Shown piece after piece: positions 1-64,000 of a stretch of 64,000 bases of DNA (the first letter of the stretch is position 1; every line of letters begins with the position of its first letter). A program made the position numbers and the translations under genes. Origin of the DNA: Candidatus Accumulibacter necessarius (lineage in GTDB: Bacteria; Pseudomonadota; Gammaproteobacteria; Burkholderiales; Rhodocyclaceae); NCBI GenBank assembly GCA_017302435.1, contig JAFLDL010000008.1, positions 53,081 to 117,080 of the forward strand. Direction: 5' to 3'. The notes beneath the pieces are model-generated. The model had not been told where the DNA came from. It saw only the letters and a list, made by a program, of their open reading frames with translations, and made no database searches.

Positions 1-45
1 GCGCACTCCCCCCATTTCGCGGGTCTTGGGCCGCGCGTCACCGAC

Positions 46-1965
46 GTGGGTCGCCGTCGAGAGGTTGCCTTGCTTGCTCGCCAGTCACCACTGAATAGCG
101 CCGATCGCGAGCTTGATCGCTTCCGCTTCCGCGTCGCTCTGGCGGGGATCGTGGTGGTGGTGGCTCTTGCCCTGCTGATTGCCCGCCTTGTCCATCTGCA
201 GGTGGTTCAGCATGACTACTACACCACCCGTGCCGAGGACAACCGCATCTCGCTGGTGCCGATTGTTCCCAATCGCGGGGTGATCGTTGATCGTCACGGT
301 ACCGTCCTGGCGCGCAACTACTCGGCATTCACGCTTGAAATCACGCCGTCCAAGGTTGATGACCTCGACGCAACGATCGAAGGATTGGGCAAGTTGATCG
401 AAGTGCTGCCCAAGGACCGCAAGCGTTTCCGCAAACTGCTCGAGGAGAGCAAGACCTTCGAAAGCCTGCCGATTCGTACCCGGTTGACCGAGGAGGAAGT
501 TGCGAGGTTTGCTGCCAACCGTTATCTCTTTCCTGGCGTTGAAGTCAAGGCGCGCCTGTTCCGGCAGTATCCGCTGGGTCCGATCGCATCACATGCCATT
601 GGCTACATCAATCGCATCAACAAGCGCGACCTCGAGTTGATCGAGGAGAGCGAAAAGGGCGCCAACTACAAGGGTACCGACCACATCGGCAAGACCGGGA
701 TAGAGCAGAAGTACGAATTTCAGTTGCATGGCGAAACCGGCTACGAACAGGTCGAAATCGACGCTGGCGGCAGGGCGGTGCGCAATCTGTCGCGTACCGC
801 ACCGGTCCAGGGGAACAACCTGACGCTGACGCTCGACGCCCGATTGCAGGAAATGGCCGAAAAGGCTTTCGGCGACCGCCGTGGCGCATTGGTGGCGATC
901 GAGCCGTCGACCGGTGGCATCCTCGCGCTGGTCTCGACGCCCACTTTTGACCCGAATCTGTTTGTCGACGGGATTCGCACCGATGACTGGGATCTGCTCA
1001 ACAACTCGCCCGACAAGCCGCTGCTCAACCGGGCACTGAACGGCGCCTATCCTCCGGGTTCAACCTTCAAGCCATTCATGGCCCTGGCGGCGCTGGAAAC
1101 CGGCAAGCGCACGCCGGGACAGGCCATTTCGGATCCCGGTTTTTTCAACTTTGGCGGGCACCAGTTCCGGGATGACAAGAAGGGCGGTCACGGCATCGTC
1201 GACATGCACAAGTCGATCGTTCATTCGTGCGACACCTATTACTACATTCTGGCCAACGACATGGGCATTGAGAGTATCGCCCGCTTCATGGGTCAGCTGG
1301 GTCTTGGTCAGCGCACCGGGGTAGACATCGAAGGCGAGTCGGAAGGCGTGCTGCCGTCGCCGGAGTGGAAGAAGCGTCGCTTCAGGCGGCCGGAGCAGCA
1401 GAAGTGGTTTGCCGGTGAGACGATCTCGATCGGCATCGGCCAGGGTTACAATTCCTACACGCCGATCCAGTTGGCACAGGCGACAGCTACCGTCGCCAAC
1501 AATGGGGTCATGTACCGCCCGCACCTGGTCAAGTACATTACCGATAGCCGCACCGGCGAGCGGACCATGGTCGAGCCCGAGCCGCTGCGTGTGCTGCCAT
1601 GGAAGCGGCAGAATGTCGAGGTGATCAAGCGGGCAATGGTCGGGGTCAACACCCATGGCACTGGCGCACGCGCTTTTGCCGGTGCCGCCTATACCTCGGG
1701 CGGCAAGACCGGAACGGCCCAGGTCTTCAGCCTGAAAGGGGCAGAATACAAGGCCTCGAGGGTGAAGAAGGAGTTGCGCGACCATGCCCTGTTCATTGCC
1801 TTTGCCCCGGCCGACGAGCCGAAGATCGCCCTCGCCGTGCTGGTCGAAAACGGTGGTTTCGGCGCCCAGTCGGCGGCGCCGATCGCACGCATGGTTTTCG
1901 ATTATTATCTGCTTGGCAAGCTGCCAAAGGGGGCAGCCGTGGAAGATGATGTGGAGGAAGACTAG
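46..1965 (+). CDS. mrdA: Penicillin-binding protein 2 (peptidoglycan transpeptidase, elongasome)
   Basis: This is the class B transpeptidase that cross-links peptidoglycan during cell elongation, anchored in the inner membrane and partnered with RodA. One membrane segment lies near residues 28-50, followed by the PBP dimer domain and the transpeptidase domain. All three catalytic motifs are visible: STFK with the nucleophile S339 and K342, SCD at 394-396, and KTGTAQ from K554. The length of about 639 aa is normal for the family. The reading frame stays open to the left edge of the window, so the start is uncertain: GTG at 46 and TTG at 70 are both possible, and an upstream start outside the window cannot be excluded. 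rodA follows after 3 bp, so the two are surely co-transcribed. The identification is secure. Confidence 0.95.
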   Translation: MGRRREVALLARQSPLNSADRELDRFRFRVALAGIVVVVALALLIARLVHLQVVQHDYYTTRAEDNRISLVPIVPNRGVIVDRHGTVLARNYSAFTLEITPSKVDDLDATIEGLGKLIEVLPKDRKRFRKLLEESKTFESLPIRTRLTEEEVARFAANRYLFPGVEVKARLFRQYPLGPIASHAIGYINRINKRDLELIEESEKGANYKGTDHIGKTGIEQKYEFQLHGETGYEQVEIDAGGRAVRNLSRTAPVQGNNLTLTLDARLQEMAEKAFGDRRGALVAIEPSTGGILALVSTPTFDPNLFVDGIRTDDWDLLNNSPDKPLLNRALNGAYPPGSTFKPFMALAALETGKRTPGQAISDPGFFNFGGHQFRDDKKGGHGIVDMHKSIVHSCDTYYYILANDMGIESIARFMGQLGLGQRTGVDIEGESEGVLPSPEWKKRRFRRPEQQKWFAGETISIGIGQGYNSYTPIQLAQATATVANNGVMYRPHLVKYITDSRTGERTMVEPEPLRVLPWKRQNVEVIKRAMVGVNTHGTGARAFAGAAYTSGGKTGTAQVFSLKGAEYKASRVKKELRDHALFIAFAPADEPKIALAVLVENGGFGAQSAAPIARMVFDYYLLGKLPKGAAVEDDVEED

Positions 1966-1968
1966 CTG

Positions 1969-3075
1969 ATGCTGCAGCAGTTTCTGCACGGTGTATGGCG
2001 GCGTCTGGTGGAACGTGTTGATGGGCCACTGCTGATGTTTGCGAGTTTGATCATGGCGGCTGGCCTGGCGACCGTCTACAGCGCCACCTATGACACCAAT
2101 GATCGTCTGCTGGCGCAGACCCTGAATATGGCGGTCGGGCTTTGCGTGATGTGGACCGTAGCGCAGTTGCCACCGCAGAAGCTGATGCGTTTCGCTGTCC
2201 CCCTCTACGTCCTCGGCGTGCTCCTGTTGATTCTGGTGTTTTTCTTCGGGATCAAGGTCAACGGCGCCAGACGCTGGTTGTCACTCGGTTTTACCCGCAT
2301 TCAGCCCTCAGAACTGTTGAAGATCGCCGTTCCTCTGACCCTGGCCTGGTACTTCCACAAGCACGAAGCTGGCCTCAAAGTTCGTCACTACGTGGTCGCC
2401 TGTCTGCTGCTGCTGGTACCTTTTGCGCTGATCGCCAAACAGCCAGACCTGGGAACCGCCATTCTCGTCGGCGCTGCAGGGTTCTACGTGCTTTTCTTTG
2501 CCGGTCTGCCCTGGAAGGTGATCGTTGGCCTCTTTGCCGCTGCGGCCGGCGCTGCGCCTTTTGTCTGGACCATGCTGCACGATTACCAACGCAAACGCAT
2601 CCTGACTCTGATCGACCCGACGAGCGATCCGCTTGGTGCGGGATACCACATCATCCAGGCGACCATTGCCATCGGCTCCGGCGGCACCTTCGGCAAGGGC
2701 TGGCTGGCTGGTACGCAGACCCACCTGGAGTTCATTCCCGAACGCCACACCGACTTCATCTTCGCCGTCTTCGCCGAGGAGAGAGGCTTGATCGGCAACG
2801 CGATTCTGCTACTGCTCTACCTGCTCCTGATTGTGCGGGGGCTGATGATTGCCACCAACGCCTCGACGCTCTTCGCCCGCTTGATGGCGGGCTCGATCAC
2901 CTTGAGCCTGTTCACCTATGTCTTCGTAAATATTGGCATGGTCAGCGGGATCTTGCCGGTGGTCGGCGTACCCCTGCCGTTCATGAGTTATGGGGGGACG
3001 GCGCTGGTGACCTTGTCGGTCGGCATCGGCATCCTGATGAGTATCCAGACGCACCGGATGCTGATCGTCAAATGA
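1969..3075 (+). CDS. rodA: Rod shape-determining protein RodA (SEDS glycosyltransferase)
   Basis: RodA is the SEDS-family peptidoglycan polymerase that pairs with PBP2 in the elongasome. The 368-aa protein is almost entirely hydrophobic with about ten membrane segments. It carries typical SEDS signatures: a GWxxRWLxLG-like stretch (NGARRWLSLGF) and the GKGWLAGTQTHLEFIPERHTDFIF region containing the conserved Glu/Asp loop. The C-terminal part has the family PLPFMSYGGT motif. It starts with ATG 3 bp after mrdA and its stop codon overlaps the start of rlpA (ATGA/ATGATG region at 3072-3077), indicating translational coupling of the three genes. Ordinary and intact. Confidence 0.96.
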   Translation: MLQQFLHGVWRRLVERVDGPLLMFASLIMAAGLATVYSATYDTNDRLLAQTLNMAVGLCVMWTVAQLPPQKLMRFAVPLYVLGVLLLILVFFFGIKVNGARRWLSLGFTRIQPSELLKIAVPLTLAWYFHKHEAGLKVRHYVVACLLLLVPFALIAKQPDLGTAILVGAAGFYVLFFAGLPWKVIVGLFAAAAGAAPFVWTMLHDYQRKRILTLIDPTSDPLGAGYHIIQATIAIGSGGTFGKGWLAGTQTHLEFIPERHTDFIFAVFAEERGLIGNAILLLLYLLLIVRGLMIATNASTLFARLMAGSITLSLFTYVFVNIGMVSGILPVVGVPLPFMSYGGTALVTLSVGIGILMSIQTHRMLIVK

Positions 3076-4151
3076 TGACCCGCGCCGAATCGAAATGGGC
3101 CCGCATGCCGCCACCGCGCCTGTGCCTGCTGGTCCTGCCGGCGCTGCTCGTCGCCTGCGGAGGGCAGCCGTCGAGGCTGCCGGAGGCCACTGCCCGTAGT
3201 GCCGAGCCGGCAAAGACGTCGGGCAAGACGGCCAGGAAGTCGTCGGTTGTGCAGAAGCGGGGGGGGGCCTATTACAAGGACGATGGCCCGGGCGACGAGA
3301 TACCAGACAATCTCGATGATATTCCCGACGCGCAGCCGCGACTCGAACCACTGCATCGCTTTGCCAATCGGCCTTATGTCGTCCTGGGCAAGGCCTATGA
3401 GCCTCACGCCAGCCTCAGACCCCATCAGGAGCGTGGTGTGGCGAGCTGGTACGGCAAGAAGTTTCACGGGCAGAAGACCTCGATCGGTGAGCCCTATGAC
3501 ATGTTCTCGATGACTGCTGCCCACCCGACGCTCGCCATTCCCTCCTACGTCCGGGTGACCAGTGTAGGCAACGGCAAGTCCGTCGTCGTGCGCGTGACCG
3601 ATCGCGGTCCCTTCCACGCCGATCGCGTCATCGACCTCTCCTACGCGGCGGCTCACCGCCTGGGCTACGTGGACAACGGCAGCACTCTGGTTGAGGTCGA
3701 ATCGATTCTACCCGAGGGCGCGACGACGATGAGCTACGCGCAGGTGATGCCTGCGCCACGCCCCGCGCGCCTGGTCGGCGCCACGGCGGAGCGCGACGAA
3801 ATTGAACTGCTGGCAGCAAAGCTCGGGCTGAACACCGGTTCGGCACCATCACTGGTCGCGGAAGCGACGCTGCCAGCGTCACCACGCATCGCCTCGACAA
3901 GCTCGACCGTAGCCAGCGGTGGCGGTGTTTTCCTGCAGTTGGGCGCTTTTGCCAGTGCCGATAACGCCGAAACGCTGCGTTCACACCTGCAGCGCGAACT
4001 GGACTGGCTCAACGAGGGAATCCAGATTGCTGCTGGTGGCGGCATGCACCGCGTCCATCTTGGCCCCTATCCGAACCGTGCCGATGCCGAGAAGGTGGCC
4101 GAGAGGATTCGTCTGGCCTTGGGGTACAAACCCACTTTCGTGGCCCGCTGA
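3072..4151 (+). CDS. rlpA: RlpA-like septal ring lytic transglycosylase, lipoprotein
   Basis: RlpA is an outer-membrane lipoprotein that cleaves denuded glycan strands at septa. From the ATG at 3072 (or 3075; another ATG lies at 3105) the product is about 359 aa. A hydrophobic leader ends in a lipobox (LVAC), consistent with lipid anchoring. A double-psi beta-barrel domain covers roughly residues 115-205, with the typical GVASWYG, DMFSMTAAH and VRVTDRGPF motifs. A C-terminal SPOR domain begins near residue 280 (GVFLQLGAFAS) and would bind septal peptidoglycan. The start overlaps the rodA stop codon. The same frame stays open far upstream through rodA, but that upstream stretch has no protein character, so I reject the longer version. 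Confidence 0.93.
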   Translation: MMTRAESKWARMPPPRLCLLVLPALLVACGGQPSRLPEATARSAEPAKTSGKTARKSSVVQKRGGAYYKDDGPGDEIPDNLDDIPDAQPRLEPLHRFANRPYVVLGKAYEPHASLRPHQERGVASWYGKKFHGQKTSIGEPYDMFSMTAAHPTLAIPSYVRVTSVGNGKSVVVRVTDRGPFHADRVIDLSYAAAHRLGYVDNGSTLVEVESILPEGATTMSYAQVMPAPRPARLVGATAERDEIELLAAKLGLNTGSAPSLVAEATLPASPRIASTSSTVASGGGVFLQLGAFASADNAETLRSHLQRELDWLNEGIQIAAGGGMHRVHLGPYPNRADAEKVAERIRLALGYKPTFVAR

Positions 4152-4232
4152 TCAGGCTTGAGCGCGACCGCAGCCGGGTCCGTGCCAAGAGCGAACCGTG
4201 CCTGGCCGGTACTGAGCCCTTGACCGCAGGCT

Positions 4233-5216
4233 TCAGGGGTTCGGGCATTCCCGGATCACCGGGTCTCCCCGCCGGCCGCACGGGGTCGCGATGCCGGCAT
4301 GGGGATGGGGAGTGCCGTCGTCGTCGATCTCAGCAGCCAGCGTATCCCAGGCCAACAGGCCACGCTTGTCGAGGGTCAGGCGCAGCAGCCAGCCGCTGCG
4401 GCCGGCGGCGTAGTCAAAGCCGTCGAAGACAAAGTTGCCCAGGCTATAGACGATCAGCTTTCCCTGATGATACTCGACGCCCTGCGTCACATGCGGATGC
4501 CCGCCGACTACCAGATCGGCGCCGGCGTCGATCATCAATCGGGCCAGCTGTCGTTGGCGCTCGCTCGGCTGCAGCTCGCGCTCCCAGCCCCAGTGCATGA
4601 ACGGAATCACCAGGTCGGCTCCGGCCGTCCGCGCCGCGCGGATGTCGGCAACGACCTGACTGTCCTCGCTCCAGGCGATCCCTGCCCATTCGGCGCCGGC
4701 TTCGAAAGAGCGCGGCTTGAACTCGTTGTACGCTAGTACGGCAATGAGCAGGCCGCCGCGTGCTATCCATAGCGGGCGATGCGCCTCGGCAAGCTGGCGC
4801 CCGCCGCCAAAGGTGGCAATTCCCTGGTCGGCGAGCAGGCCGAGCGTTTCGAGGAACGCAGCCTGGCCATGATCACCGGAATGATTGTTGGCCACACCGA
4901 GCGCATCGAATTTGCCGACCAGCAGCGGCACTACGCGCGGGTGTGCCCGGAAGCTGACGATCTTGTTCTGCAGAGGCTCACCCACGGTCGCGATCGGGCA
5001 TTCGAGGTTGCCGATGGTGTAGTCGGCACCCTTCAGCAGGCTTGCAAAGGAGGCGAGTGGATCACCACCGCGGCTGATCAGCCGGCCGGGGCCGTCGTCG
5101 AGCATGATGTCGCCGACGAAGATCAGGCGTACCGGGTCGGCCAGCGCGTGGGCGGCGAGTGCCAGGCCGAGAGCCGTAGCTAGCAAGAGCCACTGGCGCT
5201 TCCACTTCCACTTCAT
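4233..5216 (-). CDS. CapA-family metallophosphatase-like protein (poly-gamma-glutamate synthesis type)
   Basis: The 327-aa product has an N-terminal signal peptide and a CapA fold related to metallophosphatases, so it is probably exported. Conserved motifs are GDIMLDDG, NLECPI, NNHSGDHG and GGHPHVTQG, the last three carrying the expected metal-binding Asn and His residues. Family members take part in polyglutamate capsule production, but many stand-alone bacterial copies have no known substrate, and no capBC genes are seen here. The start at ATG 5216 is chosen because it overlaps the stop of the upstream gene (ATGA, 5213-5216), which implies translational coupling. A longer frame exists upstream but overlaps that gene. 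Function beyond fold is uncertain. Confidence 0.8.
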   Translation of the reverse strand: MKWKWKRQWLLLATALGLALAAHALADPVRLIFVGDIMLDDGPGRLISRGGDPLASFASLLKGADYTIGNLECPIATVGEPLQNKIVSFRAHPRVVPLLVGKFDALGVANNHSGDHGQAAFLETLGLLADQGIATFGGGRQLAEAHRPLWIARGGLLIAVLAYNEFKPRSFEAGAEWAGIAWSEDSQVVADIRAARTAGADLVIPFMHWGWERELQPSERQRQLARLMIDAGADLVVGGHPHVTQGVEYHQGKLIVYSLGNFVFDGFDYAAGRSGWLLRLTLDKRGLLAWDTLAAEIDDDGTPHPHAGIATPCGRRGDPVIRECPNP

Positions 5217-5623
5217 CGTTCGGTCCCGGCGGCGGGAGATAGCTCGCACCAGTATTGCAGTTCGCCATCGCGGATCGGCTCGTAGACGCTGTTGAGGCCG
5301 GTAAAGCCGTAACGTGCCTTCTTTAGCGCAGGCGGGGGGTAGGGGTGTGTTGCCTGGACGATCGGTACCGGTCCGCTGTCGCGGTCGGTGAAGACGTAGA
5401 GCTTGATGGCCGCCAGTTCCCGCGGCTCTTTCTGGAACACCATGCGGAACAGGAAGTAGGAGCCGATCGCCTGCACGGGTACGGTGTAGGGTGAACTGAC
5501 TGGCCGCGCGCGCAGCGTGCGCGTCTCACCGCCATAGGTCAGGTGGCAGAGCAAGGTCTCGGCGCGCACGGAAAGGGCGAGCAGCAGGGTGGTGGCCAGC
5601 AGGCACGGGTGGAGTTTTGGCAT
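5213..5623 (-). CDS. Exported hypothetical protein (about 136 aa)
   Basis: I do not recognise a named family. Starting at ATG 5623 the protein is 136 aa with a clean signal peptide (cleavage likely after SVRA near residue 21) and a mature domain containing only a few cysteines (LLCHLTYGG near its start and YWCELS near its end) that could form a disulfide. It is followed without a gap by the CapA-like gene (ATGA overlap), so both are one transcription unit and may act together in the periplasm. The frame is open further upstream, but the upstream portion lacks coding character and runs into the divergent promoter region of the PPOX gene. Confidence 0.65.
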   Translation of the reverse strand: MPKLHPCLLATTLLLALSVRAETLLCHLTYGGETRTLRARPVSSPYTVPVQAIGSYFLFRMVFQKEPRELAAIKLYVFTDRDSGPVPIVQATHPYPPPALKKARYGFTGLNSVYEPIRDGELQYWCELSPAAGTER

Positions 5624-5882
5624 GCAGGAAGGCAGTGACGGGTGACGCGACACGATCGGAAGACGCTTGGCAGAGCGGCAGATACCACGTGGCGGGAAGT
5701 ATCCGCTCGCCAGCGGACATTGTCCACAGTGGATTGTCTTTCGATGGCGGCCCTGGCCTGCTATATTGGCGCCGGCCGAAACCGCGGCTCCGGGGCAGGA
5801 ATACGGGTGGCTTTGCTTCAAGACTGCCACTTCGGACAGCGCGCTGTCGCGACCCGATGAGCACCCTTTGAGAAGCGAGAAC

Positions 5883-6335
5883 ATGAGCCTTGCCAATACC
5901 ATGCACGAGTTGCTGCAGCCTTTGCTGGCAGCCCAGAGGTACGCTGTGCTGGCCACTGACCACGGCGGGCAGCCCTATACCAGCCTGATGGCTTTTGCCG
6001 CCAGCCAGGATCTGCAGGACTTGACGCTGGTCACCGAACGGGCTACCCAAAAGTACGCCAATCTCACCGCCAATAGCCGTGTGGCGGTGTTCATCGACAA
6101 CCGGGAGAACGTCGGGGCAGATACCCACGAGGCGGTGGCGGTCACCGCCATCGGCGCCGCGCAGGAGGTGACCGGCGACGACTGCACGCGGCTGCGTGCC
6201 GCCTATATCTTGCGTCACCCCTACCTGGCGGAATTCGCGAGTTCGCCCTCATGCGCCATCGTACGCGTCAGCGTGAAGTCCTACGTCGTCGTCAGGCGCT
6301 TCGAGGAAGTGCTGGAGTGGCGTCTTGGCGAGTAG
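5883..6335 (+). CDS. Pyridoxamine 5'-phosphate oxidase-fold (FMN-binding-like) protein
   Basis: The 150-aa protein has the layout of the split-barrel PPOX/flavin-reductase-like family: an N-terminal helix, then the strand pattern YAVLATDHGGQPYTSLMAF, the TLVTERATQKYANL segment typical of the phosphate/FMN-binding loop, and a C-terminal VRVSVKSYVVVRRFEE strand pair. Such small proteins often bind FMN, F420 or heme; the substrate cannot be told from sequence. ATG 5883 is preceded by a purine-rich stretch (GAGAAGCGAG). The frame is open upstream but that part is not protein-like. It is followed 72 bp later by a HAD phosphatase gene. Confidence 0.75.
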   Translation: MSLANTMHELLQPLLAAQRYAVLATDHGGQPYTSLMAFAASQDLQDLTLVTERATQKYANLTANSRVAVFIDNRENVGADTHEAVAVTAIGAAQEVTGDDCTRLRAAYILRHPYLAEFASSPSCAIVRVSVKSYVVVRRFEEVLEWRLGE

Positions 6336-6407
6336 GGAGCCCGGGTCATTGGCGTTTTTCCTTTCAACGTTGCCCACCGGCAGCCCCGGATCGCCGAGCG
6401 GCCGCTG

Positions 6408-7091
6408 ATGAACAACCCCCGCCCACCGATGCTGGTCATTTTCGACTGCGACGGCGTGCTCGTCGATAGCGAGCCGATCGCCAGTCGCGTCCTGGCTGAA
6501 GCCCTGACCGAGATCGGTTTTCCCCTGACGCCACAGCAGGCGATCGACCGCTACACCGGCATCAGCCTGCCTGCGGTGTTGTCGCTGGTCGAGGCCGAGT
6601 GGGCGCGCGCCTTGCCGGCCGATTTCGTCACGCATCTCGGTGCGCGCGATCGCGCCGCCTTTCGCGCCGAGTTGCAGCCGGTGGGCGGGGTCGCGGCTAT
6701 GCTCGCCCGGTTGTCCTTGCCACGCTGCGTGGCCTCTTCGGGGGCGCTGGAGAAGATTCGCAGCAACCTCGAACTCACCGGCCTGTTGCAGTACTTCGAG
6801 CCGAACCTGTTCAGTGCCGAGATGGTCGCGTGCGGCAAACCGGCGCCAGATTTGTTCCTGCTCGCCGCCGCCACGCTGGCTTCACCGCCCGAGCGCTGCC
6901 TGGTGATCGAGGACAGCGTTGCGGGCATCGAGGCCGCATGCGCGGCAGGCATGCGAGTCTTCGGCTTCTGCGGCGCCGGCCATGCGCGTCCAGGCTCGGC
7001 CGAGGCTCTGCGCGCTGCCGGCGCCACGCAGGTCTTCAGCCGCATGCAGGAACTGCCGCGGCTGCTCGCCGGGCCGGCTACGAGGCGCTGA
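6408..7091 (+). CDS. HAD-superfamily hydrolase, subfamily IA (sugar-phosphate phosphatase/mutase type)
   Basis: This 227-aa protein has all HAD motifs: DCDGVLVDSE (nucleophile D13, general acid D15), a helical cap domain, the SSG motif (CVASSGALEKI), the conserved lysine in KPAPDLFL, and the acidic motif EDSVAGIEAA. The DxDGVLVDSE form and cap are those of the beta-phosphoglucomutase/6-phosphogluconate phosphatase group, so a small phosphosugar is the likely substrate, but which one is unknown. It stands alone, on the plus strand, 72 bp after the PPOX-fold gene and convergent with the alpha/beta hydrolase gene. Confidence 0.85.
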   Translation: MNNPRPPMLVIFDCDGVLVDSEPIASRVLAEALTEIGFPLTPQQAIDRYTGISLPAVLSLVEAEWARALPADFVTHLGARDRAAFRAELQPVGGVAAMLARLSLPRCVASSGALEKIRSNLELTGLLQYFEPNLFSAEMVACGKPAPDLFLLAAATLASPPERCLVIEDSVAGIEAACAAGMRVFGFCGAGHARPGSAEALRAAGATQVFSRMQELPRLLAGPATRR

Positions 7092-7190
7092 GCGAAGGGC
7101 TTGACAGGAACTTCCCGTAGACCCGATGCCGGCGGTTGGCGCCAGGGTCGTTCAAGTGAGCTGCGGGCGGGGCGGGTTGCCTGAGCGCGG

Positions 7191-7988
7191 CTACGGTTGC
7201 CGCTCGATCCAGCCAGCGATTCTTTCCGCGGCAGCCTGCCAGTGGGCGTCAAGCATCAGTGTGTGCCCGGCAGCCGGAATCACGGCCACTTCAGCCTGCC
7301 AGCGCGCGGCGGTAAAGCCCAGCACAGCAGTTGAGAACACCGCGTCTGCATTGCCGCCGACGACCAGGACCGGCAGCTTCGGCCGTGGTCTGCCGATACG
7401 CATGGCCAGCAGCGACAGATCCAGGAGCGCGCGGCGCGATTCGACCTGGAACAGGGGAGCGAAGCGGAGCAGATCCGCGGTGCTGGTCTCGGCCGAGTAG
7501 TACACGTCGCGAATCGTCTGCATCGTTTCCGCCGTGTACTCACCGCGGGTGGCGCGGACCTGCTGGTCGAAGAAAGCCGGCTCGGTGAAGGCGATTTTCA
7601 TCGTGGAGCCCAGGATTCCGGTCGGTGGTACCGGGGCCATCAGCACGGCGGCAACCGCCTGGTTGTGCTCGAGAAAGCGTTCGACGACCACCGTGCCCAT
7701 CGAGTGGCCGATCAGGATCGGCGGCCGATCCAGTCCTGTCGCCACCTGAGCCAGATCTTCGGCGTAGTCGTCAAGCCCGAACGAGTCGAGCCGCTCGCGG
7801 CCCTCGCTGCTGCCATGGCCGGCAAGGTCCAGCGCGTGGCAGTCGAAACCACGGTCGCTGAACCAGGGGAGGAAGTACGCGTCCCAGCACGCTGCCGTGG
7901 CGTAGCCGCCATGGACAAAGAGGAGCGGGGGAAAACTCCTCGGGCTGGCGGCGGCGCGGTGAATGGTATGGATGCGTCGAAGTTTCAT
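7191..7988 (-). CDS. Alpha/beta hydrolase
   Basis: The 265-aa protein shows the alpha/beta hydrolase fold: an oxyanion-hole segment LLFVHGGYATAACWD, the nucleophile elbow GHSMG, and the catalytic His in AAGHTLMLD near the C-terminus; the DLAGHGSSEG segment is typical of the lipase/esterase-like branch. I choose ATG 7988 (MKLRRIH) because upstream codons lack coding character. There is no signal peptide, so it is probably cytoplasmic. Substrate cannot be inferred; the neighbours give no pathway. Confidence 0.85.
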   Translation of the reverse strand: MKLRRIHTIHRAAASPRSFPPLLFVHGGYATAACWDAYFLPWFSDRGFDCHALDLAGHGSSEGRERLDSFGLDDYAEDLAQVATGLDRPPILIGHSMGTVVVERFLEHNQAVAAVLMAPVPPTGILGSTMKIAFTEPAFFDQQVRATRGEYTAETMQTIRDVYYSAETSTADLLRFAPLFQVESRRALLDLSLLAMRIGRPRPKLPVLVVGGNADAVFSTAVLGFTAARWQAEVAVIPAAGHTLMLDAHWQAAAERIAGWIERQP

Positions 7989-8218
7989 GGTCTTTGGCCA
8001 GGTGGCATGGCACGGCCCGGCCCGCTGACCGGCAGCCAAGTTTTCAGGATTGGTACAAGGCTGCAGTATCGCAGGGTCTTGCCGACGCAGGCAATCGCAG
8101 TCGACCTGTCGGCGACTGCATTGTCCTCACGGTGCATGGCGCATCGGTTTCTGGGTTAGAATCAGGGTCGGCTAGCCAAGCGGCAAGCGATCCACGCGGT
8201 TCGATTCCGGAGGAAGCG

Positions 8219-8404
8219 ATGCAATTACAACCATTCGATCTGAATGACATCAGCCATGAACCTTCCGATGAGCAACTCGACGACCTGATGGAAGCCGTTG
8301 CCGCAGAAGCGCGTAGACACGGTCAGGCGGCACGCGCGCAACTGATGGTTCGTCTGCGGGCCGAGATCACGGCGATCAAGCCGCCCTGCCGACGCGAGGC
8401 ATGA
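8219..8404 (+). CDS. Small acidic protein, candidate antitoxin of the zeta-like kinase
   Basis: A 61-aa protein translated from ATG 8219 behind a strong ribosome site (GGAGGAAGCG). Its first half is acidic (LNDISHEPSDEQLDDLMEAVAAEA) and its second half basic. The stop overlaps the ATG of the zeta-type kinase gene (ATGA at 8401-8404), so the two are translationally coupled, the arrangement expected of a toxin-antitoxin pair. It has no clear similarity in my memory to the classical epsilon antitoxin; small acidic partners upstream of chromosomal zeta-like genes are, however, common. The antitoxin role is an inference from position and size. Confidence 0.65.
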   Translation: MQLQPFDLNDISHEPSDEQLDDLMEAVAAEARRHGQAARAQLMVRLRAEITAIKPPCRREA

Positions 8405-9057
8405 ACGACGGGGCAAGACCTCGGCTGATCATTGTTGCCGGCCCCAACGGCTCCGGCAAGACTTCGATCACCCAGCAGCTGCTGATGCACGAGTGGATGG
8501 GCGGCTGCGTTTACGTCAATCCCGACTTCATTGCGCGCGACGACTTCGGCGACTGGAACTCGCCACAGGCGGTCATTCAGGCGGCCGAGCGGGCAACGGA
8601 GATCCGTGAACACTGCCTCGAACACGGGCGCAGCCTGGCCTTCGAAACCGTCCTCTCGGCACCGGACAAGCTTGACTTCATTCGTCGGGCGCGCGAAGCC
8701 GGTTTCTTCATCCGCCTCTTCTTCGTCGGCACCGACGACCCTTCCATAAACGCCAAGCGTGTTGCCATGCGGGTGATGGAGGGTGGGCACGACGTCCCGA
8801 TTCCCAAGATCATTGCCCGCTACACCCGGTCACTGGCGTACTGCTACTTTGTCGCCTGGCTGGCCGACCGCACCTACCTCTACGATAATTCGGTCGATGA
8901 CAGCCGCGCCAGGCTGCTGTTCCGTGCATCGGAAGGCCGGCTCGTCAAGACCTATGGCGAGATCAATCCGTGGGCCAGGGAGATCGCGCAAAGGCTGCTG
9001 CCGGTCTTGTCGGATGACACGCCACCGTCGCCAGCAGTTGCGTCCGGCCTTTCCTGA
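8401..9057 (+). CDS. Zeta-toxin-family P-loop kinase
   Basis: A 218-aa P-loop protein resembling zeta toxins, which phosphorylate UDP-N-acetylglucosamine. The Walker A motif AGPNGSGKT sits at residues 13-21; it is followed by YVNPDFIARD, matching the zeta segment that binds substrate, and by a mid-region FETVLSAPDKLDFIRRAR and a basic helix containing RYTRSL. It is coupled to the small upstream gene by an ATGA overlap. Chromosomal members of this family are often annotated as zeta toxin, but not all are toxic and some act as AAA-like kinases of unknown role. The fold is secure; toxicity is untested. Confidence 0.82.
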   Translation: MNDGARPRLIIVAGPNGSGKTSITQQLLMHEWMGGCVYVNPDFIARDDFGDWNSPQAVIQAAERATEIREHCLEHGRSLAFETVLSAPDKLDFIRRAREAGFFIRLFFVGTDDPSINAKRVAMRVMEGGHDVPIPKIIARYTRSLAYCYFVAWLADRTYLYDNSVDDSRARLLFRASEGRLVKTYGEINPWAREIAQRLLPVLSDDTPPSPAVASGLS

Positions 9058-9106
9058 AAGTCGGGAATCCTTCCCCGGGCCGCCGGAGCCATTGCTGCCG
9101 CCAGTA

Positions 9107-9120
9107 GTGATCTGTATCAA
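9107..9120. promoter_or_regulatory. FNR/ANR-type operator upstream of the CRP/FNR-like regulator
   Basis: The 14-bp site GTGAT-CTGT-ATCAA matches the FNR consensus TTGAT-N4-ATCAA at 9 of 10 positions. It lies 112 bp upstream of a short leader reading frame (9232) and about 250 bp upstream of the regulator at 9360. A -10 box at the ideal class II distance is not clear (GATATG at 9150-9155 is the nearest), so activation versus repression cannot be stated. Confidence 0.6.
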
Positions 9121-9231
9121 GAACCTTCAAGACCCTTGGCTTGTGCGGCGATATGCCACATTCCGCCACGCACCATCCCTCCCTAGAATTGGCCAGATAT
9201 TCGCCAAATCAAGAACAGGAGAGAGCTCGCG

Positions 9232-9345
9232 ATGCCGTTTGCCAGGAAACCGATCGCGGTAGCCGCCGCTCTGGCCATGTCCAGCCTCGACCCGACCAAT
9301 GTCGGCTGTGTCAGCGTGTTCGCCGGCATACACGTCCGCTTCTGA
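9232..9345 (+). CDS. Short signal-peptide-like open frame (37 aa), possible leader or gene relic
   Basis: ATG 9232 follows a good ribosome site (AGGAGAGAG, about 7 bp away) and encodes 37 aa beginning like an export signal (positively charged start, then VAAALAMSSL), but the frame ends after 37 codons without a mature domain. It may be a small exported peptide, or the 5' remnant of an anaerobically controlled exported protein whose body has been lost. It lies between an FNR-like site and a CRP/FNR-type gene. Weak evidence; listed because the ribosome site is strong. Confidence 0.3.
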   Translation: MPFARKPIAVAAALAMSSLDPTNVGCVSVFAGIHVRF

Positions 9346-9359
9346 GGGCAAAGAGTGCA

Positions 9360-10016
9360 ATGGAGCCAGCCGTCTTGTCGAATGCCGAACAAAGGCCGCG
9401 CCGGGTCGGCGCGCGAATGACCCGAGCCAGACAGCGCTCGGTCCCGCGCGGACAGCGTATCTACGCCGGCAATGCCCGCGGGACTGCCTGGCGGGTTCTC
9501 AGCGGCTCTGTTCGGCTCGACCGCGAGGAACAGCCCAACGGCGAGGAGAGCTTTGCCAACCTGGCTGTTCGGGGCGACGTCATCGGTGCGGAGACGCTGC
9601 TCTTCGGCAAGTACAGTTTCACGGCAACGGCACTCGCCGACTGTGTTCTCGCGCCTTGGCCGGACGATCGGACGCCGCCTGCTGGCGACTACTCGCTGCT
9701 GCGGACGCTGGCCAAGGCCGAGCGCCGCGCCGCAGAGGTCATCGCACTGCGCTGCGGCCAGGCTGCTGACAGGGTCCGCCGCCTGGTGATGATGCTTGCG
9801 CAGGCGCCTGAGCAAAACCCGGTGAACCAGCCAGCAGATCTACAGGTCGTTCTGCCGTCGCGGCAGGATATGGCCGACATCACCGCGCTGACGCTGGAAA
9901 CGGTATCGCGTATGGTGAGCCAGTTGCGCCATGCCGGCCTCCTCGAACCTTTGGGTCAGGGCAAGCACTCCTCGCAACGAAGCTTCTCTGTGCGGCCAAT
10001 AGCCGGCGATCCCTGA
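9360..10016 (+). CDS. CRP/FNR-family transcription regulator lacking the Fe-S cysteines
   Basis: From ATG 9360 the protein is 218 aa. The N-terminal half has the cyclic-nucleotide-binding-like beta roll (RGQRIYAGNARGTAWRVLSGSVRL, then a GDVIGAETLLFG turn), and the C-terminal half has a winged-helix ending in LPSRQDMADITALTLETVSRMVSQLR. The recognition helix carries E180, S183 and R184, the same residues FNR uses to read TTGAT half-sites. It has no N-terminal cysteine cluster, so it does not sense oxygen through a 4Fe-4S cluster; DNR-like heme/NO sensing or another ligand is possible. An FNR-like site lies upstream (9107-9120). The frame is open upstream of 9360 without coding character. Confidence 0.82.
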   Translation: MEPAVLSNAEQRPRRVGARMTRARQRSVPRGQRIYAGNARGTAWRVLSGSVRLDREEQPNGEESFANLAVRGDVIGAETLLFGKYSFTATALADCVLAPWPDDRTPPAGDYSLLRTLAKAERRAAEVIALRCGQAADRVRRLVMMLAQAPEQNPVNQPADLQVVLPSRQDMADITALTLETVSRMVSQLRHAGLLEPLGQGKHSSQRSFSVRPIAGDP

Positions 10017-10053
10017 AGGCGGTGACCGTCGGGCACCGCCCACTGCTGTGCCC

Positions 10054-11310
10054 CTACACCCGTTCGACGCGCACCTTGGTGACGGAGCGCGCATCGGCCT
10101 CGGTCACCGTATAGCGATAGCCCTGCTCGAGTACCGTATCGCCGACCTCCGGGATGTGTCGCAGGCGGTTGATCAGGAAGCCGGCGAGGGTATGCGCTTC
10201 GCCGACCGGGAGATTGAGCTTCAGCGAATCGTTCAACTCCGAGATTGGCGCGCGCCCGCTGATCAGGTGCGTGTCGTCGCTCTCCGATTCGATGGTCACC
10301 CGGCGCGTCTTCATGGTGTCGAAGTCGTAGCCGGAGTCTACCGTGCCGACGACTTCCTCGAAGATGTCCTCCATTGACAGGATGCCGATCGCCGAGCCGA
10401 ACTCGTCGACGACGATCGCCATGTGGTCGGCGCGTGCGCGCAGCAGCGGCAGCACCTGATCGAGGCTCTGCTTGGGCGTCAGGTAGAGGGCGGGTTTGAC
10501 AAAATCGTCCACCGGTCGCTGCTCGATGTCGGGCAGCAGCAGATCCCAGGTGCTCAGCGTCATCACCCCGGTCACGTTGGTGATGTTGCCACGAAAGACC
10601 GGCAGGCGATTGAATCCGGACGCCCAGACTCGCCGCACCGCCTCGCCCATCTCACGCGTCTCGTTGAAGCCGACGACCTCGGCCAGCGGCGTCATCACCT
10701 CGCCAACCGTCGTGTCGGCAAAACGGAAGATGCGACGAATCCGCTGCTTGCTGGTCGCGGCGCTGTCCGACGAGGTTTCCGACAGATCGATCAGGACGCG
10801 CAATTCATCCTTGCTGATGAAGCCGCTCTGGCCCGAGGTTGCGCCGCCGAAGAGCCGGGCGGCAACACGCGCGACACGGCTGAAGACGAAGATCACCGGA
10901 TAGAACAGGTAGGAGAAGAAACGCAGCGGGTAGATGATCTTGACGGCGATCGTGTCGGCCTTCTGCTGAAAGATGCTCTTCGGCACGATCTCGCCGAAAA
11001 TCAGCAGGAAGGGGGTGAACACCAGCACCGAGACCAGATCGCCGATGTCCCCGAGCAGGTGCACAAAGATCAGCGTGCCCATGGTGGTGATCGTCACCGT
11101 CGCGATATTGGTACCGACCAGCGTCGTGCCAAGCATCACGTCCGGGGTGCGAAACAGGTTCAGCACCAGCTTGGCGCCCCGGTCGCCGAGCCGGGCCTGA
11201 TGCCGCAGGTGGATCTTGTCGGAATTGACCATCGCCAACTCGGACCCCGAAAAGAATCCCTTCAACACAAGAAAGATCAGGATGACCAGCAATTGCAGAA
11301 GCAGTTCCAT
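10054..11310 (-). CDS. HlyC/CorC (TlyC) family CBS-domain membrane protein
   Basis: The 418-aa protein has an N-terminal DUF21 transmembrane domain (residues about 1-150, four segments, with the family motif KGFFSGSELAMV), two CBS domains (about 190-320, ending with VVDEFGSAIGILSMEDI) and a C-terminal CorC_HlyC domain (about 335-418). Members of this family (YfjD/CorB, PaeA and others) are linked to Mg2+, Co2+ or polyamine export. It lies 15 bp downstream of a longer paralogue on the same strand, probably one operon, and is convergent with the CRP-like gene. Transport substrate is not evident. Confidence 0.88.
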   Translation of the reverse strand: MELLLQLLVILIFLVLKGFFSGSELAMVNSDKIHLRHQARLGDRGAKLVLNLFRTPDVMLGTTLVGTNIATVTITTMGTLIFVHLLGDIGDLVSVLVFTPFLLIFGEIVPKSIFQQKADTIAVKIIYPLRFFSYLFYPVIFVFSRVARVAARLFGGATSGQSGFISKDELRVLIDLSETSSDSAATSKQRIRRIFRFADTTVGEVMTPLAEVVGFNETREMGEAVRRVWASGFNRLPVFRGNITNVTGVMTLSTWDLLLPDIEQRPVDDFVKPALYLTPKQSLDQVLPLLRARADHMAIVVDEFGSAIGILSMEDIFEEVVGTVDSGYDFDTMKTRRVTIESESDDTHLISGRAPISELNDSLKLNLPVGEAHTLAGFLINRLRHIPEVGDTVLEQGYRYTVTEADARSVTKVRVERV

Positions 11311-11325
11311 TGTTCGTCTCCTTGT

Positions 11326-12864
11326 CTAGTTCGCCGCGCTCGCGGCCTTGCCCGCTGGCGCGCTGCTCTCTGCCTCGTGGTCCGCGGCAGCCTCAGCCTC
11401 AGCCTCAGCCTCAGCCTCAGCCTCAGTCGGTTCATTCAGCGGGTCGCTTTCGTATTCGTCCAGGGTTTCCTGCTCCTGGTCTACCGGCACGCCAGCCAGC
11501 AGACCTTCCGCTACCGGCTCAGCTGCCAGGCTCTCCATCTCCAGTGGCTCGTCCGGCGTTTCCTCAGGCTCATCGGGGGTGCGGCCGCGCGAGACGCGCA
11601 CCTTGGTGATGCGCATGCCGCTGACTTCCTTGACGGTGATCTCGTAGTCGGCGTAGAAGACCTTTTCGCCGACGCGCGGCAAGCGGCCGAAGAGCACCAG
11701 CGTTACGCCGCCGATGGTGTTCATCAGCGGGTCTTCAATATCGAAATTGGTCAGCGTGCGCAGGTCCGCTAGGCGCATGTAGCCGGGGACGGTGAAGCTG
11801 TCGTTGTCTTCCTCCTGAAAGTACTCCTGGCCGCGCATCTTGCCCGAGATTTCACCGAAGATGAAGGTCAGCACATCCTTGATGGTGACTATTCCGAGTA
11901 CCTCACCATACTCGCCGATGACCACCGCGGCGCGGGTGTTGAAGCGCTGGAAGTACTCCAGCATTTCGTCGACTTTCTTGGTCGGCGGCACGAAGTGCGC
12001 CGGCTTGAGGATTTCCCTGAGCTGGATCGCCGATCGGCCACCATCGGCGCGCACCCTGCGCAGCAGATCCTCGGCATGCAGGAAGCCGATGACGTTATCC
12101 CAGTGGCCGCGGTACACGGGAACGCGGGGGTGACGATAGCTGCGGAAGCGCTCGATCAGTTCCCCGACCGGCAGGTCACCGTCGAGGAAGCGGATGCGTG
12201 GACCCGGCGTCATGATCCGCGCGACGTCGGTTTCGGCGGCTTCGAGCACCTTGTCTATCAGCACCCGTTCCGAGGCCTGGATGACGCCGGTTTCCTCGCT
12301 GTCGGCCATCAGTGTCCGCAGTTCGTCGGCCTTGAGGATGTTTTCACGCCCGACGTGCTCGCCGACGACAAAGGTCGTCACCCGGTCGGCGACCATGCGC
12401 ACGACGTTGCGCAGGGGGGTGACGATGAAAATCCACTTGGGCAGGAAGCGGGCCGAGAGCAGCGTTGCAAACTTGGTCGGAAAGTTGACGGCGATCGTCT
12501 TTGGCGTTACTTCGCCGAACAGCAGCAGCAGTGGCACCATCACCAGAACGTTGATCCAGCCGGCATCCGCCTCGCCGAAGGCGGTCACCAGGATCATGGT
12601 CATGTTGGCCGCGGCTGCGATGTTCACCAGCTCGTTGCCGCAGAGCAGCGAGACGATCAGTCGCCGTGGCTCGTCGAGCATGGCATGGATGCTCTCGGAA
12701 TGAGGATTGCGCGAATTGCGCAGCTTCTGGAGGTCGATCCGGCTGAGCGAAAAAAGGGCTGTTTCAGACCCCGAAAAAAAGGCCGACATGGAGAACAGGC
12801 AGCACTGGATGACAATGCGGACCGCCAGTTCCCAGTCGATTGACGACACGCCTAACCATTCCAT
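11326..12864 (-). CDS. HlyC/CorC family CBS-domain membrane protein with acidic repeat tail
   Basis: A 512-aa paralogue of the downstream gene, with the same order: DUF21 membrane domain (FFSGSETALFSLSRIDL near residue 30), CBS pair ending near VVIGEYGEVLGIVTIKD, and a CorC_HlyC domain (SFTVPGYMRLADLR...). It differs by a long C-terminal extension of roughly 80 residues, very acidic and low in complexity, including an (Glu-Ala)n run coded by a perfect hexanucleotide repeat. The extension is unusual for the family and could vary in length by slippage. Tandem pairs of this family are known in proteobacteria; the exact ion is unknown. Start at ATG 12864. Confidence 0.88.
   Translation of the reverse strand: MEWLGVSSIDWELAVRIVIQCCLFSMSAFFSGSETALFSLSRIDLQKLRNSRNPHSESIHAMLDEPRRLIVSLLCGNELVNIAAAANMTMILVTAFGEADAGWINVLVMVPLLLLFGEVTPKTIAVNFPTKFATLLSARFLPKWIFIVTPLRNVVRMVADRVTTFVVGEHVGRENILKADELRTLMADSEETGVIQASERVLIDKVLEAAETDVARIMTPGPRIRFLDGDLPVGELIERFRSYRHPRVPVYRGHWDNVIGFLHAEDLLRRVRADGGRSAIQLREILKPAHFVPPTKKVDEMLEYFQRFNTRAAVVIGEYGEVLGIVTIKDVLTFIFGEISGKMRGQEYFQEEDNDSFTVPGYMRLADLRTLTNFDIEDPLMNTIGGVTLVLFGRLPRVGEKVFYADYEITVKEVSGMRITKVRVSRGRTPDEPEETPDEPLEMESLAAEPVAEGLLAGVPVDQEQETLDEYESDPLNEPTEAEAEAEAEAEAAADHEAESSAPAGKAASAAN
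11391..11426. repeat. Perfect hexanucleotide tandem repeat (CCTCAG x6)
   Basis: Six exact copies of CCTCAG, with a partial copy just before. On the minus strand they encode the (Glu-Ala) run in the tail of the CBS-domain protein. Changes in copy number would keep the frame and alter only tail length. Confidence 0.95.
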
Positions 12865-13043
12865 GAATTGCCCTCGCTTCAGGAAGTGATGTTGACCAGC
12901 GGAGATCCTGCGTTCTGGCAGCAGATCCCAGCAAAAACCCGGCTAAAAGGCGCGCGGCAGCGAAAAAACTGTTCCGAAGCGCGCAGCGCGCAAGGATAGG
13001 CGCAATGCCGCGCGGAAACAAGGGCCGATCGATCATCGGGGGC

Positions 13044-13072
13044 TCTCGGCCCGCGCCCGCGTTGGCAAACCC
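13044..13072. repeat. 29-bp direct repeat, copy 1
   Basis: The sequence beginning TCTCGGCCCGCGCCCGCG and ending GGCAAACCC recurs 61 bp downstream with a single mismatch (T/C). It is intergenic. It is too short and only doubled, so it is not a CRISPR array; a duplicated operator or a simple local duplication are both possible. Confidence 0.85.
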
Positions 13073-13104
13073 TGGAAGCCGGGCTTGACCTGGCCGTGAC
13101 TGCG

Positions 13105-13133
13105 TCTCGGCCCGCGCCCGCGCTGGCAAACCC
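13105..13133. repeat. 29-bp direct repeat, copy 2
   Basis: Second copy of the intergenic repeat, 28 of 29 bases identical to the copy at 13044-13072, same orientation. Confidence 0.85.
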
Positions 13134-13370
13134 GCTGGCCGGAGCCGCCTCCGTCGGCGATGTGCGCGGCGCTGACCAAGAAGAAAGGGAAAAAGACCGT
13201 GTATGCAGCGAGAATTTATTATATCTTTCGGCCGATGCAACTCAGGGTTCTGCCAATCAAGCCTCTGAACTAATGTCTTCAGTGAATTGTCCTGCCCAGG
13301 CTGGCAGCGGCCGGCTGGTCTTTCGAGCGGTGCCTGACAAGCTCGTTTCACATGAGAGGAGCGATTGCCC

Positions 13371-13874
13371 ATGGCTGAACAGAAACAAGGCGACGCCAAG
13401 CCGCACACCGCGGGCCGGGGGCCGATTCTGGTTCCCGTTGATTTCTCTGACTATTCCGAGGCCGCCCTGCTGCTGGCCAGTGACCTGGCCGTCGGCCTGG
13501 GGACACGGCTGGTGATCCTGCACGTGGTGCACGATCCGCTGAACATGCCCGGCTACTACGCGCGCATGGCGCGCAAGAAGACGCTGACCCGGATGGAGGA
13601 CGTTGCCGGCGAAATGCTCGACGAGTTCCTGTCCGGGGTGACGAAGCGGCATCCCGAGCGGGAGGCCTTGCACAAGCCGGAACTACTAATGGTCAAGGGC
13701 ATCCCCGTGACGCGAATCCTGCAGGTGGCGGAGAAGCAGAAGGCCTGCATGGTGGTCATGGGCAGCAAGGGGACGACCGGCCTGCGGCACCTGCTGCTCG
13801 GTTCGGTGGCCGAGCAGGTTGTCGGCCTCGCCAGGCTGCCGGTGACCATCGTCAAGGAACATAAGAAATGCTGA
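13371..13874 (+). CDS. Universal stress protein (UspA family)
   Basis: The 167-aa protein has a single Usp domain: N-terminal ILVPVDFSDYSEAALLLA, and a C-terminal nucleotide-binding motif MGSKGTTGLRHLLLGSVAEQV (GxxGxx9GS) that suggests ATP binding. ATG 13371 is chosen over the TTG at 13365 because of the spacing to the AGGAG at 13355-13359. It lies 25 bp upstream of the phosphate symporter gene and is probably co-transcribed with it, which may tie it to stress or phosphate status. The role of individual Usp proteins is seldom known. Confidence 0.88.
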   Translation: MAEQKQGDAKPHTAGRGPILVPVDFSDYSEAALLLASDLAVGLGTRLVILHVVHDPLNMPGYYARMARKKTLTRMEDVAGEMLDEFLSGVTKRHPEREALHKPELLMVKGIPVTRILQVAEKQKACMVVMGSKGTTGLRHLLLGSVAEQVVGLARLPVTIVKEHKKC

Positions 13875-13899
13875 GTCGCAACGACCGGAGGTGAGAAGC

Positions 13900-15693
13900 A
13901 TGCACAAAATGCATCTGAATTTCGTCAATCATGTGGGTCTGCCGCTCGCGCTGTGTGGCATCGGGGCCACTTTCTTCCTGCTCGCCTGGCCGGCGCTGGC
14001 CGCGCAGGTGGACGAAGCCGGGCCCGACTGGCTGATGATGACCGTCGAGCTGCTGGGCGGCCTGGCCATCTTCCTTTTCGGCATGATGCAGATGGAGGAG
14101 GGCCTCAAGGCCGTCGCCGGCGAGCGTATGAAGGGCATCCTCGCCACGCTGACCGTCAATCGCTTCATGGGCGTCGGTACCGGCGCGCTGGTGACGGCGG
14201 TGATCCAGTCGTCGTCGGTGACCACCGTGCTGATCGTCGGCTTCATCTCGGCCGGGCTGATGTCGCTGTCGCAGTCGGTCGGGGTGATCATGGGCGCCAA
14301 CATCGGCACCACGATCACCGCCCAGATAGTCGCCTTCAAGATCACCAAGGCGGCGCTGGGGATGATCGCCGTCGGCTTCGCCATGCTGTTCCTCGCCAAG
14401 AACGACAACACAAAGCACTACGGCGGCATGCTGATGGGCCTCGGCATGGTCTTCTTCGGCATGCACGTGATGAGCGAGGCGATGGAGCCGTTGCGCAGCT
14501 ACCAGCCCTTTCTCGACCTGATGCGGACGATGGACAATCCACTCGTCGGCGTGCTGATTGCGACCGCGTTCACCGCTCTGATCCAGTCCTCATCGGCCTC
14601 GACCGGGATCGTGATCGTCATGGCCAGCCAGGGTTTCATCAGCCTGCAGGCGGGCATTGCGCTGGCTTTTGGTGCCAACATCGGCACCTGCGTGACGGCG
14701 CTGCTGGCGGTGATCGGCAAGCCGCGCGAGGCGGTGCGTGCGGCGATCGTGCATCTCTTGTTCAATGTCTGCGGCGTGCTGATCTGGCTGCCCTTCATCG
14801 GCTTCATCGCCGCTCTGGTGACCGGTATCTCGCCGGCGTACCCGGATCTCACCGGCACAGCGCGTCTCGCCGCCGAGACGCCACGCCAGATCGCCAACGC
14901 ACACACCTTCTTCAATATCGCCAACACGCTGATCTTCATCTGGTTCACCACCCAGATCGCACGCCTCGTCGAATGGCTGGTGCCCGACAAGCCACTCGAG
15001 GAGGAAGCGATCATCGTCCGCACCAAGTTCCTGCACGATGAACTGCTGAGCACGCCATCGCTGGCACTCGACCAGGTGCGCATGGAAGTGATGCACATGG
15101 GCGAGACGGTCAATGCGATGTTGAAAGGCATCATGCCGGCGATCATCAAGGGTGACCGGCAGGCGCTCGAAGAAATCCGCATGATGGACGACACGGTCGA
15201 CATCCTGCATGCGGGAATCATCGACTACCTGGGCAAGATCAGCAAACAGCAGCTGAGCGGGGAGCAGAGCCGGGAACTGCTGCAGTTGATGGAGGCGGTC
15301 AGCAACCTGGAGAATATCGGCGACATAGTCGAAACCAACCTGGTCGTGCTTGGCCACGACCGCATCAAGGACAAGGTAGCGGTCAGTGAAACCACGCAGC
15401 AGGTGCTCAACGGCTTCCAGCAGGCGATCACCAAGGCGGTTGCGGCGGCCGTGCAGGCGGTTGGTCAGCGCAACCAGCGCTCAGCGCAGGTGGTCGTCGG
15501 AATGAAGGACGAGATCAACAGCATCGCCGACTCGGCAGCCGCACACGAGGCACGTCGCCTGATCGCCGAGGAGCCCAACCGCATTCCCGCCTACGTCCTG
15601 GAAGTCGACCTGATCGAGAAGCAGAAGCGCATCTACTACTTCGCCAAGCGCATGGCCAAGACGGTCCTGCCGGCGGTTCTGCAACACGAGTAG
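13900..15693 (+). CDS. Na+/phosphate symporter of the NptA/PNaS family with C-terminal PhoU domain
   Basis: A 597-aa inner-membrane protein with the duplicated Na/Pi cotransporter core. The two inverted repeats each contain the QSSS signature (TAVIQSSSVTTVL near residue 105; TALIQSSSASTGIV near 228). The C-terminal 200 residues form a PhoU-like helical domain (from about residue 385). ATG 13900 is preferred to GTG 13891 since the ribosome site CGGAGGTGAG lies just before it. A cleavable-looking signal or first membrane segment is at the N-terminus. The family moves phosphate with sodium; direction and affinity differ between members, so uptake versus export is not fixed by sequence. Preceded by a uspA gene. 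Confidence 0.88.
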   Translation: MHKMHLNFVNHVGLPLALCGIGATFFLLAWPALAAQVDEAGPDWLMMTVELLGGLAIFLFGMMQMEEGLKAVAGERMKGILATLTVNRFMGVGTGALVTAVIQSSSVTTVLIVGFISAGLMSLSQSVGVIMGANIGTTITAQIVAFKITKAALGMIAVGFAMLFLAKNDNTKHYGGMLMGLGMVFFGMHVMSEAMEPLRSYQPFLDLMRTMDNPLVGVLIATAFTALIQSSSASTGIVIVMASQGFISLQAGIALAFGANIGTCVTALLAVIGKPREAVRAAIVHLLFNVCGVLIWLPFIGFIAALVTGISPAYPDLTGTARLAAETPRQIANAHTFFNIANTLIFIWFTTQIARLVEWLVPDKPLEEEAIIVRTKFLHDELLSTPSLALDQVRMEVMHMGETVNAMLKGIMPAIIKGDRQALEEIRMMDDTVDILHAGIIDYLGKISKQQLSGEQSRELLQLMEAVSNLENIGDIVETNLVVLGHDRIKDKVAVSETTQQVLNGFQQAITKAVAAAVQAVGQRNQRSAQVVVGMKDEINSIADSAAAHEARRLIAEEPNRIPAYVLEVDLIEKQKRIYYFAKRMAKTVLPAVLQHE

Positions 15694-15708
15694 ACCGATC
15701 CGGGGTGG

Positions 15709-15726
15709 AGGGCGAGAGCCCTTTTC
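15709..15726 (+). terminator. Short hairpin with T-run after the phosphate symporter
   Basis: AGGGC-GAGA-GCCCT followed by TTTT, 15 bp after the stop codon. The stem is only 5 bp, so it is a weak intrinsic terminator candidate; it lies between convergent genes. Confidence 0.4.
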
Positions 15727-15829
15727 CTCCTGGTCGGGGCTCCTTCGCCCCCTGTTCTGGGCTGCCTGCGGTTGCTGCCGTTCTATCGCCTGCGATGGCA
15801 TCGGCGGGCTGCGGCGGCGCCAGACGACA

Positions 15830-16885
15830 TTAGCGCAGCGCCGCGTTGATCTTCTCCAGGGCCGTTGATCCTGGGCAGAGTTCGGCGGCGCCGAGCGTGT
15901 TCAGGGGCTGTGCGACGGTGTCGAGTTGCTCGTGCAGATCACAGGCGTCCGCATCCACATAGAGCAAGCCGGTGACTACTTCGCCACGCGCGGCGTGTTC
16001 CTGGACGTAGCTCATCGCCCGGATGCGGTCGGTCGGGTCATAGTCGGCGTGCAGCTTGCGCAGGCGAACCAGCGAGCCGTCATGCTGCCGCACTTCGATC
16101 AATTCGCCGGCGCCGTACTCGGCGGTGATCTCGTCGCGCTGCGGGAAGAAGTCCAGGCGGTTGACCGCCTCGTTGTGCTCGCGCACGTAGTCGTAGCTCT
16201 TGGTGCTGCCGGAGTGGTTGTTGAAGGCGATGCACGGCGAGAGGATGTCGATCACCGCCGCGCCCTGATGCGCCAGAGCGGCGCGGATCAGCGGCACCAG
16301 TTGCGTCTTGTCGCCGGAGAAGCCGCGCGCGACGAAGGTCGCGCCCATCAGTAGCGCCAGGCTGACCAGATCGATCGGCGCGTCGTTGTTGGTCTGCCCC
16401 TTCTTGGACTTCGAGCCCTTGTCGGCGGTGGCAGAGAACTGGCCCTTCGTCAGTCCGTAGACGCCGTTGTTCTCGACCAGGTAAGTCATGTTCACGCCAC
16501 GGCGCATGACGTGCGCGAACTGCCCAAGACCGATCGACGCTGAGTCACCGTCGCCGGAAACGCCAAGGTAGATCAGCTCGCGGTTGGCGAGATAGGCACC
16601 GGTGAGGACCGACGGCATGCGGCCATGCACGGTGTTGAAACCGTGCGAGTTACCGAGAAAGTAATCGGGCGTTTTCGACGAGCAGCCGATACCCGACAGC
16701 TTGGCGACGCGGTGCGGCTCAATGTCGAGTTCCCAGCAGGCCTGGATGATCGCTGCCGAGATCGAGTCGTGGCCGCAGCCAGCGCAGAGGGTCGAGATCC
16801 GGCCTTCGTAGTCACGGCGGGTGTAGCCAACGCGGTTCTTGGCGAGGGAGGGATGGTGCAGCTTGGGTTTGGCGAGGTAGGTCAT
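15830..16885 (-). CDS. korB: 2-oxoacid:ferredoxin oxidoreductase, beta subunit (2-oxoglutarate type)
   Basis: The 351-aa protein carries the thiamine diphosphate site: GDGDSASIGLGQFAHV...ENNGVYGLTKGQ, the GDG-x(n)-NN motif. Cysteines C34, C37, C68 and the one in SPCIAF are placed as expected for the 4Fe-4S cluster of this family. It catalyses reversible decarboxylation of a 2-oxoacid to its acyl-CoA with reduction of ferredoxin, together with the alpha subunit coded just upstream (1-bp gap). The length and the fused gamma-alpha partner fit KorAB/OorAB-type enzymes, best known for 2-oxoglutarate, but pyruvate or other oxoacids cannot be excluded. Confidence 0.88.
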   Translation of the reverse strand: MTYLAKPKLHHPSLAKNRVGYTRRDYEGRISTLCAGCGHDSISAAIIQACWELDIEPHRVAKLSGIGCSSKTPDYFLGNSHGFNTVHGRMPSVLTGAYLANRELIYLGVSGDGDSASIGLGQFAHVMRRGVNMTYLVENNGVYGLTKGQFSATADKGSKSKKGQTNNDAPIDLVSLALLMGATFVARGFSGDKTQLVPLIRAALAHQGAAVIDILSPCIAFNNHSGSTKSYDYVREHNEAVNRLDFFPQRDEITAEYGAGELIEVRQHDGSLVRLRKLHADYDPTDRIRAMSYVQEHAARGEVVTGLLYVDADACDLHEQLDTVAQPLNTLGAAELCPGSTALEKINAALR

Positions 16886-16886
16886 C

Positions 16887-18725
16887 TCAGGCCACCATGT
16901 TTTCGCGGAGAGGGCGCACGTTGAGCCTGGCGACGCGCTCGGCGATCTCCTGGGTGATGAAGCGTGCGGTGATCGGCGTGCCGTCGTAATGCAGCACCGG
17001 CACCAAGCTGGCCGGGCTGACGTGGGCTTCGTTGACCAGCAGCGTCGTCAGTTGCGCGTCGAAGTTCTGTTCAAGCACAAAGACCTTCGAGTGCGAGGCG
17101 ATGAAGTCGGCGATCTCGTCCTGGAACGGGAAGGCGCGCACGCGCAGGGCGTTGATGTAGATTCCCTGTTCAGCCAGCGCGTCGAGCGCCTCGTGCATTG
17201 CCGGAGCCGTCGAGCCGTAGAAAATGGCGGCGAAACGAGCCGGATACTTCGCCGCCGAGAGCACCGGCATTGGTACCAGCGTCTTGGCCGTTTCAAACTT
17301 CCGCCGTAACCGCTGCATGTTGTAGATGTAGTCGGAACCGGCCTCGGAGTAACCGGCGTAGGCGTTCTTGCTCGTGCCACGGGTGAAATAGCCACCTCTG
17401 GTCGGGTGCGTGCCGGGGTAGGTGCGGTAGGGGATGCCGTCGCCGTCGACGTCGAGGTAGCGGCCGAAATCGGCGCCGCCGTCGAGCGCCTCGCGGGTCA
17501 TCACCTTGCCGCGGTCGTATTGCCGACTGTCGTCCCAGGCGAAGGGGCGGCACAGCCGCTGGTTCATGCCGATATCGAGGTCGGTCATGACGAAGACCGG
17601 CGTCTGCAGCCGTTCGGCGAGGTCGAGTGCCTGCGCAGACATCTCGAAGCACTCATAAGGGTCTTCGGGAAACAGCAGCACGTGCTTGGTATCGCCGTGC
17701 GAGGCGTAGGCGCAGGCGAGTACATCCGCCTGTTGCGTGCGCGTCGGCATGCCGGTGGATGGTCCGCCGCGCTGGACGTTGATCAGCACCGACGGGATCT
17801 CGGCAAAATAGGCCAGGCCGATGAACTCCGACATCAGCGAGATACCCGGGCCAGAGGTGGCGGTGAAAGCGCGTGCACCGTTCCAGCCTGCGCCGATCAC
17901 CATGCCGATCGAGGCCAGTTCGTCTTCGGCCTGAACGATGGCGTAGCGACGGCTGCCGGTGGCCGGGTCGACGCGCAGCTTTTGCGTGTAGCGCTGAAAC
18001 GCCTCGGCCACCGACGACGACGGGGTGATCGGGTACCAGGCGCAGACCGTCGCGCCGCCATAGACGCAGCCGAGTGCAGCGGCGCTGTTGCCGTCGACGA
18101 AGATGCGGTCGCCGACCCGGTCGCGGCGTTCGACCTTGAGCGCGATCGGCTTGAGATTGTCGCGCGCGTAATCGCGGCCGAGATTGAGCGCCTGGACGTT
18201 GGAGTCGAACAGTTTTTCCTTGCCCTTGTACTGCTCACCGAAGAGCTTTTCGATCTCGGCCGGGTCGATGTCGAGCAGCGTCGTCAGGGCGCCGATGTAG
18301 ATGATGTTCTTGAACAACTGGCGCTGGCGCGAGTCGCTGTAGTGGTCGTTGCAGATCTCGGTGAGCGGCATGCCGAGGACGTGGATGTCACTGCGGAACT
18401 TCGCGCGCGGCAGCGGCTTGGAGCTGTCGTAGAACAGGTAGCCGCCAGGATCGATCTCGCGTACGTCCTGATCCCAGCTCTGCGGGTTCATCGCCACCAT
18501 CAGGTCCACGCCGCCACGGCGACCGAGGTAGCCGTGCTCGGTGACGCGCACCTCGAACCAGGTCGGCAGCCCCTGGATGTTCGACGGAAAGATGTTGCGT
18601 GGCGAAACCGGTACGCCCATGCGCAGGATGGCGCGCGCCAGCAGTTCGTTGGCCGACGCCGACCCCGAGCCGTTGATGTTGGCAAACTTGATGACGAAAT
18701 CATTGACCGCTTCGATCTTCTGCAT
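16887..18725 (-). CDS. korA: 2-oxoacid:ferredoxin oxidoreductase, alpha subunit with fused gamma domain
   Basis: From ATG 18725 (ribosome site GAGGAACC) the protein is 612 aa. Residues about 1-185 form the gamma domain (KFANINGSGSASANELLARA), and the rest is the pyrimidine-binding alpha domain with AWYPITPSSSVAEAF and the signature RGGPSTGMPTRTQQADV. It ends 1 bp before the beta subunit start. The gamma-alpha fusion is the standard two-subunit form used by many proteobacteria in a ferredoxin-linked TCA step. The frame is open further upstream but overlaps the next gene and has no similarity there. Confidence 0.9.
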   Translation of the reverse strand: MQKIEAVNDFVIKFANINGSGSASANELLARAILRMGVPVSPRNIFPSNIQGLPTWFEVRVTEHGYLGRRGGVDLMVAMNPQSWDQDVREIDPGGYLFYDSSKPLPRAKFRSDIHVLGMPLTEICNDHYSDSRQRQLFKNIIYIGALTTLLDIDPAEIEKLFGEQYKGKEKLFDSNVQALNLGRDYARDNLKPIALKVERRDRVGDRIFVDGNSAAALGCVYGGATVCAWYPITPSSSVAEAFQRYTQKLRVDPATGSRRYAIVQAEDELASIGMVIGAGWNGARAFTATSGPGISLMSEFIGLAYFAEIPSVLINVQRGGPSTGMPTRTQQADVLACAYASHGDTKHVLLFPEDPYECFEMSAQALDLAERLQTPVFVMTDLDIGMNQRLCRPFAWDDSRQYDRGKVMTREALDGGADFGRYLDVDGDGIPYRTYPGTHPTRGGYFTRGTSKNAYAGYSEAGSDYIYNMQRLRRKFETAKTLVPMPVLSAAKYPARFAAIFYGSTAPAMHEALDALAEQGIYINALRVRAFPFQDEIADFIASHSKVFVLEQNFDAQLTTLLVNEAHVSPASLVPVLHYDGTPITARFITQEIAERVARLNVRPLRENMVA

Positions 18726-18739
18726 TTCTGGTTCCTCGC

Positions 18740-20584
18740 TCAGGCGGTGGCTTGCTGGGTATCCGTTGCGCCGGGGCTTCGGCAGGCCGCACCGGCGTGC
18801 GTCATCTGGAGCAGGAACTTCTGCATGTCCCATGCCCCGGTCGGGCAACGTTCGGCGCACAGGCCGCAGTGCAGGCAGACGTCCTCGTCCTTGACCATCA
18901 CCCGTCCGGTCTTCAGGGTCTCCGAGACGTAGAGATCCTGAGCCAGGTTGAGCGCCGGCGCCTGCAGCCGTGGGCGCAGCTCGTCCTCGTCACCGTTGGC
19001 CGTGAAGCTGATGCAGTCCATCGGGCAGATGTCCATGCAGGCGTCGCACTCGATGCACAGCCGGGGTGCGAACACCGTCTGCACATCGCAGTTCAGGCAG
19101 CGTTGTGCTTCCTTGAACGCAAGCTGCGGGTCAAAACCCAGCTCGACCTCGATCTTGATGCTCTTCAGTGCGGCACTGATGTCCCGCAGCGGCACGCGCA
19201 GGCGCCGGTCGACCGAGATTGCGTTGTCATAGCGCCAGGCATGGATGCCCATCTTCTGTGAAATGAGGTTCGTCATCGGCGGCGGTCGGACGGCGATGTC
19301 CTCGCCGTTCAACATGCGGTCGATCGAAACCGCTGCCTCGTGGCCATGGGCGACCGCCCAGATGATGTTCTTCGGCCCGAAGGCCGCGTCACCGCCGAAG
19401 AAGACATTGGGCAGGGTGGACTGCATCGTCCGCTCGTCGAGCTTCGGCAGCCCCCATTTGTCGAACTCGATGCCCATGTCGCGCTCGATCCAGGGGAAGG
19501 CGTTGTCCTGCCCGACAGCGACCAGTACCACGTCGCACTCGAAATGTGGATCGGTCTCGCCGGTCGGTACCAGCGTGCGGCGGCCGTTCTCGTCATAGAC
19601 CGAGCGCACCTTCTGGAAGGTGACGCCGGTCAGCCGGCCGCCGTTGTGGGTGAAGGCCTTGGGAACGAGGTTGTTGAGAATCGGGATGCCCTCGTGCATG
19701 GCGTCCTCCTTTTCCCAGGCGCTGGCTTTCATCTGCTCGAAACCGGAGCGGACGATGACCTTGACGTCGGTGCCGCCCAGTCGGCGTGCCGACCGGCAGC
19801 AGTCCATCGCCGTATTGCCGCCGCCGAGAACGATCACGCGCTTGCTGATCGCGGTGACGTGGCCAAAAGCGACACTCGCCAGCCAGTCAATTCCGAGATG
19901 GATGGACTTCGCCGCCGCCTTGCGTCCAGGGATGTCGAGATCCTGACCGCGCGGCGCGCCGGAACCGACGAATACCGCGTCGTAGCCCTCGGCGAGCAGG
20001 TCCCTGAGCGAACCGATGTACTGGCCGCTACGGAAGTCGACTCCGAGGCCGAGGACATAGCCCGTTTCCTCGTCGATGATTTCCTCAGGGAGGCGGAATT
20101 TGGGGATCTGGGTGCGGATCATGCCGCCGGCGCGGGCATCGCCATCGTAGATCACGACCTCGTAGCCAAGCGGTGCGAGGTCGCGAGCGACCGTCAGCGA
20201 GGCAGGCCCGGCACCGATGCAGGCGACGCGGCGGCCGTTTTTCTGCGCTGCCGCTGGTGGCAACAGCGGCCGGATATCCTGCTTGTAGTCGGCCGCGACG
20301 CGCTTCAGGCGGCAGATTGCGACTGGCTCCCGGCGCTCGCGGCCATCGGCCGTCTCGTCCTCGACCCGGCTGCGCCGACACGCCGGCTCGCACGGTCGGT
20401 CGCAGGTGCGTCCGAGGATGCCGGGAAAGACGTTCGACACCCAGTTGACCATGTAGGCCTCGCTGTAGCGGCCGGCGGCGATCAGACGAATGTACTCGGG
20501 GACGGGCGTATGGGCCGGGCAGGCCCACTGGCAATCAACGACTTTGTGGAAGTAGTCGGGGGCGCCGATATCGGTAGGCTTCAA
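18740..20584 (-). CDS. FAD-dependent NAD(P)H oxidoreductase with N- and C-terminal Fe-S domains (KorAB partner)
   Basis: A 614-aa protein built like the GltD/NfnB family: an N-terminal dihydropyrimidine dehydrogenase-type Fe-S domain (CQWACPAHTPV, CDRPCEPACRRS), an FAD fold (IGAGPASLTVARDL), an NAD(P) fold (VLGGGNTAMDCC) and a C-terminal pair of 4Fe-4S motifs (CIECDACMDICPMDC and CLHCGLCAERCPTGAW). It most likely passes electrons between NAD(P)H and the ferredoxin used by the two downstream oxidoreductase subunits, 14 bp away. The start is TTG 20584, with GGAA upstream; the ATG at 20603 is out of frame. Partner role is inferred from the operon. Confidence 0.85.
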   Translation of the reverse strand: MKPTDIGAPDYFHKVVDCQWACPAHTPVPEYIRLIAAGRYSEAYMVNWVSNVFPGILGRTCDRPCEPACRRSRVEDETADGRERREPVAICRLKRVAADYKQDIRPLLPPAAAQKNGRRVACIGAGPASLTVARDLAPLGYEVVIYDGDARAGGMIRTQIPKFRLPEEIIDEETGYVLGLGVDFRSGQYIGSLRDLLAEGYDAVFVGSGAPRGQDLDIPGRKAAAKSIHLGIDWLASVAFGHVTAISKRVIVLGGGNTAMDCCRSARRLGGTDVKVIVRSGFEQMKASAWEKEDAMHEGIPILNNLVPKAFTHNGGRLTGVTFQKVRSVYDENGRRTLVPTGETDPHFECDVVLVAVGQDNAFPWIERDMGIEFDKWGLPKLDERTMQSTLPNVFFGGDAAFGPKNIIWAVAHGHEAAVSIDRMLNGEDIAVRPPPMTNLISQKMGIHAWRYDNAISVDRRLRVPLRDISAALKSIKIEVELGFDPQLAFKEAQRCLNCDVQTVFAPRLCIECDACMDICPMDCISFTANGDEDELRPRLQAPALNLAQDLYVSETLKTGRVMVKDEDVCLHCGLCAERCPTGAWDMQKFLLQMTHAGAACRSPGATDTQQATA

Positions 20585-20790
20585 GACGAAGGGTTCCTTT
20601 CATCGAGATGAATCCGGGCCACGGCCGCGGGCCCCAAGGTTGGCATACTAGCGCGGCACTGCGGCACTGAAAAGGTTTATGTTTCAAGGGGCAAGCCGTC
20701 ACGCTTGAAAGGGCGGGAAGACCTGCCGCTGGTGCCCTGGGCAGGGTGTCGTTGTAAGATGATGGCTTCGCTGTCTCGGGAGTCTCGATC

Positions 20791-21237
20791 ATGGTTCGCA
20801 AAATGCTTCTTTCGCTTGTTGCCCTGTTTCTGGTGCTACCGGTCCGCGCCGCGGTGGTCGATATCGACAATACCGAACTGGCACGGCTGGTCGCCGCAGG
20901 GGTGCCGATCATCGACATCCGCACCGAAGGTGAGTGGAAGGAAACCGGAATCGTGCCGGGCAGCCGGCTGTTCACCTTCTTCGACGAGAAGGGTCGTGCG
21001 GATCCACCAGCATGGCTGCGGCAGGTACAGGGTGTGGCGACGCCGGACCAGCCGGTGATCGTCATCTGTCGCAGTGGCAACCGCACCAAGGCGGCAAGCC
21101 AGTTCCTGTCACGGCAGGCGGGTTACCAGACGGTTTACAACGTCAGGGATGGTATTCGCGCCTGGGCCAAGGAAGGCCGTCCGCTGGCACCGGCGGCGAG
21201 CGCCGTCGCACGCTGCCTGGGCGGAGCGAACTGCTGA
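20791..21237 (+). CDS. Exported rhodanese-like sulfurtransferase
   Basis: The 148-aa protein has a signal peptide (MVRKMLLSLVALFLVLPVRA, cleavage near residue 20-21) and one rhodanese domain with the active-site loop CRSGNRT, nucleophile C93. It is likely periplasmic. Single-domain rhodaneses move sulfane sulfur or act as redox/thiol proteins; the substrate is not evident. It is divergent from the KorAB operon and convergent with the macro-domain gene. Confidence 0.88.
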   Translation: MVRKMLLSLVALFLVLPVRAAVVDIDNTELARLVAAGVPIIDIRTEGEWKETGIVPGSRLFTFFDEKGRADPPAWLRQVQGVATPDQPVIVICRSGNRTKAASQFLSRQAGYQTVYNVRDGIRAWAKEGRPLAPAASAVARCLGGANC

Positions 21238-21278
21238 GTGTCTTGCGCAGGCCCGGGCTTGTCCGGCGGCACTGAACG

Positions 21279-21797
21279 TCAGGCCGCTGTTTCGGCCAGC
21301 AGCCCGGCATAGATTTGCAGGTCGCGCGGCGAGAAGCAGCAGAAGACCACTTCCCTGATCAGGCCGAACTCCCGCACCGACGAACGAACCGTCGCGACGG
21401 CGACCTTCGCGGCTTCGTCGATCGGGTAACCGTAGATGCCCGTGCCGATGCTCGGCAATGCCAGGCTGAGCAAGCCATTGGCTGCGGCGACCTCGATCGA
21501 GCGCCGGTAGCACGAGGCCAGCAGTTCGGGTTCGCCACGGGCGCCGCCGCACCATACTGGTCCGACGGTGTGAATGATGTACCTGGCGGGCAGGCGATAG
21601 CCTCTGGTGAGCTTGGCATCGCCGGTGCTGCAACCGCCGAGCCGGCGGCATGCGTTCAGCAACTCGGGGCCGGCCGCGCGGTGAATGGCGCCGTCAACGC
21701 CACCGCCGCCGAGCAGCGACGAGTTGGCGGCGTTGACGATGGCGTCAAGCGCCAGCGTGGTGATGTCGGCTTGCAGCGCACGGAGCAGGGCTGGCAT
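21279..21797 (-). CDS. Macro-domain protein, O-acetyl-ADP-ribose deacetylase type
   Basis: The 172-aa protein is a stand-alone macro domain of the MacroD/YmdB type. It has the ADP-ribose-binding motifs [26 protein letters not shown] near residue 18 and [10 protein letters not shown] near residue 117. Such enzymes remove ADP-ribose or acetyl groups from ADP-ribosylated substrates. Nearby genes (thioredoxin, rhodanese) do not form an obvious pathway with it, and there is an 89-bp gap to the thioredoxin gene. Confidence 0.9.
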
Positions 21798-21886
21798 GGT
21801 GTAGCGGCCTCACCACAACACGACAAACGTGTCAGGGCAGGGCTGGGCAGGCAGGGAGGCATGGGCGCCACAACTCCGAGCGCCCG

Positions 21887-22246
21887 CTAGCGATGGTCGG
21901 CGCAATCCGGCTTCCCGTCGGTCAGAGCAGTGCTGGCCAGTGCCTGTACGATCGCCGCTGCATCGGTGGGACGGACCAGGCGTGCAACTTCGCTCCCCTG
22001 GCGCAGGAAGATCAGCGTTGGCCAGAGCTTGACCGTGAACGAACGACCCAGTCTGCGGCCGGGGCCATCTTCTATCTTGATGTGCCGCACCCCGGGGTAG
22101 GCTGCCAGGGCGCTCGCCAGCAGGGGTTGGGCGGCAAGGCAGTGCCCGCACCAGGGCGCGCCGAACTCAACGACGATCGGCTCGGTGATGTCATCAATCT
22201 GGCTGCGAGATGGCTCGCTAGCGGCATAGACGGCGTTCAGACCCAT
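21887..22246 (-). CDS. Thioredoxin-like protein (CGHC)
   Basis: A 119-aa thioredoxin fold with the active site WCGHC (C33 and C36) and the cis-proline segment LWPTLIFLRQG. CGHC is the protein disulfide isomerase-like form of the motif, implying a more oxidising potential than CGPC. It has no export signal that I can see, so it is probably cytoplasmic. The start at ATG 22246 has a purine-rich site (GGAGAGACC) just before it. Confidence 0.86.
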   Translation of the reverse strand: MGLNAVYAASEPSRSQIDDITEPIVVEFGAPWCGHCLAAQPLLASALAAYPGVRHIKIEDGPGRRLGRSFTVKLWPTLIFLRQGSEVARLVRPTDAAAIVQALASTALTDGKPDCADHR

Positions 22247-22783
22247 GGTCTCTCCTTGACAGGCACTCCAGGCAGGGAATGTCGCAGGAGCATATCCTAC
22301 TGAAGCATCGTCAGGGTGCTCTTTTTGCCCGGCACGCCTTCAGCTTCGTCCGCGACGAGATTCGGAGGCGCTTCCCTCCGGAGCTGGAACGCTTGTTCCG
22401 GCGCAGGTCCTCCGTCCAGCGTCGAGGTCGCCTGACCGGGGGGTTCTCTCGGTACAGGAAGGCCTTGATTTCTTGCTGGCAGGCACTATGTAAACCGTGT
22501 CGGCGGCCGAGGTTCGCATACCATACGGGAATGTCTGCCGACCGACATTTCGATCGCGCTGGCAGCGGATTCGACCACCCTACAGGCTGAGAGCAGCAAG
22601 GAAGCGGCGGAAGGGAAAGGTGATTGGCGTCCATGCGAGATCCGTTCGAGTGCCTTTCCCGCTCGATGTCGTTGCCCGTCGAGGTCGATACCGATGCCGC
22701 CAGAGCCGCGTTCAACGTTCAAGGACAGGGTCCTGGGGGTCGCCATCAGGGTCGGACAAGCGGCAACCGTACGAGGAATGGTT
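22247..22783. other. Intergenic region (about 537 bp), no convincing gene
   Basis: Between the divergent thioredoxin and cytochrome c genes. Several short frames are open on both strands but none shows protein character or a good ribosome site. No tRNA, strong hairpin or repeat was seen. Confidence 0.5.
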
Positions 22784-23083
22784 ATGCGTCCTGGATTCCT
22801 GTTTTCGGCTTTGTTGATCTCCTTTGCTGTGCCCCCTGCTGCCGGCGCTGATGTGATGCGCGAGGCGACGCGGGGCGAGTTGCTGTACACAACGCACTGC
22901 GTCTCCTGCCACGACGCCGAGGTTCATTGGCGCGACAAGAAACTGGTCAACGACTGGAAGAGCCTGCGATCGGAGGTTCGCCGCTGGCAGGAGATCGTGT
23001 CCCTGGGGTGGGATCAGGACGACATCGACGAGGTGGCGCGATACCTGCGGGCAATACATTACCGTGATCTTGCCTTCGACTGA
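22784..23083 (+). CDS. Small exported mono-heme cytochrome c
   Basis: ATG 22784 is chosen because GAGGA lies 6 bp before it (an ATG 6 bp upstream overlaps this ribosome site). The 99-aa product has a signal peptide (cleaved near AGA, residue 20-22) and one heme site CVSCH at residues 39-43. No methionine follows the heme motif, so the usual Met axial ligand is missing; histidines at about 49 and 92 could serve instead. The rest is charged and helical and ends with a typical YLRAIHYRD helix. A partner oxidase or reductase is not next to it. Confidence 0.8.
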   Translation: MRPGFLFSALLISFAVPPAAGADVMREATRGELLYTTHCVSCHDAEVHWRDKKLVNDWKSLRSEVRRWQEIVSLGWDQDDIDEVARYLRAIHYRDLAFD

Positions 23084-23418
23084 GCGGGTGGCGGCGAGCC
23101 TCCGGCAGGTTCAGGCTGGCGTCGAAGCTGTCTCCGTCGGGCGTCGACAGCATGATCGGCTTCGCCAGCGACCAGCCTGGCATTTGCCGATGTCGGTGAA
23201 TCAAAAAGCTGAATGATGCCGACAGGGGTGTGGTGGCGAGGACGACGGATGCGCTGCCCCAACGTCAGCAACGTCAGAAGCGGTGCGACAGGGCCAGAGC
23301 GTCCATCGGCCATCTTGTCTTAAGTGAGTTGGTCGCATAGGAGGTTTGTTATTCCGCCGCGGCTTGCTAGACTGAGGATCGCAGGCCTTGATCAACCATT
23401 CCTCCAGAGGAGACAGAG
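23084..23418. other. Intergenic region (335 bp) with a promoter candidate for the caspase gene
   Basis: No gene is seen. A sigma70-like promoter is possible at TTGTTA (23346-23351), 16 bp, TAGACT (23368-23373), 46 bp upstream of the caspase ATG, which also has a strong ribosome site (GAGGAGA at about 23406-23412). Confidence 0.45.
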
Positions 23419-24261
23419 ATGAGCAAACGCGCACTTTGTATAGGCGTCAACAACTACCCCGGCACACACATGGATCTGAGCGGCTGCGTGAACGACGCCA
23501 ACGACTGGGCAGCCGAACTTGCAACACGCGGTTTTGCCGTCAACAAGCTGATCGACAGCCAGGCAACCAAGGCGGCAATGGTCAGCGGCATCCAGTCGTT
23601 GATCGCTGCAGCAGTCAGCGGCGACTTGGTGGTGATCACCTTTTCCGGGCACGGTACCTACGTGCCGGATACCAACGGCGACGAGATCGATGGCCTCGAT
23701 GAGGCGCTCTGTCCGTACGACCTTCAGACCGGCGGTGGGGCCCTGATCGACGACGAGATCAATACGCTGTTCAGCGCGCGCAAGGGAGGCGTGCGGCTGG
23801 TGCTCATTTCCGACAGTTGCCATTCGGGGACGGTGACGCGGGCTGCCGCCGCTGATCCCGATGCCGACGATGCACCGCGTCCGCGCTTCATGCCGATGGG
23901 CAATTGGCTGCCGGCCGACCAGTTACCGCGCGGAATCAGCGGCCAGCCGCTGACGATGGTGCAGGTTACTTCGGGCCTGTCGCCTTTTGCCAGCGCGCTT
24001 TCACGTATGGCTGGCGACCTGTTGCTGGCCGGTTGCAAGGAAGGACCGAACAACTTCAGTTACGACGCGAGAATCGGCGGTCGTCCGTGCGGTGCCTTTA
24101 CGTATTACGCGCTCAAGGCACTGAAGGCGCTGCCAGCCAACGCCACCTACGCCGATTGGCACGCCAAGATCAATCCCAGCTATCTGCCGTCGGCTTCGTA
24201 CCCGCAGAGCCCGCAGATCTTTGGCAGCGCGGATGCACGCCAGCGCAAGATCTTCAACTGA
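23419..24261 (+). CDS. Stand-alone caspase-like peptidase (peptidase C14 / orthocaspase type)
   Basis: A 280-aa caspase-fold protein with no extra domain and no signal peptide. The catalytic pair is intact: His78 in TFSGHGTY and Cys134 in SDSCHSG. The N-terminal ALCIGVNNYP strand and the acidic loop DTNGDEIDGLDEAL, often a Ca2+ site in metacaspases, are present. Bacterial homologues are thought to cleave after Arg or Lys and have been linked to programmed death or protein turnover; here no target or partner gene is adjacent. A promoter candidate and a strong ribosome site precede it. Confidence 0.88.
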   Translation: MSKRALCIGVNNYPGTHMDLSGCVNDANDWAAELATRGFAVNKLIDSQATKAAMVSGIQSLIAAAVSGDLVVITFSGHGTYVPDTNGDEIDGLDEALCPYDLQTGGGALIDDEINTLFSARKGGVRLVLISDSCHSGTVTRAAAADPDADDAPRPRFMPMGNWLPADQLPRGISGQPLTMVQVTSGLSPFASALSRMAGDLLLAGCKEGPNNFSYDARIGGRPCGAFTYYALKALKALPANATYADWHAKINPSYLPSASYPQSPQIFGSADARQRKIFN

Positions 24262-24318
24262 GGAGGGTCCAGGGCGGTGCGCCGGTGTGGCCAGCATGCC
24301 CGGCGTGCTGCTGACAAG

Positions 24319-24339
24319 GGGGACAGATTGGCTGTCCCC
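24319..24339. repeat. REP-like palindrome (GGGGACAG-N5-CTGTCCCC)
   Basis: A perfect 8-bp stem with a 5-nt loop, lying between the caspase gene and the rpsF promoter. There is no T-run, so it is not a standard terminator. The GGGGACAG/CTGTCCCC form resembles REP palindromes associated with REP-linked transposases, a link I draw from memory. Confidence 0.55.
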
Positions 24340-24362
24340 GACAGATGGCAAGCAAAATCAAG

Positions 24363-24392
24363 TTGTCCACAACATCGATAGCCAGTTATAAT
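24363..24392 (+). promoter_or_regulatory. Sigma70 promoter of the rpsF-priB-rpsR-rplI operon
   Basis: TTGTCC (24363-24368), an 18-bp spacer, then a perfect TATAAT (24387-24392), about 65 bp upstream of the rpsF start. This is the clearest housekeeping promoter in the window. Confidence 0.75.
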
Positions 24393-24457
24393 CGACGGCT
24401 TTTTCCACCTTGCTCCACCGTTCGCATGGCGGGGGGCTTCATCCATAAGGAGTGTTC

Positions 24458-24844
24458 ATGCGCAATTACGAAATCGTTCTAATCGTCCATCCGGACCAGA
24501 GTGAACAGGTCCCGGCGATGGTCGAGCGCTACAAGTCGCTCGTCGTCGCGCGCGCAGGGCAGATTCACCGCCTTGAAGACTGGGGGCGCCGTCAGCTCGC
24601 CTATCCGATCGAGAAGCTGCACAAGGCACACTACATTCTGATGAACATCGAGTGCGACGGCCCCACGCTGACCGAACTCGAGCACGGCTTCAAGTTCAAC
24701 GACGCCATCCTTCGTCATCTGACGATCAGGACCAAGCGGGCGGTGAGCACACCGTCGCCGATGATGAAGGACGAAAAGTCCAAGTCGCTGCTGGAAGTCC
24801 GTGAGCCGGCGCCGGTGCAAGCTGCCGAGCAGCCAGCCACCTGA
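24458..24844 (+). CDS. rpsF: 30S ribosomal protein S6
   Basis: The 128-aa product matches S6: [19 protein letters not shown] at the N-terminus, the [25 protein letters not shown] core and a variable, charged C-terminal tail. S6 binds with S18 to the central domain of 16S rRNA. ATG 24458 follows AAGGAG. It heads a canonical operon with priB, rpsR and rplI, driven by the promoter at 24363-24392. Confidence 0.97.
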
Positions 24845-24855
24845 CCGATGAGGCG

Positions 24856-25188
24856 CTGCTGAATCGCGTCGAGTTGACCGGAACCCTGATCGAGCGCAAG
24901 GCGCTACGCTTTACGCCGGCCGGTGTGCCGGTGGTGGAGTGCCTGATCGGGCACCAGTCAGAACAACTCGAAGCGGATAGTCCACGCCGTGTTGAATGTG
25001 AGATCCAGGCGATTGCCCTGGGTTCCACGGCGCAATGGCTGCAGGCAGCGGGTCCGGGAACGGTGCTGCAACTGACCGGCTTTCTTGCAGCCAGGAGCCG
25101 GAACAGCAAGCAGCCGAGACTGCATATCACTACGATCGAATTTGTCGAAGGAAATCAAGATGGCAAGGTTCTTCAAGAAGAAGGATGA
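24856..25188 (+). CDS. priB: Primosomal replication protein N (PriB), probable CTG start
   Basis: PriB is the single-stranded-DNA-binding OB-fold protein of the replication restart primosome; its place between rpsF and rpsR is diagnostic. The body [17 protein letters not shown]...[11 protein letters not shown] and [25 protein letters not shown] is clear. No ATG or GTG exists in frame after the rpsF stop. TTG 24874 would remove residues LLNRVE that align with the start of E. coli PriB (MTNRLVLSG), so I favour the CTG at 24856 (a second CTG is at 24859), preceded by GATGAGG. The gene ends 29 bp inside rpsR. The start is the uncertain point. Confidence 0.85.
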
Positions 25189-25435
25189 CAAGAATGTCAA
25201 GAAGCGTGGCAGTGGTCTGTTCAAGCGGCGCAAGTTCTGCCGCTTCACTGCCGAGAAGATGGAAGAGATCGACTACAAGGATGTCGACCTGTTCAAGGAG
25301 TACGTTGCCGAGAACGCCAAGATCATGCCGGCTCGCTTGACTGGCACCAAGGCCGGCTATCAGCGGATGCTGTCGGTGGCCATCAAGCGCGCCCGCTTCC
25401 TGGCGCTGCTGCCTTACACCGACAATCACCAGTAA
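25160..25435 (+). CDS. rpsR: 30S ribosomal protein S18
   Basis: A 91-aa basic protein with the S18 signature [26 protein letters not shown] and [20 protein letters not shown]. The cysteine in RRKFCRF shows it is the ordinary, zinc-independent or single-Cys form. ATG 25160 lies inside the end of priB (29-bp overlap) behind AAGGA. Binds 16S rRNA with S6. Confidence 0.97.
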
Positions 25436-25449
25436 GCGAGGAGACGACG

Positions 25450-25908
25450 ATGCAAATCATTCTGATGGAAAAGGTCGCCAACCTCGGGAACCTCGGCGAT
25501 CTGCTCAAGGTGAAGGATGGCTACGCCCGCAACTTCCTGATTCCGAAGGGTAAAGCAAAGCGGGCAACGCCAGCTGCGCTGAAGGAATTTGAAGCCAAGC
25601 GAGCTGAACTGGAGGGTGCAGCGGCAGAGAAACTGGCTGCCGCGCAGGCGTATGCGGAAAAGCTCGGTGGTGTAGTTGTCAGGATCGCGCGCAAGGCCGG
25701 CGTCGATGGTCGTCTGTTTGGTTCGGTGACCAACTTCGATATCGCGGATGGTCTGAAAGAACTCGGTTTCACCGTCGAAAAGTCGGCCGTGCGCATGCCC
25801 GCCGGTCCGCTCAAGATGATTGGCGAGTCCCAACTGGAAGTGGCCCTTCACAGCGACGTCATGGCGACGATTACCGTTGCCGTGGTGGTCGAACAGATGA
25901 AGATGTAG
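25450..25908 (+). CDS. rplI: 50S ribosomal protein L9
   Basis: The 152-aa protein has the L9 N-terminal domain ([36 protein letters not shown]), a long connecting helix rich in Ala/Glu, and the C-terminal rRNA-binding domain ([17 protein letters not shown]). Last ribosomal gene of the operon; an intrinsic terminator follows 39 bp after the stop. Confidence 0.97.
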
Positions 25909-25946
25909 GTGCTTGATTCGGCGCCGTGTTCACGCGCCGGAAAAGG

Positions 25947-25973
25947 AGCCTTGCCGAAGGGCAGGGCTTTTTT
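25947..25973 (+). terminator. Rho-independent terminator after rplI
   Basis: AGCCTTGCC-GAAG-GGCAGGGCT forms a 9-bp stem (one G-U pair) with a GNRA-like loop, followed by TTTTTT. It separates the ribosomal operon from dnaB, though some read-through is usual in this cluster. Confidence 0.85.
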
Positions 25974-26046
25974 GCGTTCTGGGGGCGGAGCGGGGGCATG
26001 GCCGCGCTACACTCGCAGCCTTGCTCGTCCCGTCAGCGGATTCCCC

Positions 26047-27492
26047 ATGGCCAGCCCGTCCGACTCTTTCAACTCCGAAAACGCGCAACGTTCCAGCAGT
26101 CGGACGGCGCGTCGAGACCGCAGCCCGCAGTCTGACCCGGCGCTGTCCGAACTGCGCGTGCCGCCACATTCGATCGAAGCCGAGCAGTCGGTCCTCGGCG
26201 GCTTGCTGCTCGACAACGTCGCGTTCGACAAGATCGCCGATGTGATCGCCGAAGGCGACTTCTATCGGGACGAGCACAGGCGCATTTACCGCCAGATTTG
26301 CAAACTGCTTGAGCGCGGCAAGCCGGCCGACGCGGTGACCGTCGCCGAAAGTCTCGACCAGGCCGGTGAAGGTGATGCGACCGGCGGGCTGGCCTACCTT
26401 GGCGAGCTGGCGGCCAACACACCGTCGGCGGCGAATATCCGACGCTATGCCGAAATCGTCCGTGAGCGGGCGATTCTGCGGCAACTGGTGACCGCTGGCG
26501 ACGAGATCGCCGGTAGCGCGCTCAACCCGCTTGGCCGTGATCCGAAAACGCTGCTCGACGAGGCCGAGGCAAAGGTCTTCGCGATTGCCGAAGGCGGCTT
26601 TCGCCATCAGAGCGGCTTCGTGCACATCAACCCGTTGCTGACGCAGGTCGTCGAGCGCATCCAGGAACTGCACGACCGCGACAATCCCTCGGACATCACT
26701 GGTGTGCCCACAGGGTATCACGATCTCGACTCGAAGACCTCGGGCCTGCAGGGGGGGGATCTGTTGATCGTGGCCGGCCGCCCATCGATGGGCAAGACCT
26801 CGTTTGCGCTCAATATTGCCGAGCACGTGGCGATTGAAGTCGGTTTGCCGGTGGCCATCTTCTCGATGGAGATGGGCGGCACGCAGCTGGCCATGCGGCT
26901 GTTGTCTTCGGTTGGTCGGCTAGATGCGCATCGCGTTCGGACCGGGCGCCTCAATGACGATGAATGGTCGCGCCTGTCGTTTGCCCTGGGCAAGATGCAC
27001 GAGGCGCCGATCTATATCGACGAGACCCCGGCGCTCAACCCGATCGATCTGCGCGCGCGGGCACGCCGTCTGCACCGCCAGTGCGGCAAGCTCGGGCTGA
27101 TTGTCATCGACTATCTGCAGCTGATGTCGGCCACCTCGCATGGCGAGAACCGGGCAACCGAAATCTCGGAGATCTCGCGATCGCTGAAAGGCCTGGCGAA
27201 GGAACTGGGTGTTCCCGTGATGGCCCTGTCGCAGCTCAACCGTTCGCTGGAACAACGGCCGAACAAGCGTCCGGTCATGTCCGACCTGCGCGAATCAGGC
27301 GCCATCGAGCAGGACGCCGACGTTATCATGTTCATCTACCGCGACGAGGTGTACAACCCCGACACGCCGGAGAAAGGGGTTGCCGAGATCATCATCGGCA
27401 AGCAGCGCAACGGTCCGATCGGTACCACCCGCCTGACTTTCCTCGGCGAGTACACGCGCTTCGAGAACTTCGCCAGTCCCGGTTCGTACTGA
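26047..27492 (+). CDS. dnaB: Replicative DNA helicase DnaB
   Basis: The 481-aa protein has an N-terminal DnaB domain (VPPHSIEAEQSVLGGLLLD, residues about 38-55), a linker helix, and the RecA-like ATPase domain with Walker A GRPSMGKTS near residues 244-252 and Walker B LGLIVIDYLQLM. It unwinds DNA at the replication fork as a hexamer. ATG 26047 starts after the terminator; about 36 N-terminal residues form a charged, disordered lead. The frame is open upstream into the intergenic region but without similarity. No intein is present. Confidence 0.97.
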   Translation: MASPSDSFNSENAQRSSSRTARRDRSPQSDPALSELRVPPHSIEAEQSVLGGLLLDNVAFDKIADVIAEGDFYRDEHRRIYRQICKLLERGKPADAVTVAESLDQAGEGDATGGLAYLGELAANTPSAANIRRYAEIVRERAILRQLVTAGDEIAGSALNPLGRDPKTLLDEAEAKVFAIAEGGFRHQSGFVHINPLLTQVVERIQELHDRDNPSDITGVPTGYHDLDSKTSGLQGGDLLIVAGRPSMGKTSFALNIAEHVAIEVGLPVAIFSMEMGGTQLAMRLLSSVGRLDAHRVRTGRLNDDEWSRLSFALGKMHEAPIYIDETPALNPIDLRARARRLHRQCGKLGLIVIDYLQLMSATSHGENRATEISEISRSLKGLAKELGVPVMALSQLNRSLEQRPNKRPVMSDLRESGAIEQDADVIMFIYRDEVYNPDTPEKGVAEIIIGKQRNGPIGTTRLTFLGEYTRFENFASPGSY

Positions 27493-27516
27493 CCAGCCGC
27501 GGCGCGGCAGTCTGGT

Positions 27517-28821
27517 TCAGCCGTCGACGCGGCTGGCGTTGACCGTATAGCTGAGGCGCTCGGTGTCCGAGCTGTCGAAACGCATCCCGCCTGCCTCCGC
27601 CTGCGGCAGGACCAGGAAGGGCAGGGCGCCAGCGCCCGTTGCCCCCTGCAGCCGGACGTCCTGAGCGCTGTTGAATGCGATCCAGTTCTTTTCCCAGAAA
27701 CCGAACAGCAGTTTCCGCAGCACCACCAGCTTTGGATCGCCATTGCCCAGGCGTTCGTCGTGGATTGCCTTGCGAACATCGCCAGGATCGACCGGAATCC
27801 AGCCATAGCCCGGGGTATAGAATTCGGCGCGACAGTGCTGCACCGTGCGCAGGTTGCCGGTGGCGCCGAGCCCCGCAAAAAGCCGCGAACTGTCGATGCG
27901 CAGCCCGAAAACGGGGCGCGCAGGAATTCCGACCGATCGACACAGGCCAACGAACAGCAAGGCGATGTCGGCGCTTTTTCCGCTCAACTGGCCACTGTCG
28001 AGCATGGCCTCGACATCGCCCCGGCCGATACCGCTTCGCCCGGGATCATACGATGTATTCTCCACCACCCAGTCGAAAATTGCCTTGCCCTGGGCGACCG
28101 GATCCTTGATGCGTCCAATCGCCCGTTCGGCGGTGCGGTGCACAAGTCCATCGGTCGGAACCAGGTTGCTTGATTGCAGACAGCGGCGAAGCACTTCGCC
28201 CCGCTCGGCCGTGCTGCCGCGCCGGGTAATGTCGAAATGTCGGTCCTGCTTGGCCACCTGACTGACGAGCTGAAGCTGGGGCGTCCCGGTCACCTCCTTC
28301 CAGTCGGCGTAGAAGACTTCCATCTCCGCCACCGGGTCACGGTAGATGCCGGCGCTGTCGAAATTACCCCGCCAGTTATGCCCCAGCGAGCGCTGCCAGC
28401 TGGTGTCCTTGTATTGCGCCAAGGGTAGCCACAGTCGCAGCTTGCCTTTGATGTTCTGCAGCGTGATGGTTGAGGTGATGTCATAGCTGCGCCACTGGGG
28501 CTGTGCCTCATCCGGCAGGCTGATGGCGTTGTACTGTTCGACGGCGGCGGGCGGCGGGCTCGGCATGGCAGCCGTGCTGGCTGTCGGGGTTTCGACGACC
28601 GGTTGGTAGCCTCCTTGCCGGCTGCCTCCTCTTGCGCTGGCCCTGCCTTCGGGCCTGGTGGTGGCTTTGGCGCCGGTTCTGCCGGTCGCTCTGGCACCGC
28701 CTTTTCCTGCCGGCTTGGCGCCAGCCGTGGTACCGCTCTTCTTCTTGTTGGCGGCCAATACCGACGACGGGGCCAGCAGTGAAAGAAGCGCAGAAGCAGC
28801 AAGGAAATCGCGTCGTTTCAA
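27517..28821 (-). CDS. Exported transglutaminase-like cysteine protease-fold protein (Tat signal)
   Basis: A 434-aa protein starting at TTG 28821 (ribosome site GGAGAG about 5 bp before), beginning LKRRDFLAASALLSLLAPSSVLA: a twin-arginine export signal. Residues about 25-75 are a low-complexity linker rich in Lys, Arg, Gly and Ala. The C-terminal half is a transglutaminase-like domain: the Cys in LLFVGLCRSVGIPARPVFG, the His in QHCRAEFYTPGYGW and the Asp in IPVDPGD form the expected triad. Family members are often linked to peptidoglycan or protein processing; the substrate is unknown. It is convergent with dnaB (24-bp gap). Confidence 0.82.
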   Translation of the reverse strand: MKRRDFLAASALLSLLAPSSVLAANKKKSGTTAGAKPAGKGGARATGRTGAKATTRPEGRASARGGSRQGGYQPVVETPTASTAAMPSPPPAAVEQYNAISLPDEAQPQWRSYDITSTITLQNIKGKLRLWLPLAQYKDTSWQRSLGHNWRGNFDSAGIYRDPVAEMEVFYADWKEVTGTPQLQLVSQVAKQDRHFDITRRGSTAERGEVLRRCLQSSNLVPTDGLVHRTAERAIGRIKDPVAQGKAIFDWVVENTSYDPGRSGIGRGDVEAMLDSGQLSGKSADIALLFVGLCRSVGIPARPVFGLRIDSSRLFAGLGATGNLRTVQHCRAEFYTPGYGWIPVDPGDVRKAIHDERLGNGDPKLVVLRKLLFGFWEKNWIAFNSAQDVRLQGATGAGALPFLVLPQAEAGGMRFDSSDTERLSYTVNASRVDG

Positions 28822-28891
28822 TCGACTCTCCGGTAAGCAAAGGATCCTTATCGTACGGAGCCGGCAGCACGGATCGGTGGCCAGAAACAAG

Positions 28892-28917
28892 CGGGCCGTG
28901 TCACCAGACACGGCCCG
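28892..28917 (-). terminator. Perfect 11-bp hairpin downstream of phoH
   Basis: CGGGCCGTGTC-N4-GACACGGCCCG, located 15 bp after the phoH stop and between it and the next minus-strand gene. On the minus strand it is followed by CTTGTTTCT, a poor T-run, so termination is likely but not textbook. Confidence 0.6.
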
Positions 28918-28932
28918 ATAAGGTCGAAAAAA

Positions 28933-30360
28933 TTATAACACTTCAGCCGCGTGGTCGGCGAGACGGGAGCGCTCGCCACGTTGCAGGGTGATGTGGCCGG
29001 CGTGTTCCCAGCCCTTGAAGCGGTCTACGACGTAGGTCAGGCCGGAACTGCCTTCGGTTAGATAGGGTGTATCGATCTGTGCAATATTGCCCAGGCAGAT
29101 CACCTTGGTGCCGGGTCCGGCACGGGTGATCAGGGTCTTCATCTGCTTCGGCGTCAAATTCTGCGCTTCGTCGATGATCAGGAACTTGTTCAGGAAGGTC
29201 CGCCCGCGCATGAAATTGAGCGACTTGATCCTGATCCGGTTGCGAATCAGGTCGCGGGTGGCCGCTCGGCCCCAGTCACCGGCAGCCTCGTCGCTCTTGT
29301 TGAGTACCTCGAGGTTGTCTTCGAGGGCGCCCATCCACGGACCCATTTTTTCTTCCTCGGTCCCCGGCAGAAAACCGATGTCCTCGCCGACAGGAACGGT
29401 GACGCGGGTCATGATGATCTCGCTGTAGCTCTTGCTTTCAAGCACCTGGGTCAGTCCCGCAGCCAGTGTCAGCAATGTCTTGCCGGTGCCGGCCTGGCCG
29501 AGCAGGGTGACAAAGTCAATCTCCGGGTTCATCAGCAGATTCAATGCGAAGTTCTGCTCGCGGTTGCGCGCAGTGATTCCCCAGACGTTGTTCTTGGGAT
29601 GCGTGTAGTCGGTCAGGGTTTCGATTTCGGCCGACGCGCCGGAGATTGCACGGACGATGGCGTGGAGGGGGCTTCCCCCTTCCTGGAAAAGATACTGGTT
29701 GACCAGCAATTCCGTACACAGTGGTCCTTTCAGGCGGTACAGCGTGCGCCCGTCCTTTTTTCTGGACTCGATGTCCTGACCATAGTGGTCCCAGAAATCG
29801 GTTGTCAGTTCGCGCATGCCGGTGTACAGCAGATCGGTGTCTTCGAGTACCTTGTCGTTGAAGTAGTCCTGTGCCTGCAATCCGAGCGCACGCGCCTTGA
29901 TGCGCATGTTGATGTCTTTGGAGACGAGGATCACCGGACGCTCCGGGTGCCGCCGCTGCAGGTGAATGACGACGGCCAGAATCTGGTTGTCTGCCTTGGC
30001 GGTGGGCAATCCTGCCGGGAGGTCACCAGCGATCGCTTCGGTCTGCAGGAAAAGACGACCACTGGCCAGTTTGCGCGAAGGTCCGTCGAGCCTGATGCCC
30101 TGGTCGATGGCGTCGTCCACGCTGCTGACGATTTCATCGAGTGTACGGGTGACCTGGCGCGCATTGCGAGCGATTTCCGACATCCCCTTCTTGTGGTTGT
30201 CGAGTTCTTCCAGAGTCATGATCGGCAGGAAGACATCGTGTTCCTCGAAGCGGTAGACACTCGTCGGATCGTGCATCAGGACGTTGGTGTCGAGGACGAA
30301 GAATTTGGTCGGCGTGGCGGTAGCGTCGATATTGGCGCTGGCTGCGGGTTTGCGGGCCAT
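28933..30360 (-). CDS. PhoH-family ATPase with N-terminal PIN domain
   Basis: The 475-aa protein joins a PIN nuclease-like domain (KFFVLDTNVLMHDP at residues about 18-31, with conserved acidic residues; VILVSKDINMRIKARALG) to a PhoH ATPase domain with Walker A GQAGTGKTLLTLA and Walker B FLIIDEAQNLTPKQ. PIN-PhoH proteins (PhoH2, YlaK) are proposed RNA helicase/RNases. ATG 30360 (MARKPAA) is chosen; the longer open frame overlaps the upstream peroxiredoxin gene. No phosphate-linked gene is next to it, so the name PhoH should not be read as a phosphate role. Confidence 0.92.
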   Translation of the reverse strand: MARKPAASANIDATATPTKFFVLDTNVLMHDPTSVYRFEEHDVFLPIMTLEELDNHKKGMSEIARNARQVTRTLDEIVSSVDDAIDQGIRLDGPSRKLASGRLFLQTEAIAGDLPAGLPTAKADNQILAVVIHLQRRHPERPVILVSKDINMRIKARALGLQAQDYFNDKVLEDTDLLYTGMRELTTDFWDHYGQDIESRKKDGRTLYRLKGPLCTELLVNQYLFQEGGSPLHAIVRAISGASAEIETLTDYTHPKNNVWGITARNREQNFALNLLMNPEIDFVTLLGQAGTGKTLLTLAAGLTQVLESKSYSEIIMTRVTVPVGEDIGFLPGTEEEKMGPWMGALEDNLEVLNKSDEAAGDWGRAATRDLIRNRIRIKSLNFMRGRTFLNKFLIIDEAQNLTPKQMKTLITRAGPGTKVICLGNIAQIDTPYLTEGSSGLTYVVDRFKGWEHAGHITLQRGERSRLADHAAEVL

Positions 30361-30398
30361 GCGAGCGTGTCCGGGATTGGATCGGTCAGGGTCGCTGA

Positions 30399-30854
30399 TC
30401 AGAGTTTGGCGACGAAATCGAGCACTTCCTGCGCGTGCCCGGCCACTTTGACGCCGCGCCATTGACGCCGCAAGATCCCTTCGCGGTCAATGACAAAGGT
30501 GCTGCGTTCGATGCCGCGAACCTGCTTTCCGTACATCGACTTCATCTTGATGACCGCGAAGCGGGCGCACAGCAACTCCTCAGCGTCGGAAAGCAGATCA
30601 AAGGGCAGATCCTGTTTCGCCCTGAAGTTCTCGTGTGACTTGACGCTGTCACGCGAGACGCCGACGACAATGGCACCGGCCGCGACGAACTCCGGATGAA
30701 GGTCACGGAACTGCTGCGCCTCAGTGGTGCATCCCGGCGTACTGTCCTTGGGGTAGAAGTAAAGGACGACGAGGCTGCCCCGGCAGGCGGAGAGGGTGAA
30801 GGTTCGGCCACCGGTTGCCGGCAGGCTGAAATCATCTACGGTCTGGTCGATCAT
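30399..30854 (-). CDS. bcp: Peroxiredoxin, Bcp/PrxQ subfamily
   Basis: The 151-aa protein reduces hydroperoxides using the peroxidatic Cys42 in STPGCTTEAQQF. E. coli Bcp has a resolving cysteine five residues later; here that place is glutamine (Q47), and the only other cysteines are C24 and C96 (ELLCARF, matching E. coli C99). It may therefore act as a 1-Cys enzyme or use an unusual partner. It lies 38 bp upstream of the PIN-PhoH gene on the same strand. Confidence 0.9.
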   Translation of the reverse strand: MIDQTVDDFSLPATGGRTFTLSACRGSLVVLYFYPKDSTPGCTTEAQQFRDLHPEFVAAGAIVVGVSRDSVKSHENFRAKQDLPFDLLSDAEELLCARFAVIKMKSMYGKQVRGIERSTFVIDREGILRRQWRGVKVAGHAQEVLDFVAKL

Positions 30855-30972
30855 GGCTGGCTTTCAGGGGTGGAGAGCTGGATTGTGGTAAGAAAGCGGC
30901 GCATCGGTCAAGCCGCTTGAGGCAGACGGTTTTTCCTGCGGGGATCACTTCTGCTTGCCTTTTTGCCGAAAG

Positions 30973-30988
30973 CTGTACGAAAATACAG
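30973..30988. promoter_or_regulatory. LexA (SOS) box
   Basis: CTGTACGAAAATACAG fits the CTG-N10-CAG LexA operator with the usual AT-rich centre. It lies 26 bp upstream of the lexA start, so it would autoregulate lexA and, through read-through, imuA and imuB. Confidence 0.9.
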
Positions 30989-31014
30989 CATCAACGACAG
31001 GAGGCCAGAGGCTC

Positions 31015-31620
31015 ATGGCGACACAGCTTACCCCGCGACAACGGGAAATACTCGATTTCATCCGCAACACGCTGGAGAACCTTGGTGCGCCGCCGACGCG
31101 GGCCGAGATCGCCAGTGCCTTCGGCTTTGCCTCGCACAATGCCGCTGAAGAGCACCTCAAGGCGCTCGCCAGAAAAGGCATCATCGTGCTTGAACCGGGC
31201 TCGGCACGCGGTATCCGGCTGGTTGAACAGCTTGGTCTGCCTCTGATCGGTAGCGTGGCAGCCGGCAGCCCGGTGCTGGCGGTGGAAAACGTACAGCGCC
31301 GCTACACGGTCGATGCCGCGCTGTTCAAACCCCGTGCCGACTTTCTTTTGCGCGTGCGCGGCCTATCGATGATCAACGCCGGCATTCTTGATGGTGACCT
31401 GCTCGCCGTCCACCGGACCAGCGAAGCGCGCAACGGCCAGATTGTCGTTGCCAGGCTCGATGACGAGGTGACAGTCAAGCGTTTCCGCGAGCAGGACGGA
31501 GTTATCCGGCTGATCGCCGAGAACCCCGATTTTGCGCCGATCATCATCGATGGGAGCGCGCGGACATTGGCCATCGAGGGCATCGCTGTCGGCCTGATCC
31601 GCGACGGCGGGGCGATGTAA
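31015..31620 (+). CDS. lexA: LexA repressor
   Basis: The 201-aa SOS repressor has the N-terminal winged helix ([16 protein letters not shown]; recognition segment [12 protein letters not shown]) and the S24 self-cleaving domain: Ala83-Gly84 scissile bond in GSVAAGSP, catalytic Ser118 ([10 protein letters not shown]) and Lys155 (TVKRF). ATG 31015 follows GGAGG. A LexA box lies upstream. The next gene, imuA, begins 33 bp after the stop, so the operon is lexA-imuA-imuB. Confidence 0.97.
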
Positions 31621-31653
31621 GAACTGCGTTGACTGTGCCGCCCGACCATCACC

Positions 31654-32361
31654 ATGTCGTCACCCCTGATGCTGTCGCAAATCCTTGAGCGGCCCGATGT
31701 CTGGCGTGGGGATACGCTTGCCACTGCAACGCTACCCGGTGTGCCGACCGGATTTGCCGAGCTTGATCGTGAGTTGCCCGGCGGCGGTTGGCCGCGTGGT
31801 TGCCTGACTGAACTCCTGCCGGCGCGTCGCGGGGTGGGGGAACTGAGTCTGCTGCTCCCTGTCCTGGCGCGGATCTCGAGCGACGAACTCGCCTGGCTGG
31901 TCTGCGTGGCAGCACCGCATCCACTCTATGCGCCGGCGCTGCACGCGGGTGGCGTCGATCTGTCGCGTCTGTTGGTGGCCAGCGCGCCCGGTCGTGATGC
32001 CGCCTGGGCCTGTGAGCGCTCGCTGGCGGCCGATGGCGTTGGTGCAGTGGTTGCCTGGCTACCCGAAGCCCAGACAACGTCACTGCGTCGCCTGCAGCTT
32101 GCTGCCGAGGCCAGTGGCACACTGCTGTTCGTTTTCCGCCCGCCGGCCTGTGCCTGTCAGTCCTCGCCAGCACCGCTGCGCCTCACCCTCGAAGGGGAGG
32201 GCGAGGAACTCGTCGTTCGCCTGCTCAAACGCCGTGGCAGCGCACGGCCGGCGCCTTTGCCAATTGTCATTCAACGTCCGGGACGTCTGAGCCATGCTCT
32301 GGCTGGTTCTGCATCTACCCCGCCTGCCGCTCGAAGTCTTTCCCGGCCTGCCGTCGCCTAG
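31654..32361 (+). CDS. imuA: ImuA, translesion-synthesis accessory protein (RecA-like)
   Basis: The 235-aa protein begins with a RecA/SulA-related domain (TGFAELDRELPGGGWPRGCLTELL), lacks a full Walker A motif and ends in a proline-rich tail. ImuA works with ImuB and the polymerase DnaE2 (ImuC) in damage-induced mutagenesis. It overlaps the start of imuB by 68 bp in another frame and follows lexA, so it is under SOS control. The start at ATG 31654 could alternatively be ATG 31669. Confidence 0.86.
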   Translation: MSSPLMLSQILERPDVWRGDTLATATLPGVPTGFAELDRELPGGGWPRGCLTELLPARRGVGELSLLLPVLARISSDELAWLVCVAAPHPLYAPALHAGGVDLSRLLVASAPGRDAAWACERSLAADGVGAVVAWLPEAQTTSLRRLQLAAEASGTLLFVFRPPACACQSSPAPLRLTLEGEGEELVVRLLKRRGSARPAPLPIVIQRPGRLSHALAGSASTPPAARSLSRPAVA

Positions 32362-33778
32362 CGCCATCGTTAGCCATGAACGCGTCGTCGTTGCTGACGA
32401 TGCCGCGGCAAGGGCTGGCGTGGTGCCTGGGCTGCGGCTGGCGGAGGCGTGGGCGTTTCTGCCCTGCCTGGCCGTGCAGGAGCGCGATGTCGAGCGTGAG
32501 CGGGGAGCCCTGACCCGGCTTGCCTGTTGGGCAGGCAGCTTCACTTCGGAAATCTGCTGCCTGCTGCCGCAGACGCTTCTGCTCGAAGTCGCCGGGTCGC
32601 TACGCCTTTTCGGTGGTGCTAAGGCATTGTTTGAGCGCATCGTTGCCGGCTGTGCCGAGCAGGGTTTCGTGCCCCGGGCAAGCCTGGCGCCAACGCCGCT
32701 GGCTGCGCAATGGCTGGCCTTTGCCGGCGACGATCAGCCCTGTCTCGACAAGGGTGAACTGCTGCCTCGGCTCGGCCGGCTGCCGCTGGCAGGGCTCAAT
32801 CTCCCGGCGCAGCATCATGCTCGCCTCAGCAGCTTTGGCGCGCGTTCGCTCGCTGATGTGCTGCGCTTGCCGCGTGCAGGCCTGGCACGTCGACTCGGCG
32901 GCGATTTTGTCGCTGATCTGGCACGTGCGCTCGGCGATTTGCCGGATCCCCGGCCACGTTATGTTTTTCCGGAGCGCTTTGTCGAGCAACTGGAACTACC
33001 GACACGGATCGAAAATGCGATGGCTCTCGGCTTTGCCGGGAATCGTCTGGTCGCCAGCTTGTGCGGTTGGCTGGCCGCACGTGGCGGCGGCATCAGCGAA
33101 TGCCTTTTCGAATTTGAACACGAGCGCGGCAGTAGGCAGCGGCCGGCCACCGTGCTGGTTCTCGGTTTCACCGCTGCCACCCGCAGCGCGGAACGGATTT
33201 CTCGTGTGTTTGTCGAGCGCCTGCAGCGCCTCGAACTGCCCGCTCCTGTTGAGCGGATCAGTTTGCGAGCCGAAGCGCCGGAAACATTACCGGGACGTAC
33301 GGCGAGCCTGTTTGGCGAGCGCGGTGAGGGCGCTGGCGGCGAGCCGGTGGCGGCACTGGTCGAACGGCTGCAGGCGCGCCTCGGCAACGGCAGCGTACAT
33401 GGGCTCTCGATCGTTGCCGAGCACCGACCGGAGAATGCTTCGCGGCAGGTCGAACCAGGGCTGCTGGCGGGAGAAAAGTCGCCGACCAGGTTGCTCCTGG
33501 CTGCAGCCATGCGGGATAAGGATCCCGGTCCGCGTCCCCTGTGGCTGCTGCGCAGGCCGCAGGTGCTGGGTGAAATCGCCGGGCGACCACAGTGCAGCGG
33601 TCCCTTGCGTCTACTTGCCGGTCCCGAGCGCATCGAGAGTGGCTGGTGGGATGCCGCTGAACCTGATGCGGTCGGTGATGTGCGTCGCGACTATTTTGTC
33701 GCCATTTCCGCGCGCGCCCAATGGCTGTGGGTTTTTCGTAGCCAGGCCGGATGGTTTCTGCACGGCGTTTTTGTCTGA
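32294..33778 (+). CDS. imuB: ImuB, inactive Y-family polymerase-like protein
   Basis: A 494-aa Y-family polymerase homologue. The first strand reads LWLVLHLPRLPLEVF, so the catalytic Asp of active DinB-type enzymes is absent, as is normal for ImuB. The palm, fingers and little-finger regions are recognisable (LLLEVAGSLRLFGG; SSFGARSLADVLRLPR; RIENAMALGF...). ImuB bridges the beta clamp and the ImuC/DnaE2 polymerase. No dnaE2 follows in the window, so the cassette here is two-gene. Confidence 0.9.
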   Translation: MLWLVLHLPRLPLEVFPGLPSPSAIVSHERVVVADDAAARAGVVPGLRLAEAWAFLPCLAVQERDVERERGALTRLACWAGSFTSEICCLLPQTLLLEVAGSLRLFGGAKALFERIVAGCAEQGFVPRASLAPTPLAAQWLAFAGDDQPCLDKGELLPRLGRLPLAGLNLPAQHHARLSSFGARSLADVLRLPRAGLARRLGGDFVADLARALGDLPDPRPRYVFPERFVEQLELPTRIENAMALGFAGNRLVASLCGWLAARGGGISECLFEFEHERGSRQRPATVLVLGFTAATRSAERISRVFVERLQRLELPAPVERISLRAEAPETLPGRTASLFGERGEGAGGEPVAALVERLQARLGNGSVHGLSIVAEHRPENASRQVEPGLLAGEKSPTRLLLAAAMRDKDPGPRPLWLLRRPQVLGEIAGRPQCSGPLRLLAGPERIESGWWDAAEPDAVGDVRRDYFVAISARAQWLWVFRSQAGWFLHGVFV

Positions 33779-33866
33779 ATCCGCTCTGATTTTACTGGAA
33801 TTTTTAGATCCGTTTTTTTATACTGTGTCAACGAATATGTCTGGCTTTTTCCTGGGGAGTCTGGTG

Positions 33867-34304
33867 ATGGAGATCAATCTTGCCGGTTTGCTGCCGGAGG
33901 CCTTGCTGATCGATCTGCCGGAAATCGATGCTCAGCACGAAGAGATTTTTCGGCGAATCGAGGCGCTCAAGGAAACCTGTTTCGGCAGCGGCCCGGTCTC
34001 CTTTGAAGAATTCGAGAGCCTGCTTGAATATCTGAAATATCACTTCTCAACCGAAGAGCGAGTTGCGGGAGAAGCAGGAGCAGGTTTTGTCGATCACGCG
34101 CGAGTGCACCGGGAGAATCTGCAAGCGCTCGGCAAGGCCTTCAGGGAAGTGCGCGACGGAGCGCGTGACGTTCATTCTTTCCTGCGCTATGCCGAGTACT
34201 GGTTCGAGCGCCACATCACCGAGGAAGATAAACCCTTCGCGGACAGCGTGCGAAAGTGTCGGCTGAGGTCTTCCAGCCGTCCTGAATCCATAGCCAGCCT
34301 TTGA
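33867..34304 (+). CDS. Bacteriohemerythrin-like O2-binding protein
   Basis: A 145-aa hemerythrin fold. Di-iron ligand motifs are visible: IDAQHEEIF, KYHFSTEERV, FVDHARVHRENL and WFERHITEEDKPF, giving the five His plus Glu/Asp set. Bacteriohemerythrins bind O2 and may store it or sense it. ATG 33867 follows GGGGAG; a slightly longer version from ATG 33837 is possible. The tail after the last motif is basic. It stands alone after imuB and is separated by 88 bp. Confidence 0.86.
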   Translation: MEINLAGLLPEALLIDLPEIDAQHEEIFRRIEALKETCFGSGPVSFEEFESLLEYLKYHFSTEERVAGEAGAGFVDHARVHRENLQALGKAFREVRDGARDVHSFLRYAEYWFERHITEEDKPFADSVRKCRLRSSSRPESIASL

Positions 34305-34595
34305 CTTCTGGGCGTCAATCGGATCCAGTACCCTCAGCTCCTTTTTCGGGCAGGTAGTGCCGCCCGCTTATCGGCAACAACGACGAAAGCCGTGTCCTGT
34401 GTGAACTGATAATAGTCCACGAAAATGCTCAGGAATGGCCTTAAAAATGGCTGTCCATCATTCTTTTTTGCGTTCTTCCGAGCATTCTGGCAAGCTGATA
34501 ACCGGAACAGCATATCTCGTCATATTTCGCCGCACCCCCTCTCCAATGGCCGTTTGCCGACGGCCTGATCATTCCTCAATGAGCTCTTACCGACC

Positions 34596-36230
34596 ATGAA
34601 AATCACCGCCTCAGCCTCCTGGAAGGCTCTTGAAGCGCATCGGCTGTCGCTCTCGCCTTTGCATCTCAGACAACTCTTTGCTCGCGATCCAGGTCGTGTG
34701 GCTTCTCTCTCGCTCGGCTTCGACGGCATCCTTTTCGACTTCTCGAAGCAGCGCATCGATCCGACAACGTTACCCCTGCTGGCCGCACTGGCTCGAGAGG
34801 CACGGCTTGACGAAGCGACGGCGCGCATGTTCGGCGGCGAGAAAATCAATGCCAGTGAAGATCGCTCGGTCCTGCATGTGGCTTTGCGACGATCGAGCGG
34901 TCCCTTCCCCGGTGCCGAACTGGACGTCATGCCGGAAGTTCTCGCCACGCGCCTGCGAATGGCCGCTTTTGCGGACCGTATCCGCTCCGGGGAGGCCCTT
35001 GGTTTCACCGGTCAGCCGATCCGTCATGTCGTCAATATCGGCATTGGCGGTTCTGACCTCGGCCCAAAGATGCTCGGCTGCGCCTTGCGCTCGGTCTCGC
35101 ATCCTGCACTTGACGTGCATTACGTCTCCAACCTCGATGGTGCCCAACTGGCGCCGCTTCTGCAAACGCTCGATCCGCGCACGACCCTGTTCCTGGTCGC
35201 CAGCAAGACCTTCACTACCCAGGAAACGATGCTCAATGCGCAGACGGCGCGTAACTGGCTGGTGGCCAATCTGGGCGACACCGCTGCCGTGTCCCGACAC
35301 TTCGCTGCGCTGACTGCCAAGCCCGAACGTGCGGTGCAGTTCGGAATCAGGGAGGATTCGGTATTTCCGCTCTGGGATTGGGTGGGGGGTCGTTTCTCGC
35401 TCTGGTCGGCAGTTGGTCTGGCACTGATGATCGCCATTGGTCCCCACGCTTTCGCTGACCTGCTGGCGGGGGCTGAACGGATGGATGAACATTTCCGCAG
35501 CACGCCCTACGAGCGTAACCTGCCGGTGGTGATGGCCCTGATCGGGATCTGGAATACCAATTTCCTGGGCGCGACGAGCAACGCGGTCTTGCCCTACAAC
35601 GAGTCGCTGAAATATTTCCCGTCCTTTCTGCAGCAGCTTGAAATGGAAAGCAACGGCAAGTCGGTCGGCGTTGATGGACAGCCGCTCGCCTGTGCATCGA
35701 ATCCGATCGTCTGGGGCGAGCTCGGCAATAATGGCCAGCACGCCTTCTTCCAGCTTCTCCACCAGGGTGGGCGACTCGTGCCCTGTGATTTTATCGCCGC
35801 CGTTCGTTCCGACTACCCGCTGCCCGGTCATCAGGAAGCCTTGCTCGCCAACTGTTTCGCGCAGAGCGCGGCACTGGCGTTCGGCAAGACCGCGGAAGAG
35901 GCGCGCAGCGAACTCGAGGGCACGATGCCGGCGGCGGCGCTCGAGGCGCTCTTGCCGCACAAGGTGTTTGCCGGCAATCAGCCCTCATCGACACTGCTGC
36001 TGGAGCGCCTCGATCCGCAAACGCTTGGCGCCTTGATTGCGCTTTACGAGCACAAGGTGTTTGTCCAGGGCGTGATCTGGGGTCTCAACTCCTTTGACCA
36101 GTGGGGCGTCGAGCTCGGCAAGGCCGTTGCCAGCAGCATTCTGCCGGCGATCGACAACCCCGAACTGGCAGCAAAGCTCGATGCGTCAACGCAGGCGCTG
36201 CTGGCGTTCAGTCGGCAGCATCTGGGATGA
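34596..36230 (+). CDS. pgi: Glucose-6-phosphate isomerase
   Basis: The 544-aa enzyme interconverts glucose-6-phosphate and fructose-6-phosphate. It has the phosphate-binding motif NIGIGGSDLGPKM, the SKTFTTQET segment, the catalytic Glu in WDWVGGRFSLWSAVG and NTNFLGATSNAVLPY region, the HQGGRLVPCDFIA loop and the C-terminal signature FVQGVIWGLNSFDQWGVELGK. Complete and of normal length. It begins a plus-strand run with pgm, glgC and glgA, which connects hexose phosphate to ADP-glucose and glycogen. Confidence 0.96.
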   Translation: MKITASASWKALEAHRLSLSPLHLRQLFARDPGRVASLSLGFDGILFDFSKQRIDPTTLPLLAALAREARLDEATARMFGGEKINASEDRSVLHVALRRSSGPFPGAELDVMPEVLATRLRMAAFADRIRSGEALGFTGQPIRHVVNIGIGGSDLGPKMLGCALRSVSHPALDVHYVSNLDGAQLAPLLQTLDPRTTLFLVASKTFTTQETMLNAQTARNWLVANLGDTAAVSRHFAALTAKPERAVQFGIREDSVFPLWDWVGGRFSLWSAVGLALMIAIGPHAFADLLAGAERMDEHFRSTPYERNLPVVMALIGIWNTNFLGATSNAVLPYNESLKYFPSFLQQLEMESNGKSVGVDGQPLACASNPIVWGELGNNGQHAFFQLLHQGGRLVPCDFIAAVRSDYPLPGHQEALLANCFAQSAALAFGKTAEEARSELEGTMPAAALEALLPHKVFAGNQPSSTLLLERLDPQTLGALIALYEHKVFVQGVIWGLNSFDQWGVELGKAVASSILPAIDNPELAAKLDASTQALLAFSRQHLG

Positions 36231-37928
<1,698 letters not shown>

Positions 37929-38001
37929 GATCTGCCACGAACGGGCGCTGCCTGGTGGCGCGGCCGGATGCAATGAGTCAAGCTTATTAGGGGATACGAA
38001 G

Positions 38002-39270
38002 ATGGTTGACAAAAAGACATTTCAATTGCCGCGCAGGGCAATTGCCCTGGTTCTGGCTGGCGGGCGCGGTAGCCGGTTACACGAACTGACCGACCGGCGG
38101 GCAAAGCCCGCGGTCCATTTCGGTGGCAAGTTCCGGATTATCGATTTTGCCTTGTCGAACTGCGTCAACTCGCAGCTCAGGCGCATTGGCGTGGTGACCC
38201 AGTACAAGTCCCACAGTCTCTTGCGCCACCTGCAGCGCGGCTGGAACTTCCTGCATGGTGAAGTCAACGAGTTTGTTGACCTGTTGCCGGCGCAGCAGCG
38301 GGTCGATGAGGAATCGTGGTATCGAGGCACGGCTGACGCTGTGTACCAGAACATCGATATCCTGGAAACCTATCGGCCAAAACCAGAATTTGTCGTGATT
38401 CTCGCCGGCGACCACGTCTACAAGATGAATTATGCCGTGATGCTGGTCGACCACGTCGAGAGCGGCGCCGAATGTACCGTTGCCTGCATCGAGGTGCCGC
38501 GTCAGGAAGCGAGCGGCTTTGGGGTCATGGCCGTTGATGAAAAAGGCATGATCACTGAGTTCATCGAGAAGCCTGCCGACCCACCGGGTATGCCGGGCAA
38601 ACCCGACATGGCGATGTGCAGCATGGGGGTCTACGTGTTCAACGCCAAGTACCTGTATGCCGAACTGGCGCGCGACATCCTGGACCCGAACTCCGATCAT
38701 GATTTCGGCAAGGACATCATCCCTCGTGCCGTCGCCAACCGTGTGGCAGCTGCGCATCCGTTCTCGCGCAGTTGCATCGTGGCGCCGGACGAGCAGTTCA
38801 GGGAACACTACTGGCGCGACGCGGGGACGATCGATGCCTACTGGGATGCGAACATTGATCTGACCGCCACGGTGCCAGCGCTGAACCTCTACGATCGCAA
38901 CTGGCCAGTGTGGACTTATCAACAACAACTCCCGCCGGCCAAGTTTGTTCATAATCATCTTGACCGCCGCGGCAATGCCATCGAGTCCTCGGTGTCCAGC
39001 GGCTGCATCGTTTCGGGCGAAGTCAACCGCTCGCTGCTGTTCTCCGGCTGCCGGGTCCATTCGTATTCGCGGGTGAATCTGTCGGTCGTGCTACCCGATA
39101 CGACGATCGGATCGAGGGCTCGCCTCAGCCACTGTGTCGTCGACAGCGACTGCGATATCCCGCCAGGCATGGTGGTCGGCGAAGACCCGGTTGAGGATGC
39201 ACGTCGTTTCCGCCGGACCGATAACGGTGTGACGCTGATTACAAGGAAGATGCTCGATCAGCTCACCTGA
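38002..39270 (+). CDS. glgC: Glucose-1-phosphate adenylyltransferase (ADP-glucose pyrophosphorylase)
   Basis: A 422-aa GlgC making ADP-glucose from glucose-1-phosphate and ATP, the committed step of glycogen synthesis. The N-terminal nucleotidyltransferase signature is [50 protein letters not shown] and FIEKP follow; the C-terminal part is a left-handed beta-helix with allosteric-site residues. It follows pgm and precedes glgA by 22 bp. ATG 38002 has AGGGGA 8 bp upstream. Confidence 0.97.
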
Positions 39271-39292
39271 GCACTGAAAGGAAGCCACCGCC

Positions 39293-40735
39293 TTGCGCAT
39301 ACTGCACGTTGCCGCGGAAATCTATCCGCTGGTCAAGACCGGTGGCCTTGCCGATGTAGTCGCTGCCCTGCCCGCGGCGCTGGCCAAACGCGGTCTGGAC
39401 ACGCGCGTACTGGTGCCCGGCATGCCTGCCATTCTCAATGGCGTAAGCGACCTGAAGCGGATCATTCGCCTTGGGCCGGCCTTCGGCGCGGCGATCATCA
39501 CCCTGCGCCTGGGTCGTCTTCCGGATAGCGGCCTGCTGGCCTACGTCGTCGATGCACCATTTCTCTTCGTGCGCGATGGCAATCCTTACCTGGGCCCGGA
39601 CGGTCGCGACTGGAAAGACAATCATCGCCGTTATGCCCTGCTGGGCTGGATAGCTGCGCATCTGGCTGCCGGCGAGCTTGATCGCAACTGGCAGCCGGAG
39701 GTCGTGCATGCGCATGACTGGCACGCCGGTCTGGCGCCAGCCTACATTGCCCAGAACCCGGCGCTGAACACGGCAACGGTGTTCACGATTCACAATCTCG
39801 CTTTCCGGGGGCTTTTCCCGCTCGATCACCACAACGACCTCGGGCTGCTGATTTCCGGTACGGACCAAAGTGCACTGGAGTTTTATGGGCAGTTGTCGTT
39901 CATGAAAGCGGCCCTCGTGCATGCGAAACGGGTCAACACAGTCAGTCCGACCTATGCCCGCGAAATCTGTACGCCGAAGTTCGGCTGGGGGCTCGATGGT
40001 TTGCTCCGTGACCGTGGGGGGCACCTGTCCGGCATTCTAAATGGCGTCGATTATTCTCTATGGGATCCGGGTACCGACCCGGCCTTGCCCAGGACCTACA
40101 CGGCGGACCACTTGCGTGGCAAGAAGGTCTGCAAACTCAAGCTGCAAGCGGAAATGGGTTTTGCTCGTCGCGCCAAGGCGCCCCTGTTCGCGGTGGTCAG
40201 TCGGCTGACCTCACAAAAGGGGATGGATCTCATTCTGGGCGCTCTGCCTGCACTGCTGGCGGCAGGCGGACAACTGGTTGTGGTCGGCAGTGGCGAAGCC
40301 GATATTGAAGCTGGTTTCAGGGCTGCTGCCGCTGCTCATCCGGATGCCGTGTCCGTCCATCTGGGCTACGATGACGCCTTGTCGCATCGCATTATCGCCG
40401 GTGCCGACATTCTGCTCGTTCCCTCGCGTTTCGAGCCTTGTGGTCTCACCCAGCTTTATGCCTTGCGCTACGGCACGTTGCCACTGGTGCGGCGAGTCGG
40501 CGGTCTGGCCGACACAGTGATTGATGCGACGCCGCAAAACCTCCAGACGGGTATCGCCAATGGCTTCGTCTTTGACGATGCCGGCAGCCGTGCCCTGTCC
40601 GCCCGTATTGCTGATGCCCTGACGCTCTACCACGATCCATCGGCGTGGCTCCAGGTCCAGCGGCGAGGCATGGCGCAGGATTACTCCTGGGACGATTCCG
40701 CGCTGCGCTATGAGGCGCTGTACCGAAGCATCTGA
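39293..40735 (+). CDS. glgA: Glycogen synthase (ADP-glucose)
   Basis: A 480-aa GT5 glycogen synthase. The N-terminal ADP-glucose motif KTGGLADV occurs at residues about 15-22 and the C-terminal donor site includes SRFEPCGLTQLYALRYG and VGGLADTV. The start is TTG 39293: the residues directly after it (RILHVAAEIYPLVKTGG) match the normal N-terminus and AAGGAAG lies upstream. No glgB or glgP is next to it, so branching and degradation genes must lie elsewhere. Confidence 0.95.
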   Translation: MRILHVAAEIYPLVKTGGLADVVAALPAALAKRGLDTRVLVPGMPAILNGVSDLKRIIRLGPAFGAAIITLRLGRLPDSGLLAYVVDAPFLFVRDGNPYLGPDGRDWKDNHRRYALLGWIAAHLAAGELDRNWQPEVVHAHDWHAGLAPAYIAQNPALNTATVFTIHNLAFRGLFPLDHHNDLGLLISGTDQSALEFYGQLSFMKAALVHAKRVNTVSPTYAREICTPKFGWGLDGLLRDRGGHLSGILNGVDYSLWDPGTDPALPRTYTADHLRGKKVCKLKLQAEMGFARRAKAPLFAVVSRLTSQKGMDLILGALPALLAAGGQLVVVGSGEADIEAGFRAAAAAHPDAVSVHLGYDDALSHRIIAGADILLVPSRFEPCGLTQLYALRYGTLPLVRRVGGLADTVIDATPQNLQTGIANGFVFDDAGSRALSARIADALTLYHDPSAWLQVQRRGMAQDYSWDDSALRYEALYRSI

Positions 40736-40909
40736 CGCGCAAGATCGCTACAATGGCGGGGGTTGTCTGCAACTGACTGGGTCCATGCCAGCTATCTCAC
40801 AGCCTTGGGTGGTGGACCCGGCAAGCCGGCCAGCCCGGTTTGCTGACTCCGTGGCGGCAGGAATGAATCCGCCGTTGCTTCCAGAAACTCGCTCCTGCAG
40901 GAGAATCTC

Positions 40910-42160
40910 TTGTCCCCAGATCGTTGCCTGATTCGACCATTCGCCGGTCTTCGGCCGCGCAGCGCCGATGCCGCAGCAGTGGCTGCCCCACCCTACGATG
41001 TACTCTCCAGCGAAGAGGCACGGCAAGCCGCAGTCGGCAAGCCGCTGTCCTTTCTGCATGTATCCAAAGCCGAAATCGACCTGTCACCGGATGTCGATCA
41101 CTATGCTCCGGAGGTGTACGCCAGGTCTGCCGCGAACTTTCAGAGCCTGATAGACAGCGGGGTGCTTCGCCGTGATCCTCACCCATGCTACTACGCCTAT
41201 CGGCTGGTCATGGGCGAGCACGTCCAGACGGGGCTGGTCGCTGCTGCTTCGATCGCCGCCTATGAGAGCAACCGCATCCGCAAGCACGAGTTCACCCGGC
41301 CGGACAAGGAAGACGACCGGGTACGCCAGATCGAGGCGCTCAATGCACAGACCGGGCCGGTGTTGCTTGCCCACCCGGACAGCGCGGCGGCCGAGCGGCT
41401 GGTCGCACTGGCTACCGAGAGCGTGCCGGTTGCCGATGTGACGGCGGATGACGGCATCCGGCACACGCTCTGGATCATCGAGCAGGCGGCAAGCCTGGCG
41501 CAGATTAGCGAGGTCTTCGGCGCCATGCCGGCGCTCTACATCGCCGATGGTCACCATCGCTCGGCCGCCGCCGCACGCGTGGCTGCCGCCCGGCGGGGTA
41601 GCCAGGACGCTGCCGCAGGTGCCGAGTCCTTCCTTGCGGTCATCTTTCCGGCTGCGCAGATGCGGATCATGGACTACAACCGGGTGGTCCGGGATCTCAA
41701 CGGTCTAACGGAGGAGGCGTTTCTGCGGGAGGTTGGCCAACGCTACACGGTCAGCCCGGCCGCGGGGCCGGTTAAGCCCGAGCGCAGAGGTGTTTGCGGC
41801 CTGTATCTTGGGGGACGCTGGTATCGGCTCGAGCTCCGGCCTGGGCTGGTTCCTGTGTCAGACCCGGTCCGCCGACTGGATGTCGCGATGCTGGCCGAGC
41901 AGCTGCTGGGGCCGATCCTGGGGATCACGGATCTGCGTCGAGACACGCGCGTCGAGTTCATCGGCGGAATGCGCGGCCTCAAGGAGCTCGAACGGCGGGT
42001 AAACAGCGGCGAGATGGCGGCGGCCTTTGCCATGTATCCAACGCAGATGGGAGACCTGATGGCGGTTGCGGACGCCGGTCAGGTCATGCCGCCGAAGTCC
42101 ACCTGGTTTGAACCGAAGCTCGCTGATGGACTGGTGTCCCTGCTTCTCGATCCAGATTAG
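40910..42160 (+). CDS. DUF1015 family protein
   Basis: A 416-aa protein of the DUF1015 family, whose role is not settled. Recognisable features are the lead RPFAGLRPRSADAAAVAAPPYDVLS, YAYRL in the first third, the conserved segment NRIRKHEFTRPDKEDDR and the ADGHHRSAAA motif near residue 215. The GHHR motif recalls ParB/SerK-like nucleotide-using enzymes, a comparison I make from memory. In other bacteria it is often near serine or phosphoglycerate dehydrogenase genes, but not here. Start is TTG 40910 with CAGGAGA upstream. Confidence 0.85.
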   Translation: MSPDRCLIRPFAGLRPRSADAAAVAAPPYDVLSSEEARQAAVGKPLSFLHVSKAEIDLSPDVDHYAPEVYARSAANFQSLIDSGVLRRDPHPCYYAYRLVMGEHVQTGLVAAASIAAYESNRIRKHEFTRPDKEDDRVRQIEALNAQTGPVLLAHPDSAAAERLVALATESVPVADVTADDGIRHTLWIIEQAASLAQISEVFGAMPALYIADGHHRSAAAARVAAARRGSQDAAAGAESFLAVIFPAAQMRIMDYNRVVRDLNGLTEEAFLREVGQRYTVSPAAGPVKPERRGVCGLYLGGRWYRLELRPGLVPVSDPVRRLDVAMLAEQLLGPILGITDLRRDTRVEFIGGMRGLKELERRVNSGEMAAAFAMYPTQMGDLMAVADAGQVMPPKSTWFEPKLADGLVSLLLDPD

Positions 42161-42190
42161 GGCTCTTCCCCGGCTGACTACGGGATCGGT

Positions 42191-43303
42191 TCAACCGGCC
42201 TTGCTCCTGACCACTGAAACCTGCGGCTTTCCTTCGGCGATCTCGCCGATGACCGTGGCGTGATCAAAGCCCTCCTGGAGGAAGATTGCCAGTACTTCGG
42301 TGACCACTTCCGGGGCGCAGGCGATCAGCAGCCCGCCGCTGGTTTGCGGGTCCGACAGCAGGGCACGTTCGAGCTCGCCAAGATCTTTTTTCTGCAGGCT
42401 GACGTGTTCTCCATAGCTCGCCCAGTTACGCCCGGAAGCGCCGGTTACGCAACCATTTGACGCGTACTCGAGAGCGTTTGGCAATACCGGCAGGGCGGTG
42501 TAATCAATCACCGCCGAGACGCTCGACGCCTTGCAGATTTCAACCAGGTGGCCCAGCAGGCCAAAGCCCGTGACATCGGTCATCGCGTGTACCCCGGCAA
42601 GGCAGCCCAGTGCCCGCCCTGGCGTGTTGAGCTGCGTCGTCGAGGCGATCATCGCGGCGTAGTCGTGGGCAGACAACAGGCCCTTCTTCAGCGCGGCGCT
42701 AAAGAAGCCGACGCCCAATGCCTTGCCAAGGATCAGCTTGTCACCGGGCCGGGCGCTGGAGTTCCGTTTGAGGTTGTCCGGATGGACGAGACCGATGGCA
42801 ACGAGACCATAGATCGGTTCGACCGAGTCGATCGTGTGCCCGCCAGCAATCGGGATCCGTGCCTTGCTGCAAACCGACTCGCCGCCCTCGAGAATGCGCT
42901 TGATCGTTGCCAGTGGCAGCTTGTTGACGGGCATGCCGACGACAGCCAGGGCGAGCAGCGGAACGCCACCCATGGCATAGACATCGGAGAGGGCGTTGGT
43001 CGCTGCGATGCAGCCGAAGTCGAAGGGGTCGTCGACGATCGGCATGAAAAAGTCGGTGGTCGCGACCAGTGCCTGATTGTCGTTGAGCTGGTAGACGGCA
43101 GCGTCGTCGCTGGTTTCGATACCGACCAACAATTCCTTCGGCGCCAGTACCGACGAGGTTCGGGCGAGGATTTGTTCGAGCACGTTGGGGGCGATCTTGC
43201 AGCCACAACCGCCGCCATGCGCGAATTGCGTCAAGCGGACCGGTTCGGTCGATGCGACTTCCGGGGCATCAAGCTCAATCGTTTTGGTCTTTTTTCTGGT
43301 CAT
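42191..43303 (-). CDS. selD: Selenide, water dikinase (selenophosphate synthetase)
   Basis: The 370-aa enzyme makes selenophosphate from selenide and ATP. The catalytic loop GGGCGCK contains Cys33 and Lys36; the next motifs SDDAAVYQ, TTDFFMPIVDDPFDFG and GGHTIDS are the nucleotide-binding ones. Cys (not selenocysteine) occupies the active site. No selA, selB or mnmH is in the window, so whether it feeds selenocysteine or tRNA selenouridine is not shown here. ATG 43303 is clear. Confidence 0.96.
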   Translation of the reverse strand: MTRKKTKTIELDAPEVASTEPVRLTQFAHGGGCGCKIAPNVLEQILARTSSVLAPKELLVGIETSDDAAVYQLNDNQALVATTDFFMPIVDDPFDFGCIAATNALSDVYAMGGVPLLALAVVGMPVNKLPLATIKRILEGGESVCSKARIPIAGGHTIDSVEPIYGLVAIGLVHPDNLKRNSSARPGDKLILGKALGVGFFSAALKKGLLSAHDYAAMIASTTQLNTPGRALGCLAGVHAMTDVTGFGLLGHLVEICKASSVSAVIDYTALPVLPNALEYASNGCVTGASGRNWASYGEHVSLQKKDLGELERALLSDPQTSGGLLIACAPEVVTEVLAIFLQEGFDHATVIGEIAEGKPQVSVVRSKAG

Positions 43304-43366
43304 TTATTTGCTAGGCCGCATGGCGGCACGGTAAGAGGAGCGGGGTATAGGTGCAGCGAAACCGCC

Positions 43367-43582
43367 TCAGGGCGAGACAGGGGCGTCAAATCCCGCCGCT
43401 TCGATGGCGTTCCTTAACTGATCTACGCTCACCAGGCCGGGGTCGCAGGCGACACTGGCTTGGCCCGCCTCCAGGGAAACATCAACCTGTGCCACACCAG
43501 GCAGGGCCATGAGGGCCGTCGTGACACCCTTCACGCAACCCTGGCAACTCATGCCCGCGATGCCGATCACGATTCTTTCCAT
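43367..43582 (-). CDS. copZ: Copper chaperone (CopZ-like heavy-metal-associated domain)
   Basis: A 71-aa HMA domain protein with the metal site GMSCQGC and the ferredoxin-like fold pattern VTTALMALPGVAQVDVSLEAGQASV. ATG 43582 is preferred since AAGG lies 4-8 bp before it; ATG 43594 is the alternative. It is 48 bp downstream of copA on the same strand, so it would deliver Cu+ to the ATPase. Confidence 0.88.
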   Translation of the reverse strand: MERIVIGIAGMSCQGCVKGVTTALMALPGVAQVDVSLEAGQASVACDPGLVSVDQLRNAIEAAGFDAPVSP

Positions 43583-43630
43583 CACACCTTCCATTTCTGT
43601 CTACCGGCGCCGGTTGCATTGAGCGCATGG

Positions 43631-46057
43631 TCAGTCTCCGGGCCCTACCTGCCGCCAGGCACGCCAGCGTTTCAGAAGCAGGGAGTTGGACACCACCGAA
43701 ACCGAACTGAGGGCCATTGCCCCGCCGGCGATCACCGGGTTAAGCATTCCAACTGCGGCCAGAGGAATGCCAAGCACATTGTAGATGAAAGCGCAGAACA
43801 GATTTTGCCTGATTTTCCGCAGGGTCGCACGCGAAAGCAGGATGGCATCGGCGATCCCGTTCAGATCGCTGCGAACCAGAGTCACGTCGGCCGTCTCGAT
43901 CGCGGCATCGGATCCGGCGCCGATCGCGAAGCTGACGTCGGCGGCGGCCAGCGCCGGCGCGTCGTTGATGCCGTCGCCGACCATGGCCACCACGGCGTCA
44001 CCGGTCTTGAGCGCATTGACCATCGCTGCCTTGTTGGCGGGGAGCACGCCGGCGCGAAAATCATCGATGCCGACCGCGCCGGCAATCGCTGCGGCGGTGG
44101 CGGCATGATCGCCAGTCAGCATCACGACGCGGATTCCCATGGCCTTCAGCCGCGCCACGGCAGCTTGTGAAGTTGCGCGCAACGGGTCGGCGATGGCCAG
44201 TAGAGCCAGCGCCCGGCCAGTGCCGGCTTCCACAGCGTCGGCGCATTCAGTCAGCACCACCACGGTCTTGCCCGCGTGCTGCAGGGTCTCGATCATCTCG
44301 TCGGGGAGGCCGACAAAACCCTCCGGCGCACCGAGGAACAGCCAGCGTCCCGCGACTCGACCCTGCACTCCTCGACCGGGAATCGCCCGAAAGTCTTCAA
44401 GCACGGGCAGGACCACGCCGGCTGCCTGTGCATGCTGCAGGATCGCCCTGGCCAGCGGATGTTCGGATGCCTGTTCAAGGCCGGCGGCCAGTGTCAATGC
44501 TTCCTCGGTTGACGCCAGCAAGGGCAGAACATCGGTCAACACCGGTTCGCCGCGCGTCAGGGTGCCCGTCTTGTCCACCACCAGCACGCGTATCTTTTCC
44601 GCACGCTCGAGCGCCTCGGCGTTCTTGATCAGGATGCCGGCCGTTGCGCCCTGACCGCTGGCGACCATGATTGCCGTCGGCGTCGCCAATCCGAGGGCGC
44701 AAGGACAGGCAATCACCAGCACAGCGACGGCATTGACCAGCGCCATACTGAAAACACCCCCCAAAGCCCACCAGGCAACGAAGGTGCACAGGGCGATAAC
44801 GCAGACGACGGGTACGAAAATTCCCGAGATGCGATCGGCGAGTCGCTGGACGGGCGCTTTCGACCCCTGCGCCTCGGCCACCATGCGGATGATGCCGGCG
44901 AGCAGGGTGTGTTCGCCGACGCCGGTTGCGCGGCAGCGCAGCATTCCTTCGCCATTGGCGGTGGCGGCAAACACGCGTGCGCCCTGGCGCTTGCTCACCG
45001 GCATGCTCTCACCGGTGAGCATGGCCTCATTGACATTCGATGAGCCGTCGAGCACCTCACCATCGACCGGCACGCTTTCGCCAGGACGGACAATGAAGAT
45101 GTCGCCCGGGATCAGCAGCGCGGCGTCGAGTTCGATCAGCTGGCCGTCGCGCTCGACGCGTGCCGTCCTCGGTTGCAGGCGTATCAACGCCTCGATCGCT
45201 TCAGTGGTCTTCGCCTTGGCGCGCGCCTCGAGCAGTTTGCCGAGCAGGACGAGCGTGATCACCGCCGCCGAAGCCTCAAAATAGACGTGCAGGTTGGCGG
45301 CCCCGGTGATCGTCACGACCAGACTGAACGTGTAGGCCATCGTGGTGCCGAGGGCGACCAGCACGTCCATGTTTGCACTGCCACCGCGCAAGGCCTTCCA
45401 GGCGCCATCGTAAAAGCGCCAGCCAATCCAGAACTGCACTGGTGTCGCCAGCAGAAGCTGCAACCAGCGCGGCAGCATGTCCTGCGGATGGTGCGCGCCG
45501 ACATCGAACATGGTCAGCATTTGCGCAGCCAGTGGCAGGGTGAGCGCGGCAGAGATCCAGAAGCGCTGCAACTCGACCTGCTGGCTTGCCAGTTTCCTTG
45601 CCTTCTCGTCCGCGCGTGCGCGATCGTCGGCCAGCCGCCCGGAGAACCCCGCCCGCGCGACAGTGGCGATCAGCACTGCCGGGGCGACGACCCCGGGGAG
45701 GTAGCGGATTGTCGCCCTCTCGGTCGCCAGATTGACGACCGCCTCAACCCCCGGCAGCCGGTTGAGCAGCTTCTCGATGCGTGTCGAGCAGGCGGCGCAG
45801 GTCATGCCTTCGATGGCCATTTCCAGGGTCCGCGGTGGCACGCCGAAGCCGGCCTTTTCGATCGCCGCGACGACCTGTTGAGCCGTCGTCTCTGCCGCCG
45901 TGATCTCGATCAGTGCATGCTCGCTGGCGAGATTGACGCTGGCGGCGACCCCCGGCAATCGATTCAGCACTTTCTCGATGCGCGTTGCGCAGGCGGCGCA
46001 GGTCATTCCCGTGATCGGCAAATCCAGCCGCACGCTGTCCGTTGGCGCTGCGCTCAT
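43631..46057 (-). CDS. copA: Copper-translocating P1B-type ATPase
   Basis: The 808-aa transporter has two N-terminal HMA domains ([13 protein letters not shown] near residue 18, [13 protein letters not shown] near 84), eight predicted membrane segments, the Cu+ motif CPC in [13 protein letters not shown], the phosphorylation site DKTGTLTRG and the ATP-binding hinge [12 protein letters not shown]. It exports Cu+ or supplies it to extracytoplasmic cuproenzymes. Its location next to a SafE-like gene, hemN and fnr resembles cbb3-oxidase maturation clusters, so a CcoI-like role is worth considering; the double HMA and adjacent copZ favour ordinary CopA. Confidence 0.94.
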
Positions 46058-46118
46058 CTTCGCCGGTGGCTTTGCAGGAACGCGGGGCCGGCGTGGTTCG
46101 GCATGCCGTTGGCCATCG

Positions 46119-46799
46119 CTAGTCCACCATCATCAGGCGAGCGAGTCCCGGTACGCTCATCAGTCCCCAGATGCCAAAGCCGAGGATGAGCAGGCCAGCC
46201 GTCAGGCGGACCGCCGGCTGGCGCGCGTAGGCCTGGAGCCGGGTCGCAAGCAGGCCGGCAAGCAGCAGATTGGGCAGGGTGCCAAGGCCGAAGGCCAGCA
46301 TCAGGCCTGCGCCATGCCAGGCAGATCCGCTGGTCAGGGCGGTCGCCAAGGCACTGTAGACCAGGCCGCAGGGCAGCCAGCCCCACAGCAGGCCGAGCGG
46401 AAAGGCCTGCGCCGCGCTGCGAGCAGGAAGATAACGCCGGCTGAGTGGTTGCAGGTGTCGCCAGAGCTTCTGGCCCAGGCGCTCGCTGAACGCGAGCGCC
46501 CTGGTCATCCCCATCAGGTAGAGGCCGAGGGCGATCAGCATCAGGTTGGCGAGCAGGTAAAAGATGGTCCGCACCGGCAGCTGACCGGATAGCGCCATGC
46601 TCGCCTCGCCCAGCGCACCGGCGATCGCACCGGCCGTCGCATAGCTGACAATGCGCCCAGCGTTGTAGGCGAGATGCAGGCCGAGGCCTGCCGGAGCGCC
46701 CAGCGAGAGGGCACCGACGATACCGCCGCACATGCCGACGCAGTGCGTGCCACCCAACAGACCGATCAGGAGCAAGGCGAGGTAACTGGATTCAAACAT
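46119..46799 (-). CDS. SafE/TauE-type membrane protein (CcoH/CcoS-neighbourhood type)
   Basis: A 226-aa protein with about six membrane segments and the family hallmark [14 protein letters not shown] close to its N-terminus, then [19 protein letters not shown]. These two Cys-containing segments are similar to the DsbD transmembrane core. Proteins of this type are usually named sulfite exporter but in this neighbourhood (copA, hemN, fnr) are commonly part of cytochrome oxidase or copper maturation loci. ATG 46799 is preferred to the longer TTG form. Exact role unknown. Confidence 0.78.
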
Positions 46800-46876
46800 C
46801 AGTGGCAGGAGGACGCACCGGGGCAAGGTGCGAGGATTCTACTCCTTCCTCCTCACCGACCGGCGGCTTGTCTGCT

Positions 46877-48274
46877 TCAGATGACCTTCGAGTACCGGGT
46901 ACGCTGCCGATCGGCCCGCAGGTAGCGGTCGAAGACCATCGAAATGGCGCGCACCAGCATGCGGCCACGCGGCAGAACGGTGATCCACTTGTCGTCGACG
47001 CGAACCAGCCCCGCATCGACCATCTCGCGCAACTCGTCAAGCTCCGTCGCGAAGTATTTCCTGAAGTCGATCAGGTGGGCAATCTCGATCGACTCGATCG
47101 ATAGTTCGAAGTGGCACATCAGCGACTGAATGATCGAGCGGCGCAGCAGATCATCAGCGTTCAGCTCGATGCCGCGGTAGACCGGCAGGGTGCCGCTGTC
47201 GAGCAAATCGTAGTACTCGTCGAGCGTTTTCACGTTCTGACTGTAGGTTGGTCCGACCTTGCTGATCGACGAGATGCCAAAGGCCAGCAGGTCACAGTCC
47301 GAATGGGTCGAATAGCCCTGGAAGTTGCGGTGCAGGCGCCCCTGCCGCTGGGCGATTGCCAGTTCATCGTCGGGTTTCGCAAAATGGTCCATGCCGATGT
47401 AGACGTAGCCGGCATCGGTCATCCGGCGGATTGCCAGGGCGAGGATCTGCAGCCGGGCGTCGGCCGAAGGCATGTCCGATTCCAGGATCCGGCGCTGCGG
47501 CTTGAACAGGCTCGGCAGGTGTGCATAGTTGTAGATCGAGACACGATCCGGGCTGACGTCGATCACGCGGTCGAGTGTCTGGCTGAACCCCATGACTGTC
47601 TGTTTCGGCAAGCCGTAAATGAGGTCGACGCTGATTGATTTGAAGCCGGTCGCGCGCGCTGCGTCGATCACGGCGCAGGTTTCTTCCTCGCTCTGGATGC
47701 GATTCACCGCCTGCTGTACGCGGGCATCGAAATCCTGCACGCCGACGCTCATGCGATTGAAGCCGAGCTCGCCAAGCAGTTCGACCGTCGCACGATCGAC
47801 CTTCCGGGGATCGACTTCGATCGAGTACTCGCCGCCGTCGATCAGTCTGAAGTGCCGGCGTGTCGCGGCCATCAGCTGGCGCATCTCGTCGTGCGAGAGA
47901 AAGGTTGGCGTGCCGCCTCCCCAGTGCAGCTGCGCCACCTCCTGATCGCCGCCCTCCAGATAGCTGCTCTGCAGCGCCAGTTCGCGTGCCAGATACTTCA
48001 GGTACTTGGCCGAACGACCATGGTCCTTGGTGATGATCTTGTTACACGCGCAGTAGTAGCAGATGGTGTTGCAGAAGGGAATGTGGAAGTACAATGACAG
48101 CTGGCGACTGATGGCGCCAATATTGCGTTTGCCGAGCCAGAGTCTGGCTGCGTCCGAACCAAAGGCTTCAACGAAGCGGTCCGCTGTCGGGTAAGACGTG
48201 TAGCGGGGTCCGTTGATGTCGAAACGGCGGATGATCTGTGGATCAAAAACAAGGTTGCCAGCGACAGAGTTCAT
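46877..48274 (-). CDS. hemN: Oxygen-independent coproporphyrinogen III dehydrogenase
   Basis: A 465-aa radical-SAM enzyme of anaerobic heme synthesis. The SAM cluster motif CNTICYYCACNK (CxxxCxxC-like: C-N-T-I-C-Y-Y-C) is near residue 70, the GGGTPTFL motif follows, and the C-terminal HemN domain is present. ATG 48274 is used. Its promoter region has an FNR box at 48330-48343 and a GATAAT -10 box in the right place, so it should be induced under low oxygen by the divergent fnr product. Confidence 0.95.
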   Translation of the reverse strand: MNSVAGNLVFDPQIIRRFDINGPRYTSYPTADRFVEAFGSDAARLWLGKRNIGAISRQLSLYFHIPFCNTICYYCACNKIITKDHGRSAKYLKYLARELALQSSYLEGGDQEVAQLHWGGGTPTFLSHDEMRQLMAATRRHFRLIDGGEYSIEVDPRKVDRATVELLGELGFNRMSVGVQDFDARVQQAVNRIQSEEETCAVIDAARATGFKSISVDLIYGLPKQTVMGFSQTLDRVIDVSPDRVSIYNYAHLPSLFKPQRRILESDMPSADARLQILALAIRRMTDAGYVYIGMDHFAKPDDELAIAQRQGRLHRNFQGYSTHSDCDLLAFGISSISKVGPTYSQNVKTLDEYYDLLDSGTLPVYRGIELNADDLLRRSIIQSLMCHFELSIESIEIAHLIDFRKYFATELDELREMVDAGLVRVDDKWITVLPRGRMLVRAISMVFDRYLRADRQRTRYSKVI

Positions 48275-48301
48275 GTTCCCACTACACTGTATATTGCCTG
48301 C

Positions 48302-48307
48302 ATTATC
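48302..48307 (-). promoter_or_regulatory. -10 box of the FNR-activated hemN promoter
   Basis: GATAAT on the minus strand; a start 7 bp further at about 48295 would put the FNR box centre at -41.5, the class II position. Confidence 0.6.
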
Positions 48308-48329
48308 GGACCACGCCGGAGACCTTGGG

Positions 48330-48343
48330 TTGACGTGGATCAA
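48330..48343. promoter_or_regulatory. FNR box between hemN and fnr
   Basis: TTGAC-GTGG-ATCAA matches TTGAT-N4-ATCAA at 9 of 10 bases. It sits 28 bp before the fnr ATG, where binding would tend to repress fnr, and at -41.5 from the inferred hemN start, where it would activate hemN. Confidence 0.82.
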
Positions 48344-48371
48344 ACGCAGGGTTTAGTGAAAAAAGGCTCCG

Positions 48372-49115
48372 ATGTCCAACGATGCTGCGACTGCCAGACT
48401 CGCGTTTGAAGTCGTGAAAACCGCCTGTTCAAACTGCAATCTGCGCGAACTGTGCCTCCCGATAGGCCTCGAAGCGGATGAGCTGAAGAAGCTGGACGAA
48501 CTGGTTTCGACGCGCCGACGTCTCAAGCGCGGCGATCACCTGTACCGTGCCGGGCAGACCTTCGAGTCGATCTATGCGATTCGCAGCGGCTTTTTCAAGA
48601 CCGACGTGCTGATCGAGGATGGCCGTGATCAGGTGACCGGTTTCCAGATGACCGGCGAGTTGCTCGGTCTCGACGGTATCAGCAGTGAACTGCACACCTG
48701 CAACGCCATCGCCCTCGAAGACAGCGAAGTGTGCGCCATTCCCTTCTCGCATCTCGAGGGACTGTCGCGGGAAATCCATACCCTGCAGCATCACTTTCAC
48801 AAGGTCATGAGCCGCGAGATCGTGCGCGACCACGGGGTAATGATGTTGCTCGGCACGATGCGCGCCGAGGAACGCCTGGCCGCGTTTCTCCTCAATCTCT
48901 CGCAGCGTTTCAAGGCGCGTGGCTACTCGCCGGCGGAATTCAATCTGCGGATGTCTCGCGATGAAATCGGTAGCTATCTCGGCCTCAAATTGGAGACGGT
49001 CAGCCGGGCTTTCTCGCGCTTCCAGGAAGAAGGCCTGCTCGCCGTGCATCAAAGAAAAGTCAGGATTCTCAACACGGCGGGCTTGAGAAAGCTGATGACC
49101 CACCAGCGTGGCTGA
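48372..49115 (+). CDS. fnr: FNR-type oxygen-sensing transcription factor
   Basis: The 247-aa protein has the FNR 4Fe-4S cysteines C19, C22 and C28 plus C110 (LHTCNAI), the CRP-like sensor barrel, the dimer helix and a winged helix with MSRDEIGSYLGLKLETVSRAFSRFQ. Recognition residues E208, S211 and R212 read TTGAT sites. It is expected to activate or repress genes on loss of oxygen; three FNR-like sites in this window are plausible targets. The gene is divergent from hemN and has an FNR box 28 bp upstream. Confidence 0.95.
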   Translation: MSNDAATARLAFEVVKTACSNCNLRELCLPIGLEADELKKLDELVSTRRRLKRGDHLYRAGQTFESIYAIRSGFFKTDVLIEDGRDQVTGFQMTGELLGLDGISSELHTCNAIALEDSEVCAIPFSHLEGLSREIHTLQHHFHKVMSREIVRDHGVMMLLGTMRAEERLAAFLLNLSQRFKARGYSPAEFNLRMSRDEIGSYLGLKLETVSRAFSRFQEEGLLAVHQRKVRILNTAGLRKLMTHQRG

Positions 49116-49145
49116 CCGCCTGCACGTCTCCCGGCAGGGGCCGCT

Positions 49146-49541
49146 TCAGATCAGCCAGGCGAGAAACCCGAGAGGGTTGCGGAGCACGGCAACCGATACG
49201 ATGTAGGCAAACGAGGTCAGCGCAGCAACCAGGAAGGCCGCCCGCCGTGCTTTGCCACGTGCTCGCTTAAGGGCCATTGCCCCGCAGCCGATATAGACCA
49301 GCAGACCGACCAGCTTGGCTGTCAGCCAGTCTATGGTGAACGGATACTGGGCGCTGAGCACCGCCATGGCGATCGCGCTCCCGAGCAGGAGGGTGTCCAC
49401 CCCATGCGGCAAGACGCGGACGACTGGTCGCTGCAGCCAGGGTGAGTCGGTCAGCATCCACAGGCCACGCAGAAAAAAGCCGGCGCCGCTGAGCACGACG
49501 CAGCCGATGTGCAGGTCCTTGAGGAACGCGTAGCTCAGCAT
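49146..49541 (-). CDS. SirB2-family membrane protein
   Basis: A 131-aa protein with four predicted membrane segments and the SirB2 pattern LKDLHIGCVVLSGAGFFLRGLWML; the function of SirB2 is not known. ATG 49541 lies 7 bp inside the end of the previous gene, so the two are coupled. It is the last gene of the four-gene FNR-linked operon (hemerythrin, DUF2249, membrane protein, SirB2). The open frame is longer upstream but overlaps the membrane-protein gene in another frame. Confidence 0.8.
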   Translation of the reverse strand: MLSYAFLKDLHIGCVVLSGAGFFLRGLWMLTDSPWLQRPVVRVLPHGVDTLLLGSAIAMAVLSAQYPFTIDWLTAKLVGLLVYIGCGAMALKRARGKARRAAFLVAALTSFAYIVSVAVLRNPLGFLAWLI

Positions 49542-50854
49542 GTGCCTTGCGGAGGCGGTATGGCTGAAGTCGGGGCGACCATCTTCAGGCGCTGGTATCG
49601 GTAGAATGCGACGGCCGTCAGCAGGTTGTAGAGCAGCCAGACATTGGCCAGCACGAGTGCGATTCCGGCTGGATATGTGAACCACTCGGGCCAGATGACT
49701 GCTGCCAGCAGCAGTACAAGAGAAGCGACGTGCGCGTAGAGCTGCCGGTCGATCTGGCGCGCGGCGATGACCTTGTTCATGCTTGGGGCGGCCACCCGCC
49801 CATCGCCCAGGTTCTGGAGGTGCAGCCAGACCAGGAAAGGAACGATTTTGTAGAGCATGCCGACCATCACCGACATGAAGCCGCCGAGCAGAGCCAGGAC
49901 ACCGCACAACAGCGGCCATTCCTGGCGTTGAGCGAGCGCCGGCAGGCTGTCGGCAGCAAACCACAGGGCGCAGGCGGCCAGCAGGCACAGCATCGCCAGG
50001 CGCCAGTAGTATTGGCTGGCGTCGAACCGGGCGCGCTTGCTGCGGCGCTGGACCTGCAGGGTCAGCGCCGCAAACACCGCCACCGTCAGCACGACTGCAG
50101 CAGCCAAGACTGCCGATGGCCGTTGCCAGCCAGCGCCAACCACGATGCTCCACGAGGACAGTACAGCGAGTACCGACCAGGAAAAGCCGTGCGCGAACCA
50201 TGCTGGGAAGGGCGGGGTGATCTGGAACATCGGGACCACAACCAGGGCGACGGCAGCAAGCAGGATGCCGCCCCAGCCGACCAGGCCCCAGCCGAGGTGT
50301 ATCGCCGTCAGTTGCAGGACCGGCAGTCCAGACGATCCGTCGCGTGCGACTGCCAGCAGCATTCCCAGGCCAGCAGTCACGGCCAAACCGATCAATGCCA
50401 GCTTCAGGCCCTGGATGGTCGGATTGGTCGACCGCACACCGACCAGCGCATGACCAGCCGCGCCGAGAAAGAGCGCGATGCCGATGCCCAGCAGCAGCAC
50501 GGCCAGTCGTAAGACGAGCGGCTGCGAAGTCAGGAGGCCTGCTGTCAGCAGCAGGGCGCCAGGCACGATCGCTGCGTGCACCAGGGACGACACCAGCAGC
50601 GGCCGAGCCATGTTCGCCCCGGCCACGACCGGCAGGATCTGGATCATCGCCCCGAGCATCACCTGCAGCATGAAGCCAACGGTGATCAGATGCGTCAGCG
50701 CCAGCGCCGACGGCGTCCAGCGTGAGGCCAGGAGCTCCGGCCCACTCCAGAGCAGCAACGTGCCGGCGAGAATGGCAAACAGCGGGGCGGTGAGAAAAAA
50801 GCGGAACGGTGCAGCAATCGGGGGCGCCTGTTCGAAGGACAGCAGGGCCTGCAT
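49535..50854 (-). CDS. Multi-pass membrane protein, heme-copper-oxidase subunit I / NnrS-like
   Basis: A 439-aa protein with about twelve hydrophobic segments. Conserved-looking histidines occur within or next to segments (ALTHLITVGFMLQVMLGAMIQILPVVAG, GAAGHALVG, LTAIHLGWGLVG, LYKIVPFLVWLHL), as in heme-binding oxidase subunit I and NnrS-type proteins, though I cannot align the catalytic His set with certainty. NnrS-like proteins relate to NO stress. It starts 1 bp overlapping the stop of the DUF2249 gene (TAATG) and runs into SirB2. Exact function unknown; the operon position suggests low-oxygen or NO physiology. Confidence 0.6.
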   Translation of the reverse strand: MQALLSFEQAPPIAAPFRFFLTAPLFAILAGTLLLWSGPELLASRWTPSALALTHLITVGFMLQVMLGAMIQILPVVAGANMARPLLVSSLVHAAIVPGALLLTAGLLTSQPLVLRLAVLLLGIGIALFLGAAGHALVGVRSTNPTIQGLKLALIGLAVTAGLGMLLAVARDGSSGLPVLQLTAIHLGWGLVGWGGILLAAVALVVVPMFQITPPFPAWFAHGFSWSVLAVLSSWSIVVGAGWQRPSAVLAAAVVLTVAVFAALTLQVQRRSKRARFDASQYYWRLAMLCLLAACALWFAADSLPALAQRQEWPLLCGVLALLGGFMSVMVGMLYKIVPFLVWLHLQNLGDGRVAAPSMNKVIAARQIDRQLYAHVASLVLLLAAVIWPEWFTYPAGIALVLANVWLLYNLLTAVAFYRYQRLKMVAPTSAIPPPQGTC

Positions 50855-51090
50855 TACTGTGGCTGATGCTGGATCAGGACTTCGACCGTGCCGTCTGGCC
50901 GGCGGGTGGTTTGCCAGGAGAAACCGTTGAGCTTCAGTGCGCGGTAAAGCGGGTAGGGCTCATGGGGAAGCAGGACCAGGAGTGTTTCCGCCGGACCGAT
51001 CTGGTCGAGCGCTTCCAGGGTGCGTACCAGCGGCTCCGGTGGTTCGAGGCCACGGCCGTCGATCACGATGTCAGCATTGCTCGGGGTCAT
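50854..51090 (-). CDS. DUF2249 domain protein
   Basis: A 78-aa soluble protein of the DUF2249/TusA-like fold, with DIVIDGRGLEPPEPLVRTLEALDQIGPAETLLVLLPHEPYPLYRAL matching the family pattern of a glycine-proline turn and a strand-helix repeat. No cysteine is present, unlike TusA. DUF2249 is often found near hemerythrin and denitrification genes. It overlaps the hemerythrin stop by 4 bp (ATGA) and the downstream gene start by 1 bp. Confidence 0.82.
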   Translation of the reverse strand: MTPSNADIVIDGRGLEPPEPLVRTLEALDQIGPAETLLVLLPHEPYPLYRALKLNGFSWQTTRRPDGTVEVLIQHQPQ

Positions 51091-51548
51091 GTTGGCACTT
51101 CAACCTGGCCCGCAATCTGCGTCTGCAATGTCGGCAGCAGCACCTTGACATGGTCAGCCAGATGCTGGTCGCACATCGGATAAAGCACGTTCTCTTCCTT
51201 GACATTGTGCTGCTGCATCATGATCAGCAGTGTTTCGGCGTTGCCGGCATAATCGTCGACATCCTGCTCTGCCAGTGCCGAGGCAGCCGCCGTCAGCAGC
51301 AGGCGCATCTGGGCATGTTCGCCGCGCATCACCTGTGTCGGCCCCTGGTACATGCCGGTTGTCTCTTCAAAGAGAGGAAACAGAACGGATTCTTCGGCGG
51401 CGAAATGATGCAGCATGCCGTCCCGGTAGTGGGCAAACTCGCTCCTGGCCAGTTCCCAGTTGCGCTTGGCGACTGTGTGCTCGACCGCGACCAGCATCGC
51501 ATCGCAAGCGCGATGATCGTTGGCCATGAAATCCGTGATTGCGTGCAT
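51087..51548 (-). CDS. Hemerythrin-like (HHE) protein, first gene of FNR-linked operon
   Basis: A 153-aa HHE-domain protein. Putative di-iron ligands: H in MANDHRACD, HHFAAEESVLFP (H-H...E), GEHAQMRLL, and QQHNVKEENVLYPMCD. Proteins of this kind bind O2 or NO, or repair iron clusters (Ric/YtfE-like), but this one lacks the ScdA N-terminal domain. ATG 51548 is used. Its promoter lies in the shared region with a divergent uspA and carries a perfect FNR box at -41.5 from the inferred start. Confidence 0.85.
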   Translation of the reverse strand: MHAITDFMANDHRACDAMLVAVEHTVAKRNWELARSEFAHYRDGMLHHFAAEESVLFPLFEETTGMYQGPTQVMRGEHAQMRLLLTAAASALAEQDVDDYAGNAETLLIMMQQHNVKEENVLYPMCDQHLADHVKVLLPTLQTQIAGQVEVPT

Positions 51549-51575
51549 GAGGAACCTCGGCGAAGGAAGATTGGC

Positions 51576-51581
51576 ATTGTC
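51576..51581 (-). promoter_or_regulatory. -10 candidate for the hemerythrin operon
   Basis: GACAAT on the minus strand (4 of 6 to TATAAT). A start near 51569 places the FNR box at 51604-51617 at -41.5. Confidence 0.5.
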
Positions 51582-51603
51582 GGCCGGGTTGCGGCTGCCA
51601 GCG

Positions 51604-51617
51604 TTGATCGACATCAA
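51604..51617. promoter_or_regulatory. FNR box 1 (perfect), hemerythrin-side
   Basis: TTGAT-CGAC-ATCAA matches the FNR consensus at all 10 fixed bases. Centre 51610.5, about 41.5 bp from the inferred minus-strand start. Confidence 0.9.
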
Positions 51618-51626
51618 ACAAGGCAT

Positions 51627-51640
51627 TTGATTTCGATCAA
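51627..51640. promoter_or_regulatory. FNR box 2 (perfect), uspA-side
   Basis: TTGAT-TTCG-ATCAA, also 10 of 10. Centre 51633.5; a plus-strand start at about 51675 is 41.5 bp away, with TATAGT at 51663-51668 as -10. Confidence 0.9.
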
Positions 51641-51662
51641 CAGCCGTTGGTTGTTTCGTGCC

Positions 51663-51668
51663 TATAGT
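51663..51668 (+). promoter_or_regulatory. -10 box of the FNR-linked uspA promoter
   Basis: TATAGT, 29 bp before the uspA ATG and correctly placed for a class II FNR-activated promoter. Confidence 0.6.
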
Positions 51669-51696
51669 TGGTTGATTCGACAGTGGAGGTAACGCC

Positions 51697-52140
51697 ATGT
51701 TCAAGAACATCCTTGTCCCTACCGATGGCTCCGAGCTTTCAAAGGAGACTGCACGCCGGGCAGTATCGTTCGCCAGGGAGGCGGGGGCCCGCATTACGGC
51801 GTTCTTTGCGAAACCCGAGTACCCGGTGAGTTACTATGGTGAAGGCGCCTTGATTGACCCAACGACGCCGGAGAAGTTTGCCGAACTTGCCGAGCAGCAG
51901 GCACAGCAGACTCTGGATTTCGTTGTCCAGTTGTGCGACGCAGCGGGTGTTCAGGTCGACAAGCTGTCGCTGACCAGCGACATTCCCTATCAGGCAATCA
52001 TCGACGCGGCAACTCAGGCGGGCTGCGACCTGATTTTCATGGCCTCGCATGGTCGTCGGGGCTTCACTGCCTTGTTGCTCGGCAGCGAAACCAACAAGGT
52101 GCTCACGCACTCGAAGATTCCCGTCCTGGTTTATCGCTGA
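51697..52140 (+). CDS. Universal stress protein (UspA family), FNR-linked
   Basis: A 147-aa single Usp domain: FKNILVPTDGSELSKETARRAV at the start and the ATP-binding motif ASHGRRGFTALLLGSETNKVL at the end. It is divergent from the hemerythrin operon and the two perfect FNR boxes between them suggest joint low-oxygen induction, as known for Usp proteins in Pseudomonas aeruginosa anaerobic survival. ATG 51697 follows GGAGG. Confidence 0.9.
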   Translation: MFKNILVPTDGSELSKETARRAVSFAREAGARITAFFAKPEYPVSYYGEGALIDPTTPEKFAELAEQQAQQTLDFVVQLCDAAGVQVDKLSLTSDIPYQAIIDAATQAGCDLIFMASHGRRGFTALLLGSETNKVLTHSKIPVLVYR

Positions 52141-52452
52141 TTCCCTCGCCGCGGGCCACGTGCCCGCCCAGATGACAGCCCTGTCCGGCCGCTGGTGGCG
52201 CCAGTCGTACGTCTGCGACCAGCGGCCAGCGGGCAAGCAGGATCCTGCGCGTTGCATAGCCGCCGGTGTCGAGTGCGGCGCCATTCCGTGCTCGCCGTTC
52301 TGCGATCCCATCCTTCCGCCGAAATGCCGTTGATCGCTGCTGATCGGCGCGCTGGGCGCATCAGCGCCGGCGCGGCTGCCGGAATGTGGCAAAATGCCTT
52401 GGCCCATCGAGATTCTGATGGCCAAATGCACCTGGCTGATGGAGAAAACGGA

Positions 52453-53136
52453 ATGCTGATTCACTGTGTCGAGAAAAGCGCGAGGTGGCTCGGCTGGGCA
52501 CCGAGCCGGTACACCGTCGTGTTATCTCTTTGTGCCCTCTGCTCGGGCGCGCAGGCAGTGGATGTCGGGTTGGCGGGTGTCTTTCCGGGAAAAGCATTGC
52601 TGACGATTGACGGTGGGGTGCCGCGAACTGTCGCGGTTGGCAGCAGGACGGCTGAAGGCGTCACAGTGCTTGCTGTCGATAGTCAGAGCGCCACCATCGA
52701 GGCCAATGGCAGGAAGCAGGTTTTGCGGGTTGGGCAGAACGTTGCCGCGCAATCTTCAGGTGACGGCGGCGGCAGGGCGGTATTGACCGCTGACGGCAGT
52801 GGCCATTTCGTGACCACCGGAAACATCAACGGGACGACTGTCCGCTTTCTCGTGGACACGGGCGCGACGATGGTCTCGCTTGGTGCCAGCGAGGCGCGGC
52901 GAATCGGCCTGGATACCAGCAAGGGTCCGACAGCGGTGGTCAATACAGCCAATGGTCAGGCACTGGTGGCGCGCGTCAAACTCGATTCGGTACGGGTGGG
53001 CGAAATCGTCATGAACAACGTGGATGCCTTGGTCCATCAACAGGAGATGCCCTTTGTCTTGCTGGGCATGAGTTTCTTGAACCGTATGGAAATGCAGCGT
53101 GACGGTCAGACGATGACCCTCAGGAAGCGCTACTAG
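52453..53136 (+). CDS. Retroviral-like aspartic protease of the TIGR02281 (clan AA) type
   Basis: A 227-aa protein with a short N-terminal hydrophobic stretch (probable membrane anchor or signal near residues 15-35), a beta-rich middle and a C-terminal aspartyl protease domain. The active-site triad reads FLVDTGATMVSLG (DTGA). Such single-domain proteases work as dimers. ATG 52453 has GGAG 8 bp upstream. Its target is unknown. The frame is open upstream, but that part lacks coding character. Confidence 0.85.
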   Translation: MLIHCVEKSARWLGWAPSRYTVVLSLCALCSGAQAVDVGLAGVFPGKALLTIDGGVPRTVAVGSRTAEGVTVLAVDSQSATIEANGRKQVLRVGQNVAAQSSGDGGGRAVLTADGSGHFVTTGNINGTTVRFLVDTGATMVSLGASEARRIGLDTSKGPTAVVNTANGQALVARVKLDSVRVGEIVMNNVDALVHQQEMPFVLLGMSFLNRMEMQRDGQTMTLRKRY

Positions 53137-53148
53137 GAGAAGTCGAAT

Positions 53149-53409
53149 ATGAGTCATCGCAGCGAAAAGCTATCCATGTTGGGCCGCGAGCTTGAGCTTC
53201 TGATGGGCGAGCGGCAGACGCTACTGCAGGTGGTGGGTGCAACGGCTGCACTGATTGCCAGTCTGGACAGCAGTCACCTGCCGCTTGGCGCCGTCAAGCC
53301 GGCTGATCTGGTGGCGAGCACGATCAACGCCCTCACGGATGAAACCCTGCAGGATGCGCTTGCCGCGGTCCATGCCGAGATCGAGGATAAGCCGGTTGTC
53401 ATCAACTGA
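53149..53409 (+). CDS. Small hypothetical protein (86 aa)
   Basis: I recognise no family. The protein is 86 aa, helical, with MLGRELELLMGERQTLLQVVGATAALIASL as its N-terminal half and a charged tail. It starts 12 bp after the aspartic protease stop, behind AGGAGAAG, and its end overlaps the Nudix gene start, so the three are likely one unit. Confidence 0.6.
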   Translation: MSHRSEKLSMLGRELELLMGERQTLLQVVGATAALIASLDSSHLPLGAVKPADLVASTINALTDETLQDALAAVHAEIEDKPVVIN

Positions 53410-54034
53410 GGCGGTGCTTGGTCCGCCAGCAGCCAGCAGCCGTGCCATCGATCTGGACCGGATACGGCTGGTCCTGGACGCGTCGCCTTCCCGGACTCAC
53501 TTTGTGCTTGAAGACGGCGTCGGCGACGAGGAACTGACGCCGGCTGCCGTACTCTTCCCGATTGTCCAGCGGATGGAGGGGCCGACGGTATTGCTCACAC
53601 AACGGACCGCGCATCTGAAGGACCATCCTGGTCAGATCAGTTTTCCAGGGGGTCGACGTGAGCCGGCCGACCTGTCGCCCGCACACACGGCCTTGCGCGA
53701 GGCCACTGAGGAGATCGGGCTGTCGCCGGCGCATGTCGAGATCGCCGGTTATCTGCCCGAATACCTTACCAGTACCGGCTTTCGGGTCACCCCGGTGGTG
53801 GCCATGGTGACGCCGCCTTTTGACCTGCAACTCGACGCATTTGAAGTGGCGGAGGCATTCGAGGTGCCGCTCGCTTTCCTGCTGGATCCGGTCAACCACC
53901 AGCAGCACTCCCTGCACTATCGGGGCAAACTCCGGCACTACTACGCGATGCCCTATGGCGAGTACTTCATCTGGGGCGCCACCGCAGGGATCATCATCTC
54001 CCTTTGCCGCGCCCTTGGCGTCGCCGTTCGCTAG
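53396..54034 (+). CDS. CoA pyrophosphatase (Nudix hydrolase)
   Basis: A 212-aa Nudix enzyme. The Nudix box reads GGRREPADLSPAHTALREATEEIGL, and it is preceded by LTQRTAHLKDHPGQISFPGG, the NuCoA signature typical of CoA pyrophosphatases (PF00293/NuCoA motif). It hydrolyses CoA and derivatives to phosphopantetheine and 3',5'-ADP. Start uncertain: TTG 53396 (used) or GTG 53414; both precede the recognised domain. The stop shares 4 bp with the convergent hypothetical gene (54031-54034). Confidence 0.88.
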   Translation: MSSTEAVLGPPAASSRAIDLDRIRLVLDASPSRTHFVLEDGVGDEELTPAAVLFPIVQRMEGPTVLLTQRTAHLKDHPGQISFPGGRREPADLSPAHTALREATEEIGLSPAHVEIAGYLPEYLTSTGFRVTPVVAMVTPPFDLQLDAFEVAEAFEVPLAFLLDPVNHQQHSLHYRGKLRHYYAMPYGEYFIWGATAGIIISLCRALGVAVR

Positions 54035-54510
54035 TCGAGCACCAGCACGAGTTTTTCCAGAAACTGCTGTGCCGCTTTCTGATCCGGGGCAGCGCGCAGT
54101 GCGGCGCGTAGTTTCACGAGCTGATGCAGAAGTTCGTCGCGCGTCTTCGTTTTCTCGATCTCGGCGACCAGCGCGCCAGCCTGCGCCCCCAGCAAATCCA
54201 TCAAGGTGCGCGCGGCATAGCTCCTGGCCAGGCTGATGTCCTCGTCGGGAAGCGCCGGGCGAGCGTCTGGCACCTGTTCCGCGCTGCTTCCCGGTGCAGG
54301 CTGAACCTGAACGAAGCCGCCGTTGAGCAAGGACGCAAGGTGCCGCTTGCCCTCGGCGCTGGAAGAGCTGAGCGCGACAAGTTCGTTGCCGGTACGATGG
54401 CCATCGACCATGATCAACATTGCGCGTACTCGGGAGGGCAGGCGATTCGCGCGGGTGGATATCTCCTCAAGGCCCTTCGGCGTTTTACACAAAACAGACG
54501 ACAGATTCAT
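54031..54510 (-). CDS. Hypothetical protein (159 aa)
   Basis: Not a named family I can identify. ATG 54510 begins MNLSSVLCKTPKGLEEISTR; the region to residue about 65 (RVRAMLIMVDGHRTGNELVALSSS) looks like a small winged-helix or regulatory module, followed by a Pro/Ala linker and a helical C-terminal domain. Similar hypothetical proteins occur in betaproteobacteria. The stop codons of this gene and the convergent Nudix gene overlap by 4 bp (CTAG). Confidence 0.55.
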   Translation of the reverse strand: MNLSSVLCKTPKGLEEISTRANRLPSRVRAMLIMVDGHRTGNELVALSSSSAEGKRHLASLLNGGFVQVQPAPGSSAEQVPDARPALPDEDISLARSYAARTLMDLLGAQAGALVAEIEKTKTRDELLHQLVKLRAALRAAPDQKAAQQFLEKLVLVLD

Positions 54511-54659
54511 CCTTGAAGGCTTTCCAGAAGCGGCGGAGCGATGTTGCGTGAAGTGTCGGGTTTCTGCAAGTCCCGATGAATTATGATATGGTGCCCATTT
54601 GGCTACTGGGCCGACGCGAACTGCCAAGCCTGCACCGTGTCGCCCAACAAGACTTCAGG

Positions 54660-55588
54660 ATGAGCCTGTTTTCCCTGCTTGCCGTCCTGCTGCTTGAGCA
54701 GGTCCGGCCACTGCCTTACCGTCGGTTTGTCCACGAACCCCTTTCGAGCCTGGCCGGCTTTCTCGAAAGCCGGTTCAATGCGGGCGAGCGCCAGAATGGA
54801 GTCGTCGCCTGGCTGATTGGCGTCGGTGGGCTGGTCTTCGTCACTGCAGCCATCCATCTCTTCCTTGCCGGACTCAGCCCCTTGCTCGCCTGGTTATGGA
54901 CCGTCGCTGTCCTCTGTGTGACGATGGGCTTCCGCCAGTTCAGTCGCCATTATACGAGCATTCAGCTGGCGCTTCGCACGGGTGACGTGGCGCAGGCGCG
55001 CAGACTGCTTGCCGAGTGGCGGGGTTGAGCGGCGGAAGGTCTGTCCTCCTCCGAGATCGCTCGACTGGCGATCGAGGAGGTGCTTTGCGCGTCGCATCGC
55101 CATGTTTTCGGCGTCTTCGTGTGCTTTCTTCTCCTGCCCGGCCCTTGCGGCGCGGTGCTGTGTCGCGTCTCTGCCTTCCTGGCCGATGCCTGGGGCGGGC
55201 GAGGCGGCGCAGAAGATGGTGATTTCGGAGCTTTTGCAGGGCGAACCTTTGCTATCATTGACTGGCTTCCTGTGCGGCTGACTGCTGCGGCTTTCGCCAT
55301 CATCGGCGATTTTGGAGGATGCGGTGTATTGCTGGCGCACGCGAGCCGACCAATGGCCAGGCGATGGTCTGGGGATTGTCCTGGCGAGCGGCGCTGGTGC
55401 CTTTGGGGGTCCGCCTCGGGATGCCGGTGCTTGACGTCGGCGAGGTCGCCGAGCGGGCAGAGATCGGTACCGGTGAAGAAGCAGACGTTGACTTCATGGA
55501 GAGTGCCGTCGGGCTGGTTTGGCGGGTGCTGGTGCTGTGGTGGTTGTTGTTGCTTTTGTTGGGGCTTGCCAGTCTGGTAGGCGGTTGA
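54660..55588 (+). pseudogene. Broken cobD/cbiB-family cobalamin biosynthesis gene (in-frame TGA and two +1 insertions)
   Basis: The N-terminal part from ATG 54660 (MSLFSLLAVLLLEQVRPLPYRR) is a CobD/CbiB-like membrane protein. It stops at TGA 55026-55028, but the same frame continues past it with clear family sequence (SSSEIARLAIEEV, FGVFVCFLLLPGP, WLPVRLTAAAFAIIGDF). At about 55314 one extra G shifts the frame so that EDAVYCWRTRADQWPGDGLG is read in frame +1, and an extra G in the run 55405-55409 shifts again to GVRLGMPVLDVGEVAERA. Removing the two insertions gives 309 codons, the normal length. So this is either a true pseudogene or a region with sequence errors; three separate lesions favour the first. 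Confidence 0.8.
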
Positions 55589-55612
55589 TCGATCAATTAC
55601 AGGAGTTTCTTC

Positions 55613-56794
<1,182 letters not shown>

Positions 56795-56820
56795 GCGCAG
56801 TCTTCCTAAGCCTTTCAGAA

Positions 56821-56851
56821 AGCCCGACCGGTTGCCGGTCGGGCTTTTTTT
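56821..56851 (+). terminator. Strong rho-independent terminator after the thiolase
   Basis: AGCCCGACCGG-TTG-CCGGTCGGGCT forms a perfect 11-bp stem with a 3-nt loop, followed by seven T. Confidence 0.93.
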
Positions 56852-56921
56852 CGCCCGTGACGCTTGGAAGGGTCGCCGATCCAGAACTCAGGCTGGCTTC
56901 GCTGGCCGATTTCCGGCGGAA

Positions 56922-59900
56922 TCATTGAGGGTAGCTTTCATACACATGCTCGAACACCGCCGAGCATTTCTGATGGTAAAGCTCCGGCGTATAGGCGCGC
57001 GGTAGGCCGTTGTCGAGCATGTCCTCGATAGTGAGCTTCAACTGTGATCGGGCGGCGGATTTCTGCCGCCAGTTGAGCACCAGCAGGCCCTCGAGCCGTG
57101 CCAGGAGATCTCGTGCCACCTTCTTCACCTCGGCGCGTTCGCCCGCACTGAGTTCGGGTGCCGGTCGAGTCAGGATGTCGAAGATGACCAGCTCTTCCTC
57201 GCTGATGTTCTCGCGCACATGCCGTTCCTGCTCTTCGCTCAGGCTGTTGGAGAGCTTCACCAGCTCCTCGAACAGTTCCTCGATACTGCGGCTGCCGGCG
57301 TTATAGCTCTCGATCAGCGCCTCGAACTTATCGGCGAAGTCGGCGCGGGTGCGGTTGAGCCGGATCATCTTTTCCAGCTGGGAGCGGATCGCCGCCTTGA
57401 GCACTTCAAGGTCGGTGTTTCTGTGCTTCGATTTCTTGAAGCGCTGCGCCAGCGCCTCGAAGTTGATCTTCGACAGGTCAAGCGCCGGCGGGCCGGATTC
57501 GCGGATTTCGTGGCCGGTGATGGATTCGTCGAGCAGGCCGTTGATCTGGTTCATCATCTGCGAGATATCCGGCCGGTTGGGGTTCAGCTTCACCCGGATC
57601 GCTTCGGCCAGCGTCGTCAGGCAGGCGACGCGGCTGGCAAATTCCAGTGCCGCCGGGTCAGGCTTCACGGCACGGTAGAGCGTGCTCACCAGCCGCTCAT
57701 GGGCGAAGAAGTCTCGGCGCAGCGGGTCGGGGGAGATCAGGGCGTTCATGCCGTCCTCGATGCGCGACAGGCGCTCCATGCTGCCGGCAGCCGTCACCTC
57801 GACCTCAGCCAGCAGCACGCCGTGCGCAGCGCAGAAGGCCGTCGCATCGACCACCGAACGACGCAGTTCCTCGACCAGTTGCTGCTTGTCCTCGACCGGA
57901 CTCTTACCGTCCTTGCCGGCGCCGTAGATCGCCAGTGCCTTTTCCAGCGAGGCGAAGACGTTCGCGTAATCGACGATGACCCCGCTGTGCTTGCCGGGGA
58001 ACACCCGGTTGGCACGGGCGATGGTCTGCATCAGCGAGTGGTTGCGCATCGGCTTGTCGAGATACACCGTCGAGCAGCTCGGCGCGTCGAAGCCGGTCAG
58101 CCACATGGCGCAGACGAAGACCAGGCGCAGCGGGTCGTCGGTGTCCTTGAACTTTTCATCCAAGCCGGGCTGTGAGTCATTCATGCGCTTACGGTGCGGC
58201 TCGATGTCGAGGCCTCTGGCACGCATCTGTTGGATTTCGTTCTGTCCCGGTGAGACGATCACCGCCATGTCGGTGCTGGTCAGTACCTCCAGCCGTTGTT
58301 TCAGCTCGGCCATGCGCAGGTCACGCCGCGCCTGTTCTGGTGTCATCTCGCCACCACTCGACAGATACGCCAGTTCGCCCACTTCCCCCTGCACCCGTGC
58401 CGTTTCCGCGGCCCAATGCGCCTTCACCTTGTCGTGCATGCGCAGTGCGGTTGCCTTGTCGATGCACACCACCATCGCCTTGCCCAAGAACCCCCGCCCG
58501 AGGAAGTGGCGCACGATATCCTGCGCCACGGTCTCCAGGCGGTCGTCTCGGGTGATCAGGTGGTATTGCCGCCCCAGCACCTTCTCCAGTTTGGCTTCCT
58601 GGTCCGCGTCGAGCTCGGCGTCCTCGATCAGGCGGTAGATGTCTTCGTTGAGGTCCGGGTTGACGAGCTGCAATTCCGGCGTGCGGTTCTCGTAAAACAG
58701 CGGCACCGTGGCGCCGTCCTCGATCGACTGCTGGAAGTCGTAGATCGAAACGTAATCGCCGAACACTTCCTTGGTGCGTTCCTCGCCGGCAATCAGCGGC
58801 GTGCCGGTAAAGGCCAGGAACATCGCCCTGGGCAGCGCGGCGCGCATGTTGAGCGCCAGCGTGTCGTACTGGCTGCGGTGCGCCTCGTCGGTCAGCACGA
58901 TCACGTCGGAACGCTCGCAGAGCAATTCCGGCGTCTGAAACTTGTGCACCAGCGTGAAGACGTAGCGGTGGTTGCCGCGCAGCAGTTCGCGCAGGTGCGC
59001 GCCGCTGGCGGCGTGGCATTCGTCGCCCGCAGCCTCGCTCACGGCGCCGGTGGTCTTGAAGGTCCTGGCGATCTGCTCGTCCAGCTCGACACGGTCGGTG
59101 ACGACGACGAAGGTCCAGTTGCCGGCCAGCTTCCTCAGCACCTTCTGCGCGAAGAAGACCATCGAAAAGCTCTTGCCGCTGCCCTGCGTCTGCCAGAACA
59201 CTCCGCCACGCCCATGGCCCAGCTTGCGCGCCTCCAGCATCGAGGCGATGGCGTTATTGACGCCGAGAAACTGGTGGTTCTGGCCAAGAATCTTGACCAG
59301 CCCGGCCTTGTGCTCGGAAAACAGCGTGAAGTTCTCGACCAGGTCGAGCAGGCGGGCGGGATCACAGGTGCCGCGCAGCATCACTTCCAGCGACACACGG
59401 CGCGCTTCGTCCTCGCGCTCGATGCGTTTCCACTCCACCCAGCGGTCCCAGTCGGCGGTGAGCGAGCCGAGGCGGCTGTCGGTGCCGTTGCTGGCGATGA
59501 GCAGCGCGTTGCTCCAGAACAGCGCCGGAATCTGCTGCCGGTAGTGGGTCAGGTTTTCGTCGAAAGCAGCACGCGCCGGGACGCCGGGCTTCTTGAGTTC
59601 GATCACCACCCACGGCAGGCCATTGACGAAGCCGACCAGATCGGGCCGACAGGTGTAGAGCGGGCCGGTCACGGTCATTTGGCTGACGAGCAGGAAATCG
59701 TTGTTCTCCGGATGTTCCCAATCGACGACGCGCAGGCGTTCGGTGCATTGGCCACCACTCTGGCCGCCGTGCTCGCGGTCAGGAACCGAAACCGTGATGC
59801 CTTCCTTGAGCAGCCGATAGACCTCGCGGTTCGCCGCCTCCAGGCTCATCGCCGAACGGTCGCGGGTGAGTTCGTCGATGGCGGTTTGTATCGCTTCCGG

Positions 59901-60101
59901 TGGGAGGGTCGGGTTGAATTTGCCCAGCGCGGCGCGCAGGCGTTCGACCAGCACCACCTCGCCCCGGGTTTCGCGCCCCAGCGTACCACCCGCGCCGAAG
60001 GTTTCATCCAGCGCCGACACCGTCTGCCAGCCGAGCGCGGCGAACAGCCCGATGGCGGGCTGCTCGACGAGCTGGTCTTCGGAGTAGGCGTGCGGGCTCA
60101 T
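56922..60101 (-). CDS. hsdR: Type I restriction enzyme R subunit
   Basis: A 1059-aa HsdR, full length. The N-terminal nuclease domain has D154 (CRPDLVGF) and the ExK motif (E168, K170, in VVIELKKPG). The helicase motor has Walker A QTQGSGKS at residues about 304-311, the DEAH box (TDEAHRSQ, 405-408), a FTGTPLI motif and ARANRVFPGKHSGVIVDY in the second RecA domain. It needs HsdM and HsdS, and no hsdM is in the window; only a 52-aa hsdS remnant is seen at the right edge. It overlaps the upstream AbiEii-like gene by 4 bp (ATGA). Confidence 0.95.
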   Translation of the reverse strand: MSPHAYSEDQLVEQPAIGLFAALGWQTVSALDETFGAGGTLGRETRGEVVLVERLRAALGKFNPTLPPEAIQTAIDELTRDRSAMSLEAANREVYRLLKEGITVSVPDREHGGQSGGQCTERLRVVDWEHPENNDFLLVSQMTVTGPLYTCRPDLVGFVNGLPWVVIELKKPGVPARAAFDENLTHYRQQIPALFWSNALLIASNGTDSRLGSLTADWDRWVEWKRIEREDEARRVSLEVMLRGTCDPARLLDLVENFTLFSEHKAGLVKILGQNHQFLGVNNAIASMLEARKLGHGRGGVFWQTQGSGKSFSMVFFAQKVLRKLAGNWTFVVVTDRVELDEQIARTFKTTGAVSEAAGDECHAASGAHLRELLRGNHRYVFTLVHKFQTPELLCERSDVIVLTDEAHRSQYDTLALNMRAALPRAMFLAFTGTPLIAGEERTKEVFGDYVSIYDFQQSIEDGATVPLFYENRTPELQLVNPDLNEDIYRLIEDAELDADQEAKLEKVLGRQYHLITRDDRLETVAQDIVRHFLGRGFLGKAMVVCIDKATALRMHDKVKAHWAAETARVQGEVGELAYLSSGGEMTPEQARRDLRMAELKQRLEVLTSTDMAVIVSPGQNEIQQMRARGLDIEPHRKRMNDSQPGLDEKFKDTDDPLRLVFVCAMWLTGFDAPSCSTVYLDKPMRNHSLMQTIARANRVFPGKHSGVIVDYANVFASLEKALAIYGAGKDGKSPVEDKQQLVEELRRSVVDATAFCAAHGVLLAEVEVTAAGSMERLSRIEDGMNALISPDPLRRDFFAHERLVSTLYRAVKPDPAALEFASRVACLTTLAEAIRVKLNPNRPDISQMMNQINGLLDESITGHEIRESGPPALDLSKINFEALAQRFKKSKHRNTDLEVLKAAIRSQLEKMIRLNRTRADFADKFEALIESYNAGSRSIEELFEELVKLSNSLSEEQERHVRENISEEELVIFDILTRPAPELSAGERAEVKKVARDLLARLEGLLVLNWRQKSAARSQLKLTIEDMLDNGLPRAYTPELYHQKCSAVFEHVYESYPQ

Positions 60102-60808
60102 GGCAACTGAAGTCCGGCGATCGCATTCAGTTTGGCGAGCAAGTCGGGCAGACGCTCCTGACTCGCCGCATCGCCCGGCAAATGTCCCGGCAAGGCGTCC
60201 ATGAACGCCGGCTGTGCCAGCAGGCCCTGAAAACGCTCAGCCAGATAGAAGGTGAGCTCGGGCGGGCTGGTGCGGCACTCATCCCGCAGCGCGTCGCGCC
60301 CATCGACCACCGCGAGCAGGTCGCCGAGATCATGGCTGAACAGGAAATCACCCTCGCCACGCCCGTCGAACGCCTCCAGCTTGGTGGCCAGAAACACCGG
60401 TGCGGCGATCAGGCGGATGATGCGACCGCCGGGCAGCGCGACTGCCTGGGCCGTCTCCAGCGCCAGCGGATACCAGCGGTTGGCAAAACCGAGAATTTTT
60501 TCCAAGGTGGGCATCACATCCACCGCCACCGATCCCACCTGCCAGCGACAGATCGGCGCTCCCGGGCGCATGTCCGGCACAAAGCCACGCGCACGCAGCG
60601 CTGCCTCGACCCGATGGTAGTCGGACAACACCACGGCCTGGCAGACCAGGTCCACATCTTCCGTCGGACGAATCGCCGGCATCGCCGTATCGGTAATCAA
60701 CAATCCGGCCACTGCACCGCCGACAAAGACCATTTCCTCGCACAGATCGTCACCCAGCCGCTCGGCAACGACCTCCAGCACGGCCACATTGGGATCGTTG
60801 GCGTTCAT
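60098..60808 (-). CDS. AbiEii-like nucleotidyltransferase (toxin-type)
   Basis: A 236-aa protein with a nucleotidyltransferase core: FVGGAVAGLLITDTAMPAIRPTEDVDLV contains the GG and DxD-type motif (EDVDLV), and the downstream ATKLEAFDGRGEGDFLFSHDLGDLLAVVDGR segment matches AbiEii/AbiGii proteins. In the AbiE system this is the toxin that adds nucleotides to tRNA. It is coupled by ATGA overlaps to the upstream helix-turn-helix gene and the downstream hsdR. Confidence 0.82.
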   Translation of the reverse strand: MNANDPNVAVLEVVAERLGDDLCEEMVFVGGAVAGLLITDTAMPAIRPTEDVDLVCQAVVLSDYHRVEAALRARGFVPDMRPGAPICRWQVGSVAVDVMPTLEKILGFANRWYPLALETAQAVALPGGRIIRLIAAPVFLATKLEAFDGRGEGDFLFSHDLGDLLAVVDGRDALRDECRTSPPELTFYLAERFQGLLAQPAFMDALPGHLPGDAASQERLPDLLAKLNAIAGLQLP

Positions 60809-61350
60809 GGCTGCAAGCGCTTTTCCAACAGATCGATCGCCAGCGCGCGTTCGCGGGTGCTACCGCCGCGCACCGCATCGAAGAGCACCAGCAACTCGTA
60901 CAGCGCCGGGTTGCGCCCAGCCGCATCCGGCACCCTCGGGTAAAGCGGATAAAAGGCCACGCCGCGCACGGTGCCGTCCTTGTGCGGCCACACCGGCAGC
61001 GGGTCGCCCCCCGGCACGATCAGGTCCTTCAGCGGCGCTGCCGCGTAGCCGGTCGGCATGCCCCGCGTCAGCCCGCCGCGGGTGGCCGGAAAGCAGTAGC
61101 GCGCGCCGTGCTGGACGAACAGCCGCAGCGCGGCGAGGATCACCGCTGCCTTGCCGCTCGTGTCCTTGTGGGCAAGCTGGGCGGCCACCGCCCGCTCGAC
61201 CGCCCCATGCACCTCCGATGCCGTCATGCCCAGTTCGGCCGCCAGCGCCGCATAGGTCGGCGCCGGGCCGCGCTCCAGCGCCAAGCGCAGCAGCACCACC
61301 AGGTCCTGCGGACGCAGCACGATTTGCGGGTTGGACTTTGAACCGGCCAC
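60805..61350 (-). CDS. Helix-turn-helix regulator, AbiEi-like antitoxin candidate
   Basis: A 181-aa protein starting at GTG 61350; AGGAG lies 7 bp before it. An apparent extension upstream to ATG 61398 would be coded by the 26-bp palindrome itself and is rejected. Residues about 5-55 form a helix-turn-helix domain (PQIVLRPQDLVVLLRLAL, AALAAELGMTASEVHGAVERA); the rest is an unassigned domain. The pair with an AbiEii-like nucleotidyltransferase suggests an antitoxin that also represses its own promoter. The exact family could also be MarR-like; the antitoxin label is an inference. Confidence 0.72.
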   Translation of the reverse strand: MAGSKSNPQIVLRPQDLVVLLRLALERGPAPTYAALAAELGMTASEVHGAVERAVAAQLAHKDTSGKAAVILAALRLFVQHGARYCFPATRGGLTRGMPTGYAAAPLKDLIVPGGDPLPVWPHKDGTVRGVAFYPLYPRVPDAAGRNPALYELLVLFDAVRGGSTRERALAIDLLEKRLQP

Positions 61351-61363
61351 CGAAAAGCTCCTG

Positions 61364-61389
61364 TATTCGCTATTCGCGAATAGCGAATA
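61364..61389. promoter_or_regulatory. Perfect 26-bp palindrome, probable operator of the AbiE-like operon
   Basis: TATTCGCTATTCG followed by its exact complement CGAATAGCGAATA. It lies directly upstream of the AGGAG ribosome site of the HTH gene and contains repeated TATTCGC/GCGAATA units, as expected for cooperative binding of a dimeric repressor. Confidence 0.8.
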
Positions 61390-61515
61390 TAGGCGCATGG
61401 CGCGTTGTTGGCAATGGCGAGGGGGTGGCCGTGCCGAGCGGATGTCTACTAAAACAGCAACAGATTAGTAGGAATGTCATTGCCGCGGGCCGACTTCAAT
61501 TCCCAGATACCATCG

Positions 61516-61635
61516 CAGCGCCCCGCCCGCGCCGGAGCTCTCCTCCAGTACCAAAACCGTCTGTCAGCCAAGCGTGGCAAACAGCCCGATGGCGGGCTTT
61601 TTGCCGCGCTGGTCCTCGGAGTAGGCGTGCGACAC
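61516..61635 (-). pseudogene. Relic of a second hsdR 5' end
   Basis: From GTG 61635, 2 bp after the stop of the DUF262 gene, the minus strand codes VSHAYSEDQRGKKPAIGLF..., aligning with the first 40 residues of the intact HsdR (MSPHAYSEDQLVEQPAIGLF...). The tryptophan at HsdR position 25 is replaced by TGA (61564-61566), and similarity ends after GAGGAL. It is thus a dead N-terminal fragment of an hsdR allele, left between the DUF262 gene and the AbiE-like pair. Confidence 0.85.
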
Positions 61636-61636
61636 G

Positions 61637-63727
61637 TTACTCCGTCACCCGCTCATACGCCTGATGCACCACATGCATGGCGGCTGGAACCAGCGCTGCG
61701 TCCCGAAGCGAGAAAATCACGTCCCCGGTTTCGTTGGCGTGGGTGATGAAGGCGTAGTCCGACGCATCCTGCGCGATCCCGGAGGGGTCGTCGGTCTCGT
61801 CGAAGTCCACGTTGGCCAGCAGCAGGATGTAGCGGGTGCGCGGCAGCACTTCAAGGAAGTGGTCGAAGACCCGATACACCACGCTCTTCGCCCCGCAGAG
61901 TTCCACCACGTCGTCACCCAGCGCCAGCAGATGCGGGCGGATCGCGTCGAACAGCGTGCGGGCATCAGAATCGAAGCCCACCGTCTCAATGCTGTATTGG
62001 GCAGCGGCCGCGCGGTGTTCTTCCAGTTCAGCGGCACGCACGGCATCCATGTCCACCGACAGCGTCGGCCAGATCTTCACCGCCTGCTGCGCGAGCGCCT
62101 TGCCGCGGGCCTCGATCTCTGCCGCCGTCCAGCGGGTCTGCTCGCGGATGAAGCGGTTCAGGCGCAGCGGGCTGTCGTTGAAGCCCTTGGCCATCGTCTT
62201 CTTCTCATCGAAGGCTCGGTCGCTGTATTCGGCGTTGTAGCCGGTCAGGGTCAGGTTGCCCAAGCGGTGCAGCCAGGTGTCCTGGATCAGCTTCCAGTCC
62301 GCCCCGAGCATCTCGCGCCAGGCCGGCATGAGGTTCTCGTTCTGCGGCAGCACGTGTTCAATGGTGAAGGTGCTGGTATCGATCTTCTCCTTGCTTTCGT
62401 TTTCCAGGCGGTCGAGCAGGTAGGCGCAGGAGCGCATCGCATACACGTCGCGCGTTTCCAGCGCGTCACGGAACTCGGTGTCGGACGGGAAGCGACGCTT
62501 CTTGCCGCCCCGGTACAGTGCCACCTTGAGGCTTTGCAGGGGCGCTGCGTCGCGAACCTTGTAGGCGATGCCGGCAAAGATCTGGTACAGGCTGCGGGTC
62601 TGCATGTCGCAGGCCGAGCGGCGGAAGACGTAGCTTTCGAGCAGCTCGATCGCCTCGCCGAGGGCCCGGCTGTCGAAGGCACTGGTGCGCGCATGGCAGT
62701 CGTGCAGGCGCAGCATCAGGGGCGAGGCCACCTCCACCAGTGCGCGCAGCCGGCCGGCCGCCGCGGCGAACTGCGGGTCCGCTTCGCGGCCGAGGCTGAA
62801 GCGAACGTAGTAGCCCGCAAAGCGGCGCAGCTCAGCGAGCACGTCTTCCACCGTCCGGGTGGTGGTTTCGCCGTGGAAGTAATTGCGGAAGTGATGGTAG
62901 ATCGCATCGGCGCGCAGTTGCTTGCTCGGCTTGAGCTTGAGGACGAGGAAGTCGCGACAGAACTTGTCGAACTCGCTGCGGTAACGGTTGCCGAAATCGA
63001 CCTCGATCGGCCGCCAGTAATCGTCATACAGGCGGGTTTGCAGTTCGTCGTCGAGGCGCATCAGCACAAAGTTGCGGATCAGGTCGGCCTGCGTCAGATC
63101 CAGCCCCGTGGAGTTGAGGCTCTCGAAGATCATCTGCGGGTCGTCGTGCCCGCGCGTCAGGCTGACATCGACGATCACCAGCTTGGCGATGCCGGCATAG
63201 ACCTGGGCGACGTTGGCCTCGGCAAGCCGGTCCTGGAAGAAAGCGTAGTTCTCGCGCACCGTCTCGGCTGCGGCATCCGAGAGCGACTGCCCGGCCAGCA
63301 GCGCCGACAGCGCCTCGTTGTCGGCACGGCGCAGCATCACTTTGCTGCGGCGTTCGCCCTTGCCGTGGCGGTTGCGCAGGAATCGGTCTTCCACCTCTTC
63401 GGCCGAAGGCAGGGCCTCGTCGTCGGAGGGGTGCGTATTCAGGCGATCGCGTAGCGCGGTGAGCAGCAGGGTTACGGTGGTCAGCCGCTGTTGCCCGTCG
63501 ATCACCAGCCAGCGGGGAATAGCGGCCTGATTGTCTTCGGCGGCGATGTAGACTACAGAGCCCAGAAAATGCGCCCGTACATTGGAATCGCCGCCGACCC
63601 GCAGGATGTCGTTCCAGAGCTGTTGGCAGTGCTTGGTACCCCAGGAGTAGTCGCGCTGGAAGATCGGCACGATGAACTGCTTGGCGCCGTCGAGGAGTTG
63701 GGTCAGCGGGAGGTCTTGGGCATTCAT
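61637..63727 (-). CDS. DUF262/DUF1524 protein (GmrSD-like restriction factor)
   Basis: A 696-aa protein. The N-terminal DUF262 domain has the nucleotide-binding motif IDGQQRLTT (76-84) and FQRDYSWG near residue 23; the later DUF1524 HNH-type nuclease motif reads TIEHVLPQN at about residue 452. A C-terminal domain follows. GmrSD-type proteins use NTP to cut modified phage DNA. It lies in a type I restriction locus between the hsdS remnant and the hsdR remains, coupled by ATGA to the hsdS frame. Confidence 0.9.
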   Translation of the reverse strand: MNAQDLPLTQLLDGAKQFIVPIFQRDYSWGTKHCQQLWNDILRVGGDSNVRAHFLGSVVYIAAEDNQAAIPRWLVIDGQQRLTTVTLLLTALRDRLNTHPSDDEALPSAEEVEDRFLRNRHGKGERRSKVMLRRADNEALSALLAGQSLSDAAAETVRENYAFFQDRLAEANVAQVYAGIAKLVIVDVSLTRGHDDPQMIFESLNSTGLDLTQADLIRNFVLMRLDDELQTRLYDDYWRPIEVDFGNRYRSEFDKFCRDFLVLKLKPSKQLRADAIYHHFRNYFHGETTTRTVEDVLAELRRFAGYYVRFSLGREADPQFAAAAGRLRALVEVASPLMLRLHDCHARTSAFDSRALGEAIELLESYVFRRSACDMQTRSLYQIFAGIAYKVRDAAPLQSLKVALYRGGKKRRFPSDTEFRDALETRDVYAMRSCAYLLDRLENESKEKIDTSTFTIEHVLPQNENLMPAWREMLGADWKLIQDTWLHRLGNLTLTGYNAEYSDRAFDEKKTMAKGFNDSPLRLNRFIREQTRWTAAEIEARGKALAQQAVKIWPTLSVDMDAVRAAELEEHRAAAAQYSIETVGFDSDARTLFDAIRPHLLALGDDVVELCGAKSVVYRVFDHFLEVLPRTRYILLLANVDFDETDDPSGIAQDASDYAFITHANETGDVIFSLRDAALVPAAMHVVHQAYERVTE

Positions 63728-63882
63728 GCGGACACCTGTTCGGGTAGGTTGGCGACGTCAATCTGGCCTGAAAGCAGGCGCGGCAACAACAGGTCGCGGG
63801 TGCGGCGGAGATTTTGGATTTGAAAGATGAGCACTTGCATTTGTTGGATGGCTGGATAAACGACTGCTGAAAATTGCGGCAT
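63724..63882 (-). pseudogene. C-terminal remnant of a type I specificity subunit (HsdS)
   Basis: From ATG 63882 the 52-aa product ends QIQNLRRTRDLLLPRLLSGQIDVANLP, the typical HsdS C-terminal helix end. The DNA-binding target recognition domains are missing; similarity seems to begin near residue 3 (QFSAVVYPAI), so the 5' part was lost at about 63883. The frame is open to the right edge but that part is not HsdS-like. It overlaps the DUF262 start by 4 bp. Confidence 0.78.
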
Positions 63883-63941
63883 TATGGAGCAACCACCCCG
63901 AATCTCTGACGAGCCCCACGGCGGCGGCGAACTTTTTTCTG

Positions 63942-63964
63942 ACGGGCTCACTCTGTGAGCCCGT
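63942..63964. repeat. Perfect 10-bp-stem hairpin at the hsdS breakpoint
   Basis: ACGGGCTCAC-TCT-GTGAGCCCGT, about 60 bp beyond the hsdS break. A run of T precedes it on the plus strand. A plus-strand ATG (63985) follows and runs off the window. It could be the edge of an inserted element. Confidence 0.55.
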
Positions 63965-64000
63965 AGAGTCTTACACTGATCCTCATGACCCACCCCCATG

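Follow-up and report, generated by a model that had tools for sequence, protein, structure and literature searches.

NO is a toxic gas made by denitrifiers and is the precursor of N2O. The catalytic subunits of heme-copper oxidases and NO reductases carry six conserved histidines for two hemes and CuB or FeB, TusA sulfurtransferases carry a catalytic cysteine, and O2-carrying hemerythrins have a ligand pattern other than the HxxxE of the YtfE type. HCO-homology (HCOH) proteins were reportedly described by Pei et al. in 2014 as having 12 TM, two conserved His, a single heme and a denitrification context. COG4309 is taken here to be DUF2249. In the excerpted text of PMC1274295, NnrS is a membrane protein of NO/nitrite regulons and COG4309 is linked to norB/nor operons; that of PMC11218638, citing Pei et al. 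2014, ties DUF2249 to the hemerythrin and heme-copper-oxidase superfamilies and terms it of unknown function. According to the available portion of PMC6282519, DrpA is a DUF2249 protein of Thermus, and DrpA and DrpB, which have been proposed to sense nitrate, affect the dnr and nar promoters; according to that of PMC9268430, YtfE binds NO and N2O is produced.

The window, which is the whole stretch of 64,000 nucleotides analysed from Candidatus Accumulibacter necessarius, contains the following features.

51697..52140, plus strand: uspA, divergent, sharing an FNR-box region with the operon (Pfam PF00582, 4.3e-30)
51627..51640, no strand: FNR box TTGATTTCGATCAA, ~79 bp from the HHE start and ~57 bp from the uspA start
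51604..51617, no strand: FNR box TTGATCGACATCAA, ~56 bp from the HHE start and ~80 bp from the uspA start
51087..51548, minus strand: HHE, hemerythrin-like di-iron protein, 153 aa (Pfam PF01814, 3.4e-20)
50854..51090, minus strand: DUF2249 protein, TusA-like family, 78 aa (Pfam PF10006, 5.9e-17; PF01206, 1.8e-08)
49535..50854, minus strand: HCOH, 12-segment membrane protein, 439 aa (profile similarity to NnrS/CcoN)
49146..49541, minus strand: SirB2, 4-segment membrane protein, 131 aa (Pfam PF04247, 1.3e-41)
48372..49115, plus strand: fnr, convergent, at the 3' end of the operon (NCBIfam NF008365 (Fnr), 245.6 bits, cut-off 228)
48330-48343: FNR-like box TTGACGTGGATCAA, between hemN and fnr
46877..48343, minus strand: hemN, start uncertain (Pfam Radical_SAM and HemN_C)

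HHE, DUF2249, HCOH and SirB2 are four overlapping ORFs on the minus strand (49146-51548). The overlaps are ATGA at 51087-51090 (HHE/DUF2249), TAATG at 50854 (DUF2249/HCOH) and 7 bp at 49535-49541 (HCOH/SirB2), and they bear out the original prediction of one translation unit. The evidence leans towards reading the operon as an FNR/DNR-controlled accessory module for the NO stage of denitrification under low oxygen, with DUF2249-HHE seated on a heme protein of the membrane; a part for the module in the handling of NO by denitrifying cells appears likely from the sequence comparisons given below.

The DUF2249 protein of the window shares its Pfam family and a denitrification context with DrpA and the COG4309-norB operons (PMC6282519, PMC11218638, PMC1274295), and the excerpts of these sources give no account of an operon combining DUF2249, HHE and HCOH. 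The system had been put forward as undescribed; this stands for the set as a unit, of which no account was found in the literature searched, but not for the links of DUF2249 to norB, hemerythrin and heme-copper oxidases, which were known (PMC1274295, PMC11218638, as excerpted).

Conservation of the gene set

Two collections of loci were compared: a class sample of 273 genomes, drawn evenly, of which 28 carry HCOH, and a set of named loci, which are the best 80 of at least 558 and are biased to near relatives (79 after L066 was dropped, having no complete HCOH frame). The genera represented in the named loci include Azonexus, Dechloromonas and Aromatoleum. HHE, DUF2249 and HCOH are a conserved unit: in 77/79 named loci HCOH is closely preceded by HHE and DUF2249 (same strand, <=2.5 kb), and both partners accompany it in 25/29 class-sample loci; a 26th (L053) is split by a contig edge and has both partners on the other contig end. 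Gaps of >300 bp from domain to gene occur in L103, L106, L127 and L138. SirB2 directly follows HCOH in 40/79 named and 2/29 class-sample loci. The closest relatives often have it as an additional gene, but it does not belong to the core. The refuting condition named in the original prediction, genes mainly apart in other genomes, did not hold for three of the genes; the SirB2 counts rule out the four-gene set as a conserved system. Within the genus of the window, matches were found in 27 other genomes, three of them fragments without the locus; the four genes were together in all 24 of the other loci examined, a recurrence beyond chance, and fnr accompanied the operon in 23/25 (window included).

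In a distant group, a DUF2249-type domain is fused to HHE and the fused gene is divergent from HCOH. Among 17 phylum loci with HHE and no separate DUF2249, 16 fused proteins were aligned and scanned (L215 was left out; the frames of L210 and L221 are short on the N-terminal side), and matches at E<=0.01 were obtained to DUF2249 in 13/16 and to Hemerythrin in 16/16. Genes in the loci were called by composition, in place of summed homology support, which chose antisense frames in GC-rich DNA; the composition-based call is on the wrong strand in L149, where tblastn gives a Crp-family gene.

HHE, DUF2249 and HCOH proteins

The Hemerythrin domain of HHE spans residues 4-126 of 153 (Pfam). In an alignment of 79 sequences, each of the ligand-type residues H12, H48, E52, H78, H114 and E118, which we take to be the di-iron ligands, and a conserved C15 is found in all 79 or in 78, with a gap in the remaining one. 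The six-residue His/Glu ligand-type set of RIC (YtfE/ScdA/DnrN) is thereby complete, and HHE has in common with these proteins a hemerythrin-like domain of pattern H...HxxxE...H...HxxxE. Similarity to YtfE/RIC is weak (PDB YtfE E=0.004; phmmer, window HHE 44-85 against YtfE 124-167). Unlike RIC, YtfE and DnrN, HHE comes with a separate or fused DUF2249 domain and has no Pfam match to ScdA_N; its scores are far below all RIC cut-offs of NCBIfam (29.2 bits against 204.7 for TIGR03652, 32.8 against 254 and 23.6 against 300), and membership of the RIC family is ruled out on both counts.

The likeness to YtfE/RIC would also fit an assembly or repair factor, in which HHE acts as a RIC-type iron donor and the module repairs respiratory enzymes damaged by NO (cd1 nitrite reductase, NOR, cbb3 oxidase) or inserts their iron or heme. 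The window operon lies near hemN and near genes resembling cbb3-maturation genes, and elsewhere the trio follows nirN at the end of the heme d1 cluster, as such a role might lead one to expect. We consider it distinctly unlikely: HHE is without the ScdA_N of RICs and far below their cut-offs, and the trio is also found near norCB, the product of which contains no heme d1.

The DUF2249 protein is over the Pfam PF10006 cut-off (61.7 bits against 29.5). Cys is absent from the window protein, and none is conserved in 78 sequences, any one column having Cys in at most 8/78; TusA-type sulfur transfer is ruled out for want of this residue.

HCOH has 12 hydrophobic segments in a family-averaged profile, as originally predicted. 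No Pfam family matched it at E<=0.1, the nearest being at chance level (E=0.9). NnrS (PF05940) likewise gave no match to the window protein at E<=0.1 and matched 1/25 members at E=0.0017; scores below the PF05940 cut-off rule out HCOH as an NnrS member. In hhalign, HCOH against NnrS gave 80% over 318 columns (the NnrS profile comprising six sequences). H55 was aligned to a TM2 His of NnrS. CcoN of 3mk7 was matched at E=0.0028. On these profiles HCOH is a distant homologue of NnrS and of heme-copper oxidase subunit I, in agreement with the kinship foreseen. A bona fide NnrS copy, distinct from HCOH, is present in the same genome, and we know of no NnrS with DUF2249/HHE as partner. FNR/DNR-family control, a denitrification context and profile similarity over most of the length are common to NnrS and HCOH.

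The window protein contains 7 His in 439 residues and is not the His-rich protein that had been anticipated; candidates for the predicted heme-type histidines were nevertheless found at the level of sequence. In 25 divergent homologues only H55 (segment 2) and H186 (just before segment 6) are invariant, H345 being present in 22/25 and H93 in 20/25. The 12 TM and two conserved His reportedly typical of the HCOH proteins of Pei et al. 2014 are thus found in the window protein, which also shares their denitrification context. The CcoN residue aligned to H55 is the second His of the HVH motif (hhalign E of 5e-4 to 5e-3 for the H55 region, at probabilities of only 7-30%). H186 was paired with the CcoN TM2 His by alignments of lower rank that are not significant (E 0.03-0.08), its stretch in 3mk7 was likewise not significant (3.6 bits, i-Evalue 220), and the best EU2 alignment led to the TM10 motif. 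A three-unit repeat in HCOH is visible only via weak alignments to the CcoN units.

HCOH shares with CcoN of the cbb3 oxidase a local similarity around the low-spin heme b His. It differs from CcoN in that no ligand of CuB or of the high-spin heme has a counterpart kept in all 25 divergent members; with just H55 and H186 invariant, a catalytic subunit of a heme-copper oxidase or NO reductase is ruled out. HCOH probably holds one heme and no CuB, and since the CuB site appears to be missing, HCOH itself would be neither an NO reductase nor an oxidase.

FNR boxes and denitrification genes

Both boxes upstream of HHE are perfect TTGAT-N4-ATCAA sequences. The window contains six FNR-box matches with <=1 mismatch, against a shuffle mean of 0.83 (0/100 shuffles reached 6). 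An FNR/DNR-type box lies 5' of HHE in 58/77 named loci compared with 422/15,400 random windows (2.7%), and 55/77 have a TTGAY-N4-RTCAA box 70-90 bp before the point where the HHE domain starts; 77 of the 79 named loci were counted, L113 (no HHE) and L080 (too near the contig start) being left out. The FNR-type control that had been proposed is well matched by these boxes. In the excerpt of PMC6446978, Accumulibacter transcripts of hemN, uspA and a hemerythrin with FNR motifs are up anaerobically together with nar, nos, nirS-1 and cco; the hemerythrin is one of several genes, and which one is not stated there.

Many loci have a Crp/FNR-family gene next to these genes or close by, which raises the question of a sensor or regulatory module, in which HHE and the membrane heme would sense O2, NO or nitrate and DUF2249 would relay the signal to FNR/DNR-type regulators. 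The nitrate sensing proposed for DrpA and DrpB at the dnr and nar promoters (PMC6282519, as excerpted) is a precedent, and sensing could well be served by a single heme lacking CuB together with a small di-iron protein. The four proteins contain no DNA-binding, kinase or cyclase domain (Pfam), and the neighbouring regulator may simply be the transcriptional activator of the trio, because an FNR/DNR-type box precedes HHE; we therefore hold a sensing role to be rather unlikely.

An accessory role in NO handling is favoured by the position of the genes. In 11/28 class-sample carriers HCOH closes a cd1 nitrite-reductase cluster or stands near norCB. In four of these (G074, G121, G207, G319) the trio is downstream of nirN, with an opposite-strand Crp/FNR-family gene between nirN and HHE; in G162 HCOH alone is directly downstream of nirN; and in G086, G127, G128, G197, G232 and G265 it is near norC-norB (~2 kb or less). 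Four named loci are divergent from nirS (L117, L127, L130, L136), L138 is followed by nirS and L121 is divergent from norCB; NnrS is next to or near HCOH in 8/80. A cluster in which true nirF/nirN are mixed with YVTN-type propellers (Azonexus-type loci) was not counted as nir linkage. Within the stretches examined, no nir/nor gene is next to HCOH in 17/28 class-sample carriers and 74/80 named loci.

Co-occurrence was assessed for three reductase markers: cd1-type genes (53 positive genomes, best E <1e-100, weak propeller matches with a best value of ~1e-16 being left out), NorB (67 genomes at E<=1e-30, qNor-like frames included) and NirK (14 genomes over the curated cut-off). By Fisher tests on class-sample counts, corrected for phylogeny only through the even sampling, HCOH is associated with cd1-type genes (17/28 carriers against 36/245 other genomes, p=3.2e-7), with NorB (19/28 against 48/245, p=3.3e-7) and with any nitrite or NO reductase (24/28 against 70/245, p=5e-9); nirK showed no association (1/28 against 13/245). 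None of the three markers was found in four of the 28 carriers (G092, G147, G180, G271). As 70/94 marker-positive genomes are without HCOH, it is not essential for denitrification. The genome of the window has cd1-type genes; it gave no cNorB match at E<=1e-30 and no qNor-sized COX1-family frame. The low-oxygen/NO programme of the original prediction gains support from the FNR/DNR-type boxes, the nir/nor placement and this co-occurrence.

In the window's own group the operon stands beside fnr and hemN, which fits plain microoxic metabolism too. Microoxic oxygen buffering might then be considered, with HHE delivering or storing O2 for the cbb3 oxidase, the membrane protein as its electron or docking partner, and no role in NO. 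An ODP-type gene upstream in 20/80 named loci (a cluster of which one representative was checked by Pfam) could be read in the same way as the fnr and hemN neighbours. The idea nonetheless appears very unlikely, given that several lineages have these genes in nir clusters and near norCB, that they co-occur with enzymes producing or consuming NO, and that the ligand pattern, HxxxE, is of the YtfE type rather than the O2-carrying hemerythrin type.

Proposed role of the module

As an accessory module of the NO stage, the operon would be switched on at low oxygen by FNR/DNR-type regulators. HCOH would hold one bis-histidine heme b near one membrane face (periplasmic if the N-terminus is inside), at the counterpart of the CcoN low-spin heme b site, with the register shifted cyclically. 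DUF2249 would dock the soluble HHE onto HCOH; HHE, with its YtfE-type six-ligand set, would bind and perhaps reduce NO, and the membrane heme would supply or remove electrons, or sense NO. The electron-wire detail of this scheme is doubtful. An unlikely but more far-reaching version is a previously unrecognised NO-removing enzyme system, in which electrons from the membrane would run via the single heme b of HCOH to the DUF2249-docked di-iron HHE, and HHE would reduce NO to N2O; if true, it would amount to a di-iron NO reductase coupled to the membrane and without relation to cNOR, qNOR, flavodiiron proteins or Hmp. The gene set would add a component to NO handling, including that of wastewater organisms such as Accumulibacter, and would provide a concrete, testable role for DUF2249 and for catalytically bare heme-copper oxidase homologues.

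In the wider group to which the window belongs, SirB2 (141.9 bits against a PF04247 cut-off of 30.9) would join as a further membrane subunit. Of its two invariant His (50/50 sequences), one stands where segment 1 begins and the other where segment 2 begins; because these are probably on opposite faces, no heme is claimed for it. Homology of SirB2 to HCOH found no support (hhalign 0.2%), and its similarity to CydA is weak (Pfam 1.9e-4, below cut-off; 6rko E=0.028). A second DUF2249 gene is present in the same genome, beside a second HCOH-like protein.

The gene set and its conservation

The four genes, with the overlaps and families of the original prediction, were confirmed on the window sequence and by Pfam; the 439-aa membrane protein (HCOH) matched no Pfam family. 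The window forms part of a 4.56-Mb source genome (G000). The neighbours of the operon, itself on the minus strand, are as follows.

48372-49115, plus strand: fnr, convergent with the operon
Minus strand: hemN
Minus strand: DsbD_2-type gene
Minus strand: copper P-type ATPase gene, identified from the sequence by eye
Divergent from the gene of the hemerythrin-like di-iron protein (HHE): uspA

An ORF at 52195-53136 resembles, by eye, a retroviral-type aspartic protease.

Within the genus, HHE, DUF2249, HCOH and SirB2 were found together in the window and in 24/24 other loci examined (in L005 a contig end cuts SirB2), and fnr lies beside the set in 23/25 loci, window included; three more genomes, matched as fragments only, are outside this count. 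Wider conservation was assessed on named loci from GTDB genomes, using the top 80 of at least 558; the nearest of these come from Candidatus Accumulibacter. Of the 79 loci with a full HCOH frame, 77 have HHE and DUF2249 just upstream of it; the two exceptions are L113, cut by a contig end, and L135, in which DUF2249 was not found. SirB2 follows HCOH within 50 bp in 40/79 and within 3 kb in 49/79, the remaining nine of these 49 having NnrS and/or a Crp-family gene in between. In an even class-wide sample HCOH was carried by 28/273 other genomes, and their 29 HCOH loci included both HHE and DUF2249 in 25 cases and SirB2 in two. Across the phylum the HCOH profile matched 67/398 genomes, own included (E≤1e-10; some matches remote). 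The 29 phylum loci examined comprised seven with HHE and a separate DUF2249, one with DUF2249 only, 17 with HHE but no separate DUF2249, and four with neither within the short flanks searched.

HCOH families were reportedly named by Pei et al. in 2014, who are said to have suggested denitrification roles. Literature searches returned nothing on NnrS and DUF2249 together, on SirB2 with hemerythrin or on SirB2 with denitrification. The portions available of the literature naming DUF2249 do not describe the HHE-DUF2249-HCOH-SirB2 operon, and those of PMC4919030 hold nothing on gene context; the accessible part of PMC1274295 links COG4309 (equivalent to DUF2249) with norB.

Denitrification context and FNR-type control

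In five class-sample genomes a heme d1 nir cluster has HCOH at its end: in G074, G121, G207 and G319 nirN is followed by the whole trio (HHE-DUF2249-HCOH), with an opposite-strand Crp/FNR-family gene between, and in G162 HCOH alone directly follows nirN. In six more (G086, G127, G128, G197, G232, G265) it is about 2 kb or less from norC-norB. Thus 11/28 carriers place HCOH at nir or near nor genes, and in the other 17 no nir/nor gene was seen close to it by position. By gene content, carriers exceeded non-carriers of the class sample in cd1-type genes (17/28 vs 36/245, p=3.2e-7), in NorB (19/28 vs 48/245, p=3.3e-7) and in the presence of at least one of cd1-type, NirK and NorB (24/28 vs 70/245, p=5e-9); NirK alone was not linked (1/28 vs 13/245).

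Among the named loci, nirS lies divergently in L117, L127, L130 and L136 and follows in L138, norCB lies divergently in L121, and NnrS adjoins or is near HCOH in 8/80. Most of the remainder, members of the window's wider group, are placed elsewhere. The Azonexus/Dechloromonas-type loci have instead ODP-type (20/80), PHA-synthase-like (29/80) and uspA (25/80) genes as neighbours, the first two cluster labels resting on one tested representative each; the first of these, often accompanied by the other two, is the following.

L105:6477-7217, for example: ODP-family gene (metallo-beta-lactamase fold), upstream of the trio

In 58/77 loci the 300 bp preceding the HHE domain start contain a TTGAY-N4-RTCAA box, compared with 422/15,400 random windows drawn from the same loci; 55 of the 58 boxes lie 70-90 bp upstream, and 19/77 loci have no such box in this range. 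In the window, the HHE/uspA intergenic region contains two perfect FNR boxes, symmetrically placed. For Accumulibacter, the available part of PMC6446978 describes FNR motifs and anaerobic induction for hemN, uspA and a hemerythrin, together with nar, nos, nirS-1 and cco; this hemerythrin is presumably the window's HHE gene, because the uspA promoter region is shared.

This evidence assigns the trio to the NO stage of denitrification, with control of the FNR/DNR type. The rival readings are a sensing module, as proposed for Thermus DrpA in the part of PMC6282519 available, a factor that repairs or assembles enzymes damaged by NO, and a generic system for buffering O2 in microoxic conditions.

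A further FNR-like box, TTGACGTGGATCAA (48330-48343), lies between hemN and fnr and suggests autoregulation. Elsewhere in the genome, G000:C45:15032-16225 (L147:1411-2790) encodes a divergent 459-aa protein of the COX1 family, adjoined by a thioredoxin-like frame. The protein scored 32.7 bits, under the Pfam cut-off, and no sequence relative in the PDB reached E≤0.01. Since cNorB had no match in the genome at E≤1e-30, it may be an oxidase or NO reductase of an unusual type.

The soluble proteins

HHE retains H12, H48, E52, H78, H114 and E118. Its C15 (51504-51506), one helical turn past the first di-iron ligand-type His, is kept in 78/78 copies having the position, and the equivalent Cys in 16/16 aligned fused DUF2249-HHE proteins. 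Similarity to YtfE extends over YtfE residues 124-167; YtfE binds NO and yields N2O, according to the part of PMC9268430 available. TusA chemistry is excluded for the window's DUF2249, which has no Cys.

In all 17 phylum loci with HHE but no separate DUF2249, HHE is divergent from HCOH. Scanning the HHE proteins of 16 of them (E≤0.01) gave Hemerythrin in 16 and DUF2249 in 13, the latter in the N-terminal part. Natural fusion in such distant loci speaks for DUF2249 and HHE functioning as a single body beside HCOH. Independently, G000:C33 (L142:6541-8050, minus strand) carries a second DUF2249 gene, followed by a gene for a different HCOH/NnrS-like membrane protein that matched nothing in Pfam at E≤0.01; membrane proteins of this kind may have DUF2249 as a general partner.

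The membrane proteins

HCOH has twelve hydrophobic segments and aligned over most of its length with the NnrS profile (80%, 318 columns) and with the second DUF2249 partner (72%, 320 columns). Its only PDB sequence match was CcoN (3mk7, E=0.0028). H55 and H186 are the only histidines invariant in 25 divergent members; from their positions, H55 at the beginning of segment 2 and H186 just ahead of segment 6, they would lie on the same face. H55 aligned with the second His of the CcoN HVH motif (hhalign probabilities 7-30%). H186 was paired with the TM2 His of CcoN in two low-ranked alignments, neither significant alone (3.6 bits; hhalign E 0.03-0.08), the best alignment of its region being to the TM10 motif. 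These two CcoN residues, the second HVH His and the TM2 His, are the low-spin heme b ligands. If the pairing is right, HCOH unit 1 would correspond to CcoN unit 3 and unit 2 to CcoN unit 1; the fold, with its three-fold pseudosymmetry, permits a cyclic shift of this kind.

We infer that HCOH holds a single heme b with two His ligands and lacks a catalytic copper site. DUF2249-HHE is tied to a membrane protein that probably binds heme; HHE would bind or reduce NO, and the membrane heme would serve it as electron partner or sensor.

SirB2 (49146-49541) has two invariant His, H11 and H46, and shows similarity to a portion of cytochrome bd subunit I (Pfam 1.9e-4, under the cut-off; 6rko, E=0.028).
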